NCBI GenBank assembly: GCA_947626745.1
Contig: CANQTF010000001.1
Coordinates: forward strand, 1 to 64,000
Reading direction: 5' to 3'
Length of the DNA stretch: 64,000 bases
From: an uncultured Lachnospiraceae bacterium
GTDB taxonomy: Bacteria > Bacillota > Clostridia > Lachnospirales > Lachnospiraceae
Position numbers and translations under genes: made by a program. Within the stretch, counting starts at the first letter, position 1. Every line of letters begins with the position of its first letter. The notes under the pieces were generated by a model. It searched no databases. It was given only the letters and a program-made list of their open reading frames with translations, and was not told the DNA's origin. This document shows, piece by piece, positions 1 through 64,000 of the stretch.

Positions 1-77
1 AAGTTATGTTGAACCGCCGTATGCCGAACGGCATGTACGGTGGTGTGAGAGGGCGGAGAAAATCCGCCCTACTCGAT
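1..77 (+). mobile_element. Group II intron, 3' end (domains V and VI), 5' part outside window
   Basis: Positions 11-44 form a 34-nt hairpin with the length and layout of intron domain V: ATGCC-GAAC-GGCAT at the tip, a two-nucleotide bulge, then a CCGT/ACGG lower stem. Positions 51-69 form a domain VI-like hairpin (GGGCGGA/TCCGCCC) followed by TACTCGAT, leaving an unpaired A seven bases from the predicted 3' splice site at 77. The GAACCGCCGTA...GTACGGTGGTGTGAGAGG pattern is typical of bacterial group II introns from memory of the family. The reverse transcriptase ORF, if any, lies upstream of the window. The intron ends 44 bases before the ECF ATPase start, so it probably sits inside or at the head of that operon. 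DV and DVI pairing is seen directly; mobility and splicing competence are not testable here. Confidence 0.8.
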
Positions 78-121
78 AAGATATCCTGTATGTGAAACGG
101 TTATCAGGAGGCGTGTGGGAT

Positions 122-1831
122 ATGGCAGATCCCGTTATTTCTTTTCAGGATTACGGTTTTCAGTATATGGCGCAGGCGGCCCCTACGCTGTACAATATCG
201 ATCTTGACATTTATCCGGGCGAGAAAGTGCTGATCGCCGGCACGTCCGGAAGCGGCAAGAGCACTATCGGCAACTGCATCAACGGGCTGATCCCCTTCGC
301 CTATCCGGGGCAGAAGACAGGCAGACTGCTCGTGGGCGGCAAAGAGCCGGACAAGAGCAGCATCTTTGAACTCAGCCACACGGTCGGGACGGTCCTGCAG
401 GATACCGACGGACAGTTTATCGGGCTGACGGTCGGCGAGGATATCGCGTTCGCGCCGGAGAACAACTGTGTGCCGCAGGACGAGATGAAGGAGCTGGTAG
501 AGCGCGTGGCGAAGCTGGTGGATATCGATGATCATCTGCAGTATGCGCCGCACGAGCTGTCCGGCGGGCAGAAACAGAGGGTGAGCCTTGCGGGCGTCAT
601 GGTGGAGGACGTGAAGGCGCTCCTGTTCGATGAGCCTTTGGCGAATCTCGACCCGGCTGCGGGCCGGACGACGATCGAGCTGATCGACATGATCCATGAG
701 TACACGGGCGCGGCGATCATCATCATAGAGCACCGGCTGGAGGATGTGCTGTGGCGCAGCATGGACCGCATCGTGCTGATGGACGAGGGAAAGATCATAG
801 CGGATATGCCTACGTCGAAGCTGTTGGCGGGCCGTGCGCTTTTGGAGCACGGTATCAGGGAACCGCTTTACCTGACGGCGCTCCGGTACGCGGGCGTGGA
901 GATCGGCGAAGAGATGCACCCGGAGCATGTGGACAGTCTGCTGCTGACGGAAGGACAAAAGGAGAAGGTGCGCGGCTGGTACGAGTCGCAGAGATCGCAG
1001 GTGGGCCGTGCGGACACGGGAGAGGAACTGCTGCGGGTGGAGCATCTGGATTTCGGCTATACGCCTGAAAAACGGACGCTGCAGGACGTAAGTTTTACGA
1101 TACATAAGGGAGAGATGGTCAGCGTCGTCGGGCGCAACGGCGCCGGCAAGAGCACGCTGGCAAAGCTGATCTGCGGGTTTGAGCACCCGCTCTCGGGCGG
1201 TATCTATATGGATGGCAGGGATCTGTCGGGCGACACGATCAAAGAGCGGGCGGCACACATCGGCTATGTGATGCAGAACCCGAATCAGATGATCTCCAAA
1301 CCGATGATATGGGACGAGGTGGAGATGGCGCTGGTGCAGAGCGGTATGCCGAAGGAGGAGCGCAGGGCAAGGGTCGAGGAGACCCTGCATGTGTGCGGCC
1401 TGTATCCGTTCCGGCACTGGCCGGTATCCGCATTGTCCTTCGGCCAGAAGAAGCGCGTGACGATAGCCAGCATTCTGGTACAGCGGCCGCAGATGATCAT
1501 ACTGGACGAGCCGACGGCCGGGCAGGATTACCGCCACTACACGGAGATCATGGATTTCCTGAAAGAGCTGAACGGGCAGGGCTACACGATACTGATGATC
1601 ACGCACGACATGCATCTGATGCTGGAGTACACGCCGCGGGCTATCGTGTTCAGCGAGGGAAAGCTGCTTGCCGACACGACGGCGGCTCATGTGCTGAACG
1701 ATCCGGAGCTGGTGCGTGCGGCGAACCTGAAGGAGACGAGTCTGTATACGCTCAGTATGGCGTGCGGCATTGAAGACCCGCAGACCTTCACGGAGTGTTT
1801 TATCGGATATGAACGGAAGGAGGGGCGCTAG
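122..1831 (+). CDS. ECF transporter ATP-binding protein, two fused ABC ATPase domains
   Basis: 569-residue cytoplasmic ATPase that powers a vitamin or metal uptake ECF transporter by ATP hydrolysis. It carries two complete nucleotide-binding domains: Walker A GTSGSGKST, signature LSGGQKQRVSLAG and Walker B ALLFDEPLANLD in the first (about 1-270), and Walker A GRNGAGKST, signature LSFGQKKRVTIAS and Walker B MIILDEPTAG in the second (about 300-560). This fused EcfA-EcfA' layout resembles YkoD. The track start at 92 is a GTG; ATG 122 is preferred because AGGAGG lies at 106-111, ten bases upstream. The EcfT gene starts immediately after its stop. No substrate-binding S component is visible in the window, so the substrate is unknown; it may lie upstream beyond the intron. 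Confidence 0.93.
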   Translation: MADPVISFQDYGFQYMAQAAPTLYNIDLDIYPGEKVLIAGTSGSGKSTIGNCINGLIPFAYPGQKTGRLLVGGKEPDKSSIFELSHTVGTVLQDTDGQFIGLTVGEDIAFAPENNCVPQDEMKELVERVAKLVDIDDHLQYAPHELSGGQKQRVSLAGVMVEDVKALLFDEPLANLDPAAGRTTIELIDMIHEYTGAAIIIIEHRLEDVLWRSMDRIVLMDEGKIIADMPTSKLLAGRALLEHGIREPLYLTALRYAGVEIGEEMHPEHVDSLLLTEGQKEKVRGWYESQRSQVGRADTGEELLRVEHLDFGYTPEKRTLQDVSFTIHKGEMVSVVGRNGAGKSTLAKLICGFEHPLSGGIYMDGRDLSGDTIKERAAHIGYVMQNPNQMISKPMIWDEVEMALVQSGMPKEERRARVEETLHVCGLYPFRHWPVSALSFGQKKRVTIASILVQRPQMIILDEPTAGQDYRHYTEIMDFLKELNGQGYTILMITHDMHLMLEYTPRAIVFSEGKLLADTTAAHVLNDPELVRAANLKETSLYTLSMACGIEDPQTFTECFIGYERKEGR

Positions 1832-2665
1832 ATGGCACGGATCGCGATCTTAAGTTACATTAAGCGGGACAGCCTTGTGCATGCGCTGACGGGCAAGACG
1901 AAGCTGATCTTTTTTATCGCATGGAGCGTCGCCGCCATGGTGACCTATGACACCAGAGTGCTGGTGTGCATGCTGCTTTTCAGCCTTGTGATCTTTAAGA
2001 CCAGCAGGATCAGGTGGAAGGATATCAGCTTTGTGCTCGTTCTGGCGGCGGTCTTCCTTCTGATGAACAATCTGTTCGTGTACCTGTTCTCGCCGGAATA
2101 CGGCGTGGGGCTGTACGGGAGCAGGACGGTCGTATTCACGATCGCCGGGCCTTACACCATCACGCTGCAGCAGTTGTTTTATCACCTGAACATGACGATG
2201 AAGGTGGTGTGCGTCGTGCCGGTGGCGCTCCTGTTCATCGCCTGTACCGACCCGAGCGAATTCGCTTCCTCGCTGGCAAGCATCGGGGTCAGCTATCGCA
2301 TCGGCTACTCGGTCAGCCTGGCGCTGCGCTATATCCCCGACATACAGCGGGAGTACCACAATATCAGTCAGGCGCAGCAGGCGCGGGGGATCGATCTGTC
2401 CGGCAAGGATAAGCTGTTCACCAGAATGAAGAATTCGGTAGCGATCCTGCTGCCGCTCGTGCTGTCCAGCCTAAACCGTATCGAGACGGTCAGCAACGCT
2501 ATGGAGCTGCGGGGATTCGGCAGGAATCAGAAGAGGACATGGTACAATCTGCGCAGGATGCAGAAGAATGACTGGATCGTAACGATCCTTGCGGCTGCGA
2601 TCCTCGCGGCGGATCTGATCGTGACTTTCTGGGACGGCAGCAGATACTACAATCCTTTTGTATAG
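1832..2665 (+). CDS. ECF transporter transmembrane protein EcfT
   Basis: 277-residue membrane scaffold that couples the EcfA ATPases to a substrate-binding S component. Several hydrophobic segments are seen (about 25-55, 65-90, 115-145, 240-265), and the two cytoplasmic coupling motifs of the CbiQ/EcfT family appear as QQARGIDLSG and AMELRGFGRN. ATG follows the ecfA stop directly and the AAGGAGG inside the end of ecfA serves as ribosome binding site, so the two are translationally linked. Together they are equivalent to YkoDC without the S protein. Confidence 0.92.
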   Translation: MARIAILSYIKRDSLVHALTGKTKLIFFIAWSVAAMVTYDTRVLVCMLLFSLVIFKTSRIRWKDISFVLVLAAVFLLMNNLFVYLFSPEYGVGLYGSRTVVFTIAGPYTITLQQLFYHLNMTMKVVCVVPVALLFIACTDPSEFASSLASIGVSYRIGYSVSLALRYIPDIQREYHNISQAQQARGIDLSGKDKLFTRMKNSVAILLPLVLSSLNRIETVSNAMELRGFGRNQKRTWYNLRRMQKNDWIVTILAAAILAADLIVTFWDGSRYYNPFV

Positions 2666-2692
2666 AACGAGGCGGATAAGGAAGACGGAACG

Positions 2693-3625
2693 ATGGAAAA
2701 GAAGCGCAGACTGTTGGTGATAGGCGGGAGTTATTTCTACGGGCGGGTGTTCGTCATGGAGGCCGCTCGGGAGGAAAACAACTGTGATATCACCGTTTTG
2801 AACCGCGGGACATATTCCATGGAAGAGTTCGGCGCAACACAGATCAAGGGCGACAGACATGACGGGAGCACGTTCGCGGCGTGTGCGGGAGCGTATGATG
2901 CGGTCATCGATTTCTGCGCATACCGGGAAGGCGACGTCAGATCTGCTGTGGAGGGGCTTCACGGAAAGATCGGACAGTATATCCTGATCAGCACGGTAGA
3001 CGTGTACGAGCGCGGCAGCGGTATCGTGAAGACGGAGGATCACGCGCTGGAGGAGAGAAGGTTTGGCGGGGAGGCCGGCGATTATATAGCCGGCAAGGTC
3101 GCGTTGGAGAAAGAACTGCGCAGCGTGTGCGAAGAGAGGAAGATACCGTACACCGTCCTGCGGCCGGCGATCCTGTACGGCCCGTACAATTACGCGCCGC
3201 GGGAGTCCGCCTATATCCGGATGATGCTGGCGGATCACGTGCTGCCCCGTTTTACGGACGCGGACGGCAGATTTCAGTTCGTCTATGTGAAGGACGCGGC
3301 ACACGCAGTCCTGTCGGCGCTCGGTAACGAGAAAGCGTACGGACAGGCGTACAATCTGTGTCAGGACGAAGAGGTGACCTACGACGGCTTTTTTGACAGA
3401 CTGAAAGAGGCGGCCGGACCGGAAGTCACCGAGAGGCTGCAGGTGGTGCCGCTCACGGTGGAACAGGCGGTAAGGGCGCAGATCCCGGTGCCTTTTCCGG
3501 CCACGAAGGCGGAGACGGAGCTGTGCTCCAACGAGAAGGGCAAGCGGGAGCTCGGCATCACATACACGGACTTCGCGGAGGGCATCGGCAGGACTTACAG
3601 GGCGTTCAAGCAGGTATACGCATAA
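2693..3625 (+). CDS. NAD-dependent epimerase/dehydratase (extended SDR family)
   Basis: 310-residue Rossmann-fold protein. The N-terminus has the nucleotide-binding turn VIGGSYFYGR, a variant of GxxGxxG, and the middle has a DVYERGSGI segment and the ALEKELRSV region where extended SDRs carry YxxxK; a clear YxxxK is not obvious (YIAGKVALEK is the nearest), so catalysis is uncertain. AILYGPYNYAPRES resembles the substrate-loop motif of sugar-nucleotide epimerases, and some RNA-binding plant-type SDR relatives look similar. It lies 27 bases after ecfT and 21 before feoA in the same direction and could be co-transcribed with either. The reaction is not assignable from sequence. Confidence 0.8.
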   Translation: MEKKRRLLVIGGSYFYGRVFVMEAAREENNCDITVLNRGTYSMEEFGATQIKGDRHDGSTFAACAGAYDAVIDFCAYREGDVRSAVEGLHGKIGQYILISTVDVYERGSGIVKTEDHALEERRFGGEAGDYIAGKVALEKELRSVCEERKIPYTVLRPAILYGPYNYAPRESAYIRMMLADHVLPRFTDADGRFQFVYVKDAAHAVLSALGNEKAYGQAYNLCQDEEVTYDGFFDRLKEAAGPEVTERLQVVPLTVEQAVRAQIPVPFPATKAETELCSNEKGKRELGITYTDFAEGIGRTYRAFKQVYA

Positions 3626-3646
3626 GGGACGGAGAGGGAGACAGTT

Positions 3647-3868
3647 ATGACATTGGATCAGGTGGCGATCGGCGAGGAAGTAAGGATCACAAAGGTGGGC
3701 GGAGAGGGTGAGCTCCGCTGCCGTCTGCTGGATATGGGGCTGATCCCCAAGACGGCGGTGCGGGTGCAGAAGGTCGCGCCCATGGGAGATCCCATTGAGA
3801 TACATCTGCGGGGTTATGAGCTGACGATCCGCAGGGAAGATGCGGGCAAGATAGAGGTAGAACGGTAA
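3647..3868 (+). CDS. feoA: Ferrous iron transport protein FeoA
   Basis: 73-residue SH3-like cytoplasmic partner of FeoB, needed for Fe(II) uptake. The family pattern is clear: G(E)EVRITKVGGEGELRCRLLDMGL followed by PKTAVRVQKVAPMGDPIEI and RGYELTIRREDAGKI. Full length for the family. GGAGAGGGAGA precedes the ATG. feoB starts 27 bases downstream, a standard feoAB operon. Confidence 0.93.
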   Translation: MTLDQVAIGEEVRITKVGGEGELRCRLLDMGLIPKTAVRVQKVAPMGDPIEIHLRGYELTIRREDAGKIEVER

Positions 3869-3895
3869 ATATACGGCACGGAGAAGGGACTCGAT

Positions 3896-5908
3896 ATGAT
3901 ATACGCACTGGCGGGCAATCAAAATTGCGGCAAGACGACACTTTTTAATCAACTGACGGGCTCCAATCAGCATGTGGGGAATTTTCCCGGCGTGACGGTG
4001 GATTCCAAGCTGGGAGAGATACGCGGGGAAAAGGGGGACGCCGTGGTGGACCTGCCCGGCATCTACTCGATCCGCCCGTACACGAACGAGGAGCTGGTGA
4101 CAAGAAGGTTTCTTTTGAAGGAGCATCCTGACGGTATCATCAACATTGTGGACGCCACCAACATCGAGCGCAATCTGTATCTGACGCTGCAGCTTCTGGA
4201 GATGCATATCCCTATGGTCCTTGCGCTGAACATGATGGATGAGGTGCGCGGCAACGGCGGCACGATCGATATCGCCAAGATGGAGGAGGCGCTCGGTATC
4301 CCGGTGGTAGCGATCAGCGCGGTCAAGAATGAGGGCATCGAGGATCTGATCCACGCGATCAGGGAAGTGTCGTCGCGGCATATCTATCCGAAGGTGACGG
4401 ATTTCTGCGAGAAGGGCGCCGTACACAGATGTATCCACGCGGTCAGTCATCAGGTGGAGGATCATGCGGAGAGCATCGGCATCTCTCCGCGGTTCGCGGC
4501 GACCAAAATCGTGGAGGGCGACACGGATATCGTGGAGAGTCTGCATCTTTCGGACAACGAGCTGGAACTGATAGAGCACAGCATCGTCGAGATGGAGAGG
4601 GACAGCGAGATGGACCGCAACGCCGCGCTGGCGGATATGCGGTATGCTTTTATAGAGAAGGTCTGCGCGCAGGCGGTCATCAAGTGCAGGGAGAGCAGGG
4701 AACATATCAGGAGCGCGCGTATCGACAGCGTGCTGACCAACAAATATCTGGCGATCCCGTCTTTTCTGGCGATCATGCTTTTGGTATTCTGGCTGACCTT
4801 CGGGGTGATCGGCACCTTCCTGAGCGATCTGCTGAGCATGGGGATCGACAGGCTGGCCGGCGTGACCGAGCGGGCGCTCACCGCTTACGGCATCAATCCT
4901 GTGGTGGAGAGTCTGGTGATAGACGGTATCTTCACGGGTGTCGGCAGCGTGCTGAGCTTCCTGCCGATCATCGTCGTGCTGTTCTTCTTCCTGTCTATTC
5001 TGGAGGATTCCGGCTATATGGCGCGGATCGCCTTCGTGATGGACAGACCCCTGCGTAAGATAGGCCTGTCAGGCAAAAGCTTCGTCTCCATGCTGATCGG
5101 CTTCGGCTGCAGCGTGCCGGCGGTCATGTCCACCAGAACGCTCTCCTCCGAGCGCGATAAGCGGATGACGATCATGCTGATCCCGTTTATAAGCTGTTCC
5201 GCCAAGATACCCATTTATGCGCTGTTTGCGGCGGCCTTTTTCAGAAAATATCAGGCGCTTGTCATGATCGGCCTGTATGTGCTGGGGATCGCGGCCGGCA
5301 TCGTCAGCGCCGTGGCGCTGCGCGGCACGCTCTTTAGAGGAAAACCCATGCCCTTTGTGATGGAGCTCCCCAATTACCGCTTTCCGTCGGCCAAAAGCGT
5401 GGCGCTTCTGATGTGGGATAAAGCCAAGGATTTTATACAGCGCGCATTTACCGTCATCTTTATCGCAACGCTCATCATTTGGTTCCTGCAGACCTTCGAC
5501 ACGAGGCTGAACGTGGTGACCGATTCCGGTGCGAGTCTGCTCGCCATGATCGGCAAACTGATCGCGCCGCTGTTCACGCCTCTGGGCTTCAACGATTGGC
5601 GGGCGGCGACGGCGCTGATCAGCGGCTTCACCGCAAAGGAGGCGGTCGTCAGCACCCTGAGCGTACTGACGGGGACGGGCATGTCCAATCTGGGCGGGGC
5701 GCTCGGCAGTGTCTTCACGACGCCGCTTGCGGCGGCCAGCTATCTGGTGTTCACGCTGTTGTATACGCCTTGCGTGGCGGCGGTGGCGACGATCCGGCGG
5801 GAGATCGGTTCCGCATGGAAGACGCTGGGGATCGTGTGCATGCAGTGCGGTGTGGCATGGCTGGCGGCATTTGCGTTTTATCAGATCGCATGTCTGATCG
5901 CACGATAA
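3896..5908 (+). CDS. feoB: Ferrous iron transporter FeoB
   Basis: 670-residue polytopic Fe(II) transporter with an N-terminal GTPase domain. G1 is GNQNCGKTTLFN near residue 7, G3 is DLPGIYS and G4 is NMMD, followed by a helical GDI-like spacer (about 170-270) and a membrane region with about eight segments from residue 280 on. The gate repeats show as the pairs around GFGCSVPAVMSTRTL and ISCSAKIPIYALF, which carry the conserved cysteines. Length is typical of the clostridial form. It is the end of the feoAB unit; a new promoter begins only eight bases after the stop. Confidence 0.95.
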   Translation: MIYALAGNQNCGKTTLFNQLTGSNQHVGNFPGVTVDSKLGEIRGEKGDAVVDLPGIYSIRPYTNEELVTRRFLLKEHPDGIINIVDATNIERNLYLTLQLLEMHIPMVLALNMMDEVRGNGGTIDIAKMEEALGIPVVAISAVKNEGIEDLIHAIREVSSRHIYPKVTDFCEKGAVHRCIHAVSHQVEDHAESIGISPRFAATKIVEGDTDIVESLHLSDNELELIEHSIVEMERDSEMDRNAALADMRYAFIEKVCAQAVIKCRESREHIRSARIDSVLTNKYLAIPSFLAIMLLVFWLTFGVIGTFLSDLLSMGIDRLAGVTERALTAYGINPVVESLVIDGIFTGVGSVLSFLPIIVVLFFFLSILEDSGYMARIAFVMDRPLRKIGLSGKSFVSMLIGFGCSVPAVMSTRTLSSERDKRMTIMLIPFISCSAKIPIYALFAAAFFRKYQALVMIGLYVLGIAAGIVSAVALRGTLFRGKPMPFVMELPNYRFPSAKSVALLMWDKAKDFIQRAFTVIFIATLIIWFLQTFDTRLNVVTDSGASLLAMIGKLIAPLFTPLGFNDWRAATALISGFTAKEAVVSTLSVLTGTGMSNLGGALGSVFTTPLAAASYLVFTLLYTPCVAAVATIRREIGSAWKTLGIVCMQCGVAWLAAFAFYQIACLIAR

Positions 5909-5915
5909 TTTGTGC

Positions 5916-5944
5916 TTGCATTTTTTCCGGCTATGTATTATGAT
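5916..5944 (+). promoter_or_regulatory. Promoter of the GH13 gene
   Basis: -35 TTGCAT (5916-5921), 17-base spacer and -10 TATGAT (5939-5944) lie just after feoB and 88 bases before the GH13 start. Spacing is ideal and both boxes match five of six consensus bases or nearly so. Confidence 0.7.
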
Positions 5945-5955
5945 TTTTGATAAAG

Positions 5956-5967
5956 GAAAACGTTTTC
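5956..5967. promoter_or_regulatory. Palindromic LacI/CcpA-type operator
   Basis: GAAAACGTTTTC is a perfect 12-base palindrome centred on CG, the hallmark of LacI-family operators and close to the cre consensus core. It lies a few bases after the expected transcription start of the GH13 promoter, where binding would block transcription. A weaker GAAACGGTTTTG occurs at about 6001. Regulation by CcpA or a maltose-type LacI protein is inference. Confidence 0.5.
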
Positions 5968-6031
5968 TTTACGCCGGAGGGCGTGAGGAGACAGAGGACG
6001 GAAACGGTTTTGTTTCGGATGGGAGAAGGGA

Positions 6032-7792
6032 ATGGATTTTAACGCGGTATATCACAGGGCAAACGACAATTACTGCTACCCGTTGGACGAGGAGCAGCTT
6101 GTCATCAACATTAAGACGGGATACGATGTGCGGTATGTCAATCTGGTGCAGGGCGACCCTTTTATGGCCGGCATCCTGGGCGGCGGCGAGAACTGGAGCG
6201 GAGAGTGTATCAATATCCCCTTCAAGAAGCGGTTAAAGAACCAGCTCTGGTGGACGACCACGATCAAGCCTGAGTTCAAGCGGTTGAAATATTATTTTGA
6301 ACTGCAGACGGAGGACGAAAAATGGTTTTATTTCGAGGACGGTTTCGTGTCGGAAGCGCAGATGCAGCTTGCGGGAAGGAGCCGCCAATGCTTTGTGTTC
6401 CCGTGGATGAACCCCGCGGACATTCCCGTGACGCCTTCGTGGGTGAACGAAACGATCTGGTATCAGATCTTCCCCGAGAGATTCTGCAACGGGGATCCGT
6501 CCAACGATCCGGAGGGGACGCTGCCGTGGAGAAACGCGGGCTCTGTGACAAATCAGGAGTTTTTCGGCGGAGATCTGCAGGGCATCATCAATAAGCTGGA
6601 CTATATCAAGGGTCTGGGCGTGTCGGGGCTGTACCTGACGCCGATCAACGAGGCGCCCTCGTCCCATAAGTACGATACGACGGATTACACGAAGATCGAT
6701 CCGCACTTCGGTACGGAGGAGACGATGATCGCGCTCGTGCGTGAGGCGCACGCCAGAGGGATCCGCGTGATGTTAGACGGCGTGTTCAACCACTGCGGGC
6801 CTGATTTCGCGCCGTGGCTGGATGTGCAGGAGAAAGGGCCGCAGTCGGCATACTGGGACTGGTTTATGGTCAATGAGTGGCCTTTTCGGGAGGACGGCGG
6901 CTGCGCGCGGGCGAAGCAGTACTATACGTTCGCGTTCTTTGACCGGATGCCGAAGTTAAATACGAACAATCCCAAGGTGCGGGAATATCTGATCGGCGTC
7001 TGCGAGAACTGGGTGAAGAACTATGACGTGGACGGTATCCGTCTCGACGTGGCAAACGAGATATCCCATACGCTGTGCAAGGAGCTTCGCACGCACCTGA
7101 AAGCGATCAAGCCCGATATCTATATACTGGGAGAGATATGGCATGACGCGATGCCGTGGCTTAGGGGAGACGAGTTCGACGCGGTCATGAACTATCCGTT
7201 AGGGGAGAGCATCAAGGATTTCTGGATCGACAAGAGCCTGACGAACGAGGACTTCGAGTTCACGATCAACCGCTGCTACACGGGCTACATGCAGCAGACC
7301 AACGACGTGCTGTTCAATCTGTTGGATTCCCATGACACGCAGAGGCTTAGGAGCGACGTGAAGAATCTGGATGAATATTTCCAGCAGCTTGCGGTGCTGT
7401 TCACCATGCCGGGTTCACCGTGCATCTATTACGGGACGGAGATCGCCATGGAGGGCGGACACGATCCGGACTGCAGACGTTGCATGCCGTGGGCGGATAT
7501 CGACGGCGGCGTATACGACGAGCGCATTCAGATCGTGAGGAGTCTGCTGCATCTGCGCCGGGAAGAGCCGCTTCTCAGAAGCCGCAACTTCCATTTCCCG
7601 AACAGGATCAACAGACCGCGGGTGATCGAGTTCAACAAGATCGGCTGGCTGGACAATTATGTGGAGGTCATCATCAACTGCGAAGAGGAGGACGTGGAGA
7701 TCCCGAGAGAGGGAGAGATCCTGTTCTCCAGACATTATATCGATACCACCCTTCTGCGCAACGGCATCCTGATCCGGAAGATCCGCGGCTGA
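6032..7792 (+). CDS. GH13 alpha-glucosidase/neopullulanase-type amylase
   Basis: 586-residue glycoside hydrolase acting on alpha-glucans or maltodextrins. An N-terminal beta-rich domain of about 125 residues (CBM34-like) precedes the TIM barrel starting at NETIWYQIFPERF. The four GH13 regions are visible: DGVFNHCG, GIRLDVANE with nucleophile Asp, GEIWHDA with the acid Glu, and LLDSHDTQR with the transition-state Asp. No signal peptide, so the enzyme is cytoplasmic and probably degrades imported oligosaccharides. GGGAGAAGGGA precedes the ATG. Neopullulanase or cyclomaltodextrinase is the closest guess; exact specificity is open. Confidence 0.9.
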   Translation: MDFNAVYHRANDNYCYPLDEEQLVINIKTGYDVRYVNLVQGDPFMAGILGGGENWSGECINIPFKKRLKNQLWWTTTIKPEFKRLKYYFELQTEDEKWFYFEDGFVSEAQMQLAGRSRQCFVFPWMNPADIPVTPSWVNETIWYQIFPERFCNGDPSNDPEGTLPWRNAGSVTNQEFFGGDLQGIINKLDYIKGLGVSGLYLTPINEAPSSHKYDTTDYTKIDPHFGTEETMIALVREAHARGIRVMLDGVFNHCGPDFAPWLDVQEKGPQSAYWDWFMVNEWPFREDGGCARAKQYYTFAFFDRMPKLNTNNPKVREYLIGVCENWVKNYDVDGIRLDVANEISHTLCKELRTHLKAIKPDIYILGEIWHDAMPWLRGDEFDAVMNYPLGESIKDFWIDKSLTNEDFEFTINRCYTGYMQQTNDVLFNLLDSHDTQRLRSDVKNLDEYFQQLAVLFTMPGSPCIYYGTEIAMEGGHDPDCRRCMPWADIDGGVYDERIQIVRSLLHLRREEPLLRSRNFHFPNRINRPRVIEFNKIGWLDNYVEVIINCEEEDVEIPREGEILFSRHYIDTTLLRNGILIRKIRG

Positions 7793-7903
7793 CCGCAGAC
7801 AGGGACGGGAATCATTGGAAGCTCCGCGCTGTGCGTCCGGCTTTGAAAAAGGCAGGATTCAATTATCAGCACGCGAAAATGTGAAATTGTTTGTATTTAG
7901 CTA

Positions 7904-7932
7904 TTGAAAGGGGAATCTGTCTGCGATACAAT
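7904..7932 (+). promoter_or_regulatory. Promoter of the AbiE toxin-antitoxin pair
   Basis: TTGAAA (7904-7909), 17 bases, TACAAT (7927-7932). The predicted transcription start falls around 7939, just beyond the annotated ATG at 7935, which argues that translation starts further downstream, for example at TTG 7980. Confidence 0.55.
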
Positions 7933-7934
7933 AA

Positions 7935-8585
7935 ATGCACACAAAAACGCAAAACAGCGTGCGGAAAGTTGGTGTTCGCTTGAATCTAAAGGAGATTGCT
8001 CAAAATGTGCTCAAGAGCAACGGCGGAATTGCTAAAACCGCCGACTTTGTTGCGGCAGGCATAAAAAAATATGATGTGGCGGTGCTGTGCAAGGAAGGCT
8101 TTCTCGAACGTGTTCGGCGTGGGGTGTACCAAATGCCGGGCAACGATCAAATAACAGAGGAACAATTGCTCCGCGAACTTCTGCCGCAGGGAATCGTTTG
8201 CGTGGAGTCCGCACTGTTTCATTACGGATACAATGATTTTGCGCCTCGAGCTTGGTCTATTGCCGTACCGAGAACGGCCTCCAGGGCAGTTGGAAATATC
8301 GTGGAATTTCCGGTCAGAGCTTATTACATTCAAAAGGAGCATTTCCCAATCGGGAAGACCATTGAAGACTTCAACGGTGTAATGCTTCCTGTGTATGACC
8401 GTGAGCGTACAATATGTGATTGCTTTAAGTACCGCACAAAACTTGACAGCGAAACTTTTAATAAAGCAATCAACGCTTACGCCGCAGATGAAAATAAAAA
8501 TCTTGCCAATCTTTCTAAATATGCAAAAGAGATGAAGCTATATGCAAAGGTTATGGATTTGATGGAGGTATTGCTCAATGGCTGA
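7935..8585 (+). CDS. AbiEi-type antitoxin, transcriptional regulator of a type IV TA pair
   Basis: 216 residues from the ATG. The N-terminal winged-helix region (LKEIAQNVLKSNGGIAKTAD, then GVYQMPG) and the C-terminal domain with CVESALFHYGYND and DRERTICDCFKYR match the AbiEi antitoxin family, which represses its own operon and counteracts AbiEii without direct binding. A promoter overlaps the upstream side so closely that the true start may be TTG 7980, giving 201 residues beginning MNLKEI. The gene overlaps the toxin by eight bases. Base composition is clearly more AT-rich than the flanking GH13 and sbcD genes, which suggests horizontal acquisition. Confidence 0.85.
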   Translation: MHTKTQNSVRKVGVRLNLKEIAQNVLKSNGGIAKTADFVAAGIKKYDVAVLCKEGFLERVRRGVYQMPGNDQITEEQLLRELLPQGIVCVESALFHYGYNDFAPRAWSIAVPRTASRAVGNIVEFPVRAYYIQKEHFPIGKTIEDFNGVMLPVYDRERTICDCFKYRTKLDSETFNKAINAYAADENKNLANLSKYAKEMKLYAKVMDLMEVLLNG

Positions 8586-9474
8586 TATTGCTGCATCCGT
8601 GCTTGCAAGATTAAAAAACAAAGCTGCGGAGAGCGGCAGAAGCTATCAGTTATGCTTACAGCTTTTTTGTCAGGAAGAGTTCCTTCGCAGACTGGAAAAA
8701 TCGAAGTATGCGGAAAATCTTGTGTTAAAAGGCGGACTGTTCATTTACTCCATCACCGACTTTGATAGCCGTGTAACGGTGGATGTAGATTTTCTTCTTC
8801 GAGAAATACCCAATACACCCGAACAGTTGAAGCCCGTGTTGGAGAAAATTATCAGCACGCCTACTGGCAATGATTTTATTACCTTTGAAATTAAAAATAT
8901 TGCACCTATCGCCGTTGCAAAGAAATACGCCGGTATCGGTGCGTCTCTTGTGGCACGAATCAAGAACACAAAAACACCGTTCAGTATTGACTTTGGCGTA
9001 GGCGATGTCATTGTCCCGAAACAGGAAAAGCGAAAAATTCCTACTCAGCTTGAAAATTTTATTGCACCAACGGTAAATACCTATTCTCTTGAAACAACGA
9101 TTGCCGAAAAAGTTGATGCTATTCTTAGCCTGATGGAGTTTTCCAGTAGGATGAAAGACTACTACGACATCTATTATCTTGCAAACAAGTTTAACTTTGA
9201 CGGAACAACGCTTACAGAAGCATTGAGAAAGACCTTTGAAAACCGTAGACACATCTTTACTATAGAGCAGTTTGAACAGGTTATGACTTTTGACGGTGAT
9301 GATGCGATGCAAAAGAAATGGAAAGCGTTTTGCCGAAAGATTGATACAAAAACCGATGATTACAGTACTGTGCTGAGAACGATAAAAACTTTTCTTATGA
9401 AGCCTTTTACGGCGGCAATTGAAAGCAAAGAATTTGCCGAACAATGGTCGGCACAAAATACAGAGTGGATGTAA
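8578..9474 (+). CDS. AbiEii-type nucleotidyltransferase toxin
   Basis: 298-residue toxin of the nucleotidyltransferase superfamily. The diagnostic motif is LKGGLFIYSI followed by RVTVDVDFLL (the D-x-D metal site) and later SIDFGVGDV and ETTIAEKVDAI, as in AbiEii/AbiGii proteins that block growth, in some cases by transferring nucleotides to RNA, during phage infection. It starts inside the last codons of the antitoxin (ATGGCTGA overlap), typical of co-translated TA pairs. Full family length, no frameshift. Phage defence is the known role of relatives and is inferred here. Confidence 0.87.
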   Translation: MADIAASVLARLKNKAAESGRSYQLCLQLFCQEEFLRRLEKSKYAENLVLKGGLFIYSITDFDSRVTVDVDFLLREIPNTPEQLKPVLEKIISTPTGNDFITFEIKNIAPIAVAKKYAGIGASLVARIKNTKTPFSIDFGVGDVIVPKQEKRKIPTQLENFIAPTVNTYSLETTIAEKVDAILSLMEFSSRMKDYYDIYYLANKFNFDGTTLTEALRKTFENRRHIFTIEQFEQVMTFDGDDAMQKKWKAFCRKIDTKTDDYSTVLRTIKTFLMKPFTAAIESKEFAEQWSAQNTEWM

Positions 9475-9649
9475 AGGAGAAAGTATTCACGCTTTCAATG
9501 TTAGTGAGCGTGATTATGGTATCATAGACGCAGATTCAGAAATCATCGTTCCTCTCCCAACCAATGGTTGAATTTGATCATTCTACTTACGGTTCGTGTA
9601 CAGAAACAGATAAAGCTGGTAAAGTGCAGCATGAAAGGAGGCATATGCA
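9475..9649. other. Intergenic stretch inside the AT-rich island
   Basis: 175 bases between the AbiEii toxin and the XRE gene. A 33-codon open stretch (including FNVSERDYGIIDADSE) reads out of the end of the toxin gene region in another frame and stops at TGA near 9568; it may be a gene remnant but I recognise no family. No clear terminator or repeat is seen. Confidence 0.3.
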
Positions 9650-10269
9650 GTGAATCAAATTGCTACAGGGAAGTTTATTGCCGGCTGCAGAAAAGAAAAA
9701 GGATTGACGCAAGCGCAATTAGCAGAAAAGCTAAACATTACCGACAGAGCTGTTTCTAAATGGGAAACGGGGAAATGTATGCCCGATTCCTCTATTATGT
9801 TGGCGCTTTGCAATATTTTGGATGTTACTGTCAACGAACTATTGACTGGGGAGAGGATAGAAATGGATCATTATGAAGAAAAAGTAAACGAAAACCTCAT
9901 CGAATTAAAAAGAAAAGATGAGAATAATATGAACAAGAACGCCATAATAGCAACGATATACACAATCGCCATGGTGATTGGCATTATGGTATGCTGTATA
10001 TGCGATATCGCTGTTTCGGGGGCCCTGACATGGTCGCTTATTGTGCTTAGCGCTGTCTTGGTTACATGGATCGTGTCTTTTCCGGTTATATTGCTGGGAA
10101 AGAAAGGCGTGCGATCCCATTTACATTTTTGATCAACATTGCATTGTCAAAAATGATCGGGGAGCCTGTAATCGATATTTGGGATATATTATCCGTATTT
10201 ATTCTGTTTATTATGGCAGCTGCTTTTATCATTGGAGATTATGCAAGGAAAAAGGGTTATATAAGATAA
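9650..10269 (+). pseudogene. XRE regulator with C-terminal membrane domain, apparently frameshifted
   Basis: GTG start at 9650 with AGGAGG at 9636-9641. Residues 1-65 are an XRE helix-turn-helix (TQAQLAEKLNITDRAVSKWETG, then NELLTGE), followed by a linker and two hydrophobic helices. The frame ends at 10132 in SHLHF, but an overlapping frame from about 10110 to 10269 continues with PFTFLINIALSKM and VFILFIMAAAFIIGDYA, exactly the further membrane helices expected. A one-base shift near 10105-10115 (a run reading GGGAAAGAAAGG) would join them. Options are a real mutation, a sequencing error or, less likely, programmed frameshifting. It sits in the AT-rich AbiE island. Confidence 0.7.
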
Positions 10270-10327
10270 TCTCCGGTCGTAGAAATAAAAAGCGGGGCGC
10301 GGCATTTTTTGGAGACGATCAATAATT

Positions 10328-10357
10328 TTGAGAGAAAAATAAGAGAATGCTTATATA
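10328..10357 (+). promoter_or_regulatory. Possible promoter of the HPr-like gene
   Basis: TTGAGA, 18 bases, TATATA about 50 bases before the ATG at 10408. Only a moderate match; it marks the return to the host-like region after the AbiE island. Confidence 0.35.
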
Positions 10358-10407
10358 CTTGTGTAGGTGGAATTCCCGGAGATAAAAAATGGGATGAGGT
10401 ATGCGGA

Positions 10408-10650
10408 ATGAAAAGTTACATATTGGACCTGAACTCGATCGAGCGGGTCAAAGGGTTTGTCACCGCGATCGTGGGATTTGACGGATATTTTGATCTGGTG
10501 TCCGGCAGATATGTGATCGACGCGAAATCCATTATGGGGATCTTTTCCATGGATCTGTCCAAAAACGTGGAGTTCAGGATCTTGGAGACCAATGACAGGA
10601 TCGCGGAGGTGGAAGCCGCGATCGCGCCGTATCTGGCACAGGAGAGTTAG
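10408..10650 (+). CDS. HPr-like protein lacking the phosphorylatable histidine
   Basis: 80 residues. The segment AKSIMGIFSMDL matches the SIMGxMSL region around the regulatory serine of HPr, and length fits HPr. The N-terminal active-site loop of HPr (GLHARPA) is replaced by SIERVKGFVTAIVGFDG and there is no histidine anywhere in the protein, so it cannot act as a PTS phosphocarrier in the usual way. The track ORF starts at 10309, but ATG 10408 follows GATGAGGT and is where similarity begins. A regulatory (Crh-like) or divergent role is possible. A terminator follows. Confidence 0.75.
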   Translation: MKSYILDLNSIERVKGFVTAIVGFDGYFDLVSGRYVIDAKSIMGIFSMDLSKNVEFRILETNDRIAEVEAAIAPYLAQES

Positions 10651-10672
10651 TCGTATAGGACGCAGACACAGG

Positions 10673-10710
10673 ACTGCCGGCATATGAGTGATCGTATGCC
10701 GGCAGTTTTT
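10673..10710 (+). terminator. Intrinsic terminator after the HPr-like gene
   Basis: ACTGCCGGCATA pairs with TATGCCGGCAGT around a short loop, followed by TTTTT. A 12-base perfect stem, very strong. Confidence 0.88.
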
Positions 10711-10741
10711 GAAACGGACGGGAGTTGAGACAAGGAGCGCT

Positions 10742-11884
10742 ATGAAATTCATACATTTGGCGGACCTGCATCTGGGTAAGCGGGTAAACGGATTCTCCAT
10801 GCTGGAGGATCAGAAATATGTTTTGGAGCAGGTACTGGAAACGGTGGCTGAGGAGAAGGCGGACGGCGTGTTCCTATCGGGCGATATCTACGACAAACAG
10901 ATACCGCCTGTGGAGGCTGTGAGGCTTTGCGACGACTTCCTGACGCGATTGGCCGAGCGGCATGTGTCGGTGTATCTGATCGGCGGCAACCACGACAGCG
11001 CGGAGCGTCTGTCGTTCGGAGCCAGGCTTATGTCCGGCAGCGGGATCTATCTGTCGCCCGCGTATGACGGTAATGTGGCCAGGGTGACGGTCAGCGACGG
11101 TTACGGGCCGCTCGACATCTGGCTCCTGCCGTTCTTCAGGCCGGCGCAGGTGCGCGCCGTGTGGGGAGAGGAAGCGGAGGAGATCAGGACCTGTCAGGAG
11201 GCGCTTGCCTTTGTGCTTGGCAGACTGCCGCTCGACAAGGAACGCAGGAACGTCCTGCTGGCGCATCAGTTCGTCTCCGGCGGCGTCGTGTGCGATTCGG
11301 AAGAACATGCGGTGGGCGGGCTGGAACAGGTGGATGCGGCCGATTTCGCGGATTTCGACTATGTCGCGCTGGGGCATCTCCACAAGGCGCAGCACATCGG
11401 CACGGAGCGCGTGCGCTATGCCGGAACGCTGCTGAAATATTCCTTTTCCGAGGTGGGACACCGCAAGAGCATCACGGTGGTCGAACTGCGGGAGAAGGGA
11501 AACGTGGAGATCCGGGAGAGGCCCGTCAGGCCGCTTCACGAGATGCGCGGGATACGCGGCAGTTATGCGGAAGTGACGAGCAGGGCAAACTATGAAAATA
11601 CGGACACGCAGGACTACGTGCGCATCACGCTGACGGACGAGGAAGATATCTTCGACGCCGCCGGGAAGCTGCGCAGCATCTATCCGAATCTGATGCAGCT
11701 GGATTATGACAATGTGAGGACCAGAATGCATCAGGGCGTTGCGGTGTCGGAGACCGAGGAGGAAAAAGACCCGCTCACACTGGCGGAAGAACTGTTTGTC
11801 CTGCAGAACAACAAGCCTATGAGCGACGGGCAGCGCGAGTACCTGCGAAAGCTCGCCCGCACGGTGTGGGAGGAGGAACGATAG
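10742..11884 (+). CDS. sbcD: Exonuclease SbcD (Mre11-type nuclease subunit)
   Basis: 380-residue metallophosphoesterase that forms the SbcCD nuclease, which opens and degrades hairpin and blocked DNA ends. Metal-binding motifs are in family order: HLADLHLGK, FLSGDIYDK, IGGNHDS, LLAHQFV and ALGHLHKAQ. The track ORF begins at 10688 inside the preceding terminator; ATG 10742 with AAGGAGCG upstream is preferred. sbcC starts four bases after the stop. Confidence 0.94.
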   Translation: MKFIHLADLHLGKRVNGFSMLEDQKYVLEQVLETVAEEKADGVFLSGDIYDKQIPPVEAVRLCDDFLTRLAERHVSVYLIGGNHDSAERLSFGARLMSGSGIYLSPAYDGNVARVTVSDGYGPLDIWLLPFFRPAQVRAVWGEEAEEIRTCQEALAFVLGRLPLDKERRNVLLAHQFVSGGVVCDSEEHAVGGLEQVDAADFADFDYVALGHLHKAQHIGTERVRYAGTLLKYSFSEVGHRKSITVVELREKGNVEIRERPVRPLHEMRGIRGSYAEVTSRANYENTDTQDYVRITLTDEEDIFDAAGKLRSIYPNLMQLDYDNVRTRMHQGVAVSETEEEKDPLTLAEELFVLQNNKPMSDGQREYLRKLARTVWEEER

Positions 11885-11887
11885 GCT

Positions 11888-14644
11888 ATGAGACCGCTTA
11901 CATTGACTTTATCGGCGTTCGGCCCCTATGCCGGCGTGACGGATATACCGTTTGAAAAGCTGGGAGACCGTGGCCTGTATCTGATCACGGGGGACACGGG
12001 ATCGGGAAAAACATTTCTGTTTGATGCGATCGTTTTCGCCCTGTACGGCGAGGCCAGCGGCAGCGCGAGGGAGACGTCCATGTTCCGCTCCAAATACGCC
12101 GATGATGACGCAGAGACTTATGTGGCGCTGCGGTTTGCGCATCGGGAGGCCGTGTATGAGGTCACGAGAAGACCGGAGTATCTGCGGCCCGCGAGGCGGG
12201 GAAGCGGCATGACGGTGAGCCGCGCCGAGGCGACGCTTGTGTATCCGGACGGCCATGTGGTGACAAAAAGCAGAGATGTGACTGCGGCGGTGACAGAGCT
12301 GTTAGGCATAGACCGCAGCCGCTTCACACAGATCGCCATGATCGCGCAGGGAGATTTCCTGCGGCTTCTCTACGCCAGAACGGAGGAGCGCAGCGGCATC
12401 TTCCGCGAGATATTCCACACGCGGGCTTACGCGGTGCTGCAGGAGAAGCTGAAAGCGGAGTCGGGCGCGCTCAGACAGCAGTGTGAAGAGCTGGACAAGC
12501 GCATCGAACAGTACAGGGACGGCATTTTGTGGGAGGAGGAGCGGACGGTCAGCCCGGAAACTCTGCACACTACGGAAGAATTGCTGCGGGAGCTGGACGA
12601 CACGCTGGCATGGCAGAGCGAGAGAATGGAAGAACTGCTGCGGGAGCTTCGGGAGATCGACGTTTCGCTGGAGCAGAACAGCCAGATGATCGGCATGGCG
12701 CGCACGGAGCAAGCCATGCGGGAGGAGGCGGACAGGGCAGCGCAGGAGGCCGCCCGCATCGAGCCGGATATCGCGCCCCTGCGCGCCAGACTGGAGGAAC
12801 TTCGCGGGGAGAAGGAGCGGTACGAAACGATGCGCCGCCGTCTGCATTCCGAGGAGGAGAAATTGCCCGCCTACGAGGAAACGGAGAAGCTTAGCGGGGA
12901 GGCGGACAGGATCCGGGAGGAGGCAGAACTGCTGCAGAAGACGCATGATGCCAAGGCGGCGGAGACGGAGCGGCTCCGGGAGGCCCTCGCCCGCGGCGCA
13001 GAGCGCATCGATGCGCTGCAAGATGCGGAAGTGCAGATACTGCGGCTCACACAGCAGACGGAGCAGAGCAGGAAGCGGATCGCCGTATGGGGGGAGCTGC
13101 TCGGGCTGTCCGGCGAGGTGAAGCGTCTTGCACAGGAGCTTCTGGACAGGCAGGAGCAATACCGCGCGGCGTCCGCAAGGCAGAGGGAAGAAAAGGCTGC
13201 CTATGAACGGCTGCAGCAGAGATATCTGGACGAGCAGGCGGGCGTTCTGGCCGGACAGCTTCGGGAAGGCGAACCGTGTCCCGTATGCGGATCGCTTACA
13301 CACCCGCAGCCCGCCGGAAGCTGCGAGGACGCGCCCGACAGAGAGACGGTCAGGAAGGCCAGGGCGCTGTGGGAACAGGCGGACTTTGCCATGCGTGATG
13401 CCAGTACACAGGCGGGACGCGCAAAAGGCGCGCTCGACAACATGGCGCAGACGCTCCAAAACAGGCTGTCGGCCGAAGGGATCGACGGCGGGGATGAGGA
13501 GCGGACGGAAGAACTGCTCCAAAACAGCCTGGAGCAGGAGAAAAACGCCGCGGACAAGCTTGGCCGGGAATTGCAGGAGGCGGAGCAGCGCAGGGACGAG
13601 AGAGAGAAGCTGGCGGCGCGGCAGAAAAAGCTGGAGAGCGACCTGTGCGAGGCGGAGCAGCGCTGTAAGGAAACGGAAGAGGAGATAGCAAGGCTGAGGA
13701 CCCGGACACAGATCCTGGCGGACAGGATCAGCGAGAAACAGGGCAGCCTGTCACATGAGACAAAGGCTGGGGCGGAGAAGAGCATCGCGGAGAAAAGGGA
13801 GGCTCTCGCGGCATACGAACAGGCGGTCAGGCTGGCGGAGGAGTCCTGTACCGAGACAGAGAATGCCTATCAAAGTGCAGTCCAGAGGAGGGAGACGCTG
13901 CGCGGACAGCTTGCGCAGGACGGACAGGCGGCATGTCTGGAAGAACTGCTTAAGAAGCAGGAGAAGCTGTCGGAGCACAGGAGACAGCGGCAGGAGGCAC
14001 AGCAGAGGATCGCATACAGATATGAGACGGACAGGAAGCTGCGGGACGCCATAGCAGGGCAGAGCGAGGCCCTGAGCGCCGCACAGGAGCGGTGGGGTAT
14101 GGTGCGGGAGCTGTCAAACACCGTGAACGGCAATCTGACCGGCAAGGATAAGATCATGTTGGAAACGTATGTGCAGATGCATTACTTTGACAGGATACTG
14201 CGGCGGGCGAACACAAGGTTCATGGTGATGAGCGCCGGACAGTACGAATTGAAACGGTCTGCACAGGCGGACAGCCTAAAGAGGCAGAGCGGGCTGGAGT
14301 TAGACGTGACGGATCACTATAACGGCACGCAGCGCAGCGTAAGGACGCTGTCCGGCGGGGAGGCTTTTCTGGCGTCCCTGTCCTTGGCGCTCGGGCTGTC
14401 TGACGAGATCCAATCGGTTTCCGGCGGCATCACGCTGGAGACTATGTTTGTGGACGAGGGCTTCGGTTCTCTCGACGAAGCGGCGCTGCATCAGGCGCTT
14501 CACGCACTTGCGGGGCTGACGGAAGGAAACCGGCTCGTGGGGATCATATCCCATGTGAGCGAGCTGAAAGAGCGGATCGACAGGCAGGTGATCGTCACAA
14601 AGGACGCCCTCACAGGCAGCAGCGTGTGCCTCGTGACACAGTGA
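11888..14644 (+). CDS. sbcC: Exonuclease SbcC (Rad50-type ATPase subunit)
   Basis: 918-residue SMC-like ATPase partner of SbcD. Walker A GDTGSGKTFLFD is near residue 36, two long charged coiled coils run from about 170 to 750, the zinc hook CPVCGSLTHP lies at the middle (about residue 460), and the C-terminal head has signature TLSGGEAFLASLSLALG with Walker B MFVDEGFGSLDE. Length is typical. Overlapping shadow ORFs on both strands reflect the biased coiled-coil codons and are not genes. Confidence 0.94.
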   Translation: MRPLTLTLSAFGPYAGVTDIPFEKLGDRGLYLITGDTGSGKTFLFDAIVFALYGEASGSARETSMFRSKYADDDAETYVALRFAHREAVYEVTRRPEYLRPARRGSGMTVSRAEATLVYPDGHVVTKSRDVTAAVTELLGIDRSRFTQIAMIAQGDFLRLLYARTEERSGIFREIFHTRAYAVLQEKLKAESGALRQQCEELDKRIEQYRDGILWEEERTVSPETLHTTEELLRELDDTLAWQSERMEELLRELREIDVSLEQNSQMIGMARTEQAMREEADRAAQEAARIEPDIAPLRARLEELRGEKERYETMRRRLHSEEEKLPAYEETEKLSGEADRIREEAELLQKTHDAKAAETERLREALARGAERIDALQDAEVQILRLTQQTEQSRKRIAVWGELLGLSGEVKRLAQELLDRQEQYRAASARQREEKAAYERLQQRYLDEQAGVLAGQLREGEPCPVCGSLTHPQPAGSCEDAPDRETVRKARALWEQADFAMRDASTQAGRAKGALDNMAQTLQNRLSAEGIDGGDEERTEELLQNSLEQEKNAADKLGRELQEAEQRRDEREKLAARQKKLESDLCEAEQRCKETEEEIARLRTRTQILADRISEKQGSLSHETKAGAEKSIAEKREALAAYEQAVRLAEESCTETENAYQSAVQRRETLRGQLAQDGQAACLEELLKKQEKLSEHRRQRQEAQQRIAYRYETDRKLRDAIAGQSEALSAAQERWGMVRELSNTVNGNLTGKDKIMLETYVQMHYFDRILRRANTRFMVMSAGQYELKRSAQADSLKRQSGLELDVTDHYNGTQRSVRTLSGGEAFLASLSLALGLSDEIQSVSGGITLETMFVDEGFGSLDEAALHQALHALAGLTEGNRLVGIISHVSELKERIDRQVIVTKDALTGSSVCLVTQ

Positions 14645-14665
14645 CGCCGCGTATTTTAGCGATAT

Positions 14666-14694
14666 TTGCGCAAGGTTCTTTTTTGTGTTATGAT
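14666..14694 (+). promoter_or_regulatory. Promoter of cls
   Basis: TTGCGC (14666-14671), 17 bases, TATGAT (14689-14694), 49 bases before the cls ATG. Good spacing and -10. Confidence 0.65.
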
Positions 14695-14742
14695 ATTCTA
14701 ATAAGCTCATACGGGAAGGACGTATGACGGCGAGGTTGGAAG

Positions 14743-16275
14743 ATGAGAAAATTTTTGCATTTGGCTTTGAACAGAGTAGTGATCACGGCGCTTCTTGTGA
14801 TCCTGCAGATCGGTTTCTTTATGCTGGAGATATTCCGGTGGGGCAATTACTATGTGGTGATCGCGATAGCCCTGCGGTTTATCAGTCTGGGAGCGGTGGT
14901 GGTGATCCTGCTCAGGTCGAGCGACCCGGCGGTGAAGCTGGCGTGGATCGTACCGATCCTGCTGTTCCCTCTGTTCGGCGGCATCATGTATCTCGCTTTC
15001 GGACATGTCTTCCTGCCGGGGAAGCTGCGCCGGGGCTGGGAGCTGACATCGCGCCAGATCGCGGGGAATCTGGTGCAGAGACCGGAGATACTCGACAGGC
15101 TGCAGGAGGAAGCGCCGGACATCGCAAACCAGAGCAGATATCTGCTTAGCTATGCGGGAACGCCGATATGGGACCACACATCGACGGTGTACTATCCGGA
15201 AGGTCTGCCCTATTGGAAACAGCTGCTGGAGGATCTTGAACTGGCGCAGCATTACATCTTTCTGGAATATTTTATTCTGGGAGAAGGCAGGATGTGGAAC
15301 GCGGTGTTGGAGGTGCTGGAGCGCAAGGTCAAGGAGGGCGTGGAAGTCCGTCTGATCTATGACGATGTCGGAAGCGTCTTTACGCTGCCGAAGAACTATG
15401 ATCAGATCATGGAGAGGAAAGGGATCAAGTGTATCGCTTTCAACAGGATCATACCTTTCATGGCGCTGATCCTGAACAACAGGGATCACAGAAAGATCAC
15501 CGTGATCGACGGCAGGATCGGGTACACCGGCGGCATCAATATGGCGGACGAATACATCAATCATACCCATCCCCACGGCGATCACTGGAAGGACGCCGGC
15601 ATCCGCATCGAGGGGGAGGCCGTGCAGAACTTTACGGTGATGTTTCTGCAGATGTGGAATGTGGCGCGCTATACGGAGGAGGATTACGGCCCCTACCTGT
15701 ACCGGTTTACGGACAGGCCCGAGGCTGCCGGTTATGTGCAGCCCTATATGGATTCGCCGCTGGACGGGGAACTGATCGGCGAGAGCGTCTATCTGAACAT
15801 GATCGGCTGCGCCAGAAAATACATCTATATCTTTACGCCGTATCTGGTCACGGACAATGAGGTCGTCACGGCGCTTAAGCTGGCGGCGAAGCGCGGCGTC
15901 GACGTGCGTATCGTGACGCCCGGCGTGCCCGACAAGAAAACGATCTATTGGCTGACGCAGTCCAACTATCAGCCGTTAGTCGAGGCCGGAGTCAAGATAT
16001 ACCAGTATACGCCGGGCTTTCTGCATTCCAAGTGCGTGCTCTGCGATGACGAGTCTGCCGTCGTGGGGACGGTGAATTTCGATTACCGCAGTTTTTATCA
16101 CCATTTCGAGTGCGGGGCGTTCCTGTACCGGGTGGATGCCATACAGGATCTCAAAAAGGATATGGAGGAGACGTTCGCAGTGTCGGAACGCATCACGATG
16201 GACTGGTGCAGGAAGAAATTCGTGAAGACAAATGTGATCGGTCCGGTATTGAAATTATTTTCACCGCTGTTGTGA
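14743..16275 (+). CDS. cls: Cardiolipin synthase (phospholipase D family)
   Basis: 510-residue membrane enzyme that condenses two phosphatidylglycerol molecules into cardiolipin and glycerol. Three N-terminal hydrophobic segments (about 10-30, 38-60, 68-90) anchor it. Both HKD catalytic motifs of the PLD superfamily are seen: HRKITVIDGRIGYTGG and HSKCVLCDDESAVVGTVNFD. Length fits the ClsA-type. A PLP/lipid acyltransferase gene follows at 26 bases, consistent with a small membrane-lipid operon. Confidence 0.93.
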   Translation: MRKFLHLALNRVVITALLVILQIGFFMLEIFRWGNYYVVIAIALRFISLGAVVVILLRSSDPAVKLAWIVPILLFPLFGGIMYLAFGHVFLPGKLRRGWELTSRQIAGNLVQRPEILDRLQEEAPDIANQSRYLLSYAGTPIWDHTSTVYYPEGLPYWKQLLEDLELAQHYIFLEYFILGEGRMWNAVLEVLERKVKEGVEVRLIYDDVGSVFTLPKNYDQIMERKGIKCIAFNRIIPFMALILNNRDHRKITVIDGRIGYTGGINMADEYINHTHPHGDHWKDAGIRIEGEAVQNFTVMFLQMWNVARYTEEDYGPYLYRFTDRPEAAGYVQPYMDSPLDGELIGESVYLNMIGCARKYIYIFTPYLVTDNEVVTALKLAAKRGVDVRIVTPGVPDKKTIYWLTQSNYQPLVEAGVKIYQYTPGFLHSKCVLCDDESAVVGTVNFDYRSFYHHFECGAFLYRVDAIQDLKKDMEETFAVSERITMDWCRKKFVKTNVIGPVLKLFSPLL

Positions 16276-16300
16276 CGGCGGCGGAGAGAAAGGAAGTCAT

Positions 16301-17011
16301 ATGTTACGTTTTATACAGGTTATCGTGTGTAATCTGCCGAGACTCTATATGATACCGAAGATGAGGTATAAGGCGAGGAGCAGCAGATACACGGAGGAAC
16401 AGCGGTATGCATATGCGAGGCTGACGGTGGAACGCATGAAACGGTCGGGGCATATCACCACGCACGGTTACGGCATGGAGAATCTGCCTAAGGAGGGCGG
16501 CTATGTCATGTTTCCGAATCATCAGGGCAAATACGATGCGCTCGGCATCATAGCGACTCACGACAAGCCGTGCTCCGTGGTGATCGACGACGCGAAATCA
16601 CACGTGATCCTGACGACGCAGTTTGTGGATATGCTGCACGGCAAACGGCTGGTGAAGGACGATATGAGACAGTCGGTGCGGCTTATCTCGGAGGTGGCCG
16701 CGGAGGTCGCACAGGGCCGGCGCTATATCATTTTCCCGGAGGGCGGCTATTTCCACAATCACAACGAGGTGCGGGAGTTTAAGCCGGGCTGCTTCAAGAG
16801 CGCGATGAAGGCGAAAGCGCCGATCGTGCCGGTGGTCCTGATCGATTCGTATAAGGTATTCGAGGAGTGGTCGCTCAAGCCGGTCACGACGCAGGTACAC
16901 TATCTGCCGGCGATCACTTACGAGCAGTATAAGGGTATGAGCACCTTGGAGGTGTCCGATATGGTTCACGGACAGATCAAAAGCTATATTGCCAAGGTTA
17001 CAAAACAGTGA
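16301..17011 (+). CDS. 1-acyl-glycerol-3-phosphate acyltransferase-like protein
   Basis: 236 residues of the PlsC superfamily, which transfers acyl chains to lysophosphatidic acid. The catalytic NHX4D motif appears as NHQGKYD near residue 69 and the substrate motif as FPEGGYF near residue 146. No long transmembrane anchor is obvious. Placed directly after cls, so membrane phospholipid synthesis is the likely role; the exact acceptor is unknown. Confidence 0.87.
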   Translation: MLRFIQVIVCNLPRLYMIPKMRYKARSSRYTEEQRYAYARLTVERMKRSGHITTHGYGMENLPKEGGYVMFPNHQGKYDALGIIATHDKPCSVVIDDAKSHVILTTQFVDMLHGKRLVKDDMRQSVRLISEVAAEVAQGRRYIIFPEGGYFHNHNEVREFKPGCFKSAMKAKAPIVPVVLIDSYKVFEEWSLKPVTTQVHYLPAITYEQYKGMSTLEVSDMVHGQIKSYIAKVTKQ

Positions 17012-17036
17012 TGTCTGAAAACGGGAGATAAGGGTT

Positions 17037-19235
17037 ATGCAGATCATGCAGGGAGTATGGCTTTGTATTCATATATTCGGGGTTCTGGTGTCGTTTTTCC
17101 TTCTGGCTTCCATATTAAAGCAAAAGGATTCGGGCTATAAGAACAGGCTGATCATGACGGTGAGCTGCTGTCTGATAGCGCTCGTGTCGCGCAGCCTTTT
17201 TATCACGGCAGGACCGGATATGCGGGAGCTTATCGCGCTCGGCAAGACGGAGTATCTGGGAAAGTGCTTTGCCAATTTTCTGGCCCTGTCCTTCGTGCTC
17301 TCCTACTATAAGATACAGTGGCCGCGCAGACTGATGCTCACGCTTTTCGGCATCAATCTGGCATTCTTCGGCATCATTATGACCTGTGACTATCATCACC
17401 TCTACTATACGTCCTATGAGATCGCCGCTACCGGCAACGGCAATATCCTGATACTCGGCAAAGCGCCGCTCTATTATTTCTATATGCTGTTCTGTCTGGT
17501 GGAGATGATCCTGTATCTCTATGTCTGCATCAATCCGTCCTATCATCAGAAGAAAAAGGGCGCACAGGCGATCCAAGGGCTTCTGATCGCCGCGGGGATC
17601 CTGCCGTTCTTCATGCTGCTGCTGTATCTGAGCGGCGTCACGGGCGGATTCGATACGACGCCCCTCGGCATCTTCTGTTCGGTCGTGTGCCTCTTTATGG
17701 CGGTCAACCGATACGGGCTGTTCGATCTGGTGCAGAATGCGAAGGAGGCCGTGATCGAGAGCATGGACGAGGGTATCATCGTGTCGGACAACCAGATGAA
17801 ATTCCTCTATGCAAATCCGGCAGCCTGTGAACTTTTTCCGGATATGAAGCTGGGGGAGGGCAACGTCAGCGAATCGGAGATCCAGGCGATCTACGAACAG
17901 ACCGGCACGGTGCTGGAGTTAAAGGATAAGAGCTATGAGATCAGGAACGCGGAGATACGCGACGAGGTGCAGGTGCAGGGCTACATGCTGTCTGTCATAG
18001 ATGTGACCGATGTGATGGCACAGGCGAAGCTGATGCGGGAGCTTGCGGAGAAGGCGGAGAACGCTTCCCGCGCGAAATCGGCGTTTCTAGCAAATATGAG
18101 CCACGAGATACGGACGCCTATGAACGCGATCTTAGGTATGACGGAGATCGCGCTTCGGGGAAAACTCGACGAGCAGCAGCGGGATGCCATCGAGCAGATC
18201 AAATCAGCCAGCATGACGCTGTTGACGATCATCAACGATATTCTGGATTTTTCCAAAATGGAGTCCGGCAAAATGGAGATCGTGGAGGCGGATTACGATG
18301 TCAAGACGCTGGTGCAGGACGTGTATCATATCTTTTCCGGCAAGGTGGAGGAGAAGAACCTGCGTCTGGAGATCGGGATCGATCCCGCGATGCCGAAGGG
18401 GCTGCACGGCGACGAGATCCGTCTGAAGCAGGTGCTGATCAATCTGGTGAACAATGCCGTGAAGTTCACGGAGCAGGGGAGCATACAGCTGAACGTCGGC
18501 TATGAGAAAGCCGGGGAGGATATCCTGCTCAAAGCGTCGGTGAAGGACACCGGCATCGGGATCAAGGAGGAGGATCTGGAGCGTATCTTCAACTCCTTCG
18601 AGCAGTCCGACACGTTCAGGAACCGCAAGAAGGAGGGCAGCGGTCTGGGACTCGCTATCTCCAGACAACTGATCTCTCTGATGGGCGGGGAGATCCATGT
18701 GGAGAGCGAATACCGGCACGGCAGCAATTTTTACTTTGAAGTGCCGCAGCGAGTCGTAGATGAGACTCCCTGCGGGGCGCTGGAGCTGAGCGAGAAGCAG
18801 CCGCGCACGCCGCAGACAACGAATTACGAGGACTTCCGTGCGCCGAATGCCAAGGTGCTCATCGTGGACGATAATCTGGTCAACAGAAAAGTGGCGGTGG
18901 GGCTGATGCGCCCGTTTGCCATGCAGGTGGATACCGCCAAGAGCGGCAGCGAAGCGATCGGGATGATAAAGAAAAAGAGATACGATCTGATCTTCATGGA
19001 TCACATGATGCCGGATATGGACGGCGTGGAGACCACGCACATCATCAGGCAGATGGAGGGCGCGTATTACCGGGAAGTGCCGATCATCGCGCTGACTGCC
19101 AATGCGATCAGCGGCGTCAAGGAGATGTTCCTCGAGGAGGGCATGAACGATTTTATCCCGAAGCCGATCAACATCAAGGAGCTGAGCGAGAAGATCCTCG
19201 CGTGGCTTCCCTTTGAACTTCTGGAAAACGCCTGA
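17037..19235 (+). CDS. Hybrid sensor histidine kinase/response regulator
   Basis: 732 residues. The first ~230 residues form seven hydrophobic segments like the N-terminal 7TM histidine-kinase sensor domain, followed by a PAS-like region (SMDEGIIVSDNQMKFLYANP), the HisKA box FLANMSHEIRTPMN (His near residue 355), HATPase motifs NNAVKF, DTGIGI and GSGLGLAIS, and a C-terminal receiver with VDDN, FMDHMMPDMDG (acceptor Asp near 654) and the KP lysine. No HPt protein or DNA-binding regulator is adjacent, so the output is unknown. A 16-base palindrome lies between its end and the convergent tmcAL gene. Confidence 0.92.
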   Translation: MQIMQGVWLCIHIFGVLVSFFLLASILKQKDSGYKNRLIMTVSCCLIALVSRSLFITAGPDMRELIALGKTEYLGKCFANFLALSFVLSYYKIQWPRRLMLTLFGINLAFFGIIMTCDYHHLYYTSYEIAATGNGNILILGKAPLYYFYMLFCLVEMILYLYVCINPSYHQKKKGAQAIQGLLIAAGILPFFMLLLYLSGVTGGFDTTPLGIFCSVVCLFMAVNRYGLFDLVQNAKEAVIESMDEGIIVSDNQMKFLYANPAACELFPDMKLGEGNVSESEIQAIYEQTGTVLELKDKSYEIRNAEIRDEVQVQGYMLSVIDVTDVMAQAKLMRELAEKAENASRAKSAFLANMSHEIRTPMNAILGMTEIALRGKLDEQQRDAIEQIKSASMTLLTIINDILDFSKMESGKMEIVEADYDVKTLVQDVYHIFSGKVEEKNLRLEIGIDPAMPKGLHGDEIRLKQVLINLVNNAVKFTEQGSIQLNVGYEKAGEDILLKASVKDTGIGIKEEDLERIFNSFEQSDTFRNRKKEGSGLGLAISRQLISLMGGEIHVESEYRHGSNFYFEVPQRVVDETPCGALELSEKQPRTPQTTNYEDFRAPNAKVLIVDDNLVNRKVAVGLMRPFAMQVDTAKSGSEAIGMIKKKRYDLIFMDHMMPDMDGVETTHIIRQMEGAYYREVPIIALTANAISGVKEMFLEEGMNDFIPKPINIKELSEKILAWLPFELLENA

Positions 19236-19238
19236 GAG

Positions 19239-19254
19239 GCCGCCATATGGCGGC
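19239..19254. other. Palindrome between convergent genes
   Basis: GCCGCCATATGGCGGC is a perfect 16-base palindrome in the 27-base gap between the hybrid kinase and tmcAL. It could act as a weak bidirectional transcription barrier, but there is no U tract on either side. Confidence 0.4.
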
Positions 19255-19262
19255 GGATCCGA

Positions 19263-20501
19263 TCAGACGACGATAATTTGCCGGCGGTATTCATTCTGCA
19301 GCGGCCCGCCGAATTTCTGCTGTACGAGCAGGGAGTAGATATGGGAGGCTCGAATGTCGGCATCGAACATCTGCAGACCGGCCTTTTGCGTGATGACCCT
19401 GCGGGCCTCCGCCGGTTTGGAGAGAAGCGGGATCGAGGCGCGCTCTTTGACGGCGCTAAGAAGCGGTCCCGCTTCTTTTTTGAAGCCGAGCAGCCTTGCA
19501 TAGTATATGTGATCTTCCCGGCAAAAGGCGAGCATGTCCTGCCGGCGGATATTTAAGAAAATATGCAGAAGGTTCCGGGCGACTCTCGTGTAGGTCATGT
19601 TTTTGGACTTGAGCAGTTCGCAGAAGGAGGAGTAGTCCGTGTAGTCCGGCAGCAGCCGGCAGATCCTGTCGGAAAAAGCCTCGTCCACGTCCAGGTATGA
19701 CAGGTATCCCTGCTCCTGTTCCAACAGCAGCTTATAGGACAGCAGCCCGGAGAGATCGTCCGGGAAAACAGGAAAGGCATGTCCGTAGGCGCGCTCCATT
19801 GTCCGGTAGACAGAGGCGGGGACCTGCTCCTTGATGCAGCCTATGTCGTTTCGTTCGCGGAGGGCTTCCCGGATGGCGCGGGCGGAGCTGAAGGCTGCCC
19901 CCAGAGACGCATCGTGGTAGTCGGAACCGCGCCGGCTTACGGTGTGCGGCACGATACGGCTTCCGCGCTTTTTGAGGGCCTTGATGTACTCCAGACCGAG
20001 AATATTGTTCGGGGATCGCAGCACGTCGAGGGAGGCGGTCAGGTGCGGCGCGGTGACGGAGAGCGCATGATTTCGGGCCTGCGGATAGGTGGCGCCTTCT
20101 TTCAGGCGCTGCTGCAGCTCGTGCCGAAAGGCGGGAGACTCTGCCAGAAGCTCGTCGGCAAAGGCGGACAGGATGTCCGTGTCGCCGCACTCGCTGCCGA
20201 AGCAGAGCACGTCGATCACCCCCAGCCTGTCCAACAGGGCGACGGCGCCGGAGGCAAAGTATTCCGCGCTTGCCGCAGCGTAGCAGACAGGCAGCTCCAG
20301 CACCAGATCCGCGCCGTTTTCAAGGGCGGTCTGCGCGCGCAGATGCTTATCCATGACGGCGGGTGTGCCCCGCTGTGTGAAATCGCCGCTCATGACGACG
20401 ACACAGTAATCCGCCCCCGCGGCCCTCTTTGCTTCTGCGATCTGATAGGCATGTCCGTTGTGGAACGGATCGTACTCCGCGATGATCCCTATTGTTTTCA
20501 T
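19263..20501 (-). CDS. tmcAL: tRNA(Met) cytidine acetate ligase TmcAL
   Basis: 412 residues from ATG 20501 (the track start at 20522 is upstream of the AAGGAGTG ribosome binding site). The enzyme uses acetate and ATP to form N4-acetylcytidine at the wobble base of elongator tRNA-Met. The nucleotidyltransferase signature IIAEYDPFHNGHAYQI is at the N-terminus, followed by VMSGDFTQRGTPA and ILRS/RSPNNILGLEYIKAL, all characteristic of the YlbM/TmcAL family. Length is standard. It is divergent from pta. Confidence 0.92.
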   Translation of the reverse strand: MKTIGIIAEYDPFHNGHAYQIAEAKRAAGADYCVVVMSGDFTQRGTPAVMDKHLRAQTALENGADLVLELPVCYAAASAEYFASGAVALLDRLGVIDVLCFGSECGDTDILSAFADELLAESPAFRHELQQRLKEGATYPQARNHALSVTAPHLTASLDVLRSPNNILGLEYIKALKKRGSRIVPHTVSRRGSDYHDASLGAAFSSARAIREALRERNDIGCIKEQVPASVYRTMERAYGHAFPVFPDDLSGLLSYKLLLEQEQGYLSYLDVDEAFSDRICRLLPDYTDYSSFCELLKSKNMTYTRVARNLLHIFLNIRRQDMLAFCREDHIYYARLLGFKKEAGPLLSAVKERASIPLLSKPAEARRVITQKAGLQMFDADIRASHIYSLLVQQKFGGPLQNEYRRQIIVV

Positions 20502-20609
20502 GATATCCGCACTCCTTATCAAACAGGCGGGTGAAACGCTGTTTGGAACAGTTTATCATAAAACGGCGGTTTTGTATCTAAAAAAATACCGTCAAAACAG
20601 GAATATATC

Positions 20610-20638
20610 TTGTACAAAATCAATAAATTTTGTATAAT
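20610..20638 (+). promoter_or_regulatory. Promoter of pta
   Basis: TTGTAC (20610-20615), 17-base AT-rich spacer, TATAAT (20633-20638). The 178-base gap between tmcAL and pta otherwise contains a short AT-rich stretch and the leader hairpin noted separately. Confidence 0.75.
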
Positions 20639-20645
20639 TTTACAT

Positions 20646-20674
20646 ATGCGGGAAGTTGCATACGACTTCGCCGC
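20646..20674 (+). promoter_or_regulatory. Hairpin in the pta leader
   Basis: TGCGG-G-AAGT pairs with ACTT-CG-CCGCA around a TGCATACG loop, placed right at the start of the transcript and 26 bases before the ATG. It could stabilise the mRNA or be regulatory; no known riboswitch is recognised. Confidence 0.45.
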
Positions 20675-20700
20675 AATGATGTATTAGGAGGGAAAAGCAT

Positions 20701-21702
20701 ATGAGTTACATCGATCTGATCAAAGAGAAGGCAAAAAGCGACAAGAAGACGATCATTCTGCCGGAAACAAACGATAAAAGGACACTGATAGCGGCCTCGC
20801 ATATCCTGAAAGAGGGCATCGCGGACATCATCATGATCGGCAACGAGGAGAAGATCATGGACGGCGCGGGCTGGCTGGAAGTGGAACTGGACGGCGTCAG
20901 GATCGTCGATCCCGAGAATACGGATAAGTTTGAAGAATATGCGGAGCTTCTGTATGAGACCAGAAAGAATAAGGGCATGACGCCGGAGGCGGCCAGGGAG
21001 ATCCTGCTGAAGGACTATCTCACGTTCGGGGTAGTCATGGTCAAGGCGAACGACGCGGACGGCATGGTAGCGGGCGCATGTCATGCGACGGCAGACACGC
21101 TGCGCCCCGCGCTGCAGATCTTAAAGACCGCGCCGGGCGTAAAACTGGTATCCGGCTTCTTTATCATGGACGTGCCGGACTGTGAGTTCGGAGAGCACGG
21201 CACATTCCTGTTTGCGGACTGCGGCCTGAATCAGGATCCTACGGCGGAGGAGCTGGCGGCGATAGCGGACACGTCGGCCAAGAGCTTCAAGAGTCTGGTG
21301 GGCGCGAAGCCGATCATCGCCATGCTGTCCCATTCCACCAAGGGAAGCGCGAAGCATCCTCTCGTGGACAAGGTGGTGGAGGCTACGCGGATCGCTCATG
21401 AACAGTATCCGCATCTCTGCCTTGACGGCGAGCTGCAGACAGATGCGGCTCTCGTTCCGCAGGTGGCGAAATCCAAGGCGCCCGGCAGCGAGGTGGCAGG
21501 TAAGGCGAACGTGCTGATCTTCCCCAATCTGGACTGCGGCAACATCGGCTATAAGCTGGTACAGAGGCTCGGCAAGGCGGAGGCGTACGGCCCGATGCTG
21601 CAGGGTATCGCCAAACCCGTCAACGACCTTTCCCGCGGCTGCTCTTGGGAGGACATCGTGGGCGTCGTAGCGCTCACGGCGGTGCAGGCGCAGTTATCGT
21701 AA
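20701..21702 (+). CDS. pta: Phosphate acetyltransferase
   Basis: 333-residue enzyme converting acetyl-CoA and phosphate to acetyl phosphate, the first step of acetate formation. Recognisable segments are ILPETNDKRTLIAA at the N-terminus, GMVAGACHATADTLRPALQI in the middle, and LSHSTKGSAKHPLVDKV with KANVLIFPNLDCGNIGYKL near the end. Length is that of the short, single-domain clostridial Pta. AGGAGGGAAAAGCAT precedes the ATG. Acetate kinase, usually next to it in related genomes, is not downstream. Confidence 0.95.
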   Translation: MSYIDLIKEKAKSDKKTIILPETNDKRTLIAASHILKEGIADIIMIGNEEKIMDGAGWLEVELDGVRIVDPENTDKFEEYAELLYETRKNKGMTPEAAREILLKDYLTFGVVMVKANDADGMVAGACHATADTLRPALQILKTAPGVKLVSGFFIMDVPDCEFGEHGTFLFADCGLNQDPTAEELAAIADTSAKSFKSLVGAKPIIAMLSHSTKGSAKHPLVDKVVEATRIAHEQYPHLCLDGELQTDAALVPQVAKSKAPGSEVAGKANVLIFPNLDCGNIGYKLVQRLGKAEAYGPMLQGIAKPVNDLSRGCSWEDIVGVVALTAVQAQLS

Positions 21703-21745
21703 GCCTGTCCGCGGGATCGTTCAGGACAAAATCTGAATTTGGTGG

Positions 21746-21774
21746 TTGACAAATCAGACCCGCATCAGTATAAT
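21746..21774 (+). promoter_or_regulatory. Consensus promoter of ylbN-rpmF
   Basis: TTGACA (21746-21751), 17 bases, TATAAT (21769-21774): a perfect sigma-A consensus with ideal spacing, 27 bases before the ylbN ATG. Confidence 0.9.
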
Positions 21775-21800
21775 AGTCTGCGTGTGAATAGGAGTCGGCT

Positions 21801-22328
21801 ATGTTCGTAAACTTGACCGATGTGTTTACAGACAAAGTGAAGACGGCCGTAACGGAGGCGAAAACGGAGCTTCGGCAGGTGGAAGCGGGCGGCGCGGTGA
21901 TCCCCGTCAAGGCGGCTTCGCCGGTCAAACTGACTTTTACCAACAGCGGTAAAGGCCGGGCAAGGGTCGAAGGTCAGGCGGAGGTAACGCTTGCCATGAA
22001 CTGTGACCGATGTCTGCGCCCCGTGGACAGGACGCTCCGTCTCGTGTTTGACAGGGAGGTATTCGCGCCGGACGCGCTCGAGGACGTACCTGACGGACAG
22101 GAGGACCAAGCGTTCATGGACGGCTGGCAGATGGACGTTGACGATTTCCTTCGCATTGAGATCGTGATTAACTTGCCTATGAAAGTCCTGTGCAAGCCTG
22201 ACTGCCGAGGGATATGCCGGCAGTGCGGCAGGGACCTGAATACGGGAACATGTGACTGTGACACCTTTGTTCCTGATCCGAGGATGGCGTTAATAAAGGA
22301 TATTTTTAACGGGAATAAGGAGGTGTAA
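21801..22328 (+). CDS. ylbN: DUF177 (YceD/YlbN) family protein
   Basis: 175 residues. The DUF177 family is linked to 23S rRNA accumulation and its gene is nearly always before rpmF, as here (two bases between stop and next start). The conserved core MNCDRCLRP is followed by a Cys-rich C-terminus CKPDCRGICRQCGRDLNTGTCDC, a probable zinc-binding knuckle found in the Firmicute form. AATAGGAGTCGGCT supplies the ribosome binding site. Confidence 0.9.
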   Translation: MFVNLTDVFTDKVKTAVTEAKTELRQVEAGGAVIPVKAASPVKLTFTNSGKGRARVEGQAEVTLAMNCDRCLRPVDRTLRLVFDREVFAPDALEDVPDGQEDQAFMDGWQMDVDDFLRIEIVINLPMKVLCKPDCRGICRQCGRDLNTGTCDCDTFVPDPRMALIKDIFNGNKEV

Positions 22329-22330
22329 AG

Positions 22331-22510
22331 ATGTCTATTTGTCCTAAGAACAAATCTTCCAAAGGTAGAAGAGACAAGAGAAGAGCAAACTGGAAAATGA
22401 CTGCTCCCACGTTGGTAAAGTGCAGTAAATGCGGCGCCCTGATGGTACCCCACAGAGTGTGCAGGAAGTGTGGCACATACAACAAAAAAGAGATCATCTC
22501 AGTTGATTGA
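22331..22510 (+). CDS. rpmF: Ribosomal protein L32
   Basis: 59 residues, too short for the ORF track. The N-terminus MSICPKNKSSKGRRDKRRAN and the zinc ribbon CSKCG...CRKCG identify the C+ (zinc-binding) form of large-subunit protein L32. GGAGGTGTAAAG precedes the ATG. It is co-transcribed with ylbN and followed by a terminator. Confidence 0.95.
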   Translation: MSICPKNKSSKGRRDKRRANWKMTAPTLVKCSKCGALMVPHRVCRKCGTYNKKEIISVD

Positions 22511-22524
22511 GCATTGTCGGTACG

Positions 22525-22560
22525 GGCTTTTCGGGATATCCCGAAAAGCCTTATTTTTTT
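22525..22560 (+). terminator. Intrinsic terminator after rpmF
   Basis: GGCTTTTCGGG pairs perfectly with CCCGAAAAGCC, followed by TTATTTTTTT. Confidence 0.9.
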
Positions 22561-22594
22561 GTGGCGGGAAAACCTCCGGCCAATCTTTTAGAAC

Positions 22595-22623
22595 TTGATT
22601 TTTGCAGGTATATTTAGTATAGT
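22595..22623 (+). promoter_or_regulatory. Promoter of the plsX operon
   Basis: TTGATT (22595-22600), 17 bases, TATAGT (22618-22623), 43 bases before the preferred plsX start. Confidence 0.7.
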
Positions 22624-22665
22624 AGATATGATATTTCAGCATACGGCGGAAGGATGCGCAGAGCG

Positions 22666-23697
22666 ATGAGTGAATTGATAAAAGTAGCGGTAGATGCGAT
22701 GGGCGGCGACAACGCGCCGAAGGAGATCGTCAAGGGCGCGGTCGAGGCAGTCAACGAGAGCGGTAAGGTGAAGGTATATCTGACCGGGCCGCAGGAGGTC
22801 CTGGAGAGAGAGCTTGCCGGTTATACATACGAAAAAGACCGGATAGAGATCGTTCCGGCGACGGAGATCATCGAGACGGCCGAGCCGCCGGTGATGGCTA
22901 TCCGCAAGAAGAAGGATTCCTCTCTGGTCAAAGCGTTGAATCTCGTGAAGGACGGTACGTGCGACGCTTTTGTCTCCGCGGGCAGTACGGGCGCGACGCT
23001 GGTGGGCGGACAAGTTATCGTCGGGCGGATCAAGGGCGTGGAGAGACCGCCTCTCGCACCGCTTATCCCGACGGAGAACGGCTGCTCTCTGCTGATCGAC
23101 TGCGGCGCGAATGTGGACGCAAGGCCGTCTCATCTCGTGCAGTTTGCCAAGATGGGTTCCGTCTATATGGAGCATGTTATGGGCGTCAGGAATCCCAAGG
23201 TCGGCATCGTGAATATCGGCGCGGAGGAGGAGAAGGGGAATGCGCTCGTCAAGGAGACGTTCCCGCTCTTGAAGAACTGCCCGGACATCAATTTCATCGG
23301 CAGTGTGGAGGCAAGGGACATTCCCGCCGGCGTGGCTGACGTGGTCGTGTGCGAAGCCTTTGTCGGCAATGTGGTCCTCAAAACTTACGAGGGCGTGGGC
23401 AGCACACTTATCAAGAAGGTCAAGGCGGGCATGATGACAAGTCTGCGCAGCAAGCTTGGCGCGCTTCTGGTGAAGCCCGCGCTGAAGCAGACGCTGAAAG
23501 CCTTTGATCTGGAACAGTACGGCGGCGCACCGCTATTGGGGCTGAAAGGGCTGGTCGTCAAGACGCACGGCAGCTCCAAGGCAGTGGAGATCAAAAATTC
23601 GATCCTGCAGTGTATCACTTTTACGGAGCAGAAGATCAACGACAAGATCAGGGAGATGCTTCTGACGGAAGAGACAGTGTCCGAAGAGGACAAGTAG
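22666..23697 (+). CDS. plsX: Phosphate acyltransferase PlsX
   Basis: 343 residues. PlsX makes acyl phosphate from acyl-ACP, the activated donor for phosphatidic acid synthesis by PlsY. The N-terminal VAVDAMGGDNAP, the SAGSTGATLVGG loop, LIDCGANVDARPSHL and GFVGNVVLKTYEG-type segments are diagnostic. ATG 22666 is preferred to the track ATG 22654, which sits only three bases after GGAAGG. acpP follows at 33 bases. Confidence 0.94.
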   Translation: MSELIKVAVDAMGGDNAPKEIVKGAVEAVNESGKVKVYLTGPQEVLERELAGYTYEKDRIEIVPATEIIETAEPPVMAIRKKKDSSLVKALNLVKDGTCDAFVSAGSTGATLVGGQVIVGRIKGVERPPLAPLIPTENGCSLLIDCGANVDARPSHLVQFAKMGSVYMEHVMGVRNPKVGIVNIGAEEEKGNALVKETFPLLKNCPDINFIGSVEARDIPAGVADVVVCEAFVGNVVLKTYEGVGSTLIKKVKAGMMTSLRSKLGALLVKPALKQTLKAFDLEQYGGAPLLGLKGLVVKTHGSSKAVEIKNSILQCITFTEQKINDKIREMLLTEETVSEEDK

Positions 23698-23730
23698 ACG
23701 ATAGAGAAGACGAAGGGAGCAGCAGCCGAC

Positions 23731-23961
23731 ATGGAGTTCGATAAGTTGAAAGAGGTCATAGCTGATGTACTGAGTGTAGATCCCAATGAGATAACGTTAG
23801 AGACGACGTTCGTGGAAGATCTGGGGGCCGATTCGTTGGATGTGTTTCAGATCATTATGGGGATCGAGGAAGCTTTTGAGATAGAGATCCCGGCCGAGAA
23901 GGCGGAGCATATCACGACGGTAGGGGAAGCGGTTGCCTTGATCAAAAATTCGATGTCATAA
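23731..23961 (+). CDS. acpP: Acyl carrier protein
   Basis: 76-residue acidic carrier of growing fatty acyl chains. The phosphopantetheine attachment serine is in GADSLDVFQII near residue 37. Typical length. Between plsX and rnc as in Bacillus, although fabD and fabG found there in Bacillus are absent here. Confidence 0.95.
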   Translation: MEFDKLKEVIADVLSVDPNEITLETTFVEDLGADSLDVFQIIMGIEEAFEIEIPAEKAEHITTVGEAVALIKNSMS

Positions 23962-23974
23962 TAAAGCAGGGAAG

Positions 23975-23999
23975 CCCTTTCTGCAGGAAAGGGTTTTTC
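23975..23999 (+). terminator. Terminator or attenuator between acpP and rnc
   Basis: CCCTTTC-TGCAG-GAAAGGG followed by TTTTTCT, ending 15 bases before the rnc ATG. It likely limits read-through so that acpP is made in excess over rnc-smc-ftsY. Confidence 0.8.
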
Positions 24000-24013
24000 T
24001 ATGTGGAGGTTTC

Positions 24014-24706
24014 ATGCTGGAGGAAAGGATCACAGAACTGGAACAAAAGATACAGTATGCGTTCCAAGACAGGCGGCTTCTGGTGCAGGCGCTGACGCAC
24101 AGCTCATGCGCCAATGAACGCAGGATCAACAAGACCGGGGATTACGAGAGACTGGAATTTCTGGGAGACGCCGTGCTGGAGCTTGTCAGCAGTGATTATA
24201 TCTACAGGGAAAATGCGGATATGTCCGAGGGAAAGATGACGAAGTACCGTTCTTCTATCGTCTGCGAGCCGGCGCTTGCTTACTGTGCCAGAGAGATCGG
24301 ACTGGAGGAATATATCCTGCTTGGCAGGGGCGAGGAGGCCACCGGAGGCAGGAAAAGGGATTCGATCATATCCGACGTTATGGAGGCGGTCATAGGCGCG
24401 ATCTATCTGGACAGCGGCCTTGCGGAGGCGCAGCGCTTTATCCGGCGCTTCATTCTGTCGGATCTGGAGCACAAACAGCTCTTTTACGATGCGAAGACGA
24501 TCCTGCAGGAGGAAGTGCAGAAGGAGAATAAAGGTACGCCGCGGTACGAGCTTACGGACGAGGACGGGCCGGAGCACGACAAGACCTTCAGGGTCGAGGT
24601 GTTTATAGGGGACGTGAAGGCCGGGACAGGTGTCGGACATTCCAAGAAAGCGGCGGAGCAGAAGGCGGCCTATGAGGCGCTGCTTCGCATGAATACGCGC
24701 AGTTGA
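24014..24706 (+). CDS. rnc: Ribonuclease III
   Basis: 230-residue double-strand-specific endoribonuclease that processes rRNA and structured mRNAs. The RNase III signature ERLEFLGDAVLELV is near residue 45, the second catalytic segment DVMEAVIGAIYLD near 125, and a dsRNA-binding domain (about 158-228) ends with GVGHSKKAAEQKAAYEAL. TGGAGG precedes the ATG. smc starts nine bases after the stop. Confidence 0.95.
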   Translation: MLEERITELEQKIQYAFQDRRLLVQALTHSSCANERRINKTGDYERLEFLGDAVLELVSSDYIYRENADMSEGKMTKYRSSIVCEPALAYCAREIGLEEYILLGRGEEATGGRKRDSIISDVMEAVIGAIYLDSGLAEAQRFIRRFILSDLEHKQLFYDAKTILQEEVQKENKGTPRYELTDEDGPEHDKTFRVEVFIGDVKAGTGVGHSKKAAEQKAAYEALLRMNTRS

Positions 24707-24715
24707 GAGGTACAT

Positions 24716-27700
24716 ATGTATTTAAAAAGTATTGAGGTGCATGGGTTTAAGTCCTTTGCCAATAAGATCGTTTTTAAGTTTCACAACGGCATTACGGGCA
24801 TTGTCGGGCCGAACGGGTCCGGCAAGAGCAACGTGGCGGATGCCGTCAGGTGGGTTTTGGGAGAACAGCGCATCAAGCAGCTGCGCGGGGCGAATATGCA
24901 GGATGTCATCTTTTCGGGCACGGAGCTGCGCAAACCGCTGGGGTATGCCTATGTGGCGATCACACTCGACAATGCCGACCACCAGCTTGCGATAGACTAT
25001 GATGAGGTGACCGTTTCCAGAAGGCTGTATCGCTCCGGGGAGAGCGAGTACATGATCAACGGCACGGTGTGCCGCCTGAAAGACGTCAACGAGCTGTTCT
25101 ATGACACGGGTATCGGCAAGGAAGGCTACTCTATCATCGGACAGGGACAGATCGACAGGATCCTGAGCGGCAAGCCGGAGGAGAGGAGGGAACTCTTTGA
25201 CGAGGCTGCCGGTATCGTGAAGTTTAAGCGCAGGAAATATGCGGCGCAGAAGAAGCTGGAAGACGAGAAACAGAATCTCGTGCGCGTCAACGATATCCTT
25301 GCGGAATTGGAGAATCAGATCGGCCCGCTGGAGAAGCAGTCCGAGAAGGCAAGGGTCTATCTGAAGAAAAAAGAGGAGCTTAAGACGCTCGACGTCAATG
25401 TGTTCCTCTTAGAGAACGTGCGCGTCAGGCAGCAGCTTGACGAGGTGGAGGGCAAGCTGCATATCGCGTCCGGCGACCTGGAGGATACCACGAAAAAGTA
25501 TGAGCAGATCAAAGACGAGTATGAGCAGATCGCAAGCCGCATCGAACAGCTTGACCGGGAGATCGAGGAGACGAGGACGGCGCTTGCCGACACCGGCGTG
25601 ACGCGTTCCAAGCTGGAGGGTGAGATCAACGTCCTGAAGGAGCAGATCCATTCTGCGGAGGGAAACGAAGAACATCTCAAGACGCGCATCGACAGCATTC
25701 GCACACTGTTGGACGAGCGCAGCGCGGAGCGGGAGCAGATCCTGTCCAAGAAGGCGGCGATCGACGGGGAGCTGGCGCAGCTCGAACAGGCGAGAGCCGA
25801 GGCAAGGCAGCTTCTGGAAGAGACGCAGGGCAGGATCGAAGAGCTCAACAACCATATCGAAAGCGGCAAGAACACGATCATCGACGCCCTCAATAACCGC
25901 GCAACGATCAAGTCCAAGCTGGGAAGCTATGACGCGAAGCTGGAGCAGATCAATATCCGCAAGGCCGAGCTGAATTCCAGACTCCTCCGCGCGAAGTCCG
26001 ACGAGGCGGCACAGGCGGAGAACATCAAGAAGCTGGAAGAAGAATTTGAGAGCGTCAATGTGGTGATACGCGAGCTGAGCGACAGACAGGCGACGATGGA
26101 AGAGCAGCTTGCGGCGATTCGTGAGGAGTTAGCCGGCAGGGATCAGAAGCTGCGCGACACGCAGGTGCTTTATCATCAGGAAAAGTCCAAGCTGGAAGCG
26201 TTGTCCAACCTGACGGAGCGCTACGAAGGCTACGGCGGCAGCGTCAAGGCCGTCATGGAGCAGAAGGGGCAGGAGAAGGGGATCATCGGCGTCGTGGCCG
26301 ATATCATTCAGGCGGAGGCCAAGTACGAGACGGCGATCGAGACGGCTCTGGGCGGCAATATCCAGAATATCGTCACCGAGGACGAGGAGACGGCGAAGCG
26401 CATGATCGCCTATCTGAAAAAGACGAAAGCGGGGCGCGCAACCTTTCTGCCGCTCACGAGCATCACGAACCCGCAGGAGTTCAAGAATCCGGAGGCGCTG
26501 GACGAGGAGGGCGTCATCGGCATGGCCGACGAGCTTGTAAAGATCGATCAGAAGTACCGGAATGTGGCGAAGTCGATGCTCGGCCGCATCGTGGTCGTCG
26601 ATAACGTGGATCATGCCGTGAAGATCGCAAGAAAATACGCTTACGGGATCCGCATGGTGACGCTGGAGGGAGAACTGCTTGTGCCCGGCGGCGCGATCAG
26701 CGGCGGCGCGTTCAAGAACAATTCCAACCTTCTTGGCAGACGCCGCGAGATAGAAGAACTGGAGAAGAAGGTAAAGCAGTATGTCGTGGCTATCGACAAG
26801 CTGCTCAACGATATCGAGGACACGAAGAAGCGCAGGAACAAGCTGCGCCTGGACGTGGAGGACGTCAAGGGACAACTGCAGCGCAAGTTTATCGAGCAGA
26901 ATACCGCAAGGATCAATGTGATGCAGGCCAGAGACAAGAAGAGCGAGACGGAGGAAGGCTTCGGAGAGCTGAAATCCGAGGAGCAGGAGATAGAGCGCCA
27001 GATCAAGGAGATTCAGGTAGAGAAGGACGAGATCGCCAGAGAATTGGAGGATTCCGAACAGCTCGAGAAGAACACGGGCGCGCAGATAGAGGAGTTTCAG
27101 AAGCAGTTAGGAGAGCGGCGCGCGGAAGAGTCCGTTCAGGCGTCCAAGGTGTCCGAGTGGGATGTGGAAGTGGAGAAGATACGCCAGAGCGAGGACTTCC
27201 AGAGACAGAATCTGGAACGTGTGGACGGCGAGATCGCCAGACACAACGCGGAGCTGGACGAGGTGCAGGAAGGACTGCACCTGAGCAAAGAGGAAGTGGA
27301 GCGCAAGAAGGAGAGCATCATAGAGATCGAGAAGACGATCGCCTCCTCCTACACCGCGCAGAGCGACGCTTCGAGAAAGCTGCAGGAGGATACCGCGGCG
27401 AAAGAAGAGCTGGCCGGAAAGCAGAAGAATTTCTTCACTTCCCGGGAGGAACTCTCGGAGCGCATGACGGCGTTAGACAAGGAAGTATACCGTCTGGAGA
27501 GCCAGAAGGAGCGTATGCAGGAATCGATAGAGGCGCAGATCAACTATATGTGGGATGAGTACGAGATCACGCTGTCCGACGCGGAATCGCTTAAGGACGA
27601 TGCGATGAATGATCTGCCGGCCATGAAGAAAGAGATCGCGGCGCTCAAAGACGCGATCAAAAAGCTGGGCGACGTCAACGTCAACGCTATCGAGGATTAC

Positions 27701-28276
27701 AGGAATCTCATGGAGCGCTATACGTTCTTAAAGACACAGCACGATGATCTGGTGGAGGCGGAGAAGACCCTGCTCGGCATCATCGAGGAGCTGGATACCG
27801 CGATGCGGAAGCAGTTTAACGAGAAGTTCGCCGAGATCAACAGAGAGTTTGACAAGGTGTTCAAGGAGCTGTTCGGCGGCGGCAAGGGAACGCTTGAACT
27901 GATAGAGGACGAGGACATACTGGAGGCGGGCATACGCATCATCGCCCAGCCGCCGGGCAAGAAGCTGGTCAATATGATGCAGATGTCGGGCGGCGAGAAA
28001 TCATTGACGGCGATCTGCCTCCTGTTCGCGATCCAGAACCTGAAGCCGTCCCCTTTCTGTCTGCTGGACGAGATCGAGGCGGCGCTGGACGAGAACAATG
28101 TGGGAAGATTTGCAAAGTATCTGCATAAACTGACTAAGAATACACAGTTTATTGTTATTACCCACAGACGCGGAACGATGGAGAAGGCAGACCGCCTGTA
28201 CGGTATCACCATGCAGGAGAAGGGCGTTTCCACGCTGGTGAGCGTCAATCTGATCGATAAGGAACTGGATGACTGA
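24716..28276 (+). CDS. smc: Chromosome segregation protein SMC
   Basis: 1186-residue condensin ATPase that compacts and segregates the chromosome. N-terminal Walker A GPNGSGKSN is near residue 32, long coiled coils run at about 170-500 and 670-1020, the hinge with KAVMEQKGQEKGIIGVVAD starts near residue 510, and the C-terminal head shows signature MSGGEKSLTAICLLFAIQ and Walker B FCLLDEIEAALD. The scpAB partners are not in the window. The stop overlaps the ftsY ATG. Confidence 0.96.
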   Translation: MYLKSIEVHGFKSFANKIVFKFHNGITGIVGPNGSGKSNVADAVRWVLGEQRIKQLRGANMQDVIFSGTELRKPLGYAYVAITLDNADHQLAIDYDEVTVSRRLYRSGESEYMINGTVCRLKDVNELFYDTGIGKEGYSIIGQGQIDRILSGKPEERRELFDEAAGIVKFKRRKYAAQKKLEDEKQNLVRVNDILAELENQIGPLEKQSEKARVYLKKKEELKTLDVNVFLLENVRVRQQLDEVEGKLHIASGDLEDTTKKYEQIKDEYEQIASRIEQLDREIEETRTALADTGVTRSKLEGEINVLKEQIHSAEGNEEHLKTRIDSIRTLLDERSAEREQILSKKAAIDGELAQLEQARAEARQLLEETQGRIEELNNHIESGKNTIIDALNNRATIKSKLGSYDAKLEQINIRKAELNSRLLRAKSDEAAQAENIKKLEEEFESVNVVIRELSDRQATMEEQLAAIREELAGRDQKLRDTQVLYHQEKSKLEALSNLTERYEGYGGSVKAVMEQKGQEKGIIGVVADIIQAEAKYETAIETALGGNIQNIVTEDEETAKRMIAYLKKTKAGRATFLPLTSITNPQEFKNPEALDEEGVIGMADELVKIDQKYRNVAKSMLGRIVVVDNVDHAVKIARKYAYGIRMVTLEGELLVPGGAISGGAFKNNSNLLGRRREIEELEKKVKQYVVAIDKLLNDIEDTKKRRNKLRLDVEDVKGQLQRKFIEQNTARINVMQARDKKSETEEGFGELKSEEQEIERQIKEIQVEKDEIARELEDSEQLEKNTGAQIEEFQKQLGERRAEESVQASKVSEWDVEVEKIRQSEDFQRQNLERVDGEIARHNAELDEVQEGLHLSKEEVERKKESIIEIEKTIASSYTAQSDASRKLQEDTAAKEELAGKQKNFFTSREELSERMTALDKEVYRLESQKERMQESIEAQINYMWDEYEITLSDAESLKDDAMNDLPAMKKEIAALKDAIKKLGDVNVNAIEDYRNLMERYTFLKTQHDDLVEAEKTLLGIIEELDTAMRKQFNEKFAEINREFDKVFKELFGGGKGTLELIEDEDILEAGIRIIAQPPGKKLVNMMQMSGGEKSLTAICLLFAIQNLKPSPFCLLDEIEAALDENNVGRFAKYLHKLTKNTQFIVITHRRGTMEKADRLYGITMQEKGVSTLVSVNLIDKELDD

Positions 28277-29268
28277 TGAGCGAAGAGAAGAAAGGCTTTT
28301 TTAACAGGTTAAAAGAAGGACTGACCAAGACGAGGAATAATATCGTGCAGGGCATTGACGCTGTGTTCGGGGGCTTTTCCAGTATCGACGAAGATTTCTA
28401 CGAGGAGCTGGAAGAGATCCTGATCACGGGCGATATCGGCGTGAAGGCGACCGAGGAGATCCTTGACAGGCTGCGCGAACAGGTCAAAGAGAACCACATC
28501 AAGGAGCCGGCTGACTGCAAGCAGTTCCTGATCCGCAACATTCAGGAACAGATGCAGGTGGGAGAGACGGCCTATGCGTTTGAACACCGGCAGTCGGTGG
28601 TGCTTGTGATCGGCGTCAACGGCGTGGGCAAGACGACGACGGTGGGTAAGCTGGCGGGCCAGCTTAAGGCGCAGGGGCGCAAGGTGCTTCTGGCGGCCGC
28701 GGACACATTCCGCGCGGCGGCGGGAGAACAGCTTGGCGAGTGGGCGAACCGCGCCGGCGTTGACGTGATCGGCGGAAACGAAGGCGCAGATCCCGCCAGC
28801 GTGATCTATGACGCCGTGAACGCGGCGAAGGCGAGAGGCGTGGACGTGCTGTTATGCGATACGGCCGGCCGGCTGCACAACAAGAAGAACCTGATGGAGG
28901 AGCTGAAAAAGATCGACCGCATCATCGGCAAAGAGTTTCCGGAGGCGCATAGGGAGAATCTGGTGGTGCTGGACGGAACGACCGGACAGAATGCGCTGCA
29001 GCAGGCGAAAGAATTCGGTGAGGCCGCCGACCTGACAGGCATTATCCTCACCAAGATGGACGGCACGGCCAAGGGCGGCATCGCCGTTGCGATCCAGTCG
29101 GAGCTGCAGATCCCCGTGAAGTATATCGGCGTCGGCGAGACCATTGACGATCTGCAGAAATTCGATGCGGAGCAGTTTGTGAACGCGCTGTTCGATACGG
29201 CGGCGGACGGGGAAGAGGCGCAGGAAGCATTAGGAGGAGAGAATGATGAAAGAACTGTCGTTGGATAA
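28276..29268 (+). CDS. ftsY: Signal recognition particle receptor FtsY
   Basis: 330-residue SRP GTPase that docks SRP-ribosome complexes at the membrane. G1 GVNGVGKTTTVGKLA, DTAGRLHNK (G3), TKMDGTAKGG (G4) and the QFVNALF end are seen. The acidic N-terminal A domain is short, as in Gram-positives. ATG overlaps the smc stop (TGATG). In many Firmicutes ylxM-ffh follow directly; here they are 19 kb away. The tail overlaps ilvA by 26 bases. Confidence 0.95.
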   Translation: MSEEKKGFFNRLKEGLTKTRNNIVQGIDAVFGGFSSIDEDFYEELEEILITGDIGVKATEEILDRLREQVKENHIKEPADCKQFLIRNIQEQMQVGETAYAFEHRQSVVLVIGVNGVGKTTTVGKLAGQLKAQGRKVLLAAADTFRAAAGEQLGEWANRAGVDVIGGNEGADPASVIYDAVNAAKARGVDVLLCDTAGRLHNKKNLMEELKKIDRIIGKEFPEAHRENLVVLDGTTGQNALQQAKEFGEAADLTGIILTKMDGTAKGGIAVAIQSELQIPVKYIGVGETIDDLQKFDAEQFVNALFDTAADGEEAQEALGGENDERTVVG

Positions 29269-30463
29269 ATTTGAGGAAGCGTACGAGGTAGTCAAGGAAG
29301 TCGCCTCGGAGACGAAACTGGTGTACAGCGATTATTTCAGTGTACAGACGAACAATAAAGTGTATCTGAAGCCGGAGAACATGCAGCTCACGGGCGCTTA
29401 TAAGCTGCGCGGCGCCTATTACAAGATCAGCACCCTGTCGGAGGAAGAGCGGGCAAAGGGGTTGATCACGGCGTCGGCGGGGAACCATGCGCAGGGCGTT
29501 GCCTATGCGGCGAAATGCTACGGGGTGAAGGCGGTGATCGTCATGCCTACGACCACGCCGCTCATCAAGGTGAACCGCACCAAGAGCTACGGCGCGGAAG
29601 TGATCCTGAACGGCGACGTGTACGACGAGGCGTGTGCGTATGCTTACAAGCTTGCGGAGGAGCATGGATACACGTTCGTACACCCTTTCGACGATCTGGA
29701 TGTGGCCACCGGGCAGGGCACGATCGCCATGGAGATCATCAAGGAGCTGCCGCTTGTGGATTATATCTTAGTTCCGATCGGCGGCGGCGGTCTTGCCACA
29801 GGCGTGTCCACACTGGCGAAGCTGCTCAATCCCAAGATCAAGGTGATCGGCGTTGAGCCGGCGGAAGCCAACTGTATGCAGGAGTCGATGCGCGCGGGCA
29901 AAGTGGTCACGCTGGACCATGTGAATACGATCGCGGACGGCACGGCGGTAAAGACGCCGGGAACCAAGATCTTCCCGTATCTGAGCCAAAATCTGGATGA
30001 CATCGTCACCGTGGAAGACGAAGAGCTGGTGGTCGCTTTCCTCGATATGGTCGAGAATCATAAAATGATCGTGGAAAATTCCGGACTGCTCACGGTGGCG
30101 GCGCTTAAGCACCTGAACGTGAAGAATAAAAAGATCGTGTCGATCCTGAGCGGCGGCAACATGGACGTGATCACGATGTCGTCGGTGGTGCAGCAGGGTC
30201 TTGTGCTGCGCGACAGGATATTTACGGTGTCGGTGCTCCTTCCGGACAAACCGGGCGAACTGACGAGGGTGTCCGGCATCATCGCACAGCAGAACGGCAA
30301 CGTTATCAAACTGGAGCACAACCAGTTCGTGTCCATTAACCGGAGCGCCGCGGTGGAGCTGCGCATCACGCTGGAGGCGTACGGCACGGAGCACAAGGAA
30401 CAGATCATCAAGGCGCTGCATGAGAACGGGTATCAGCCGAAGGTCGTGCGCGCGAGCATATAG
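29243..30463 (+). CDS. ilvA: Threonine ammonia-lyase
   Basis: 406-residue PLP enzyme deaminating threonine to 2-oxobutyrate. The PLP lysine lies in LTGAYKLRGAYYK near residue 53; GSAGNHAQG-type SAGNHAQGVAYAAK and the glycine loop VPIGGGGLATGV bind the cofactor phosphate. The last ~80 residues (FTVSVLLPDKPGELTRVSGI) form an ACT-like domain, as in the TdcB/IlvA1 group of Gram-positives. AGGAGGAGAGA precedes ATGATG. It overlaps the ftsY end, so it is translationally tied to it, although functionally unrelated. Confidence 0.92.
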   Translation: MMKELSLDKFEEAYEVVKEVASETKLVYSDYFSVQTNNKVYLKPENMQLTGAYKLRGAYYKISTLSEEERAKGLITASAGNHAQGVAYAAKCYGVKAVIVMPTTTPLIKVNRTKSYGAEVILNGDVYDEACAYAYKLAEEHGYTFVHPFDDLDVATGQGTIAMEIIKELPLVDYILVPIGGGGLATGVSTLAKLLNPKIKVIGVEPAEANCMQESMRAGKVVTLDHVNTIADGTAVKTPGTKIFPYLSQNLDDIVTVEDEELVVAFLDMVENHKMIVENSGLLTVAALKHLNVKNKKIVSILSGGNMDVITMSSVVQQGLVLRDRIFTVSVLLPDKPGELTRVSGIIAQQNGNVIKLEHNQFVSINRSAAVELRITLEAYGTEHKEQIIKALHENGYQPKVVRASI

Positions 30464-30504
30464 AATCAAAGGCGGTCTGTGAGGAGACAGGAGAGGACGC
30501 GGGT

Positions 30505-31803
30505 ATGGAAGGACAGTTGAAAAACGGTACGACGCTCACTTCCGAGGGCGGGAGCAGGTACAAGGTCAAAGCGCTTTTGGGCTCCGGCGGTCAGGGCGAA
30601 GTGTACGAGGTGGAATCGCGCGGCAGGATCTATGCGATGAAGTGGTACTATAAGAACAGTGCGACGCAGAACCAGAAAGAGATCTTGGATAATCTGCTCC
30701 AAAAGGGGCAGCCGGACGTGTCGTTTTTGTGGCCGCAGGACATGATCTTTCGCGCCTATGGGGAGCCGTTCGGCTATGTCATGCCGCTCAGGCCGAAAAA
30801 CTACAAGAGTATCGTGGACATGATGAAAAGAAGGGCCGAGCCTTCTTTTTACTGCCTGTGCCGGGCGGCTTACAACCTGACGAAGGGATATAACGCGCTG
30901 CACGCAAAGGGATACAGCTATCGCGACATCTCCTTCGGCAACGTGTTCTTTGACCCGGATACCGGAGACGTCCTGATCTGTGACAACGATAACGTATCGT
31001 ACAACGATGCGAAGAGCGGCGTCTACGGAACGCCCCGGTTTATGGCGCCGGAGATCGTCCTCGGCAAGGCAAGGCCGTCGCGCAACACGGACCTGTTTTC
31101 CCTGGCGGTGCTGCTGTTCTATATGTTTATGCTGAATCACCCGTTAGAGGGGAAAAGAGAGGCAAAGATCAAATGTATGGATATCCATGCCATGAATCAG
31201 TTATACGGCACGGATCCGCTGTTTATCTTTGACCCGGACAATAAGGACAACCGGCCGCTCGTCGGCTATCAGGACAATGCGCTCGTGTTCTGGGATCTGT
31301 ATCCCGGACAGCTCAGGGAGCTTTTTACCGCATCGTTCACGGTGGGGCTGAGAGAGCCGAACCGCAGGGTGACCGAGACGAAATGGCTGGAGACCTTCGC
31401 AAATATGATGTCGGGCATCATCACCTGTCCGCACTGCGGGGCGGAGGTGTTCTACGACAGCAAAAAAGAGGCGGACGGCGTGGCGCATACGTGCTGGAGC
31501 TGCCAGAAGCCGGTGGCTGTCCCCGTGAAGCTCGTTATCGGCAGGAGCACCGTGCTGCTTGCCGCGGGTACGAAGCTCTATAAGCACCATACGGACGGCG
31601 GTCATGACATGGAGACCGTGGTCGGCGAGGTGGTGCAGAATCCCAAGGCTCCCGACGTTTGGGGCATCAGGAATCTCTCGAAGGAAAATTGGACCTATAT
31701 TAAGGCGGACGGTACGCAGATCCCGATCGAGGAAGGCCGCTCCGCGACGATCGCAAGGAATGTAAAGATCGATTTCGGGCAGCTCAAAGGGGAATTTTGT
31801 TAA
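30505..31803 (+). CDS. Degenerate Ser/Thr protein kinase with zinc ribbon (TerY-P type)
   Basis: 432 residues. Kinase domain about 15-290: glycine loop GSGGQGEVYEV, lysine in YAMKWYYK, catalytic loop YRDISFGNVFF (HRD changed to YRD), metal motif ICDNDNV in place of DFG, and GTPRFMAPEI. A zinc ribbon CPHCG...CWSCQ lies at about 308-332, and the C-terminal ~90 residues (GIRNLSKENWTYI) look like a divergent FHA fold. Kinases with this DND motif occur with a VWA and a PP2C protein in the TerY-P triads described for stress systems, which is exactly the neighbourhood here. Substrate unknown; catalysis likely but not certain. Confidence 0.82.
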   Translation: MEGQLKNGTTLTSEGGSRYKVKALLGSGGQGEVYEVESRGRIYAMKWYYKNSATQNQKEILDNLLQKGQPDVSFLWPQDMIFRAYGEPFGYVMPLRPKNYKSIVDMMKRRAEPSFYCLCRAAYNLTKGYNALHAKGYSYRDISFGNVFFDPDTGDVLICDNDNVSYNDAKSGVYGTPRFMAPEIVLGKARPSRNTDLFSLAVLLFYMFMLNHPLEGKREAKIKCMDIHAMNQLYGTDPLFIFDPDNKDNRPLVGYQDNALVFWDLYPGQLRELFTASFTVGLREPNRRVTETKWLETFANMMSGIITCPHCGAEVFYDSKKEADGVAHTCWSCQKPVAVPVKLVIGRSTVLLAAGTKLYKHHTDGGHDMETVVGEVVQNPKAPDVWGIRNLSKENWTYIKADGTQIPIEEGRSATIARNVKIDFGQLKGEFC

Positions 31804-31813
31804 GGAGGCTTCG

Positions 31814-32971
31814 ATGGAAGACCACAGGATCTTGGCAAGGATCATAAAAGATTATCCGGACGTCCTCTCGGACCGAAGGAAACTGCAGGCGCTCCTCTCG
31901 GATTTTTTTCCGGAGAACAGGCTGAAGCGCAATATCCTGCTGATGGTCTATGACGACGGCATCGTCGGGCAGCTGTCGGAGCTGACGCGGCTTGACAGCC
32001 TCACGCTGCAGCGGTTCGTCAGATCCGTCGGACAGGGCTACGGCATACAGGCGCAGAACGCCGAGACGGCGATCCTCGCCTGGGCGGGCGCATTGGGAGT
32101 CGCGGCGGACACGGAGCAGGGCGTCCGGGAAACGGCCGCTTCCTGTGAGGAGGAGAGCGGCTGCGCCGCGAACGAGAACGCATACGAGTATGAGGATACG
32201 CCGAGGGGGATCAAGCTCCTGCGCTATATTGATTTCGACGATATGACCGTGAAGCTGCCGGACCGGATCGGCGGCAGGAAAGTGACGGAGGTCGGCAATC
32301 ATGCGTTCAAGGGCTGTGTCGGCATCGAGAAGATCATCGTGCCGGAAGGGATAGAGGTGCTTGGAAACGGCGTGTTCCTCAACTGCAAGGAACTGCGGGA
32401 AGTCGTTTTGCCGGGCACGTTGAAGCGCATCGGCACGGCGGACACGGACGGCTGCCCGAAGATACTGGGGACCATGACGAAGCTGGAGGGGGCCTTTGAA
32501 AATACGGCGCTGGAGAGCGTGACCGTGCCGGACAGCGTGAAGTATATCGGCGAGTATACCTTTTCCGGCTGCTTGCGGCTTCGCAGTGTCACACTGCCGG
32601 CCGGATTGCGGGAGATCAGGGACTACACCTTCTGCTGGTGCAGGAGTCTGCAGGAGATAACGTTCCCCGCGGAACTGGAAGCAATAGGCACGGAGGCGTT
32701 CGAGGGCTGCGAGTCGCTGGAGACGGTGATCCTGCCGGAAGGCGTCAGCAGTATCGCGCAGGGGGCCTTTGCAGGGTGTAAGGCTCTGCGGCGCATTTAT
32801 CTGCCGGATTCCGTCAGCGAGATCGGCGGCGGACGGGGCAGCGGCTTTATACAGACATTCGGACAGCCGGAGGACAGGCATCAGGACTTTACGATACTGT
32901 GCAACGCGGGCTCCTATGCGATGGGCTACGCGAGAAAACAACAGATCAGATGTGCCAGAGCACAATTATAA
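31814..32971 (+). CDS. BspA-type leucine-rich repeat protein
   Basis: 385 residues. An N-terminal helical region of about 95 residues (SDFFPENRLKRNILLMVYDDGI, then ETAILAWAGALG) resembles a domain seen in clostridial signalling proteins next to kinases, followed by an acidic linker and about six LRR_5 repeats (KVTEVGNHAFKGCVGIEKI, KYIGEYTFSGCLRLRSV, EAIGTEAFEGCESLETV). No signal peptide or anchor, so it acts in the cytoplasm, unlike surface BspA proteins. It lies between the kinase and the VWA gene with 10-11 base gaps, so it is part of the same operon, possibly as a substrate or scaffold. Confidence 0.82.
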   Translation: MEDHRILARIIKDYPDVLSDRRKLQALLSDFFPENRLKRNILLMVYDDGIVGQLSELTRLDSLTLQRFVRSVGQGYGIQAQNAETAILAWAGALGVAADTEQGVRETAASCEEESGCAANENAYEYEDTPRGIKLLRYIDFDDMTVKLPDRIGGRKVTEVGNHAFKGCVGIEKIIVPEGIEVLGNGVFLNCKELREVVLPGTLKRIGTADTDGCPKILGTMTKLEGAFENTALESVTVPDSVKYIGEYTFSGCLRLRSVTLPAGLREIRDYTFCWCRSLQEITFPAELEAIGTEAFEGCESLETVILPEGVSSIAQGAFAGCKALRRIYLPDSVSEIGGGRGSGFIQTFGQPEDRHQDFTILCNAGSYAMGYARKQQIRCARAQL

Positions 32972-32982
32972 GGAGGGATACT

Positions 32983-33693
32983 ATGGCAACAATGAAGAGA
33001 CCGGGAGGAGAACTGGCGAGCAGACCGCTGCATTTCTTTTGGATCGTGGATTGCTCCGGTTCCATGCGCGGAGAAAAGATCGGCACGGTAAACCATGCGA
33101 TCCAGTCCACGATACCCGAGATGGTCGCGGCGGCCGAGAACAATCCCAATGCGCAGCTCATGATCCGGACACTGAAATTTTCCACAGGGGCTTCATGGGT
33201 CACGAGCAGCCCGGTGAATGTGGAGGACTTTGCGTGGGACGATCTGGAGGCGGACGGCGTGACGGATCTTGGCAAGGCGTTTGAGCTTCTGGCGGCGCAG
33301 CTCACGATACCGCCCATGTCGGACAGGGCCCTGCCTCCGGTGCTGGTGCTGCTCTCGGACGGACAGCCCACGGACGATTACAAGAAAGCCCTGGCGGAGC
33401 TTAAGAAGCTGCCGTGGGGTAAGAAAGCCGTCAAGATCGCCATTTCCATAGGACAGGATGCGGACGATGCGGTCTTGGAGGAGTTCACGGGCAACAAGGA
33501 GCTGGTGCTGCAGGCGAACAATGCCGCCGCGCTCACTAAGATGATCAAGTGGGCGTCTACCGCCGCATCGCTGGTATCCGCACCGGCAAGCGTCGCGGCG
33601 GATACGCAGGACGGCGCCGGCAGTCCGGTTATCGTCGAGATGGGAGGCAGACTTCCCGATCTGGACGATATTCAGGATGGCGACGTCTGGTAA
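32983..33693 (+). CDS. VWA domain protein (TerY-like)
   Basis: 236 residues from ATG 32983; the track start at 32899 lies inside the LRR gene and lacks the AAGGAGGG found before 32983. The von Willebrand A domain has the metal site FWIVDCSGSMRGEK (DxSxS), a downstream Thr in GVTDLGKAF, and PVLVLLSDGQPTDDYK, as in TerY/YegL proteins that act as metal-dependent scaffolds. The C-terminal tail is low-complexity. With the adjacent kinase and PP2C it makes a TerY-P-like triad. Confidence 0.88.
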   Translation: MATMKRPGGELASRPLHFFWIVDCSGSMRGEKIGTVNHAIQSTIPEMVAAAENNPNAQLMIRTLKFSTGASWVTSSPVNVEDFAWDDLEADGVTDLGKAFELLAAQLTIPPMSDRALPPVLVLLSDGQPTDDYKKALAELKKLPWGKKAVKIAISIGQDADDAVLEEFTGNKELVLQANNAAALTKMIKWASTAASLVSAPASVAADTQDGAGSPVIVEMGGRLPDLDDIQDGDVW

Positions 33694-33707
33694 AAGGAGT
33701 GTTGCAT

Positions 33708-34526
33708 ATGACGCGAAGCGTATTCGGCGAGTCTGTGCAGGGAGCGGCCCATATCAGGAGCGGCAAGGAGTGTCAGGACAGCCTGAAAAAGGTCGAGCGG
33801 GGCGAAGATGCGCTCATTTTGGCGGTCGCCGACGGACACGGGAGCGACGCCTGTCCGTACAGCAGGACCGGAGCGGACACGGCCGTGAACGTGTTCTGCA
33901 GGATCATGGAGGACTATCTGGATACCTATGCCGCATATCCGGAGACGCTTCTGACCTTTTTGAAGCGCGAGGGCGACACCAAGGTGGCACAGGCGATAGA
34001 AGCGGAGTGGAAGCGGCGGATACTGCGGACCCATGCCGTCAAGAAGCGCGGCTGGGCGCTTGACGCGGACGGCAATAAGGACAAGGACGCCGTGTACAGG
34101 CTGTACGGGAGTACGCTGGTCGGGCTGGTGATGACGAAGGAGTTCCTCTTTGCCTTCCAGCTTGGCGACGGCGACATCATGGAGGTGTCCAAAAAAGGGG
34201 TGCAGAGCGTGATCGAGGCGGATAAGATCCTCGGAACGGAGACACATTCGCTCAGCAGACCGGAGGCATGGCGCAAGGCGATCACATACACCGCGAAGCG
34301 GGCTGCGGATCAAAAACTGCCTGTGCTGTATATGCTCTCCACCGACGGCATGGCGAACAGCTATAAGAATGAGGCGGAGTTTCAAAAGACCTGCGCCGAT
34401 TATTACGCGCTGCTGCAGAAGCACGGCGTGAAAGCGGTGGCGGACAGTCTCCGGGGCTGGCTTGCCGAGACGAGCGAGCTCGGCTGCGGTGACGACATCA
34501 CGGCGCTCTTTGCCTATTACGCCTGA
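33708..34526 (+). CDS. PP2C-type protein phosphatase (TerY-P triad)
   Basis: 272 residues from ATG 33708 (AAAGGAG upstream; the track ORF at 33549 runs through the VWA gene in another frame). Metal-binding motifs of PPM phosphatases: AVADGHGSD, LGDGDIMEV, LSTDGMANS and CGDDITALF. It probably reverses phosphorylation by the kinase at 30505. Cytoplasmic; no anchor. The operon appears to end here, since a 111-base gap precedes yitT. Confidence 0.88.
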   Translation: MTRSVFGESVQGAAHIRSGKECQDSLKKVERGEDALILAVADGHGSDACPYSRTGADTAVNVFCRIMEDYLDTYAAYPETLLTFLKREGDTKVAQAIEAEWKRRILRTHAVKKRGWALDADGNKDKDAVYRLYGSTLVGLVMTKEFLFAFQLGDGDIMEVSKKGVQSVIEADKILGTETHSLSRPEAWRKAITYTAKRAADQKLPVLYMLSTDGMANSYKNEAEFQKTCADYYALLQKHGVKAVADSLRGWLAETSELGCGDDITALFAYYA

Positions 34527-34637
34527 CGGACGGATCGGATATACATATCGTGACATGAATTGTGCAAAACGGGATATGCTAATGGTGACTGCGCCGCATA
34601 TGCGGGGCGGATATCCGTTGCAGGGAGCGTGTGCGAT

Positions 34638-35531
34638 ATGTATAGGGCCAAAAAGAAAAAAGAGAAGAAGCGTACAGGCAAGATAAGGGAACTGAAGAAA
34701 TATATTGTTATAACGGCTGCCGCGTTCGTCTATGCGGCCGGCATCAGCCTTTTTATCGACCCGAACCGCATCGCGCCCGGCGGTGTGACCGGCATCTCGA
34801 TCATTCTGAGCAGGGTGGTGCCGATGAACACCGGCACATTGATCCTGCTTTTCAACATACCGATCTTTGTTTTTGCCGTGTGGAAATTTGGGTTTCGGCT
34901 GGCGGTCTCGACGATCTATGCCACGGCGCTGATATCGGTATTCACGAATCTGCTGGCGGTCTTTCCGGCTGCGACGGGCGACAGGATGCTGGCGGCCATA
35001 GCCGGCGGGATCCTGTCGGCAGTGTCGATCGGCGTGATCTTCCGCGCCGGGGCCACCACGGGCGGCATGGACATTATCGTCAAAGCCCTGCGGCTGCGGC
35101 TGCCGCATCTGAAAACGGGCAACCTTTTTTTCGCTGCGGACGCCGTGGTCGTGACGGTCTCCGGCATTGTTTTTCGGGATATCGACGCGGCGCTGTACGC
35201 GGCTGTCACCGCCACCTGCACCTCCTTTGTGCTCGACATCGTCCTCTATGGCCGGGACGAGGCCAAGCTGCTGTACATCATCAGCGCAAGGCCCGCGGAG
35301 ATCACGGCGCGTATCCTGAAGGAGCTGGATATCGGGCTGACGATGATAGAGGGCCGCGGCGCGTACAGCGGCGACAGAAAGCAGGTGCTGATGTGCGCCA
35401 TGAAGAAGACGGTATTTCCGCGCGTGGAACGCATCGTGCGGGAGGAGGACGCCGACTCCTTCATGATCGTGACGAGCGCCTCGGAGATCTTCGGAGAGGG
35501 ATACAAGAGTTACTTCAGCGAACGGATATAG
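34638..35531 (+). CDS. YitT family membrane protein
   Basis: 297 residues from ATG 34638, in a stretch GCAGGGAGCG that provides a modest ribosome binding site; the track start at 34560 has none. The N-terminus is strongly basic, then five to six membrane helices (PNRIAPGGVTGISIIL, GATTGGMDIIVKAL are conserved YitT segments), and a C-terminal cytoplasmic DUF2179 domain (about 215-295). Function of the family is not settled; transport has been suggested. Confidence 0.88.
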   Translation: MYRAKKKKEKKRTGKIRELKKYIVITAAAFVYAAGISLFIDPNRIAPGGVTGISIILSRVVPMNTGTLILLFNIPIFVFAVWKFGFRLAVSTIYATALISVFTNLLAVFPAATGDRMLAAIAGGILSAVSIGVIFRAGATTGGMDIIVKALRLRLPHLKTGNLFFAADAVVVTVSGIVFRDIDAALYAAVTATCTSFVLDIVLYGRDEAKLLYIISARPAEITARILKELDIGLTMIEGRGAYSGDRKQVLMCAMKKTVFPRVERIVREEDADSFMIVTSASEIFGEGYKSYFSERI

Positions 35532-35574
35532 AAAACAAAAGAATGGCCCAGACAGATCAATATGGAGAGAGAGT

Positions 35575-36696
35575 ATGCAGGAGCACGATTTGCAGAGCAG
35601 AAGACGTAAGAAAAAACGAAAAAGGAATGAGAACGGCATACTGATGGGCTCGATCGTTCTGTGCGTCGTCACGCTGCTTGCGATCACGGTCAGCCTGATA
35701 GCGGTATTCAGATACCGGGCGCTGCAGATGAAAAATGCGGTCGTCATGAGTGAGCTGGAGGATATCCGCACGGATAAGACGGTCATGTACACGCAGGAGG
35801 AAGTAGATGCCATGCTCGACCAGGCGGCAGCGGAGACCGCGCAGAGTACGGCCGAGGAAGTCAGGCAGGAATTGCTGGACCGGATGAAGGAGCTTATGTT
35901 GTCCGGTGAGGGCGCCGTAGAGATGCTGCGGTATTTCTTTCCGGACGAGATCGTCCTTGCGGACGCGGGAGAGTACTATTTCTTCCCGATATCGGACGAA
36001 CTGACGCACAATACATATGATCCCGAACGGTTTGCGCTGAACGAGGATCAGGAGATGACTTATTATGAGGAGGGCGAAGCGGTCTCCCACAAAGGCATCG
36101 ATGTGTCAAAGTATCAGGGCAGCATAGACTGGGAAAAGGTCGCGCAGGACGGTGTGGAGTACGCATTTATCAGGCTCGGTATCAGAGGCTACACGGAAGG
36201 CGCGATACAGGAAGACGAGTATTTTGAAGACAATATCAAGGGCGCAAGCCACAATGGCATCGACGTGGGCGTGTACTTCTTCACACAGGCCATCAGCGTG
36301 GAAGAAGCGGAGGAGGAGGCGCAGTACGTTCTGGATGCGATAGCGCCGTACAATGTGAGATATCCCGTGGTCATCGACGTGGAGGCGGTCGCCAACAGGC
36401 GCGCCAGAACGAGGGAACTGACGAAAGAAGAGAGGACGCGATACTGTATCGCTTTCTGTGAGAAGATCAAAGCTGCGGGTTACACGCCGATGATCTATGG
36501 CAATCTTAAGACTTTTATGCTGATGCTCGATCTGGAAGAGCTGGAGGATTACGACAAGTGGTTCGCCCACTACGACGACCGCTTTTACTATCCTTATGCG
36601 TTCCGCATATGGCAGTATACCGACCAGGGAACGGTGGACGGTATCGGCACAGGGGTGGATCTGAATATCAGCTTTGAGGATATGGCCGATGAGTGA
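35575..36696 (+). CDS. Membrane-anchored GH25 lysozyme
   Basis: 373 residues. A basic N-terminus and one transmembrane helix (about 22-45) place the rest outside the cell. A coiled linker to about residue 165 precedes the GH25 muramidase domain, with GIDVSKYQGSIDWEKV (catalytic Asp), YFFTQAISVEEAEEEA, PVVIDVEAV (DxE) and the closing RIWQYTDQGTVDGI. It cleaves N-acetylmuramic acid bonds in peptidoglycan. The last codons overlap the start of the AraC gene. Confidence 0.9.
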   Translation: MQEHDLQSRRRKKKRKRNENGILMGSIVLCVVTLLAITVSLIAVFRYRALQMKNAVVMSELEDIRTDKTVMYTQEEVDAMLDQAAAETAQSTAEEVRQELLDRMKELMLSGEGAVEMLRYFFPDEIVLADAGEYYFFPISDELTHNTYDPERFALNEDQEMTYYEEGEAVSHKGIDVSKYQGSIDWEKVAQDGVEYAFIRLGIRGYTEGAIQEDEYFEDNIKGASHNGIDVGVYFFTQAISVEEAEEEAQYVLDAIAPYNVRYPVVIDVEAVANRRARTRELTKEERTRYCIAFCEKIKAAGYTPMIYGNLKTFMLMLDLEELEDYDKWFAHYDDRFYYPYAFRIWQYTDQGTVDGIGTGVDLNISFEDMADE

Positions 36697-37603
36697 CGGA
36701 GCAGAGAAGGACAGCCGCGCTGCCGGCGGCAGGACAGCCGCCCTGTCCGATGACGGGACGGCGGCGTTTGAGCACTATGAGAAAACGGGGTATCTCGACG
36801 AGCCGTTCAGGATCTTCCACCTGCGGGAGTGTACGGACCGCGAGTTCGTTTTTCATTACCACGAGTTCTACAAGATCATATATCTGGTGGACGGCAAGGT
36901 GGATTATAAGGTCGAAGGCAAGACGTACCATTTGAAGCCGCATGACTTCGTGCTGGTGGGCGCCAATGTCATTCACAAGCCGGAGATCGATGCGGCGACG
37001 CCTTATGAGCGCTACATCGTCTATCTGTCGGAGGCGTTTGTCGCGGAAAAGAGCGAGCGCGGCGAGAGTCTGCGGTTCTGCTTTGAGGAAGCGGGGCGGC
37101 TGCAGAACCGCGTCGTCCATTTCGCGCCGGAGAGCTACGGACCGCTTGTGGGCTGCCTGATGCGCATGGAGCAGATCGAGGGGCAGAAGGCGTCGTATAT
37201 GGGCGATCTGCTCTTAAAAAGCGCTTTTCTGGAGTTCATGGCGCTGTTTAACAGAAGCATTGTCGAGCAGCCGCAGTCGTTCATCACCACGGCGGCGTAC
37301 AACGAGAAGGTGATCAACGTGATCGCCTATATCCGGGAGCACCTGTCGGAGGAGATCAGCGCGGATATTCTGGCGAAGCAGTGCTATGTCAGCAAATATC
37401 ACCTGATGCGGCAATTCAAGGAGGCCACGGGCTACTCGATCCACCAGTACATCAATGAAAAAAGGATCCAGGCGGCGAGACAGATGATCCTCGCGGGCAT
37501 GCCTGCGTCGAGAGCGTGCTATGAGTGCGGTTTTCGGGATTATTCCACCTTTGCGCGGCGGTTTAAGGCGATCGTGGGAAGAGCGCCGTCGAAATTGGAG
37601 TAG
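36689..37603 (+). CDS. AraC family transcriptional regulator
   Basis: 304 residues from ATG 36689, which overlaps the lysozyme stop and has GAGG upstream; the track start is a TTG. The N-terminal cupin (HYHEFYKIIYLVDGKVDYKV) would bind a small ligand, and the C-terminal pair of HTH motifs is standard: SEEISADILAKQCYVSKYHL and ACYECGFRDYSTFARRFKAI. The effector is unknown; carbohydrate control is usual for this type. Confidence 0.9.
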   Translation: MSDGAEKDSRAAGGRTAALSDDGTAAFEHYEKTGYLDEPFRIFHLRECTDREFVFHYHEFYKIIYLVDGKVDYKVEGKTYHLKPHDFVLVGANVIHKPEIDAATPYERYIVYLSEAFVAEKSERGESLRFCFEEAGRLQNRVVHFAPESYGPLVGCLMRMEQIEGQKASYMGDLLLKSAFLEFMALFNRSIVEQPQSFITTAAYNEKVINVIAYIREHLSEEISADILAKQCYVSKYHLMRQFKEATGYSIHQYINEKRIQAARQMILAGMPASRACYECGFRDYSTFARRFKAIVGRAPSKLE

Positions 37604-37642
37604 CGCCGGTATTTTTGTCTTTTATATCTTTACTTTCTATGA

Positions 37643-37648
37643 TATAAT
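37643..37648 (+). promoter_or_regulatory. -10 box of the DUF1905-C39-like gene
   Basis: TATAAT within ATGATATAATAACG, 37 bases before the ATG. The -35 region (TTTTAT at 17 bases) is weak, suggesting activator dependence or a weak promoter. Confidence 0.5.
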
Positions 37649-37684
37649 AACGAGGAAAGATTTTTTAAGAAAGGCGGGGTTACG

Positions 37685-38356
37685 ATGAAATACGAATTTG
37701 AGGGTACGGTGGAATTCAGGGAGAATGAGAACACGATCGCCGTGCCGTTCAATGTCTGGGAAGTATGCGAGAAGGTCGGGGACGCACCGGTCAGGGTATG
37801 TTTTGACGATGTCTGTTTTATCTGCGATCTGGTGCCGAAGGGACAGGGATATTATGATATCCCGATCAGTCAGGAGACGTTATCCAAGGTGGAGCTGGGG
37901 AAGAAATATACGATCTCCATTGAGATCGTCGGTAATGTGACGGCGCTGAGCGGGAACAGCCCATACAGCACACAGAACCCTATCCGCAGGATCGACGGCA
38001 TCGATCTTGTCACACAGCCCTGGGACGGCCTGTGCGGACAGTCCTGTATCGCGATGATCGCGGGCACTACGTTGGATGAAGCCTGTGACATCATGAAGTG
38101 CCGCGAGTGGCAGGCGAACATGAGCAAGATGATCGCCACGTTAGAGTATCTTGGGATCCGTCATGCGGACAAGATCGTGTACACATTGGGCAAGACCGTG
38201 GAGCTGCCGAAGTGCTGTATCATCATGGAGAAGATGGGAAGGTACAGCCACTATCTCGTGGGATACGAGGGGCAGTACTATGACCCGAATCTGGGCGTGC
38301 TCAAGGAGTTCGACCATGAGAAGATGGTCGGTTATCTGGAGGTCGTGACAGAGTAA
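37685..38356 (+). CDS. DUF1905 domain fused to a C39-like papain-fold domain
   Basis: 223 residues. Residues 1-85 (KYEFEGTVEF...GKKYTISIEI) match the DUF1905 beta-barrel. Residues 110-220 look like a papain-fold peptidase of the C39-like group: WDGLCGQSCIAMIAG with a Cys at the helix start, RYSHYLVGYEG with a His, and YYDPNLGV with an Asp/Asn. No secretion signal. This fusion is unusual; peptidase activity, or a role as a peptide-processing or inert binding protein, cannot be decided. Monocistronic between its own weak promoter and a bidirectional terminator. Confidence 0.75.
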   Translation: MKYEFEGTVEFRENENTIAVPFNVWEVCEKVGDAPVRVCFDDVCFICDLVPKGQGYYDIPISQETLSKVELGKKYTISIEIVGNVTALSGNSPYSTQNPIRRIDGIDLVTQPWDGLCGQSCIAMIAGTTLDEACDIMKCREWQANMSKMIATLEYLGIRHADKIVYTLGKTVELPKCCIIMEKMGRYSHYLVGYEGQYYDPNLGVLKEFDHEKMVGYLEVVTE

Positions 38357-38387
38357 GGGAGCAAGTCTGCATACATCATATAGCGAT

Positions 38388-38424
38388 GAAAAAGGTCACT
38401 GCGTGCGGCAGCGGCCTTTTTTTT
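38388..38424. terminator. Bidirectional terminator between convergent genes
   Basis: AAAAAGGTCACTGC pairs with GCAGCGGCCTTTTT around GTGCG with one mismatch; T tract downstream on the plus strand and on the minus strand (AAAAA read in reverse). It serves both the DUF1905 gene and the XRE gene. Confidence 0.75.
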
Positions 38425-38680
38425 GTCCCACATTGCTGCGGTCCGGTTTTCCGGCGCTGTCTTTGGCGGGGCCGTAAGGTCTTTTCTCGTCTGTCAGTCC
38501 CAACAGATAATCCACGCTGGTATCGTGCAGCGCTGCCAGTTTGATCAGGATACCCGTAGGGATATCGTTTTCACCGGTCTCGTATTTGGAGTAGCCTGTT
38601 TGTGACATGCCGATCAGCTTGGACAGCTCTGTCTGTGACATATCTTTGTCTTCTCGCAGATTTCTAATGCGCGGATACAT
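38396..38680 (-). CDS. XRE family repressor, divergent from the kinase operon
   Basis: 94 residues with a single helix-turn-helix (SQTELSKLIGMSQTGYSKYE, then PTGILIKLAALHDTSVDYLLGL), followed by a short basic tail. It is divergent from the kinase-phosphatase operon and the space between carries two inverted repeats, one inside the operon promoter. By analogy with phage-type XRE repressors, it probably represses both directions. GAGGTGACGAT precedes its ATG. Confidence 0.87.
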   Translation of the reverse strand: MYPRIRNLREDKDMSQTELSKLIGMSQTGYSKYETGENDIPTGILIKLAALHDTSVDYLLGLTDEKRPYGPAKDSAGKPDRSNVGQKKGRCRTQ

Positions 38681-38716
38681 ATCGTCACCTCAAAATCAAC
38701 CTTAATGTCAGTATAG

Positions 38717-38758
38717 CTAACCTGTTTTAGATTATTGACATTTAACCTGAAACAGGTT
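38717..38758. promoter_or_regulatory. Two inverted-repeat operators for the XRE repressor
   Basis: CTAACCTGTTTTAG (38717-38730) and AACCTGAAACAGGTT (38744-38758) share the AACCTG/CAGGTT half-site. The second lies within the spacer of the plus-strand promoter, the first 27 bases upstream, in the region expected for the XRE gene's own promoter. Binding by the adjacent XRE protein is inferred from position and symmetry. Confidence 0.65.
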
Positions 38759-38763
38759 AGAAT
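38735..38763 (+). promoter_or_regulatory. Promoter of the kinase-phosphatase operon
   Basis: TTGACA (38735-38740), 17 bases, TAGAAT (38758-38763). Perfect -35 box; the spacer is occupied by the AACCTGAAACAGGTT operator. Confidence 0.8.
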
Positions 38764-38803
38764 AGAAATCGTTAGTGCAGAAAAAAGACGATGCGATACG
38801 AAC

Positions 38804-39782
38804 ATCGGAAGCTGCCTTATGGCGGAAAGGAACACGGAAGACAATGGATGAAAAATTTCCTCTGGCGCTGCCCGAAGGGACCATACTGGCGGGCCAGTAT
38901 ATGATTGAGAAGGTGCTGGGACAGGGCGGCTTCGGCATCACCTACAGAGCGATCGATCATAAGACAGACCAGAAAGTTGCGGTCAAGGAGTTCTTCCCGG
39001 ACGCGATGGCATACAGGGAAGCGACGACCGTCATCTCATATCCGGGCGAGCGCACCGAGAACTATGAGTACGGCAAGGAAAGCTTCCTGCAGGAAGCGCA
39101 GACTCTCGCGGAGTTTATCGGGAACGAGAACATCGTGCGCATCCACAGCTACTTTGAGGAGAACGGAACGGCGTATTTTGTCATGGACTACATCGAGGGC
39201 ACGAGCTTCGATGCGTATCTGAAAGAAAAGGGCGGAAGGATCGGCATGGAGGAGGCCGAGCGCATACTGATCCCCGTCATGGACGCGCTGAATGTGGTAC
39301 ACAGCAAGGGCATCGTCCACCGTGACGTGACGCCGGACAACATATATCTCACCAATGACGGCAAGGTCAAGCTGTTAGACTTCGGCGCGGCGAGATACAG
39401 CCTCGGCGACAAGAGCCGCAGTCTGGACGTCATCTTAAAGCATGGGTTTGCGCCGAAGGAGCAGTACACAAGACGGGGCAAACAGGGGCCTTTTACCGAT
39501 GTCTACAGTCTGGGCGCCACCTTCTATTTTGCGCTGACGGGGAAGCGGCCGCCGGATTCCGTGGAGCGGCTTGACGAGGATGACCTGATCCCGCCGAGCA
39601 ATCTGGGCGTGGAGATCACGGAGTATCAGGAGCGGGCGATCCTTCAGGCGCTGAGCGTCCAGCCCGCCGAGCGTTTCCAGTCTATGGCGGATTTTAAGCA
39701 GGTGCTGCTGCAGGAGAATACCGCCACGAACCAGATCTTTTTTACCGCGCCTCCGGCTGCAACGCCGGCCATGCAGCAGACA
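38804..39782 (+). repeat. Direct repeat, copy A (kinase-domain duplication)
   Basis: About 979 bases that recur at 40576-41554, offset 1772. Apart from a few changes at the two ends, the copies look identical base for base, including third codon positions; even the shadow ORFs of 105, 94 and 97 codons are the same in both. Confidence 0.92.
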
Positions 39783-40520
39783 CCTGCGGGCATGCCGTAT
39801 CAGACGGCGCCGGCCATGCAGCAGACAGCTGCGGGTGTGCCGTATCAGACGACACAGCAGGGATATCCGGCGGTCGTGCAGACGGCACAGGCCGGGCCTT
39901 CGACGAAGGAGCAGATGACGCAGCTTCTGGAGAAAGGGAAGCAGCTTCTGGAGAAAGGGAAACCGCTTCTGGAAAAAGGGAGACCGCTTCTGGAAAAATT
40001 CAGGCAGACGAGATACAAGAAGCTGATCGTGGCAGTGGTCGTGCTGGCGTGCATATTGCTCTCCGGAACGGGTTCGCTGATAAGAGGGCACGGAAGGGGA
40101 CTGCGCTCTCCGGAAGCGGCTTTTGAGGCATTTTTTAACGGACAGGCGGAGCAGGATTTTGACAAGCAGTTGAACGCGTATCCTGATTTCAGGATAGAGG
40201 CCAGAGGCGGTGAGGACAGTCTTAAGGAAGAGATGCAGTCCAGTTATGATGCAACGTTCAAACAGTATGCGGAAGAGGGATACAGCCTTCGCTATGAAGC
40301 CGTCGGGTATACCAAGTTAAGCCAGGAGGAGACGGAGCAGCTCGCGAAGAGTCTCAGCGAAACGTATCAGGCGGATGTCAAATTATCCGACGCGGCTACC
40401 GTTGATTATGTGATCCATATGAAGAATGACAGTAATGGTGTGGATAGCACCTCGGACATGCTTAACGGCGGATACAGTGTTAAGTATAAAGGAAAATGGT
40501 ACTATTTTAATGCTTTTTAA
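38844..40520 (+). CDS. Membrane Ser/Thr protein kinase, copy A
   Basis: 558 residues from ATG 38844 (GGAAG just upstream; the track GTG at 38775 is less likely). Hanks-type kinase domain about 14-290 with GQGGFGITY, VKEFF lysine, HRDVTPDNIYL and LLDFGAAR, all catalytic residues intact, then SLGATFYFALTG. A Gln/Pro-rich linker and four LLEKG(K/R) repeats (about 353-388) precede one transmembrane helix (about 392-412). The outer ~140 residues contain an AFEAFFNGQAEQDF start resembling NTF2-like stress sensors and end in KWYYFNAF. First gene of the XRE-controlled operon; a sensor kinase of the PknB style without PASTA repeats. Confidence 0.9.
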   Translation: MDEKFPLALPEGTILAGQYMIEKVLGQGGFGITYRAIDHKTDQKVAVKEFFPDAMAYREATTVISYPGERTENYEYGKESFLQEAQTLAEFIGNENIVRIHSYFEENGTAYFVMDYIEGTSFDAYLKEKGGRIGMEEAERILIPVMDALNVVHSKGIVHRDVTPDNIYLTNDGKVKLLDFGAARYSLGDKSRSLDVILKHGFAPKEQYTRRGKQGPFTDVYSLGATFYFALTGKRPPDSVERLDEDDLIPPSNLGVEITEYQERAILQALSVQPAERFQSMADFKQVLLQENTATNQIFFTAPPAATPAMQQTPAGMPYQTAPAMQQTAAGVPYQTTQQGYPAVVQTAQAGPSTKEQMTQLLEKGKQLLEKGKPLLEKGRPLLEKFRQTRYKKLIVAVVVLACILLSGTGSLIRGHGRGLRSPEAAFEAFFNGQAEQDFDKQLNAYPDFRIEARGGEDSLKEEMQSSYDATFKQYAEEGYSLRYEAVGYTKLSQEETEQLAKSLSETYQADVKLSDAATVDYVIHMKNDSNGVDSTSDMLNGGYSVKYKGKWYYFNAF

Positions 40521-40575
40521 GAGTGTGGGGAAGGACGCTTGTGCCTCTGTCTGCAAAGCAGCCCATAATTACGGT

Positions 40576-41554
40576 ATCGGAAACTGCCTTACGGCGGAAA
40601 GGAACACGGAAGACAATGGATGAAAAATTTCCTCTGGCGCTGCCCGAAGGGACCATACTGGCGGGCCAGTATATGATTGAGAAGGTGCTGGGACAGGGCG
40701 GCTTCGGCATCACCTACAGAGCGATCGATCATAAGACAGACCAGAAAGTTGCGGTCAAGGAGTTCTTCCCGGACGCGATGGCATACAGGGAAGCGACGAC
40801 CGTCATCTCATATCCGGGCGAGCGCACCGAGAACTATGAGTACGGCAAGGAAAGCTTCCTGCAGGAAGCGCAGACTCTCGCGGAGTTTATCGGGAACGAG
40901 AACATCGTGCGCATCCACAGCTACTTTGAGGAGAACGGAACGGCGTATTTTGTCATGGACTACATCGAGGGCACGAGCTTCGATGCGTATCTGAAAGAAA
41001 AGGGCGGAAGGATCGGCATGGAGGAGGCCGAGCGCATACTGATCCCCGTCATGGACGCGCTGAATGTGGTACACAGCAAGGGCATCGTCCACCGTGACGT
41101 GACGCCGGACAACATATATCTCACCAATGACGGCAAGGTCAAGCTGTTAGACTTCGGCGCGGCGAGATACAGCCTCGGCGACAAGAGCCGCAGTCTGGAC
41201 GTCATCTTAAAGCATGGGTTTGCGCCGAAGGAGCAGTACACAAGACGGGGCAAACAGGGGCCTTTTACCGATGTCTACAGTCTGGGCGCCACCTTCTATT
41301 TTGCGCTGACGGGGAAGCGGCCGCCGGATTCCGTGGAGCGGCTTGACGAGGATGACCTGATCCCGCCGAGCAATCTGGGCGTGGAGATCACGGAGTATCA
41401 GGAGCGGGCGATCCTTCAGGCGCTGAGCGTCCAGCCCGCCGAGCGTTTCCAGTCTATGGCGGATTTTAAGCAGGTGCTGCTGCAGGAGAATACCGCCGCG
41501 AACCAGATCTTTTTTACCGCGCCTCCGGCTGCGGCGCCGGCCATGCAGCAGACA
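40576..41554 (+). repeat. Direct repeat, copy B (kinase-domain duplication)
   Basis: Second copy of the repeat at 38804-39782. The copy starts 40 bases before the ATG and so includes the ribosome binding region but not the promoter or operator. Confidence 0.92.
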
Positions 41555-42862
41555 GCTGCGACCATGCCGTATCAGACGACACAGCAGGGATATCCGACGG
41601 TCGTGCAGACGGCACAGGCCGGGCCTTCGGCAAAGGAGAAGGTGGCGCCGCTTCTGGAGAAGATCAGGCAGATGAAGCACAAGAAGCTGATCGCGGGAGT
41701 CGCGGGCGGGCTGCTTCTGGCGGTCATAGCTGTACGGATCCTGTCCGGCATCGGGGCGGGCGGTGAGACCGAGCGGGCGAGCGGCAAGTCGGCCCACGGA
41801 GAAGACAGCTATGCGGAAGCCGACTATCACGGCACGGAGGAACCGGACTACGGCACGGAAGAACCGGTCTACGGTACGGAAGAGCCGGACTACGGCACAG
41901 AGGAGTCGCAGGGGCAGTCGGATTTTGATGCGAGCGGACTGCAGATCGTGGGGACCACGGCGGGCAACATTAAGAATTTTGGAACGTATACCGCCAATGA
42001 CGGCAGTGAATTCTGGCTTGACGACGGCCAGCACTCCCTAGTGTGGAACGAGGGATATATCTACCGGAATCAGACGGGAACATTCAATAGTTTGGCCTAT
42101 GACCGCGGCATTCTGTATTTTGGGTATGACGGGAAGGCATATATGCGGGATCTGATGCAAGGCACAGCGGAGTCGCTCATAGCGGAATTGTCCGGACACA
42201 ACAATATAACCAGGCTGTTTGTGACGGATAAGTACTATTTTATCTATGACAGTGATTACATTCTGACCCGCGTGTCCAGACAGACCGGACAAGAGGAAGA
42301 AAGCAGCGGGATAGACAGTGGGTATTTTACATTCGACAACGACGGTCATCTCTATACGGTCGGCGTAAATGAGGACGGTCATTCGACGATCTATCAATAC
42401 AGGGCGGATGATTTTAGCGCACCGGTTGATTATATCTGGTACAAAGACGGCACCCGCAGATTTGAAGATATAGTGGTTGACGGCGATTGGCTGTATGTAT
42501 TCATGACAGACGGCACGTCCACCTATCTGCAGCGGCTCAGCACCGATTTCTCGGATGAGAGCTACGCTAGGGTATGGGATATCACCGCATATGTCACGGA
42601 GAACGGGACGGATGGAGATAATGAGGCAATCTGTCTCAATGTCAAAGACGGTTTCGTCGCTTTCAACGTCTATGATTCGGACAGCGACGATTTTATGGTC
42701 CTGTATATAACGGAGGATCCGGATCAGGGCTTTCAGCAGCATCAGAGCGATCCCGACTATGGGAACTGCTTGGGATATGTATGCTTCCCGTGCAGTGGCA
42801 AAGCATCGGAAAATTATTGCTGGTTCCGATACAATCCAGATACCGATCTGTGGATGTGGTAA
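40616..42862 (+). CDS. Membrane Ser/Thr protein kinase, copy B
   Basis: 748 residues from ATG 40616. The first ~300 residues are practically identical to copy A, with the same intact catalytic motifs. After the linker and one transmembrane helix (about 356-376), the external part is different: a stretch with repeated YGTEEPDYGTEEP units (about 400-440), then about 290 residues rich in Tyr, Asp and beta-strand pattern (YFTFDNDGHLYTV, DWLYVFMTDGTSTYL) like DUF5050-type propeller domains. Same intracellular kinase, different outside sensor. No promoter of its own is visible, so it depends on the upstream one. Confidence 0.9.
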   Translation: MDEKFPLALPEGTILAGQYMIEKVLGQGGFGITYRAIDHKTDQKVAVKEFFPDAMAYREATTVISYPGERTENYEYGKESFLQEAQTLAEFIGNENIVRIHSYFEENGTAYFVMDYIEGTSFDAYLKEKGGRIGMEEAERILIPVMDALNVVHSKGIVHRDVTPDNIYLTNDGKVKLLDFGAARYSLGDKSRSLDVILKHGFAPKEQYTRRGKQGPFTDVYSLGATFYFALTGKRPPDSVERLDEDDLIPPSNLGVEITEYQERAILQALSVQPAERFQSMADFKQVLLQENTAANQIFFTAPPAAAPAMQQTAATMPYQTTQQGYPTVVQTAQAGPSAKEKVAPLLEKIRQMKHKKLIAGVAGGLLLAVIAVRILSGIGAGGETERASGKSAHGEDSYAEADYHGTEEPDYGTEEPVYGTEEPDYGTEESQGQSDFDASGLQIVGTTAGNIKNFGTYTANDGSEFWLDDGQHSLVWNEGYIYRNQTGTFNSLAYDRGILYFGYDGKAYMRDLMQGTAESLIAELSGHNNITRLFVTDKYYFIYDSDYILTRVSRQTGQEEESSGIDSGYFTFDNDGHLYTVGVNEDGHSTIYQYRADDFSAPVDYIWYKDGTRRFEDIVVDGDWLYVFMTDGTSTYLQRLSTDFSDESYARVWDITAYVTENGTDGDNEAICLNVKDGFVAFNVYDSDSDDFMVLYITEDPDQGFQQHQSDPDYGNCLGYVCFPCSGKASENYCWFRYNPDTDLWMW

Positions 42863-42896
42863 GCATAAAAGGAGCAACACAAAGGAGGAGATCAAT

Positions 42897-43493
42897 ATGG
42901 CAATACAGGAATGTGCAAACGGACATCTCTATGACACGGATCAGCATGCGAGCTGTCCGTACTGTCAGGGGAACGCTACCAGGATCAATTTTGAAGGTTC
43001 TTCGGTGGGCAGAACGGTAGGGATCGCGCCCGAAGCGGAGGTTGGCGCGACGATGGCGCCTGTGGGCTACACGAGACAGCAGGACAGGAGCGATACGGGC
43101 AAGACGGTCGGCGCCTTTCAGAAGAAGCTGAGCTTCGAGCCGGTCGTAGGCTGGCTGGTGTGCTTCGACGGCCCGGAGAAAGGCAAGGATTACAGGATCT
43201 ACGGGAGAAACAACACCGTCGGCAGAAGCGAGAAGATGGATATCTGTATCAAGGGCGATCCCACCATATCCAGAGAGAATCATGCGCGGCTTGCTTATGA
43301 CGAGAAGCACAACGCTTTTCACCTGATCCCCGCGGAGAGCACCAATACGATCTATCTGAATGAGGAGCCGGTCTATGTGCCCACCAAACTAAACGAATAT
43401 GATGTGATCGAGTTCGGCGACTGCAAACTGGTCTTCGTTCCTTTCTGCAACGAACGGTTCACATGGCAGACAGGCTTTAAGCAGGAACAATGA
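42897..43493 (+). CDS. FHA domain protein with N-terminal zinc knuckle
   Basis: 198 residues from ATG 42897 after AAAGGAGGAG; the track ORF extends upstream into the kinase gene. Residues 4-25 carry C-x3-H and CPYC, a small zinc ribbon. After a Thr-rich linker (possible phosphorylation sites near GATMAP and SDTGKTVGA), the FHA domain at about 95-185 shows YGRNNTVGRSEKMDI, TISRENHARL and NTIYLN, which reads phosphothreonine. It is an obvious adaptor for the two kinases upstream, comparable to GarA-type proteins by logic only. Confidence 0.88.
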   Translation: MAIQECANGHLYDTDQHASCPYCQGNATRINFEGSSVGRTVGIAPEAEVGATMAPVGYTRQQDRSDTGKTVGAFQKKLSFEPVVGWLVCFDGPEKGKDYRIYGRNNTVGRSEKMDICIKGDPTISRENHARLAYDEKHNAFHLIPAESTNTIYLNEEPVYVPTKLNEYDVIEFGDCKLVFVPFCNERFTWQTGFKQEQ

Positions 43494-43494
43494 T

Positions 43495-44319
43495 ATGGCA
43501 TGGTTTAAGAGAAAAGCAAAACGGAATGAGGAAGTGATCCCGGAAGCGTCCGCAAACGCGGAGCAGCCGGGCAGACCGGCTTACCGGCTCGAAAACATAC
43601 AGGGAGTGGGAGCGCGGGCAAGGCAGGAAGATTCCTTCACCTTTATGAATGCGCTTGACGAACAGCTTTACCGCGATCACGGAATGATGTTTGCGGTCTG
43701 CGACGGCATGGGCGGGATGAAGGACGGAAAGGTGGCCAGTGAGACGGCGATCAACAGCTTCCGGCGGTCCTTTGAAGCGCTGGACACAGATGCGGACATT
43801 GCGGGACAGCTGCGGGACAGCGTTTTTGCCGCTTCGGCGGAGATAGAGGATATCTTGGAAGGCGACGGCGGAAGCACGGTCGTGATCGGTGTGGTCTTTC
43901 GGGAACAGCTCTACTATGCCAGCGTGGGCGACAGCTATTTCTATCTCAAGAGAGGCGGCGGACTGTACCGCCTGAACGCGGAGCACAATGTCTGTCATCT
44001 CAGATATCTGGAAAACATACGGGACGGCGGTTTTGACATACAGGAGTGCCGGAACGATCCGGAGGCTGCGGCGCTGACGCAGTTTCTCGGCATGACCGGA
44101 CTTTCGCAGGTCGATCGTTCCGTGCGGCCTCTGCGTCTGCAGCCCGGAGATCTGCTGCTTGCGTGTTCCGACGGCGTGGGCGGGGTAGTGGACGAGCGGG
44201 AGCTTCTGGAGATCCTCGACGGTTCGGAAGGAATGTGCCGGCGGATCGAACAGCGCATCGCAGAGCATGCGAGGCCGAATCAGGATAACTATACGGCGTT
44301 GATCATACAATGTCTGTAA
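43495..44319 (+). CDS. PP2C-type phosphatase 1 of the kinase operon
   Basis: 274 residues. PPM motifs: RQEDSFTFM, VCDGMGGMKDG, VGDSYFYLK, CSDGVGGV and NQDNYTAL, all acidic metal ligands present. ATG is one base after the FHA gene stop. Cytoplasmic; likely dephosphorylates the kinases or the FHA proteins. Confidence 0.9.
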   Translation: MAWFKRKAKRNEEVIPEASANAEQPGRPAYRLENIQGVGARARQEDSFTFMNALDEQLYRDHGMMFAVCDGMGGMKDGKVASETAINSFRRSFEALDTDADIAGQLRDSVFAASAEIEDILEGDGGSTVVIGVVFREQLYYASVGDSYFYLKRGGGLYRLNAEHNVCHLRYLENIRDGGFDIQECRNDPEAAALTQFLGMTGLSQVDRSVRPLRLQPGDLLLACSDGVGGVVDERELLEILDGSEGMCRRIEQRIAEHARPNQDNYTALIIQCL

Positions 44320-44345
44320 AAAAACAAAAGAGAGGGGACAAGAAC

Positions 44346-45704
44346 ATGAGAACAAGATTACTACAGCGCATGCGCATAGCCATTCTGTTGGTCTGCGCGG
44401 TACTGACAACGATCTGCATGGGCAGCAGGTCCTATGCGTTTGAGGGCAGCGCCCAAGACGGAACGGTGGCCATAGTATTCTACCTGAAAGGGGCTTTTGC
44501 CTTTATCACGGACGGGGAGCATACACAAACGCTGGAACAATATGGAGATACGCAATACAGCAGCGGTTCGGGTTTCTTTATCGGAGCTTCCGGAGAGGAT
44601 CCGCAGTATATCGTTACCAACTGTCATGTGATCCAGAGTTATCTTAAGGCGGACGAGGGCGGTGCCTTTGCGGTCTATACAGGACAGGAGTATCAGGGCT
44701 ATCCCGTTTGTATCGGAGCGCAGAGCTGTGAGCTGCGGGTCTACTATGACGATGAGGATTATGATATCGCCTATGTGGAAGCCTACGGCGATGTGGACAA
44801 GGTCGATTTGGCGGTGCTCAGGATCAGAGAGGCGACCGACAAGCGCTGTGCCCTTCAGTTTCAGATTCCTACGGAGGACATGAAGGGTGATACGGTCTAC
44901 ACGATCGGCTATCCCGGAAATGCCGATAATGATTTTTCGGGTGCAAGTCATTACGGTATCGAGGATTCCACCATGCATCGGGGCGTTATCAACCGCTTTG
45001 TCGTAAATGAGGGAAAGGGCGTGGAGAGGATCGCGATCGACGCGACGCTCCAGCACGGCAATTCCGGCGGACCGCTGGTCACGGAGGAAGGTTATGTGAT
45101 CGGCGTCAATACCAATGTATACTCCAGCAGTCCTTATGAGGATCAGATCGAGGAGGATTATTATGCGATCAACGCTTCTGAGGTGACGCATTTTCTGGAT
45201 CAAAACAACATCGATTATGAAATGGCGGGCAAAGGCGGCGCCGGTCTCGGCATCGTGCTGATCATCATCGGCATTGTGGCTGCTGTGGCCGTTGTGGCGG
45301 TGATCGTCGTTCTGGTCCTGAAGAAGAGTAAGAAGGGAGCAGGGACGAAGGGGCCGAAGCCTGTCCGGACAGGCGGCACGAAGGCGGTCGTCAGATCTAT
45401 GGCTTCGCAGCATGGCGGCAGGGAGTTCCCCGTCGGCAGCTCTCCCATTATCATCGGGCGGAATCCGGCGGAGTGTACGATCGTGTTCCAGGAGGGGACA
45501 AGAGGTGTCAGCGGCAGACATTGTTCGGTATACTATAATGCCGGCGCCAATGTCTTTACCCTGACGGATCTGGGCTCTACCTACGGGACATTTTTGGGCA
45601 ACGGCATGCGGCTGACGGCCAATTCGCCGATCAACTTAAAGCCGGGCGACATCTTCTATATCGGTGAGAAGACCAATGTACTGAAAGTCGAAGCGGGGCA
45701 GTAG
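44346..45704 (+). CDS. Membrane trypsin-like serine protease with cytoplasmic FHA domain
   Basis: 452 residues from ATG 44346 (GAGAGGGG upstream; the track start at 44310 lies in the PP2C gene). A signal peptide ends near SYA (about residue 33). The external protease domain has a trypsin triad in order: TNCHVIQS, KVDLAVLRI and LQHGNSGGPLV. One transmembrane helix GIVLIIIGIVAAVAVVAVIV (about 300-325) leads to a basic linker and a C-terminal FHA domain with IIIGRNPAECTI, GVSGRHCSV and DLGSTYGTFLGNG. Topology thus joins an outside protease to an inside phosphopeptide reader, under the same operon as the kinases. DegP-like quality control is possible, but the PDZ domain is missing. Confidence 0.9.
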   Translation: MRTRLLQRMRIAILLVCAVLTTICMGSRSYAFEGSAQDGTVAIVFYLKGAFAFITDGEHTQTLEQYGDTQYSSGSGFFIGASGEDPQYIVTNCHVIQSYLKADEGGAFAVYTGQEYQGYPVCIGAQSCELRVYYDDEDYDIAYVEAYGDVDKVDLAVLRIREATDKRCALQFQIPTEDMKGDTVYTIGYPGNADNDFSGASHYGIEDSTMHRGVINRFVVNEGKGVERIAIDATLQHGNSGGPLVTEEGYVIGVNTNVYSSSPYEDQIEEDYYAINASEVTHFLDQNNIDYEMAGKGGAGLGIVLIIIGIVAAVAVVAVIVVLVLKKSKKGAGTKGPKPVRTGGTKAVVRSMASQHGGREFPVGSSPIIIGRNPAECTIVFQEGTRGVSGRHCSVYYNAGANVFTLTDLGSTYGTFLGNGMRLTANSPINLKPGDIFYIGEKTNVLKVEAGQ

Positions 45705-45707
45705 ATC

Positions 45708-46436
45708 ATGTTTGACGTTTATACATATACCGGCCGGGGAGGCCGCAGTTATAATGAGGACTCGGTCGGCAGCAGCTATGACAATGACGGCGGCAGCGGG
45801 ATCTTTGTCGTGGCGGACGGCCTCGGCGGGCATGCGCTCGGCGAGGAGGCTTCCGCTGCGGCTGTGGCGGCTGTCGTTTCCGGCTGGGGAGATTTCGAGG
45901 AGGATATCGCATCGCAGCTTCGGGAGAAGATAGCACAGGCCAACCGGGATATCCTGCAGCTCCAGCAGGAAAAGAATGCCGTTATCAAGACGACGGTCGC
46001 GGCGCTTGCCGTAAACGGCGGTCAGGCGGCGTGGGCCAATGTGGGGGATTCCAGAGTGTATTTTATCCACGACGACAGGCTGCACGCCTACACGAACGAT
46101 CACTCCGTAGCCTATATGAAATACAGGGCGGGCGAGATCACCAGAGAGCAGCTCGCAACGGACGAGGACCAGTCGAGACTGCTGCGCAGCCTTGGAAGCG
46201 AGGAGCGGAATGAACCGGACGTGTATGCGGCGGATGTGGCGCTTGCGCCGGGCGATGCCTTTTTCCTCTGCTCGGACGGCGCCTGGGAATATCTGCAGGA
46301 CGAGGAGATCCTGATCGATTACCTGAAAGCCGAGACGGCCGCAGATTGGGCGGAGCTGATGCTGCTTCGGATCATGGAGCGGGTCGACGGCGAAAACGAT
46401 AATCTGTCGTTAGTGACCGTGATACTGACTGATTGA
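45708..46436 (+). CDS. PP2C-type phosphatase 2 of the kinase operon
   Basis: 242 residues. PPM motifs: YNEDSVGSS, VVADGLGGHALGEE, VGDSRVYFI, LCSDGAWEYL and NDNLSLVTV. It follows the protease gene by three bases. Last gene of the operon; the closely spaced set ends here with a new promoter 42 bases further on. Confidence 0.9.
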   Translation: MFDVYTYTGRGGRSYNEDSVGSSYDNDGGSGIFVVADGLGGHALGEEASAAAVAAVVSGWGDFEEDIASQLREKIAQANRDILQLQQEKNAVIKTTVAALAVNGGQAAWANVGDSRVYFIHDDRLHAYTNDHSVAYMKYRAGEITREQLATDEDQSRLLRSLGSEERNEPDVYAADVALAPGDAFFLCSDGAWEYLQDEEILIDYLKAETAADWAELMLLRIMERVDGENDNLSLVTVILTD

Positions 46437-46477
46437 TAAAGGAGAAAGAAGGCGAAGCTGACCGATCGTCATTTTGT

Positions 46478-46506
46478 TTGCGCGAGAACGGCCGCCGTGT
46501 TATAAT
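46478..46506 (+). promoter_or_regulatory. Promoter of the leader-MFS transcript
   Basis: TTGCGC (46478-46483), 17 bases, TATAAT (46501-46506). The transcript would begin near 46513, leaving a 160-base leader before the MFS gene. Confidence 0.8.
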
Positions 46507-46550
46507 CTGAGAGATTGGATATGCCGCATCGCGGCGGAAGGGGAAAAATC

Positions 46551-46589
46551 ATGATACTTTGTATTGCGGCGGCTCCATGCAGGGTCTGA
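46551..46589 (+). CDS. Twelve-residue leader peptide upstream of MFS efflux gene
   Basis: MILCIAAAPCRV followed by TGA, preceded by GGAAGGGG seven bases upstream of the ATG, a better ribosome binding site than many real genes here. The stop lies in the loop of the first hairpin. The arrangement mirrors leader peptides of inducible antibiotic-resistance genes, where a stalled ribosome remodels the RNA. The sequence itself is not one I recognise. Confidence 0.65.
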   Translation: MILCIAAAPCRV

Positions 46590-46672
46590 GGACTGCATGG
46601 AGGAATGGCGTCATGCCGTGTTCCTCAGACTTTGCTCTTGTTCGGTGAAAGAAAACAGACAAAGGAGCAAAG
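46573..46672 (+). promoter_or_regulatory. Attenuator-like RNA structure before the MFS gene
   Basis: Hairpin 1: CTCCATGCAG (46573-46582) with CTGCATGGAG (46593-46602), 10 perfect pairs. Its loop GTCTGAGGA (46584-46592) is perfectly complementary to TCCTCAGAC (46622-46630), allowing a pseudoknot or a competing stem. Adjacent CTTTGCTC (46630-46637) is perfectly complementary to GAGCAAAG (46665-46672), which overlaps the ribosome binding site AAAGGAG of the MFS gene. A ribosome on the leader ORF would open hairpin 1. Pairings are seen; the regulatory mechanism is inferred. Confidence 0.65.
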
Positions 46673-46675
46673 ACG

Positions 46676-47953
46676 ATGAAGACAAAAAAAGATCATAAAG
46701 TATGCGCATTGCGGGATTTTTATATCCTGTGGAGCACACAGAGCGTTTCGCAGCTTGGGAGCAGCATCACGGCGTTTGCGCTGACGCTGTGGCTGTATGA
46801 AAGGACGGGCTCGTCACTGGGCACGGCGGCGCTTACCATATGCTTCTACGGGCCTTATGTGCTCATGAGTATTTTTGCCGGCGCTTTGACGGACCGGTTT
46901 GACAAGAAAAAGCTGATGCTGGGCTGTGATCTGGCCGCCGCCTTGTGTACCGTTCTGGTATATGTCCTGTTTCGGGCAAAATGTCTGGCCCCATGGCAGC
47001 TCTATGTGATGAACGGCATATACGGCCTGATGAACACGATGCAGCAGCCCGCCTCCGAGGTGGCGATGACGCTCATCGTTCCGGAGAAGGATTACCAGAA
47101 AACGAGCGGCCTCAGATCACTGTCGAGGGCGCTCATCGACATACTGCATCCGCTGATCGCGACGGCGCTGTACTCCCTTGCGGGTCTTACCGTTGTCATA
47201 GCGGTCGATCTGAGCAGCTTTGCGGTGGCGTTTGCCGCGCTGCTGTTTTTGATCAGGCTCCCTCAGAAACAGGAAGAAAAAGAGGAGCCGTTACTTGCGC
47301 TTGCGCGGGAAGGCTTGCGCTTCTTAAGAGAGAATCCGCTTATCATGACGCTGATCCTGTTCATGGCGGGCGTAAACCTGACGGCGTCGGCCTTTGACGC
47401 GGTGCTGCCGGGCTATGTGCTCCCCTCTCCGAGAGGCGGCACGGCTGTGTTGGGCATCGTTACGTCCTGCGCGGGCGCCGCGATGGTCGCCGGCAGTCTG
47501 TTGGCCGCGGTCTTGCCGAAACCGAAAGACCGGGTGCGGGTAATCTATCTTACGATGCTGTTCTCTCTGGGCAGCGAGAATTTCCTGCTGGCGTTTTCCC
47601 GAGAGCCGGTGCTGTGGTGTATCGGCCAGATCGTCGGCTGGCTTCCGGTGCCGATCATGGAAGCGAATCTGGACGTGATACTCAGAACGAATATTCCCGT
47701 GGAACTGCAGGGGCGGGTTTATGCGTGCCGCAATACGCTGCAGTTCTTCACGATACCGATCGGGCTGTTTCTCGGCGGTTTCATGGTGGATCGGGTATGC
47801 GAGCCGTTCATGGCGGCTTACGGCGATACGGCAGTCCTTCGGACGTGCTTCGGGAGCGGCAAAGGGTCGGGCGCGGCGCTTATGCTGTTCTTTCTCGGCG
47901 TGGCCGGGAGCGCGCTGTGCATCTCTGCCGGCAGACGGCTGCGGCGACACTAA
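46676..47953 (+). CDS. MFS drug efflux transporter (Mef-like)
   Basis: 425 residues with about twelve membrane helices. The N-terminal FYILWSTQSVSQLGSSITAFALTLWLYE and the loop GALTDRFDKKKLM (motif A of MFS) resemble the Mef/MFS_3 group of Gram-positive efflux pumps that export macrolides or other antibiotics. AAAGGAG lies eight bases before the ATG and is part of the sequestering structure. Substrate is not predictable. Separate transcription unit from the phosphatase operon. Confidence 0.85.
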   Translation: MKTKKDHKVCALRDFYILWSTQSVSQLGSSITAFALTLWLYERTGSSLGTAALTICFYGPYVLMSIFAGALTDRFDKKKLMLGCDLAAALCTVLVYVLFRAKCLAPWQLYVMNGIYGLMNTMQQPASEVAMTLIVPEKDYQKTSGLRSLSRALIDILHPLIATALYSLAGLTVVIAVDLSSFAVAFAALLFLIRLPQKQEEKEEPLLALAREGLRFLRENPLIMTLILFMAGVNLTASAFDAVLPGYVLPSPRGGTAVLGIVTSCAGAAMVAGSLLAAVLPKPKDRVRVIYLTMLFSLGSENFLLAFSREPVLWCIGQIVGWLPVPIMEANLDVILRTNIPVELQGRVYACRNTLQFFTIPIGLFLGGFMVDRVCEPFMAAYGDTAVLRTCFGSGKGSGAALMLFFLGVAGSALCISAGRRLRRH

Positions 47954-47960
47954 AAATTTC

Positions 47961-47989
47961 TTGACATGGTATCCGATTTTCGGTATAAA
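47961..47989 (+). promoter_or_regulatory. Promoter of the repeat RNA (type III antitoxin-like)
   Basis: TTGACA (47961-47966), 17 bases, TATAAA (47984-47989): near-consensus, starting eight bases after the MFS stop. Transcription would start near 47996. Confidence 0.85.
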
Positions 47990-48038
47990 ATAATTAGAGA
48001 TAAGCGATGCTTATCATACGGAGGTGAAGGCTTCCGTA

Positions 48039-48140
48039 AAAAGCAGTGAGTCCTACTGAGAGTGGAAACGATAAAAGCAGTGAGTCCTACTGAGAGTGGA
48101 AACGATAAAAGCGGTGAGTCCTACCGTAAGTGGAAACGAT
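48039..48140 (+). repeat. Three tandem 34-base repeats
   Basis: Units 48039-48072, 48073-48106 and 48107-48140. Units 1 and 2 are identical; unit 3 differs at few sites. Each has a stem CAGT...ACTG around loop GAGTCCT; in unit 3 the stem is CGGT...ACCG, a compensatory A-T to G-C change that supports pairing. Loop TCC could pair with the following GGA (in GTGGAAACG) to make a small H-type pseudoknot. Units are joined by an A-rich linker (GATAAAAG), where type III toxins usually cut. Confidence 0.92.
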
Positions 48141-48146
48141 TGATCT

Positions 48147-48175
48147 AAGGCTGCGCACCAGCGCAGCCTTAAGCT
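48147..48175 (+). terminator. Terminator between repeat RNA and toxin remnant
   Basis: AAGGCTGCGC pairs perfectly with GCGCAGCCTT around ACCA, followed by AAGCTTTATC. Very stable stem, short U tract, so partial read-through to the toxin would be expected, as in known type III loci. Confidence 0.85.
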
Positions 48176-48214
48176 TTATCTGCAGACTGGATACGGAAAT
48201 ACAGAGGAATAATC

Positions 48215-48304
48215 ATGAAACAAAACAGACTGAATTTATATCTCATAGATATGAAATATGTGCGGAACCTTGCAAATTTTTCAAAAAATACGCTTGTCAA
48301 ATAA
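48215..48304 (+). pseudogene. Truncated type III toxin (AbiQ/ToxN-like), first ~20 residues
   Basis: A 29-codon ORF with AGAGGA six bases upstream of the ATG. Residues 6-19 (LNLYLIDMKYVRNL) fit the N-terminal pattern LYxIxxxYIxxL of AbiQ/ToxN/CptN endoribonucleases from memory of the family, which are normally about 150-180 residues. The frame stops after LVK and the ylxM promoter begins six bases later, so the rest has been deleted. Too short for the track, which shows only a shadow ORF at 48130. Without the catalytic part it must be inactive. Confidence 0.6.
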
Positions 48305-48310
48305 AAATAC

Positions 48311-48339
48311 TTGACACCTTTATCCGGTTATTGTACAAT
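48311..48339 (+). promoter_or_regulatory. Promoter of ylxM-ffh
   Basis: TTGACA (48311-48316), 17 bases, TACAAT (48334-48339), 45 bases before the ylxM ATG. Confidence 0.85.
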
Positions 48340-48383
48340 GCATAAGTCGGACTCGACAGAATACAGCCGACCGGGGTTTTGAC

Positions 48384-48734
48384 ATGGAGAAGATCGTAGA
48401 GCAGGGTCTATTATATGATTTCTATGGAGAACTGCTGACGGAGCATCAGCGGCGGATCTATGAAGGCATCGTGTATGATGACCTCTCTCTGGGCGAGATC
48501 GCCGAAGAGGAGGGCATCAGCAGACAGGCGGTGCATGATATCGTGAAGCGCTGCGATAAGATATTGCAGGGATACGAGGCGAAGCTTCGCCTCGTGGAGA
48601 AGTTCCGGCGTATCAAGGAGAAGATCGCCTACATCGGCCGGTTGTCGGAGCAGTACGGGGACGGCGCGGCGGATATGGCCGCATACAGTACACAGGTGAA
48701 GAAATTGTCTGAGGAGATCCTGCAGGAATTATAG
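48384..48734 (+). CDS. ylxM: YlxM/p13-like SRP-associated DNA-binding protein
   Basis: 116 residues. A sigma-70 region-4-like helix-turn-helix (YEGIVYDDLSLGEIAEEEGIS, then RQAVHDIVKRC) and a C-terminal coil. The gene precedes ffh across Firmicutes and is thought to modulate SRP function. 70 bases separate it from ffh. Confidence 0.9.
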   Translation: MEKIVEQGLLYDFYGELLTEHQRRIYEGIVYDDLSLGEIAEEEGISRQAVHDIVKRCDKILQGYEAKLRLVEKFRRIKEKIAYIGRLSEQYGDGAADMAAYSTQVKKLSEEILQEL

Positions 48735-48804
48735 TACTGCGAGGGATACCGCGATGATATGAGGATCAGGATCTGACAGCATACTTGGAAGGGCATGTGG
48801 TCAT

Positions 48805-50172
48805 ATGGCATTTGAGAGTCTTACGGACAAATTACAGAATGTATTTAAGAACCTGAGAAACAAGGGCCGTCTCACCGAGGAGGACGTCAGGACCGCGCTC
48901 AAAGAAGTAAAAATGGCGCTTTTGGAGGCGGACGTCAACTTCAAGGTCGTCAAGCAGTTTATCAGATCCGTGGAGGAGCGCGCTGTCGGCGCAGACGTCC
49001 TGAACGGGCTGAATCCGGGCCAGATGGTGATTAAGATCGTCAACGAGGAGATGATCGCCCTGATGGGCTCCGAGACGACAGAGATCACACTGCAGCCGGG
49101 CAAGGCGGTCACGGTCATCATGATGTGCGGCCTACAGGGCGCAGGTAAGACGACCACAACCGCGAAGATCGCGGGCAAGCTGAAATTAAAGGGCAAAAAA
49201 CCGCTTCTTGTGGCCTGTGACGTATACAGGCCCGCGGCGATCAAGCAGCTTCAGATCAACGGGGAAAAACAGCAGGTGGACGTGTTCTCCATGGGAGAGA
49301 ATCACAAGCCTGTCAATATCGCCAAGGCCGCTTTGGAACACGCGGAGAAAAACGGGCACAATGTGGTGATCTTAGATACCGCGGGGCGTCTCCATATCGA
49401 CGAGGAGATGATGGCGGAGCTTCAGGAGATCAAGGAAAACGTGGCTGTGCATCAGACGCTTCTCGTTGTAGACGCCATGACGGGTCAGGATGCGGTCAAT
49501 GTGGCGAAGGATTTTGACGATCAGATAGGGATCGACGGGGTCGTCCTCTCGAAGATGGACGGCGATTCCAGAGGCGGCGCGGCGCTCTCCGTCAAGGCGG
49601 TGACAGGAAAGCCGATTCTGTATGTGGGTATGGGAGAGAAGCTCTCCGATCTGGAGCAGTTCTATCCGGAGCGCATGGCGAGCCGTATCCTCGGAATGGG
49701 CGATGTGCTGACACTGATCGAGAAGGCGCAGCAGAATATAGATATCGACGAAGAAAAAGGAAAACAGATGACTGCCCGCATGAAGAAGGGCAAGTTTGAC
49801 TTTGAGGATTATCTGGAAAGCATGAAGCAGATGCGCAATATGGGCGGACTTTCAAGCCTGATGAGCATGCTGCCCGGCATGGGTAAGCAGATGGGCGATC
49901 TGGAGTCTGCGGTAGACGAGAAACAGCTTGCGCGCATGGAGGCGATCGTGCTCAGCATGACGCCGGAGGAAAGGCAGAATCCGAAGCTGTTGAATACGAG
50001 CCGCAAGGCGCGCATTTCCCGGGGATCCGGCGTTGACATCTCGCTTGTCAACAGGTTTATCAAGCAGTTTGAACAGTCCCAGAAGATGATGAAGCAGATA
50101 CCCGGCATGATGGGCGGCAAGAAAGGCCGGGGGATGTTCGGCGGTTTGGGTGGTATGAAATTCCCGTTTTAG
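48805..50172 (+). CDS. ffh: Signal recognition particle protein Ffh
   Basis: 455-residue GTPase that binds signal peptides and 4.5S/6S RNA and targets nascent membrane proteins to FtsY. N domain about 1-90, G domain with GLQGAGKTTTTAK, DTAGRLHID and SKMDGDSRGG, and a methionine-rich M domain (about 300-430) with SRGSGVDISLVNRFIKQF for RNA binding, ending in a Gly/Met tail. Standard length. Confidence 0.96.
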   Translation: MAFESLTDKLQNVFKNLRNKGRLTEEDVRTALKEVKMALLEADVNFKVVKQFIRSVEERAVGADVLNGLNPGQMVIKIVNEEMIALMGSETTEITLQPGKAVTVIMMCGLQGAGKTTTTAKIAGKLKLKGKKPLLVACDVYRPAAIKQLQINGEKQQVDVFSMGENHKPVNIAKAALEHAEKNGHNVVILDTAGRLHIDEEMMAELQEIKENVAVHQTLLVVDAMTGQDAVNVAKDFDDQIGIDGVVLSKMDGDSRGGAALSVKAVTGKPILYVGMGEKLSDLEQFYPERMASRILGMGDVLTLIEKAQQNIDIDEEKGKQMTARMKKGKFDFEDYLESMKQMRNMGGLSSLMSMLPGMGKQMGDLESAVDEKQLARMEAIVLSMTPEERQNPKLLNTSRKARISRGSGVDISLVNRFIKQFEQSQKMMKQIPGMMGGKKGRGMFGGLGGMKFPF

Positions 50173-50217
50173 GGTTTCATCATAAAATAATCATATTATA
50201 CACGGAGGCAAAGAAAA

Positions 50218-50463
50218 ATGGCAGTTAAGATCAGATTGAGAAGAATGGGACAGAAGAAATCTCCTTTCTACAGGATTGTGGTTGCGGATTCCAGAGCGCC
50301 GAGAGACGGCAGATTTATCGAGGAGATCGGCACGTACGATCCGAACACGGATCCCAGCACTTACAAGGTAAACGAGGAGGCAGCCAAGAAGTGGCTCAAT
50401 AACGGCGCACAGCCGACGGAGATCGTCAGCAGGATTTTCAAGAGCGTAGGCATAACAAAATAG
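50218..50463 (+). CDS. rpsP: Ribosomal protein S16
   Basis: 81-residue small-subunit protein; [22 protein letters not shown] and the [10 protein letters not shown] segment are diagnostic. CGGAGGCAAAGAAA precedes the ATG. Next to ffh and khpA as in Bacillus. Confidence 0.96.
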
Positions 50464-50517
50464 TGATCTGCCGGTATTGCGAGTGTACATCGGCAGCAAG
50501 GCTTTTGGAGGTGGACT

Positions 50518-50745
50518 ATGAAAGAATTGGTTGAAGTGATCGCAAAAGCGCTTGTCGAGAATCCTGACGAGGTGGTTGTGACCGAAAAGGAGGAAGGCAG
50601 ACATATTACTGTAGAACTTCATGTCGCAGCCTCGGATATGGGCAAGGTGATCGGCAAGCAGGGACGTATTGCCAAAGCAATCCGCTCTGTAGTGAAAGCG
50701 GCATCATCGAAGGACAACACGAGAGTGGACGTAGAGATCGTATGA
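50518..50745 (+). CDS. khpA: KH domain RNA-binding protein KhpA
   Basis: 75-residue single KH domain with the GxxG loop GKQGRIAKAIRSVVKA. KhpA pairs with KhpB/Jag and affects small RNAs and cell elongation in streptococci. GGAGGTGGACT precedes the ATG. Conserved position between rpsP and rimM. Confidence 0.93.
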   Translation: MKELVEVIAKALVENPDEVVVTEKEEGRHITVELHVAASDMGKVIGKQGRIAKAIRSVVKAASSKDNTRVDVEIV

Positions 50746-50832
50746 TCGGACAGCCTCATGGGATATACCGTGAGGCTGTTGATATATTGGCCGAAAAGAG
50801 AACGCCGTACCGGGCGTATAGATGGAGGAAGT

Positions 50833-51339
50833 ATGGTATCTGAGATGCAGGTCGGCGTTATCACGCAGACCCACGGGATCCGAGGAGAAGTTAAGGTGTT
50901 CCCCACGACGGATGACGCCGGCCGTTTCAAGAAACTGAAGGAAGTCATCTTGGACAACGGCAGGGAGCGGCTGACGCTCGAGATCGAGGGAGTCAAATTT
51001 TTCAAGCAGTATGCCATTCTCAAATTCAAAGGGTATGACTCTATCAATGATGTGGAGAAATATAAGGGCGCGAAGCTCTGTATCAGGAGAGAACAGGCGG
51101 TAAAGCTGCAGAAGGACGAATATTTTATCGCGGATCTGATCGACATGGAAGTGGTGACGGAGGACGGGGCGCATTTTGGTAAAATAAAGGACGTACTCAC
51201 CACCGGAGCGAACGATGTCTATGTGGTGTCGAGAGAGGCCGGGACGGAGGTCTTACTGCCGGCGATACGAGAGTGTGTGAAGGCGGTCGATGTGGAGCAG
51301 GGCAGAGTGACCGTCCACATCATGGACGGACTGCTGTAG
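50833..51339 (+). CDS. rimM: 16S rRNA processing protein RimM
   Basis: 168 residues from ATG 50833 (ATGGAGGAAGT upstream; the track start at 50758 reads through non-conserved sequence). The N-terminal VGVITQTHGIRGEVKVFPTT and C-terminal PRC-barrel LIDMEVVTEDGAHFGKI, then LLPAIRECVKAVD, are typical of this 30S assembly factor. 30 bases before trmD. Confidence 0.94.
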   Translation: MVSEMQVGVITQTHGIRGEVKVFPTTDDAGRFKKLKEVILDNGRERLTLEIEGVKFFKQYAILKFKGYDSINDVEKYKGAKLCIRREQAVKLQKDEYFIADLIDMEVVTEDGAHFGKIKDVLTTGANDVYVVSREAGTEVLLPAIRECVKAVDVEQGRVTVHIMDGLL

Positions 51340-51369
51340 CGGCGGATAATGTGTTAGGGAGCGGACGGC

Positions 51370-52113
51370 ATGTATTTTTATATTTTGACGCTTTTCCCCG
51401 AAATGGTCATGCAGGGGCTGGATACGAGCATTCTCGGGAGAGCTGCAAAGAGAGGGCATATCGTCATCGAGACGGTAAATATCAGGGATCATACGCTGGA
51501 CAAACACGGCAAAGTGGACGATTACACGTACGGCGGCGGTGCGGGCATGCTCATGCAGGCGCAGCCCGTCTATGACGCATACACGGCGGTCCTGCATCAG
51601 ATCGCGGCGCGCAGACAGATGACGGAATCCGAAGCGGCGCAGGAGACGCGCGTCGTCTATGTGACGCCTCAGGGCAGGACTTTCCGGCAGGATATGGCGC
51701 AGGAGTTTGCCGGTGAGGAGGATCTGATCTTACTGTGCGGACATTACGAAGGGATCGACGAGCGGGTCTTGGAGGAGATCGTTACCGATTATGTTTCTAT
51801 CGGCGATTATGTGCTGACCGGCGGAGAGCTGCCGGCGATGGTGCTGGTAGACGCGATCGCCAGACTGGTGCCCGGCGTGCTGCACAATGCCGACTCCACG
51901 GTGACGGAGACGTTTCATGACGGTCTGCTGGAATATCCGCAGTATTCGAGACCGGAGGTCTGGCATGGCAGGAGAGTGCCGGAGATCCTGCTCTCGGGCG
52001 ACCATGCGAAGGTGGACGCGTGGCGGCACGAGCAGTCGGTGGAGCGGACGAAACGTCTGCGTCCCGACCTGTACGAGACGTATCTGGCAGACCGGGAGCG
52101 GGCACAAAGATAA
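51370..52113 (+). CDS. trmD: tRNA (guanine37-N1)-methyltransferase TrmD
   Basis: 247-residue SPOUT methyltransferase making m1G37 in tRNAs to prevent frameshifts. The N-terminus YFYILTLFPEMV, the knot motifs LCGHYEGIDERVLEEIV and YVLTGGELPAMVLVDAIARL, and YPQYSRPEVW are characteristic. In the canonical rimM-trmD-rplS order. Confidence 0.96.
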   Translation: MYFYILTLFPEMVMQGLDTSILGRAAKRGHIVIETVNIRDHTLDKHGKVDDYTYGGGAGMLMQAQPVYDAYTAVLHQIAARRQMTESEAAQETRVVYVTPQGRTFRQDMAQEFAGEEDLILLCGHYEGIDERVLEEIVTDYVSIGDYVLTGGELPAMVLVDAIARLVPGVLHNADSTVTETFHDGLLEYPQYSRPEVWHGRRVPEILLSGDHAKVDAWRHEQSVERTKRLRPDLYETYLADRERAQR

Positions 52114-52129
52114 ATAAATGAATATTTGC

Positions 52130-52158
52130 TTGCATTTTATTTGATTCTATGCTAAATT
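52130..52158 (+). promoter_or_regulatory. Possible promoter of rplS
   Basis: TTGCAT, 17 bases, TAAATT, about 75 bases before the rplS ATG. The leader between may carry structure, but I see no convincing L19 leader motif. Confidence 0.45.
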
Positions 52159-52232
52159 ATTACTGTTGCGAAAAAGGATGGTCCTCTGTTACAAAATGTA
52201 TTAAGAACATCTATATCAATAGGAGGAAGATC

Positions 52233-52580
52233 ATGAACAATATCATTCAGGAGATCGAAGCGGCGCAGCTCAAAGAGAACGTCAGCGATTTCAATGTCGG
52301 CGATACCGTTAAGGTATACGGTAAGATCAAAGAGGGAAACCGTGAGAGGATTCAGGTATTCGAGGGAACCGTATTGAAGATACAGGGCGGAAGCAGCAGA
52401 GCGACTTTCACCGTAAGAAAAGTATCCAACGGCGTAGGCGTTGAAAAGACATGGCCCATGCACTCTCCCAACGTAGAGAAAGTGGAGGTTGTGAGAAGAG
52501 GTAAGGTAAGACGTGCCAAGCTGAACTACTTAAGGCAGCGTGTCGGCAAGAAGGCCAAGGTCAAAGAGATCGTAAAATAA
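52233..52580 (+). CDS. rplS: Ribosomal protein L19
   Basis: 115 residues from ATG 52233, after AGGAGGAAGATC; the track ATG at 52149 has no such site. [50 protein letters not shown] and [14 protein letters not shown] define L19. Followed by a terminator. Confidence 0.96.
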
Positions 52581-52593
52581 GGAGCGCGAAGGG

Positions 52594-52629
52594 CAGATAC
52601 CTTGAAGAGATTTGAGGTATCTGTTTTTT
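52594..52629 (+). terminator. Intrinsic terminator after rplS
   Basis: CAGATACCT pairs perfectly with AGGTATCTG, then TTTTTTA. Confidence 0.9.
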
Positions 52630-52637
52630 ATAAAGGT

Positions 52638-52666
52638 TTTACTACAAAGGCTTCTGCGTGTATAAT
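52638..52666 (+). promoter_or_regulatory. Promoter of the lepB-rbgA-rnhB operon
   Basis: TTTACT, 17 bases, TATAAT (52661-52666), 25 bases before the GTG start of lepB. Confidence 0.65.
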
Positions 52667-52691
52667 ATAATAAGACTTGGAGGAACGCGCC

Positions 52692-53276
52692 GTGGCGAGA
52701 AGAAAAGGACTGACGTTTTATCAGAAAAAAAAGCGGCTGGATCCGGCGCTCATCAAAGATATATTCGAGATGCTGATCGGCATCGTCATCGTCGTCTTTC
52801 TGGCATTCGTGATCGTGTCCTCGGTGGGTATGAAGACGAGTGTCGTCGGTGATTCGATGGAGCCGGGGCTTGCGAGCGGGCAGGAGATCCTGATCAACAG
52901 GGTGGTGTACAGACTGTCGTCGCCAAAGCGCGGGGACGTGGTCGTTTTTCTGCCGAACGGCAACCAGAACTCGCATTTTTACGTGAAGAGAGTGGTCGGG
53001 CTGCCGGGCGACAGGATACAGATCCGGGACGGCAGCGTCTACGTGGACGGCGTGCCGCTTCAGGAGGACGGGGACTTTGACAGCATGGCGGACGCCGGGA
53101 TCGCGGAGAACGAGCTGGAGCTTGCGGCGGACGAATATTTTGTTCTGGGTGATAACCGCAACAGCAGCGAGGACAGCCGCTCCGGCAACATCGGCGCCGT
53201 CAAAAGAGACGATATCATCGGCAAAGCGTGGTTCAGATTGTCCGAGAACTGGGAGGATATCGGCTGGATCAAATAG
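52692..53276 (+). CDS. lepB: Signal peptidase I, paralogue 1
   Basis: 194 residues from GTG 52692; TTGGAGGA eight bases upstream supports it over the track TTG at 52677. One N-terminal transmembrane helix (about 25-50), catalytic serine in VVGDSMEPGLASG, catalytic lysine in FYVKRVVGLPGD, and EYFVLGDNRNSSEDSR. Removes signal peptides outside the membrane. Paired with a second lepB on the other side of rbgA. Confidence 0.93.
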   Translation: MARRKGLTFYQKKKRLDPALIKDIFEMLIGIVIVVFLAFVIVSSVGMKTSVVGDSMEPGLASGQEILINRVVYRLSSPKRGDVVVFLPNGNQNSHFYVKRVVGLPGDRIQIRDGSVYVDGVPLQEDGDFDSMADAGIAENELELAADEYFVLGDNRNSSEDSRSGNIGAVKRDDIIGKAWFRLSENWEDIGWIK

Positions 53277-53295
53277 GCGTGAAGGGGTCGTACAT

Positions 53296-54171
53296 ATGAA
53301 TTATCAGTGGTATCCGGGTCATATGACCAAAGCAAAACGCATGATGCAGGAAAATATCGGGCTGATCGATCTGGTCATTGAACTGGTCGATGCGAGGATC
53401 CCGCTCAGCAGCCGCAATCCGGATATAGACGAGCTGAGTAAGAACAAAGCCAGACTGATCCTGCTCAATAAATCCGATCTGGCGGACGCGGAGGCAAACC
53501 GCCTCTGGATCACTTATTTTCAGAAGAAAGGGTTTCATGTGCTGGAGGTGGACGCGAAGAGCGGACAGGGCATGAAAGCCATACAGGGGATCGTGCGGGA
53601 GGCGTGCCGGGAAAAGATAGAGCGCGACCGAAGGCGCGGCATCAAGAACAGGCCGATCCGCGCGATCGTGGTGGGGATACCGAATGTGGGAAAGTCCACG
53701 TTCATCAATTCTTTTGCCGGCAAGGCATGCACCAAGACCGGCAATAAGCCGGGCGTCACCAAGGGCAAACAGTGGATCCGCATGAATAGGGAGCTGGAGC
53801 TTCTGGACACGCCGGGTATCCTGTGGCCGAAATTTGAGAGCGAGGAGGTCGGCAGGAATCTTGCGCTGATCGGCTCTATGAATGATGAGATACTGGAGAT
53901 GACGCAGCTTTCGTCGGATCTGATCGGTTATCTGCTCGCTCACTACAGGGAACTTTTGGCGCAGAGGTATCAGATGTCCGGCATCGACGACGGAACCACG
54001 GCGCTCGATGTGCTGACGCACATATGTGAGCAGCGAAAATGTTATAAGAAAGGCAGAGAAGCCGATTATGAGAAGGCGGCTTCCGTTCTGCTGGAGGATT
54101 TCAGAAGCGGTCGGATCGGCAGGATCACGCTGGAACTGCCGGCGGAGAACGGCAAGACTGCCGACAGATAA
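53296..54171 (+). CDS. rbgA: Ribosome biogenesis GTPase RbgA (YlqF)
   Basis: 291 residues from ATG 53296. Circularly permuted GTPase with G4 LNKSDLAD before G1 GIPNVGKSTF, then G3 LLDTPGILWPK; WYPGHMTKAKRMM at the N-terminus and the ANTAR-like C-terminal helical domain identify RbgA, a late 50S subunit assembly factor. The track ORF at 53077 runs into lepB and is not the start. Confidence 0.94.
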   Translation: MNYQWYPGHMTKAKRMMQENIGLIDLVIELVDARIPLSSRNPDIDELSKNKARLILLNKSDLADAEANRLWITYFQKKGFHVLEVDAKSGQGMKAIQGIVREACREKIERDRRRGIKNRPIRAIVVGIPNVGKSTFINSFAGKACTKTGNKPGVTKGKQWIRMNRELELLDTPGILWPKFESEEVGRNLALIGSMNDEILEMTQLSSDLIGYLLAHYRELLAQRYQMSGIDDGTTALDVLTHICEQRKCYKKGREADYEKAASVLLEDFRSGRIGRITLELPAENGKTADR

Positions 54172-54201
54172 CAACTACGGACGAAAACGAGGAACAGCAT
54201 C

Positions 54202-54741
54202 ATGAAGAAAGTATTAAGAGAAGTGTTGAGCACCAGTATCTATATCCTGTTTGTCCTGTGTGCGGTCTATCTGACCATTCATTTTGTGGGACAGAGGACA
54301 CAGGTGCTTGGCAGTTCTATGGAGCCGAAGCTGAGCAGTGAGGATAACCTGATCGTGGATAAGATAAGTTACCGTTTTCATGATCCGGAGCGCTTTGACA
54401 TCATCGTGTTTCCCTTCCGATATGAGGAGAACACTTATTATATCAAGCGTATCATCGGCTTGCCGGGCGAGACCGTGCAGATCGACGAGGAAGGAAATAT
54501 CCTGATCAACGGAGAAAAATTGAACGAGAACTACGGCAAGGAAGTGATCCAAAGTCCGGGCCGGGCTTACGAGGAGATCAAACTCGGGGACGACGAATAT
54601 TTTGTGATGGGCGACAACAGGAACAACAGCACGGACAGCAGAGATCCCTCGGTGGGAAACATCAGACGGGAGGAGATCATCGGGCGGGCGTGGCTGCGCA
54701 TATGGCCGCTCGATAAATTCGGGCTGATCAAGCACAGATGA
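54202..54741 (+). CDS. lepB: Signal peptidase I, paralogue 2
   Basis: 179 residues, one N-terminal transmembrane helix (about 8-28), catalytic serine in VLGSSMEPKLSSE, lysine in YYIKRIIGLPGE, and EYFVMGDNRNNSTDSR. Divergent from paralogue 1 in the outer domain, so different substrate preference is possible. 12 bases before rnhB. Confidence 0.93.
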   Translation: MKKVLREVLSTSIYILFVLCAVYLTIHFVGQRTQVLGSSMEPKLSSEDNLIVDKISYRFHDPERFDIIVFPFRYEENTYYIKRIIGLPGETVQIDEEGNILINGEKLNENYGKEVIQSPGRAYEEIKLGDDEYFVMGDNRNNSTDSRDPSVGNIRREEIIGRAWLRIWPLDKFGLIKHR

Positions 54742-54753
54742 GGAAGGACAGAG

Positions 54754-55512
54754 ATGGCGGAGACGATCGGGGTCATTAGAGCAAAAATGCAGGCGGCTGC
54801 GCCGGGTGAGCTGTCTGCATTAATATCGGAATACGAACAGGACGAAAGGGCAGGGGTGCGCGCGGCGGCAGCGCAGCAAAGGAAACGGCTGGCGGCTTAC
54901 GAGAAGGAGGTCGCCCGCTGTGAGGCGCTCAAGAGATATGAGAGGGAGTATGCCGCCTATGCGCATATATGCGGTATCGACGAGGTCGGGCGAGGCCCTT
55001 TGGCCGGTCCGGTGGTGGCGGGCGCGGTCATTTTACCGAAAGATTGTGATATTTTATATATCAACGATTCCAAGAAACTGTCCGAAAAAAAGAGAGAAGA
55101 GTTATATGATGTGATCATGGAGCGGGCGGTCGCCGTCGGTCTGGGTTACAGCACGCCGGAGAGGATCGATGAGATCAATATCCTGCAAGCGACCTATGAG
55201 GCGATGCGGGAGGCGATCTCCAAGCTTAAGGTGGAACCGGATCTTCTGCTGAACGATGCCGTTACGATCCCGCAGGTATCCGTGCGGCAGATCCCGATCA
55301 TCAAGGGAGACGCCAAAAGCATCTCCATAGGAGCGGCAAGCATCGTTGCAAAGGTCACCAGAGACAGGCTTATGGTGCAGTACGACGAGATCTATCCGGA
55401 GTACGGATTTGCATCAAACAAAGGGTACGGCGCACAGGCCCACATCGACGCGCTGCGAAGATACGGGCCGTGTCCGATCCACAGAAGATCGTTCATCACT
55501 CATTTTTGTTGA
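54754..55512 (+). CDS. rnhB: Ribonuclease HII
   Basis: 252-residue enzyme removing ribonucleotides and RNA primers from DNA. An N-terminal helical extension (about 1-75) precedes ICGIDEVGRGPLAGPVVAGAV with the DEDD aspartate/glutamate, INDSKKLSEKKRE and later LLNDAV...IKGDAKSISIGAASIVAKVTRD (third Asp). Standard length for the Firmicute form with extension. Confidence 0.95.
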   Translation: MAETIGVIRAKMQAAAPGELSALISEYEQDERAGVRAAAAQQRKRLAAYEKEVARCEALKRYEREYAAYAHICGIDEVGRGPLAGPVVAGAVILPKDCDILYINDSKKLSEKKREELYDVIMERAVAVGLGYSTPERIDEINILQATYEAMREAISKLKVEPDLLLNDAVTIPQVSVRQIPIIKGDAKSISIGAASIVAKVTRDRLMVQYDEIYPEYGFASNKGYGAQAHIDALRRYGPCPIHRRSFITHFC

Positions 55513-55539
55513 TCGTTTATGTGAGTAAGAGGGAAAACA

Positions 55540-57294
55540 TTGAATCTTGGGAATATTTTTAAAAGGGATGACCGAAACGTCAGGCCCGCCGATACCGTCA
55601 GGATAACGGAGCCCATGTCCAAGGGGGAGCGGGCGTACCGGATACAGAACGAGATCCGCAGCCTTGCGCCGGGACAGACGATACAAGGCTCTGTCGTCAG
55701 CAGGGACGGCAATTCCGTGCAGATCGCGATCAGACAGGATATGCTGCTCAATGCGAGGATCGATCAGAATATCGATCTGATGCTGGGGCAGAATATGAGC
55801 TTTGAGGTGAAGTCGAACAACGGGTCCGTGCTGTCGCTGACCCCCTTGTATGCCAACATGGCAAACGAGCCCACGGTCATGAGGGCGTTGGACGCCGCCG
55901 GGCTGCCGGAGACGGCCAACAATATCGAGATGGTGGCGGTCATGATGGAGGAGGGGATGCCTATCGACAGGGAGTCCCTCGCCAATATCAGCAGACTCAT
56001 GCTGGAATTTCCGACACAGAATCCGGCGACGCTCGTGCAGATGACGAGACTCGGTCTGCCGGTCACGGAGGAAAATATCGCACAGTTTGAGCAGTACATG
56101 CATGTGAACCACCAGCTCCTTGGAAGCGCCGAGACGATCATGAGCGAACTGCCGCAGATATTTCAGGCGCTTGTGGAGGAGGGCAGACCGGATCAGGCGA
56201 TCGCATTTTACCGGAACGTGCTGGATATCTTTCTCAATGCCGGTTCCGAAGACAGCGACGGTACGGTGGCGGTAAAGCAGGAGGTGCAGATGCAGACCGC
56301 GGACGGCGTCGTGGTCGCAGAGCCGGGCGGCGGGGCGCAGGACTCCGCACAGGCAAGAGCCGCGGCGGCGCAGGTCAGGGGTGACGCGGCGCAGACGGTG
56401 ATCGACATGGCGGCTCCGGAGGCACAGGCCGTCGGCGCAGGAAGGGAAGAAGGACAGGCGGCCGGCAGGGAGACGGTCCTCACCGACAAACAGTGGAGCG
56501 CTCTGGGCGATCTGTTAAGAGAACTGGGCGTGGACGAGGAGACGGCCGGACAGATCAAAAACGGGGAGCTGCCTCCGAAGGAGGTGCTTGCCTTGATCCG
56601 CGGAACTGTGCAGAGGGCCGGAACGGAGGGCCAGCAGACGCATGTCTTGGAACGAGTGCTCGGCAGCAGGGAATTTGCGGCTCTTCTGCGGGAAGAGATC
56701 GGAAAGCAGTGGCTGATCGAGCCGAAGGATGTGGCGGATCCGCACAAGGTGGAACAGCTGTACGAGCGGGTCCGTGAACAGGCGATGCGGCTCAACGAGG
56801 CGATGCAGAGTGCAGACAAGGGCGATATGCCGGTGGCAAGGAGCGTTCAGAATCTGCAGAGCAACGTGGACTTCATGAATCAGCTCAATCATATGTTCAC
56901 CTATATCCAGCTTCCGCTGAAGCTGGCAGGGAATCATGCACACGGCGATCTGTACGTCTACACCAACAAGAAAAACCTTGCGGCCAAAGACGGCAGCGTG
57001 AGCGCGCTGCTGCATCTGGATATGGAGCATCTGGGTGCGCTCGACGTCTATGTGGCGATGCAGCAGAACAAGGTGAGCACCAACTTTACGCTGCAGGACG
57101 AGAGCGCGCTGGATCTGATCGAAGCGCATATCCACCTTCTTGACGAGCGGCTCGCCAAGCGGGGATATGATCTGAAAGCGCAGTTTTCCGTCAAGGAAGA
57201 GGAGACGGCGGAAAACGGTATCATGCAGACGATCTTAGAGCAGGGGAAAAATATATCGGTGCTCAGCAGGACGTCCTTTGATATGAGGGCATAG
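55540..57294 (+). CDS. ylqG: FliK-like hook-length control domain protein (YlqG-like)
   Basis: 584 residues from a TTG start (GAGGG upstream). The N-terminal 240 residues are rich in alpha-helices (QIAIRQDMLLNARIDQNID), the centre is low complexity (AQARAAAAQVRGDAAQ), and the last ~170 residues (YIQLPLKLAGNHAHGDLYV, then LHLDMEHLGALDVYVAM) resemble the FliK C-terminal domain. It stands next to rnhB and the FlhB-C-like gene, as ylqG and ylqH do in Bacillus. No flagellar genes are in the window; function is unknown. Confidence 0.75.
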   Translation: MNLGNIFKRDDRNVRPADTVRITEPMSKGERAYRIQNEIRSLAPGQTIQGSVVSRDGNSVQIAIRQDMLLNARIDQNIDLMLGQNMSFEVKSNNGSVLSLTPLYANMANEPTVMRALDAAGLPETANNIEMVAVMMEEGMPIDRESLANISRLMLEFPTQNPATLVQMTRLGLPVTEENIAQFEQYMHVNHQLLGSAETIMSELPQIFQALVEEGRPDQAIAFYRNVLDIFLNAGSEDSDGTVAVKQEVQMQTADGVVVAEPGGGAQDSAQARAAAAQVRGDAAQTVIDMAAPEAQAVGAGREEGQAAGRETVLTDKQWSALGDLLRELGVDEETAGQIKNGELPPKEVLALIRGTVQRAGTEGQQTHVLERVLGSREFAALLREEIGKQWLIEPKDVADPHKVEQLYERVREQAMRLNEAMQSADKGDMPVARSVQNLQSNVDFMNQLNHMFTYIQLPLKLAGNHAHGDLYVYTNKKNLAAKDGSVSALLHLDMEHLGALDVYVAMQQNKVSTNFTLQDESALDLIEAHIHLLDERLAKRGYDLKAQFSVKEEETAENGIMQTILEQGKNISVLSRTSFDMRA

Positions 57295-57315
57295 AAACCA
57301 AGGGAGGAAGCAGCG

Positions 57316-57615
57316 TTGGCAGGAGAAGAGAACACAAAGCCGAAACAGGCGATCGCGCTGGAATACGATCCGTCGGACGAAGCGCCCCGCGTTATCGCTT
57401 CCGGAAGAGGCGCGCTGGCGGAGCGTATCATTGAGAGGGCGAAGGAAGCCGATGTGCCGATCCATAGGGACGATAAGCTGGCGGATACGCTGTCGCGTCT
57501 GGAGATCGGCGACATGATCCCGCCGGAGCTGTACGAGGTGGTGGCGGAGATCCTCGTATTCGTCGATTCGATGGATAAGATCAAGGCGAAGATGAACAAG
57601 GCGCAGCAGCAGTGA
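57316..57615 (+). CDS. ylqH: FlhB C-terminal-like protein (YlqH family)
   Basis: 99 residues from TTG 57316 with AGGGAGGAAG upstream. AIALEYDPSDEAPRVIASGRG, AERIIERAKEADVPIHRD and LARLEIGD-type LSRLEIGDMIPPELYEVVAEIL match the cytoplasmic domain of the export-gate switch FlhB after its NPTH self-cleavage site; the NPTH itself and the membrane part are absent. An orphan FlhB-C gene next to a FliK-like gene suggests the two proteins interact. Confidence 0.85.
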   Translation: MAGEENTKPKQAIALEYDPSDEAPRVIASGRGALAERIIERAKEADVPIHRDDKLADTLSRLEIGDMIPPELYEVVAEILVFVDSMDKIKAKMNKAQQQ

Positions 57616-57634
57616 GAGGATCGGGCCGTAAGAG

Positions 57635-57991
57635 ATGAATAAACGTAAGATAGGGGCACAGAAGGAGGAACAGGTCTGTGCCTATTTGTTGTCTGAGGGC
57701 ATAGACATCAGGGAGAGGAATTTCAGATGCAGACAGGGCGAGATCGACATCGTGGGCTATGACGGGGCATATCTGGTATTCTTCGAAGTGAAATACAGGA
57801 GCGGGAAACGCGCGGGAAGCGCTGCGGAGGCTGTGGGTACGGCCAAGCAGAGAAAGATCTGCCGCGTGTCGGATCACTATCGCATGCTCCACCGCTGCGG
57901 CGAAGACACGCCGGTCCGGTTTGACGTGGTCGCGATAGACGGGGCGTCTGTGCAGTGGATCAAGAATGCTTTCTTCTATATCGCGCGGTAG
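57635..57991 (+). CDS. YraN family (UPF0102) nuclease-like protein
   Basis: 118 residues. IGAQKEEQVCAYLLSEG, NFRCRQGEIDIVGYDG and LVFFEVKYRSG carry the E..D..EVK pattern of a restriction-like endonuclease fold. Role unknown, but conserved beside rnhB in many bacteria. Follows ylqH by 19 bases. Confidence 0.9.
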   Translation: MNKRKIGAQKEEQVCAYLLSEGIDIRERNFRCRQGEIDIVGYDGAYLVFFEVKYRSGKRAGSAAEAVGTAKQRKICRVSDHYRMLHRCGEDTPVRFDVVAIDGASVQWIKNAFFYIAR

Positions 57992-58070
57992 CGACGGTCT
58001 GCTGGCCTGACAAAAAGAGAGAAGGAGCGGCTGACGTTCCGGAACGACGCATCGGGAAAGGAAAACACAG

Positions 58071-58922
58071 ATGGAATTATACAGGCATGAAAACAGAATG
58101 CGGACGCAGGTGAACAAAAAGGGCGAAGTGGAGTACCTCACCTTTCCGATACTTGAGAGGACAGGCATCGTGCGGCATCTTTTTTCTACGAGGGCGGGAG
58201 GCGTGAGCAAAGGCGTCTATAGTACCATGAATCTGAGTTACACACGCGGCGACGAGAAAGAGGCGGTGGACGAGAATTTCAGGCGGATCGCGGGAGCGCT
58301 CGGGTGCGGCCTGGAGGATATCGTTTGTTCCGATCAGACTCACACGGTCAATCTCAGGATCGCCACGAGAGCGGACGGCGGCAAAGGGATCCTGCGCCCG
58401 AGAGATTATACGGATATCGACGGACTGCTGACAGACGAGCCGGGTATCGTGCTGGCGACGTTCTATGCCGACTGCGTGCCGCTCTATTTCGTCGATACGA
58501 GAAGGAGGGCGGTCGCGCTTGCGCACTCCGGCTGGCGGGGCACGGTGGCGCGTATGGGCAGGTGCGTGGCGGAGAAGATGCATGAGACGTACGGGACGGA
58601 TCCGAAGGATATCGTGGCGGTGATCGGGCCGTCTATCTGTCAGGCATGCTACGAGGTGAGCGAAGATGTCGCGGAGGCGTTTGCGGGGGAATTTCGCGCT
58701 ACGGGACAGACTGACGGGCTCCTGTCTGCCAAGGGCGGCGGGAAATATCAGCTTGACCTGTGGCGCGCCAACGAGATCGTCCTGACGGAGGCAGGGATCC
58801 CGGCGGAACAGATACAGGTGACGGACCTGTGTACGTGTCACAACAGCGCTTATCTGTTCTCCCACAGGGCAAGCCACGGAAAGCGCGGAAACATGGGCGC
58901 GTTCCTCGGACTGCTATCTTAA
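58071..58922 (+). CDS. Purine nucleoside phosphorylase-like protein (PgeF/YlmD)
   Basis: 283 residues. The conserved laccase-domain (DUF152) motifs with zinc ligands are seen: SDQTHTVNL, TFYADCVPLYF, ALAHSGWRGTV and IGPSICQACYEV, ending CTCHNSAYLFSHRASHGKRG. Family members act on purine nucleosides and, in another line, edit peptidoglycan. Start at ATG 58071 has only a weak ribosome binding site (GGAAAGGAAAA). Separate from yraN by 79 bases. Confidence 0.88.
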   Translation: MELYRHENRMRTQVNKKGEVEYLTFPILERTGIVRHLFSTRAGGVSKGVYSTMNLSYTRGDEKEAVDENFRRIAGALGCGLEDIVCSDQTHTVNLRIATRADGGKGILRPRDYTDIDGLLTDEPGIVLATFYADCVPLYFVDTRRRAVALAHSGWRGTVARMGRCVAEKMHETYGTDPKDIVAVIGPSICQACYEVSEDVAEAFAGEFRATGQTDGLLSAKGGGKYQLDLWRANEIVLTEAGIPAEQIQVTDLCTCHNSAYLFSHRASHGKRGNMGAFLGLLS

Positions 58923-58959
58923 GAAAACATTAAAGATTTTCACATCTTTTCCTTTAGGT

Positions 58960-58989
58960 TTTCGTGTTTTAATGAACTCATACACGAAA
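58960..58989. promoter_or_regulatory. Inverted repeat before the two-component system
   Basis: TTTCGTG (58960-58966) and CACGAAA (58983-58989) form a seven-base inverted repeat upstream of the response-regulator start. It could be a hairpin in the leader or a binding site for the regulator; no good -35/-10 pair is evident. Confidence 0.35.
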
Positions 58990-59031
58990 GAAAACAAGTC
59001 CGCGCGGCTGAAAGACAAGAGAGGTGAGGGC

Positions 59032-59724
59032 ATGGCCAATATATTGGTTTGCGACGACGACAAAGAGATCGTGGATGCGATAGAGATCTATCTGCTGCAG
59101 GAAGGCTACACGATCTTCAAGGCCTATGACGGAGAACAGGCGATCAGGATCTTAAAGGAGCAGCAGATCCATCTGCTCATCATAGACGTCATGATGCCGA
59201 AGCTGGACGGCATCCATGCGACGCTGAAGATCAGAGAATATTCCAGCATTCCGATCATTATCCTGTCGGCGAAGTCGGAGGACAATGACAAGATACTCGG
59301 GCTCAATATCGGGGCGGACGACTATGTGACGAAACCTTTTAACCCGCTGGAGCTGGTGGCGAGGGTCAAGTCAAATCTGAGAAGATACACCACGCTGGGC
59401 AATCTGAATGTGGACAACAACGCGCTTTTTCAGGTGGGCGGCCTGTGTATCAACGACGATACGAAGGAAGTCACGGTTGACGGGGAGGCCGTTAAGCTGA
59501 CGCCCATTGAGTACAACATCCTGCTTCTCTTGGTCAAGAACTGCGGCAGGGTGTTCTCTATCAACCAGATCTATGAGAGTATCTGGAATGAGGAGGCCAT
59601 CGGCGCGGACAATACCGTGGCGGTACATATCAGGCATATCCGCGAGAAGATAGAGATCAATCCGAAAGAGCCGCGATATCTGAAAGTCGTGTGGGGCGTC
59701 GGCTATAAGATCGAGAAACAGTAG
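59032..59724 (+). CDS. OmpR/PhoB-type response regulator
   Basis: 230 residues from ATG 59032 (GAGAGGTGAGGGC upstream; the track start at 58972 has no such site). Receiver about 1-118 with DDD, phospho-acceptor in LLIIDVMMPKLDG and KPF lysine; winged-helix domain about 130-230 ending RYLKVVWGVGYKIEK. Partner of the downstream kinase, 58 bases away. Confidence 0.93.
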   Translation: MANILVCDDDKEIVDAIEIYLLQEGYTIFKAYDGEQAIRILKEQQIHLLIIDVMMPKLDGIHATLKIREYSSIPIIILSAKSEDNDKILGLNIGADDYVTKPFNPLELVARVKSNLRRYTTLGNLNVDNNALFQVGGLCINDDTKEVTVDGEAVKLTPIEYNILLLLVKNCGRVFSINQIYESIWNEEAIGADNTVAVHIRHIREKIEINPKEPRYLKVVWGVGYKIEKQ

Positions 59725-59782
59725 ACGGTACGGTGAAAGACAGAACAGATACGAAAGCAGGGCTGTTCAGATGGGAGTTAAG

Positions 59783-62458
59783 ATGAGAAAAAAGGAAAAT
59801 AACAAAGTGGGAAGGAAATTCTTGAGATTCCTGCAGCATACCGCGCTGGCCGTCACGGCTGCGGCCGTCTGTGTGACGGTGGGGGCTTCCGGCTTCCGGG
59901 CGGGCGCGTTTCAGAAGACCTATACGATGCATTTTTCTCTGGCGGACCGGTCGAAGAGCTACGAGGCCACCGATATGTTCCTAAACCTGCTCGGGGCTGA
60001 ACTTTCCGATGCGGTGCGGCACGGCGTGGTGAGCGGGCAGATGGAGACGGACGGCCGCTTTGACGGCAGAAAAGTGATCGATGTGACGGCTTACAACTAC
60101 CGGCAGATAGGGCTGCCGGGGCAGTATGTGACCGCACAGTATTATCTGGAGGATCTGCTAAAATGGCAGAGCTATGGTTTCGAGACGAGGACCGAGACCA
60201 TGACGCCGGAGCAGTCGGCGGCTTTCCTGTCGCCCCTGACCAGAGTGACGTTTGCCTCGCTGTCCGATCTGGATTCGTATCTGGGCTATGAGGTCGGGGA
60301 GAACGGGAACGACGACGGATTATATCAGGAGGATGTGTCGGGCAATCAGCTTTGGGTCTATACGGATGATGACGGTTACGGTTATCAGGTGAAGATTGCG
60401 GACGCATATGACGAAGAGACTGTGGCGGAGTCTCCCTATGCCGATGAAGAGGACGGTTTGGAGAGATGCAATATCCTGGTGAACCGTTACCGGACCGTGG
60501 ACGGCGGGAAGCTGGAGGATTATGTGTCCGATTGGGAGCTGTATTATGATCTGTGCAATCAGGTGAAGACCGCAGCCAACGGGCTGGCTTACAACTATCG
60601 GGAATATCTGGATTTCAACGATTTCTACAGTGCGGACAAGACCAATATGCGCTATGTGATCGTGCAGGAGACGGAGGAAGGGCGGCAGGTCTTTACGAAT
60701 CTGACGGCGCAGGACGCGGGCAACCCGGCTTTTGCCTGTGCGAAGGAACTGGCGGAGACAGACGTACTGCACACGGAGGAAATGGAGGACGGGCGCTATA
60801 TCTACTATGCGCCGTCGGATATGGTCTATGAGACCAATACGGGTCTGGAAGAGGACACGGTAAGGCAGGTGCTCAACGCCTACGATTATGCCTATCCGGA
60901 AGCGACGAAGATCTGGGTGGGCGTGGACACGAAGTACCCCGCTCATGACGGATTCTGGCAGGGATATCAGAACTTCTACCATTACGGGGCCTATATGCTG
61001 CAGAGCGCGATCGTCGCGCTGGCGGCGGGGCTTTTGTATCTGCTCCTCTGGTTTTATCTGACCTGTACGGAGGGACGGGCTGTGGACGAGGAAGGGAACA
61101 GATGCGTCAGCCTGACGGCTTTCGACAGTGTGATCCCCACGGAGGGCGCGTTCGTCCTCGTCTGCGGTGCGGCGGTCATAGGACTGGTGATCCTTATGGT
61201 GCTGCTTGAACTGACGGGCATCGACCCGACCAGTCCGTGGGCGCTGGCGGATCTGACGGGATCGGCGCGGACGTTGAGCATCGCCATGCTGGCAGTCTAT
61301 GTGTTCTTGGCGGACTGGGCGGCTATGTTCTTCTTCTACAGTCTGGTCAGAAGGATCAAGGCGCGCTCGCTCTGGAAGAACAGCTATCTGAAGAGACTGT
61401 TCGGCCGCGCCGTGCGGTTCGGCTGGAAGGTGTACGACAACAGCGATATCGTGCTGCGCACGTGGCTGCCGTATGCCGCCTTCGTCCTGTTCAATGTCGC
61501 CATGCTGCTGTTCGCGTTTGCAGGGGCCGGCGTGCTCAGCATCGCGGCCTGTATCATACTGGCGGCGGCGGATATCTTCGTGGGTATCGTACTCTTCCGC
61601 AGCGCCAAGGAACAGCAGGAGATCGTGAACGGGATCGAGATCATTGCCGGCGGACAGACAGAGCATCAGGTAGATACGGACAATATGCACGGGGACAACC
61701 TGACGCTTGCCAATTCCGTCAACAGCATCGGCAAGGGCATCAAGGAAGCGGTGGAGATCAGCATGAAGGATGAGCGCATGAAGGCGGATCTGATCACGAA
61801 CGTATCCCACGATATCAAGACGCCGCTCACCTCGATCATCAATTATGTGGATCTGATCAAGCGGGAACAGGTGGATAACGAAAAGATACGGGGCTATATC
61901 AATGTGCTCGATGAGAAATCTCAGAGACTGAAGCAGCTGACCGACGATCTGGTTGAGGCGAGCAAGATATCCTCCGGCAATATCAATCTGCATTTTGAGC
62001 GGATCGATCTGGCCGAACTGATGAACCAGACGCTCGGCGAGTTCTCGGAAAAGTTTGAACAGAGGAAGCTGATCACCGTCATGAACATCAATGCGCCGCA
62101 TGCCGTGATCGAGGCTGACAGCCGCAGGATATGGCGCGTGATCGAGAATCTCTTCAACAATATATACAAGTATGCCATGGAAGGGACGAGAGTGTATCTG
62201 ACGATAGACCATGTGCCTGACAAGGACGGATATATCGCGCTCACCGTCAAGAATATTTCGGCGACGGCGCTGAACTGTGACCCCGCTGAACTGACGGAGC
62301 GGTTCATCAGAGGAGACGAGTCGAGAACGACGGAGGGAAGCGGACTGGGGCTGTCTATCGCCAAGAATCTGACCGAGGCGCAGAACGGAACGTTTGAGAT
62401 CCGTCTCGACGGCGATCTGTTCAAGGTCATTCTGACGTTCCCGGCCGCGCGGGACTAG
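59783..62458 (+). CDS. Large membrane sensor histidine kinase
   Basis: 891 residues from ATG 59783 (GGGAG five bases upstream; the track ATG at 59771 overlaps that site). One N-terminal helix (about 17-37), a long external region to about residue 405, then five or six membrane helices to about 610, and a cytoplasmic kinase: LITNVSHDIKTPLTSIINY (His near 674), VIENLFNNIYKYA (N box), GSGLGLSIAKNL (G2). The D box is weak (GYIALTVKNISATAL), as in some kinases of this group. Stop lies two bases from the convergent prs stop. Confidence 0.92.
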   Translation: MRKKENNKVGRKFLRFLQHTALAVTAAAVCVTVGASGFRAGAFQKTYTMHFSLADRSKSYEATDMFLNLLGAELSDAVRHGVVSGQMETDGRFDGRKVIDVTAYNYRQIGLPGQYVTAQYYLEDLLKWQSYGFETRTETMTPEQSAAFLSPLTRVTFASLSDLDSYLGYEVGENGNDDGLYQEDVSGNQLWVYTDDDGYGYQVKIADAYDEETVAESPYADEEDGLERCNILVNRYRTVDGGKLEDYVSDWELYYDLCNQVKTAANGLAYNYREYLDFNDFYSADKTNMRYVIVQETEEGRQVFTNLTAQDAGNPAFACAKELAETDVLHTEEMEDGRYIYYAPSDMVYETNTGLEEDTVRQVLNAYDYAYPEATKIWVGVDTKYPAHDGFWQGYQNFYHYGAYMLQSAIVALAAGLLYLLLWFYLTCTEGRAVDEEGNRCVSLTAFDSVIPTEGAFVLVCGAAVIGLVILMVLLELTGIDPTSPWALADLTGSARTLSIAMLAVYVFLADWAAMFFFYSLVRRIKARSLWKNSYLKRLFGRAVRFGWKVYDNSDIVLRTWLPYAAFVLFNVAMLLFAFAGAGVLSIAACIILAAADIFVGIVLFRSAKEQQEIVNGIEIIAGGQTEHQVDTDNMHGDNLTLANSVNSIGKGIKEAVEISMKDERMKADLITNVSHDIKTPLTSIINYVDLIKREQVDNEKIRGYINVLDEKSQRLKQLTDDLVEASKISSGNINLHFERIDLAELMNQTLGEFSEKFEQRKLITVMNINAPHAVIEADSRRIWRVIENLFNNIYKYAMEGTRVYLTIDHVPDKDGYIALTVKNISATALNCDPAELTERFIRGDESRTTEGSGLGLSIAKNLTEAQNGTFEIRLDGDLFKVILTFPAARD

Positions 62459-62460
62459 CG

Positions 62461-63654
62461 CTACAGCTCAAACGCGCTCATCTCACGGTTGTTGTAGCGG
62501 GCAAGGATCTGGTGGATCTTGTCGGTGGGCGTGTAGATGTTAGCCATGGAAGCGTCATGGTTCAGGAAATCAATGATAGAAGCGACGAACTTACTCATAT
62601 CAGCCTCCACATAGTAGGGCTTTTCTTTGAGCTCCGGGGGCTGATAGCAGAGGTTCGTCGAGATGATCCTGTCAAAATAACATTTCTCATAGGCCTCATC
62701 AAAGGCCTTCAGGCCGTCTGTGAAGAGACCGAAGGTGCAGCATACGAAGACGCGCTTTGCATTCATCTTCTTGAGATGCATGGCGGTGTCGATCATGCTG
62801 CCGCCGGAGGAGATCATGTCGTCGATGATAATGGCGTCTTTGCCGTCCACGTTGTCGCCCAGAAATTCATGCGCAACAATGGGATTCTTGCCGTTCACGA
62901 TAACGGAGTAATCACGGCGTTTATAGAACATACCCACATCTACTCCCAGAACATCCGCAAAATAGACCGCCCTGTCGAGCGCTCCCTCGTCGGGACTGAT
63001 GACTAGCGTGTGTTCTTTGTCTATGATGAGATCCTTCTCGGTGTGAAGCAGCGAGCGGATAAACTGATAGGGCGGCGTAAAGTTGTCAAAGCCCTTGAGC
63101 GGCACTGAATTCTGCACTCTGGGATCGTGGGCGTCAAAGGTGATGAAATTGGCCACGCCCATATCCATAAGCTCCTTGATCGCGTAGGCGCAATCCAGCG
63201 ATTCGCGGCCGTTGCGCTTGTGCTGTCTGCCCTCGTAGAGAAAGGGCATGATCACGGTGACGCGGTGCGCTTTGCCGTTGATGGCGGAGATGATCCTTTT
63301 CAGATCCTGATAGTGGTCGTCGGGGGACATGTGATTCTCAAAGCCGTTCATCTGATAGGTGATGCTGTGGTTGCACACATCTACCAAGATAAAGATATCC
63401 TTGCCTCTGACGGAGGAGGGCAGCACGCTTTTGGCCTCGCCCGTTCCGAAACGGGGGCATTCCACCTCCACAAGATAGTTGTCTTCCATATATCCGTGAA
63501 AAGCCGGATCGTTCTTGAAATTGTTGTCAAGGCTCTTGCGAAACTCCACCAGATGACTGTTGACCTTAGCGGCGAGCGGCAGAGCGGATCTCGTCGTGAG
63601 AAGCTTGATCGGTGCGACCGGCATCGCATTCTTAAGCTGTTCCGTGTTAGGCAT
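62461..63654 (-). CDS. prs: Ribose-phosphate pyrophosphokinase
   Basis: 397 residues making PRPP from ribose 5-phosphate and ATP for nucleotide, His and Trp synthesis. The PRPP-binding loop DAIIIDDMISSGGSM, the metal-binding TFDAHDPRVQNS and VTVIMPFLYEGRQHKRNGRE (RQ/R loop) are seen. It is about 80 residues longer than the classical form, with extra N-terminal and C-terminal segments common to Lachnospiraceae-type proteins. GGAGGAAACC precedes the ATG in the reverse strand. Confidence 0.93.
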   Translation of the reverse strand: MPNTEQLKNAMPVAPIKLLTTRSALPLAAKVNSHLVEFRKSLDNNFKNDPAFHGYMEDNYLVEVECPRFGTGEAKSVLPSSVRGKDIFILVDVCNHSITYQMNGFENHMSPDDHYQDLKRIISAINGKAHRVTVIMPFLYEGRQHKRNGRESLDCAYAIKELMDMGVANFITFDAHDPRVQNSVPLKGFDNFTPPYQFIRSLLHTEKDLIIDKEHTLVISPDEGALDRAVYFADVLGVDVGMFYKRRDYSVIVNGKNPIVAHEFLGDNVDGKDAIIIDDMISSGGSMIDTAMHLKKMNAKRVFVCCTFGLFTDGLKAFDEAYEKCYFDRIISTNLCYQPPELKEKPYYVEADMSKFVASIIDFLNHDASMANIYTPTDKIHQILARYNNREMSAFEL

Positions 63655-63705
63655 GGTTTCCTCCCGTCATTCGTGACTGTAATGTAACCGCACAGCAACA
63701 CTTAT

Positions 63706-63734
63706 TTTATATCATTCCGCTAGTGACACGTCAA
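63706..63734 (-). promoter_or_regulatory. Promoter of prs
   Basis: On the minus strand: TTGACG (63734-63729), 17 bases, TATAAA (63711-63706), about 52 bases before the prs ATG. Confidence 0.75.
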
Positions 63735-63751
63735 GAAATTTCTAGTAGAAT
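63723..63751 (+). promoter_or_regulatory. Divergent promoter of the PDZ/DUF512 gene
   Basis: GTGACA (63723-63728), 17 bases, TAGAAT (63746-63751). Its -35 side overlaps the prs -35 box on the other strand, so the two promoters face away from a shared core. Confidence 0.5.
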
Positions 63752-63790
63752 ATAGACAGCGCATACCATGTGCGGCGGGAGACGGATATC

Positions 63791-64000
63791 ATGCGGAAGG
63801 AAGAAAAAAAGCAGCATATCGTGCAGCGGGTCGAAGCGGGTTCCGCGGCGGAGGAAATGGGGATAGAGACGGGGGATATCCTGCTTGCCGTCAACGGCAC
63901 AGAGATCGAGGATATCTTTGATTATCAGTATCTGACGCAGGACGAGTATGTGGAGGTGTCGGTCAGGAAGAAGAACGGCGAGGAGTGGCTTCTGGAGATC
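63791..64000 (+). CDS. PDZ-domain/DUF512-type radical SAM-like protein, N-terminus only
   Basis: First 70 residues; the gene runs off the window. IVQRVEAGSAAEEMGIETGDILLAVNG, then EIEDIFDYQYLTQDEYVEVSV, is the PDZ-like start typical of the DUF512 proteins of Clostridia (putative Fe-S/radical SAM fold proteins often placed before the GTPase der). The rest of the protein is outside. GGCGGGAGA precedes the ATG. Confidence 0.8.
   Translation, partial: MRKEEKKQHIVQRVEAGSAAEEMGIETGDILLAVNGTEIEDIFDYQYLTQDEYVEVSVRKKNGEEWLLEI

Follow-up and report, generated by a model that had tools for sequence, protein, structure and literature searches.

Within the window, by which we mean the whole stretch of 64,000 nucleotides that was analysed, positions 30505–34526 carry four co-directional open reading frames in the order kinase, LRR protein, VWA protein and PP2C phosphatase, with intergenic gaps of 10–14 bp and good ribosome-binding sites for all four. 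The genes, and the relevant parts of their products, are as follows:

30505–31803, + strand: kinase gene (PF00069, E 5e-20)
30505–31392, + strand: kinase catalytic domain, residues 1–296 (PF00069, E 5e-20)
31393–31530, + strand: kinase zinc ribbon, C308/C311/C330/C333 (Cys columns invariant in a 45-sequence alignment)
31531–31803, + strand: kinase C-terminal FHA-fold domain, residues 343–432 (AlphaFold2, pLDDT 91.6; Foldseek)
31814–32971, + strand: LRR protein gene (LRR_5, PF13306, E 1.8e-44)
31814–32113, + strand: helical, TerY-P-associated, adaptor-like N-domain, residues 1–100 of the LRR protein (HMM, AlphaFold2)
32114–32218, + strand: fast-evolving linker of the LRR protein (median 42% identity, 26 genus homologues)
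32219–32971, + strand: cytoplasmic BspA-type repeats (LRR_5, PF13306, E 1.8e-44)
32983–33693, + strand: VWA gene (PF00092, E 8.5e-9; TerY-like, MIDAS intact)
33652–33690, + strand: VWA C-terminal tail motif (I/L)PxxDDIxxxDVW-COOH (from homologue C-termini)
33708–34526, + strand: PP2C phosphatase gene (PF13672, PP2C_2, E 4e-34)

A TerY-P triad consists of a TerY-like VWA protein, a PP2C phosphatase and a kinase with a C-terminal zinc ribbon (Anantharaman et al. 2012, as summarized in PMC11090510), and the cassette is such a triad with one extra gene, that of the LRR protein. A sequence-only reading of the locus had already recognized the three core members, and all of them are confirmed by Pfam and by conserved motifs: the MIDAS residues of the VWA protein (D23/S25/S27, T94 and D126) are conserved and its DCSGS..T..D motif is intact, as are the metal-ligand motifs ADGHG, GDG, DG and GDD of the phosphatase. 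The absence of ter genes, which had also been claimed, holds to the extent that TerD was not found in the source genome, a Lachnospiraceae assembly as judged by its relatives (83.5% complete). Additionally, no TerY_C metal-binding domain adjoins the triad in the window, the four-gene cassette encodes no nuclease or other toxic enzyme, and its VWA and PP2C proteins are unrecognized by the PADLOC models. The neighbours of the cassette in the window are SMC, FtsY, IlvA, YitT, GH25 and a second kinase cluster. At 38775–42862, a tandem pair of Ser/Thr kinase genes shares 1003 bp at 99.2% identity across the kinase region and differs in the C-terminal parts, which we ascribe to recent duplication or gene conversion. 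Downstream, and outside the TerY-P cassette, is a second phosphosignalling cluster (42894–46436) made up of an FHA protein, a PP2C, a trypsin–FHA membrane protein and another PP2C. A protein with an N-terminal DUF1905, encoded at 37685–38356, is 86–89% identical in relatives irrespective of their cassette state.

The kinase had been described as degenerate from its YRD and DND motifs; however, K46, D141 (YRD), N146 and D160 (DND) each reach at least 95% conservation among 77 homologues, so these motifs are a clade signature and not a sign of decay. Since nearly all homologues keep these four catalytic residues, the kinase of the cassette is probably active, and its assignment as a pseudokinase was rejected on this family-wide retention. 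The Pfam zinc-ribbon models hit the kinase only below cut-off, and the ribbon is called from its conserved cysteines: C308, C311, C330 and C333 are at least 95% conserved in the same 77 homologues. The suggestion that the C-terminus is FHA-like is borne out by structure prediction: the top Foldseek matches of this domain in the PDB are almost all FHA (best E 4e-3, probability 1.00), with the canonical SxxH phosphopeptide motif not recognisable by eye in the tail. The VWA protein terminates in Trp in 83 of 85 homologues and in VW in 80 of 85, the sequence ahead of the terminal Trp being variable; DVW also terminates the VWA protein of Methylomonas. We regard this C-terminal tail as a candidate docking peptide.

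The LRR protein is of the cytoplasmic BspA type, as had been proposed, and has no signal peptide by inspection. Its N-terminal domain, which the sequence-only reading had called signalling-type, does prove to be a helical domain associated with the triad across taxa: the AlphaFold2 model is all-helical, with a core pLDDT of ~95. Neither Pfam, NCBIfam and PDB sequences nor PDB and viral folds gave a match, which rules out a known family or fold in these sequence and fold libraries; moreover, when 44 members of the family were scanned, no named EAD family was among the best 25 of 35 weak families (E ≤ 1). The N-domain is unnamed and looks adaptor-like. An HMM from its first ~100 residues found 89 N-domain proteins in 87 neighbourhoods, in none of which did the kinase, VWA or PP2C reading frames examined carry the domain, so homotypic coupling is not indicated. 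No alignment column of the N-domain exceeds 50% Ser/Thr, which argues against a common phosphosite. A second copy in the source genome was sought and rejected, the sole other match (L007, E 0.07) being due to chance. Phage or plasmid carriage was likewise rejected: there is just one distant viral contig, together with two plasmids and one phage record, which speaks against a phage gene.

The LRR gene is inherited together with the triad as one unit. A VWA search of GTDB genomes gave 38 same-genus loci; the VWA gene occurs in 43 of 77 genus genomes, and the presence of the cassette is patchy. An N-domain LRR protein is encoded at 37 of these 38 loci, 35 directly and two more via tblastn, by which genes missed through length-based picking of reading frames were found in L024, L025 and L055. 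The sole same-genus locus with kinase, VWA and PP2C genes and no LRR gene is L034 (750–3671); L022 is another such triad. Outside the genus, the N-domain–LRR fusion is present in 17 of 44 loci, and N-domain proteins occur at nearly every complete triad locus; the linkage of the LRR gene to the triad, raised from the window sequence, thus recurs elsewhere. Five genus genomes that lack the VWA gene have ilvA and yitT adjacent (an empty site), and between these two genes the window and L143 have exactly the kinase, LRR, VWA and PP2C genes; other genus members have the same gene order at a second site that follows the Rnf operon, where a TerY_C gene often comes after the PP2C gene. From the empty-site comparison and the common order at the second site, we conclude that the cassette acts as one accessory unit, the LRR gene included.

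Because the neighbourhood loci had been picked by their VWA gene, the link between N-domain and triad was tested independently. Among 299 family genomes, the N-domain is present in 10, the VWA gene in 8 and both in 7; that is, the domain occurs in 7 of 8 triad genomes versus 3 of 291 others (Fisher P = 2e-11). The three domain-only genomes have a short reading frame beside BrxL, a copy at a contig edge and a stop-containing fragment. The short N-domain reading frame next to BrxL, with no triad (L120:8030–10687), is possibly a decayed island. When 399 phylum genomes were searched separately, two further ones proved to encode the N-domain, each time beside a triad and in one of them in three copies, and the domain adjoins TerY-P triads in Clostridia, Synergistota, Bacteroidota and Gammaproteobacteria.

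The same N-domain is carried by a diverse set of payloads: LRR, Sel1 and ankyrin repeats, DEAD/RecQ, UvrD and SNF2 helicases and DUF4261, and, in other taxa, FGE-sulfatase, Clp_N, ClpX zinc finger, Tim44 and FtsK. Of these, the L108 FGE fusion has HMM support; the Prevotella FGE and FtsK fusions are weaker, being based on the visual similarity of a divergent N-domain copy. A different payload type occupies the slot between the kinase and VWA genes in L070, L074, L075 and L095. On a Methylomonas plasmid (L126:11495–16031), five tandem genes behind a TerY-P triad have N-domains that are 91–98% identical, with Sel1, Tim44-like, Clp_N and ClpX zinc finger payloads and one without assignment. Such a pattern would arise if one partner held the N-domain constant while the payloads exchanged; recent duplication and later gain of payloads would also produce it. 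One N-domain on many payloads suggests a switch whose sensors or effectors can be exchanged. The LRR protein had also been considered as a scaffold, and this comes nearer the mark, although the scaffold-like part is the N-domain, the LRR being one payload among many.

Compared with 26 genus homologues, the cassette has median identities of 96% for the VWA core, 85% for the kinase catalytic domain, 71% for PP2C, 65% for the LRR, 58% for the N-domain and 42% for the linker. The LRR thus diverges faster than VWA and kinase, and little faster than PP2C; as synonymous sites are saturated, these rates are relative only and diversifying selection is unsupported. A hypervariable LRR under such selection was rejected on both counts.

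TerY-P triads have been reported to be anti-phage (PMC10889362, for a Pseudomonas aeruginosa variant; Gao et al. 2020, as cited in PMC11090510). Outside the genus, BrxL is found at 14 of 44 loci, lying beside the adaptor-LRR gene and triad in L017, L061 and others, and some loci have GajB-like helicase, DUF4011-nuclease, Schlafen or TIR genes nearby. In L108 (6000–9780), a TIR–Sel1 gene is close to a triad with an N-domain–FGE protein. Same-genus cassettes occupy fixed chromosomal sites, free of integrase or defence neighbours. TerY_C is a separate gene in 34 related loci, and TerD genes, identified by sequence inspection, adjoin the distant triads L019 and L020. In many relatives (e.g. L017:9717–11086), PP2C is followed by a TerY_C gene and a transglutaminase-like gene; a gene of ~170 aa is commonly upstream of the kinase. 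Since the window neighbours are housekeeping genes, a defence role is attributed to the cassette by family, and its purpose may, by analogy, be phage defence.

We tentatively favour a reading, held at a little below an even chance, in which the LRR, docked through the adaptor, makes a kinase/phosphatase switch specific. The helical N-domain would attach the payload protein to the phosphorylation core, a role in which it would serve other payloads in relatives. The LRR, as a protein- or ligand-binding array, would most simply be the specificity or sensor subunit: on meeting a ligand that is plausibly a product of phage or stress, it would change the state of the core, the kinase would then phosphorylate cell or phage targets, and PP2C would reset the switch. 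Signalling would then run from payload to core. As the cassette lacks nucleases and other toxic enzymes, its output is likely to be the kinase itself. Counting against the docked LRR are the L034 cassette, which has no LRR gene, the divergence of the LRR at a rate close to that of PP2C, with diversifying selection unsupported, and the fixed sites without defence neighbours; moreover, the helicase, Clp_N and ClpX zinc finger payloads resemble outputs or targeting parts more than sensors.

These last payloads point to the reverse direction, in which the adaptor-bearing protein is the output or targeting module: once the core was phosphorylated, the N-domain would be released or recruited, and the LRR would carry the system to its cellular or phage target. 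The RecQ, UvrD and SNF2 helicases, FtsK, Clp_N and the ClpX zinc finger are indeed enzymes or machinery-binding parts. The window payload, however, consists of repeats only, a binding surface without a catalytic domain, and the payloads of FGE, ankyrin and Sel1 type likewise resemble binders; FGE/C-lectin folds have been proposed as antigen sensors in comparable systems (PMC10907252). We consider this reversal unlikely, while according it real weight. Somewhat less probable again is that the cassette serves this gut genus as a chromosomal switch for stress or metal response and not as an immune system. The fixed sites, the lack of an effector enzyme and the low relative dN would suit such a switch, as would TerD beside L019 and L020 and TerY_C beside many relatives; but the source genome has yielded no TerD, TerY_C is missing at the window site, the patchy presence in the genus and the defence genes around relatives do not fit, and triads are reported to be anti-phage elsewhere (PMC10889362).

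It is improbable that the kinase has the LRR protein as its target, as was suggested earlier. One operon does hold a phosphatase and a kinase with intact catalytic residues, and the predicted FHA-fold tail could read a phosphosite; the lack of conserved Ser/Thr in the N-domain, together with payload swapping, nevertheless disfavours it; the linker is only 42% identical, L034 has no such gene, and a phosphosite shared among freely differing payloads would need to lie in a non-conserved part. That the LRR gene is a passenger beside a self-sufficient triad, as the triads of L034 and L022 might suggest, is very improbable in view of its retention at all but one of the genus loci and of N-domain proteins at nearly all complete triad loci.

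If the docked-LRR reading is taken further, the N-domain might be a universal docking module for interchangeable sensors and effectors, and the cassette a split LRR-receptor-plus-kinase immune switch in this genus, a design counterpart of eukaryotic LRR-kinase immune receptors; we put this forward as a speculative extension, itself on the unlikely side. TerY-P triads raise the question of how they sense and what they target, and swappable payloads on a common plug offer a testable answer, approachable by identifying the binding partner of each payload and of the plug. With the N-domain one can also search for payload proteins that are still uncharacterised, and the window cassette is a naturally minimal four-gene version suited to biochemistry.

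Among known systems, the TerY-P triad is the closest in parts: the window has all three core proteins, contiguous, with active-site motifs intact and a zinc ribbon on the kinase, and its relatives have a TerY_C metal-binding gene alongside. It differs in the FHA-fold domain added after the ribbon, in the constant helical adaptor with an LRR partner gene, and in having no ter genes. The TerY-P anti-phage system is likewise a stand-alone module of kinase, VWA and phosphatase, but the Gao-type kinase has, in the description given in PMC11090510, an OB-fold in place of the zinc ribbon, and an adaptor-LRR gene is not among the parts reported there. Unlike the Ter stress system, the cassette has neither linked TerD-family genes nor TerY_C. 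Type II/III-A CoCoNuT systems include TerY-P triads, with LRR components in some extended operons (PMC11090510), whereas no McrB/McrC-type genes with coiled coils are among the cassette neighbours in the window. BrxL-containing islands are similar in that relatives pair BrxL with the adaptor-LRR gene and triad; the window cassette itself has no BrxL or other restriction gene. The EADs and GAAD adaptors of NTP-dependent conflict systems (PMC7159879) also combine a small helical domain, varied sensors or effectors and a constant core; that core is, however, vWA-MoxR, STAND or GTPase rather than a phosphorylation triad, no EAD family was matched among the best 25 of 35 weak families, and the N-domain was not found on core proteins. 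Overall, the cassette resembles in its design the EAD/GAAD adaptors, among which neither its family matches nor the distribution of its N-domain place it, and by family it is a TerY-P triad.
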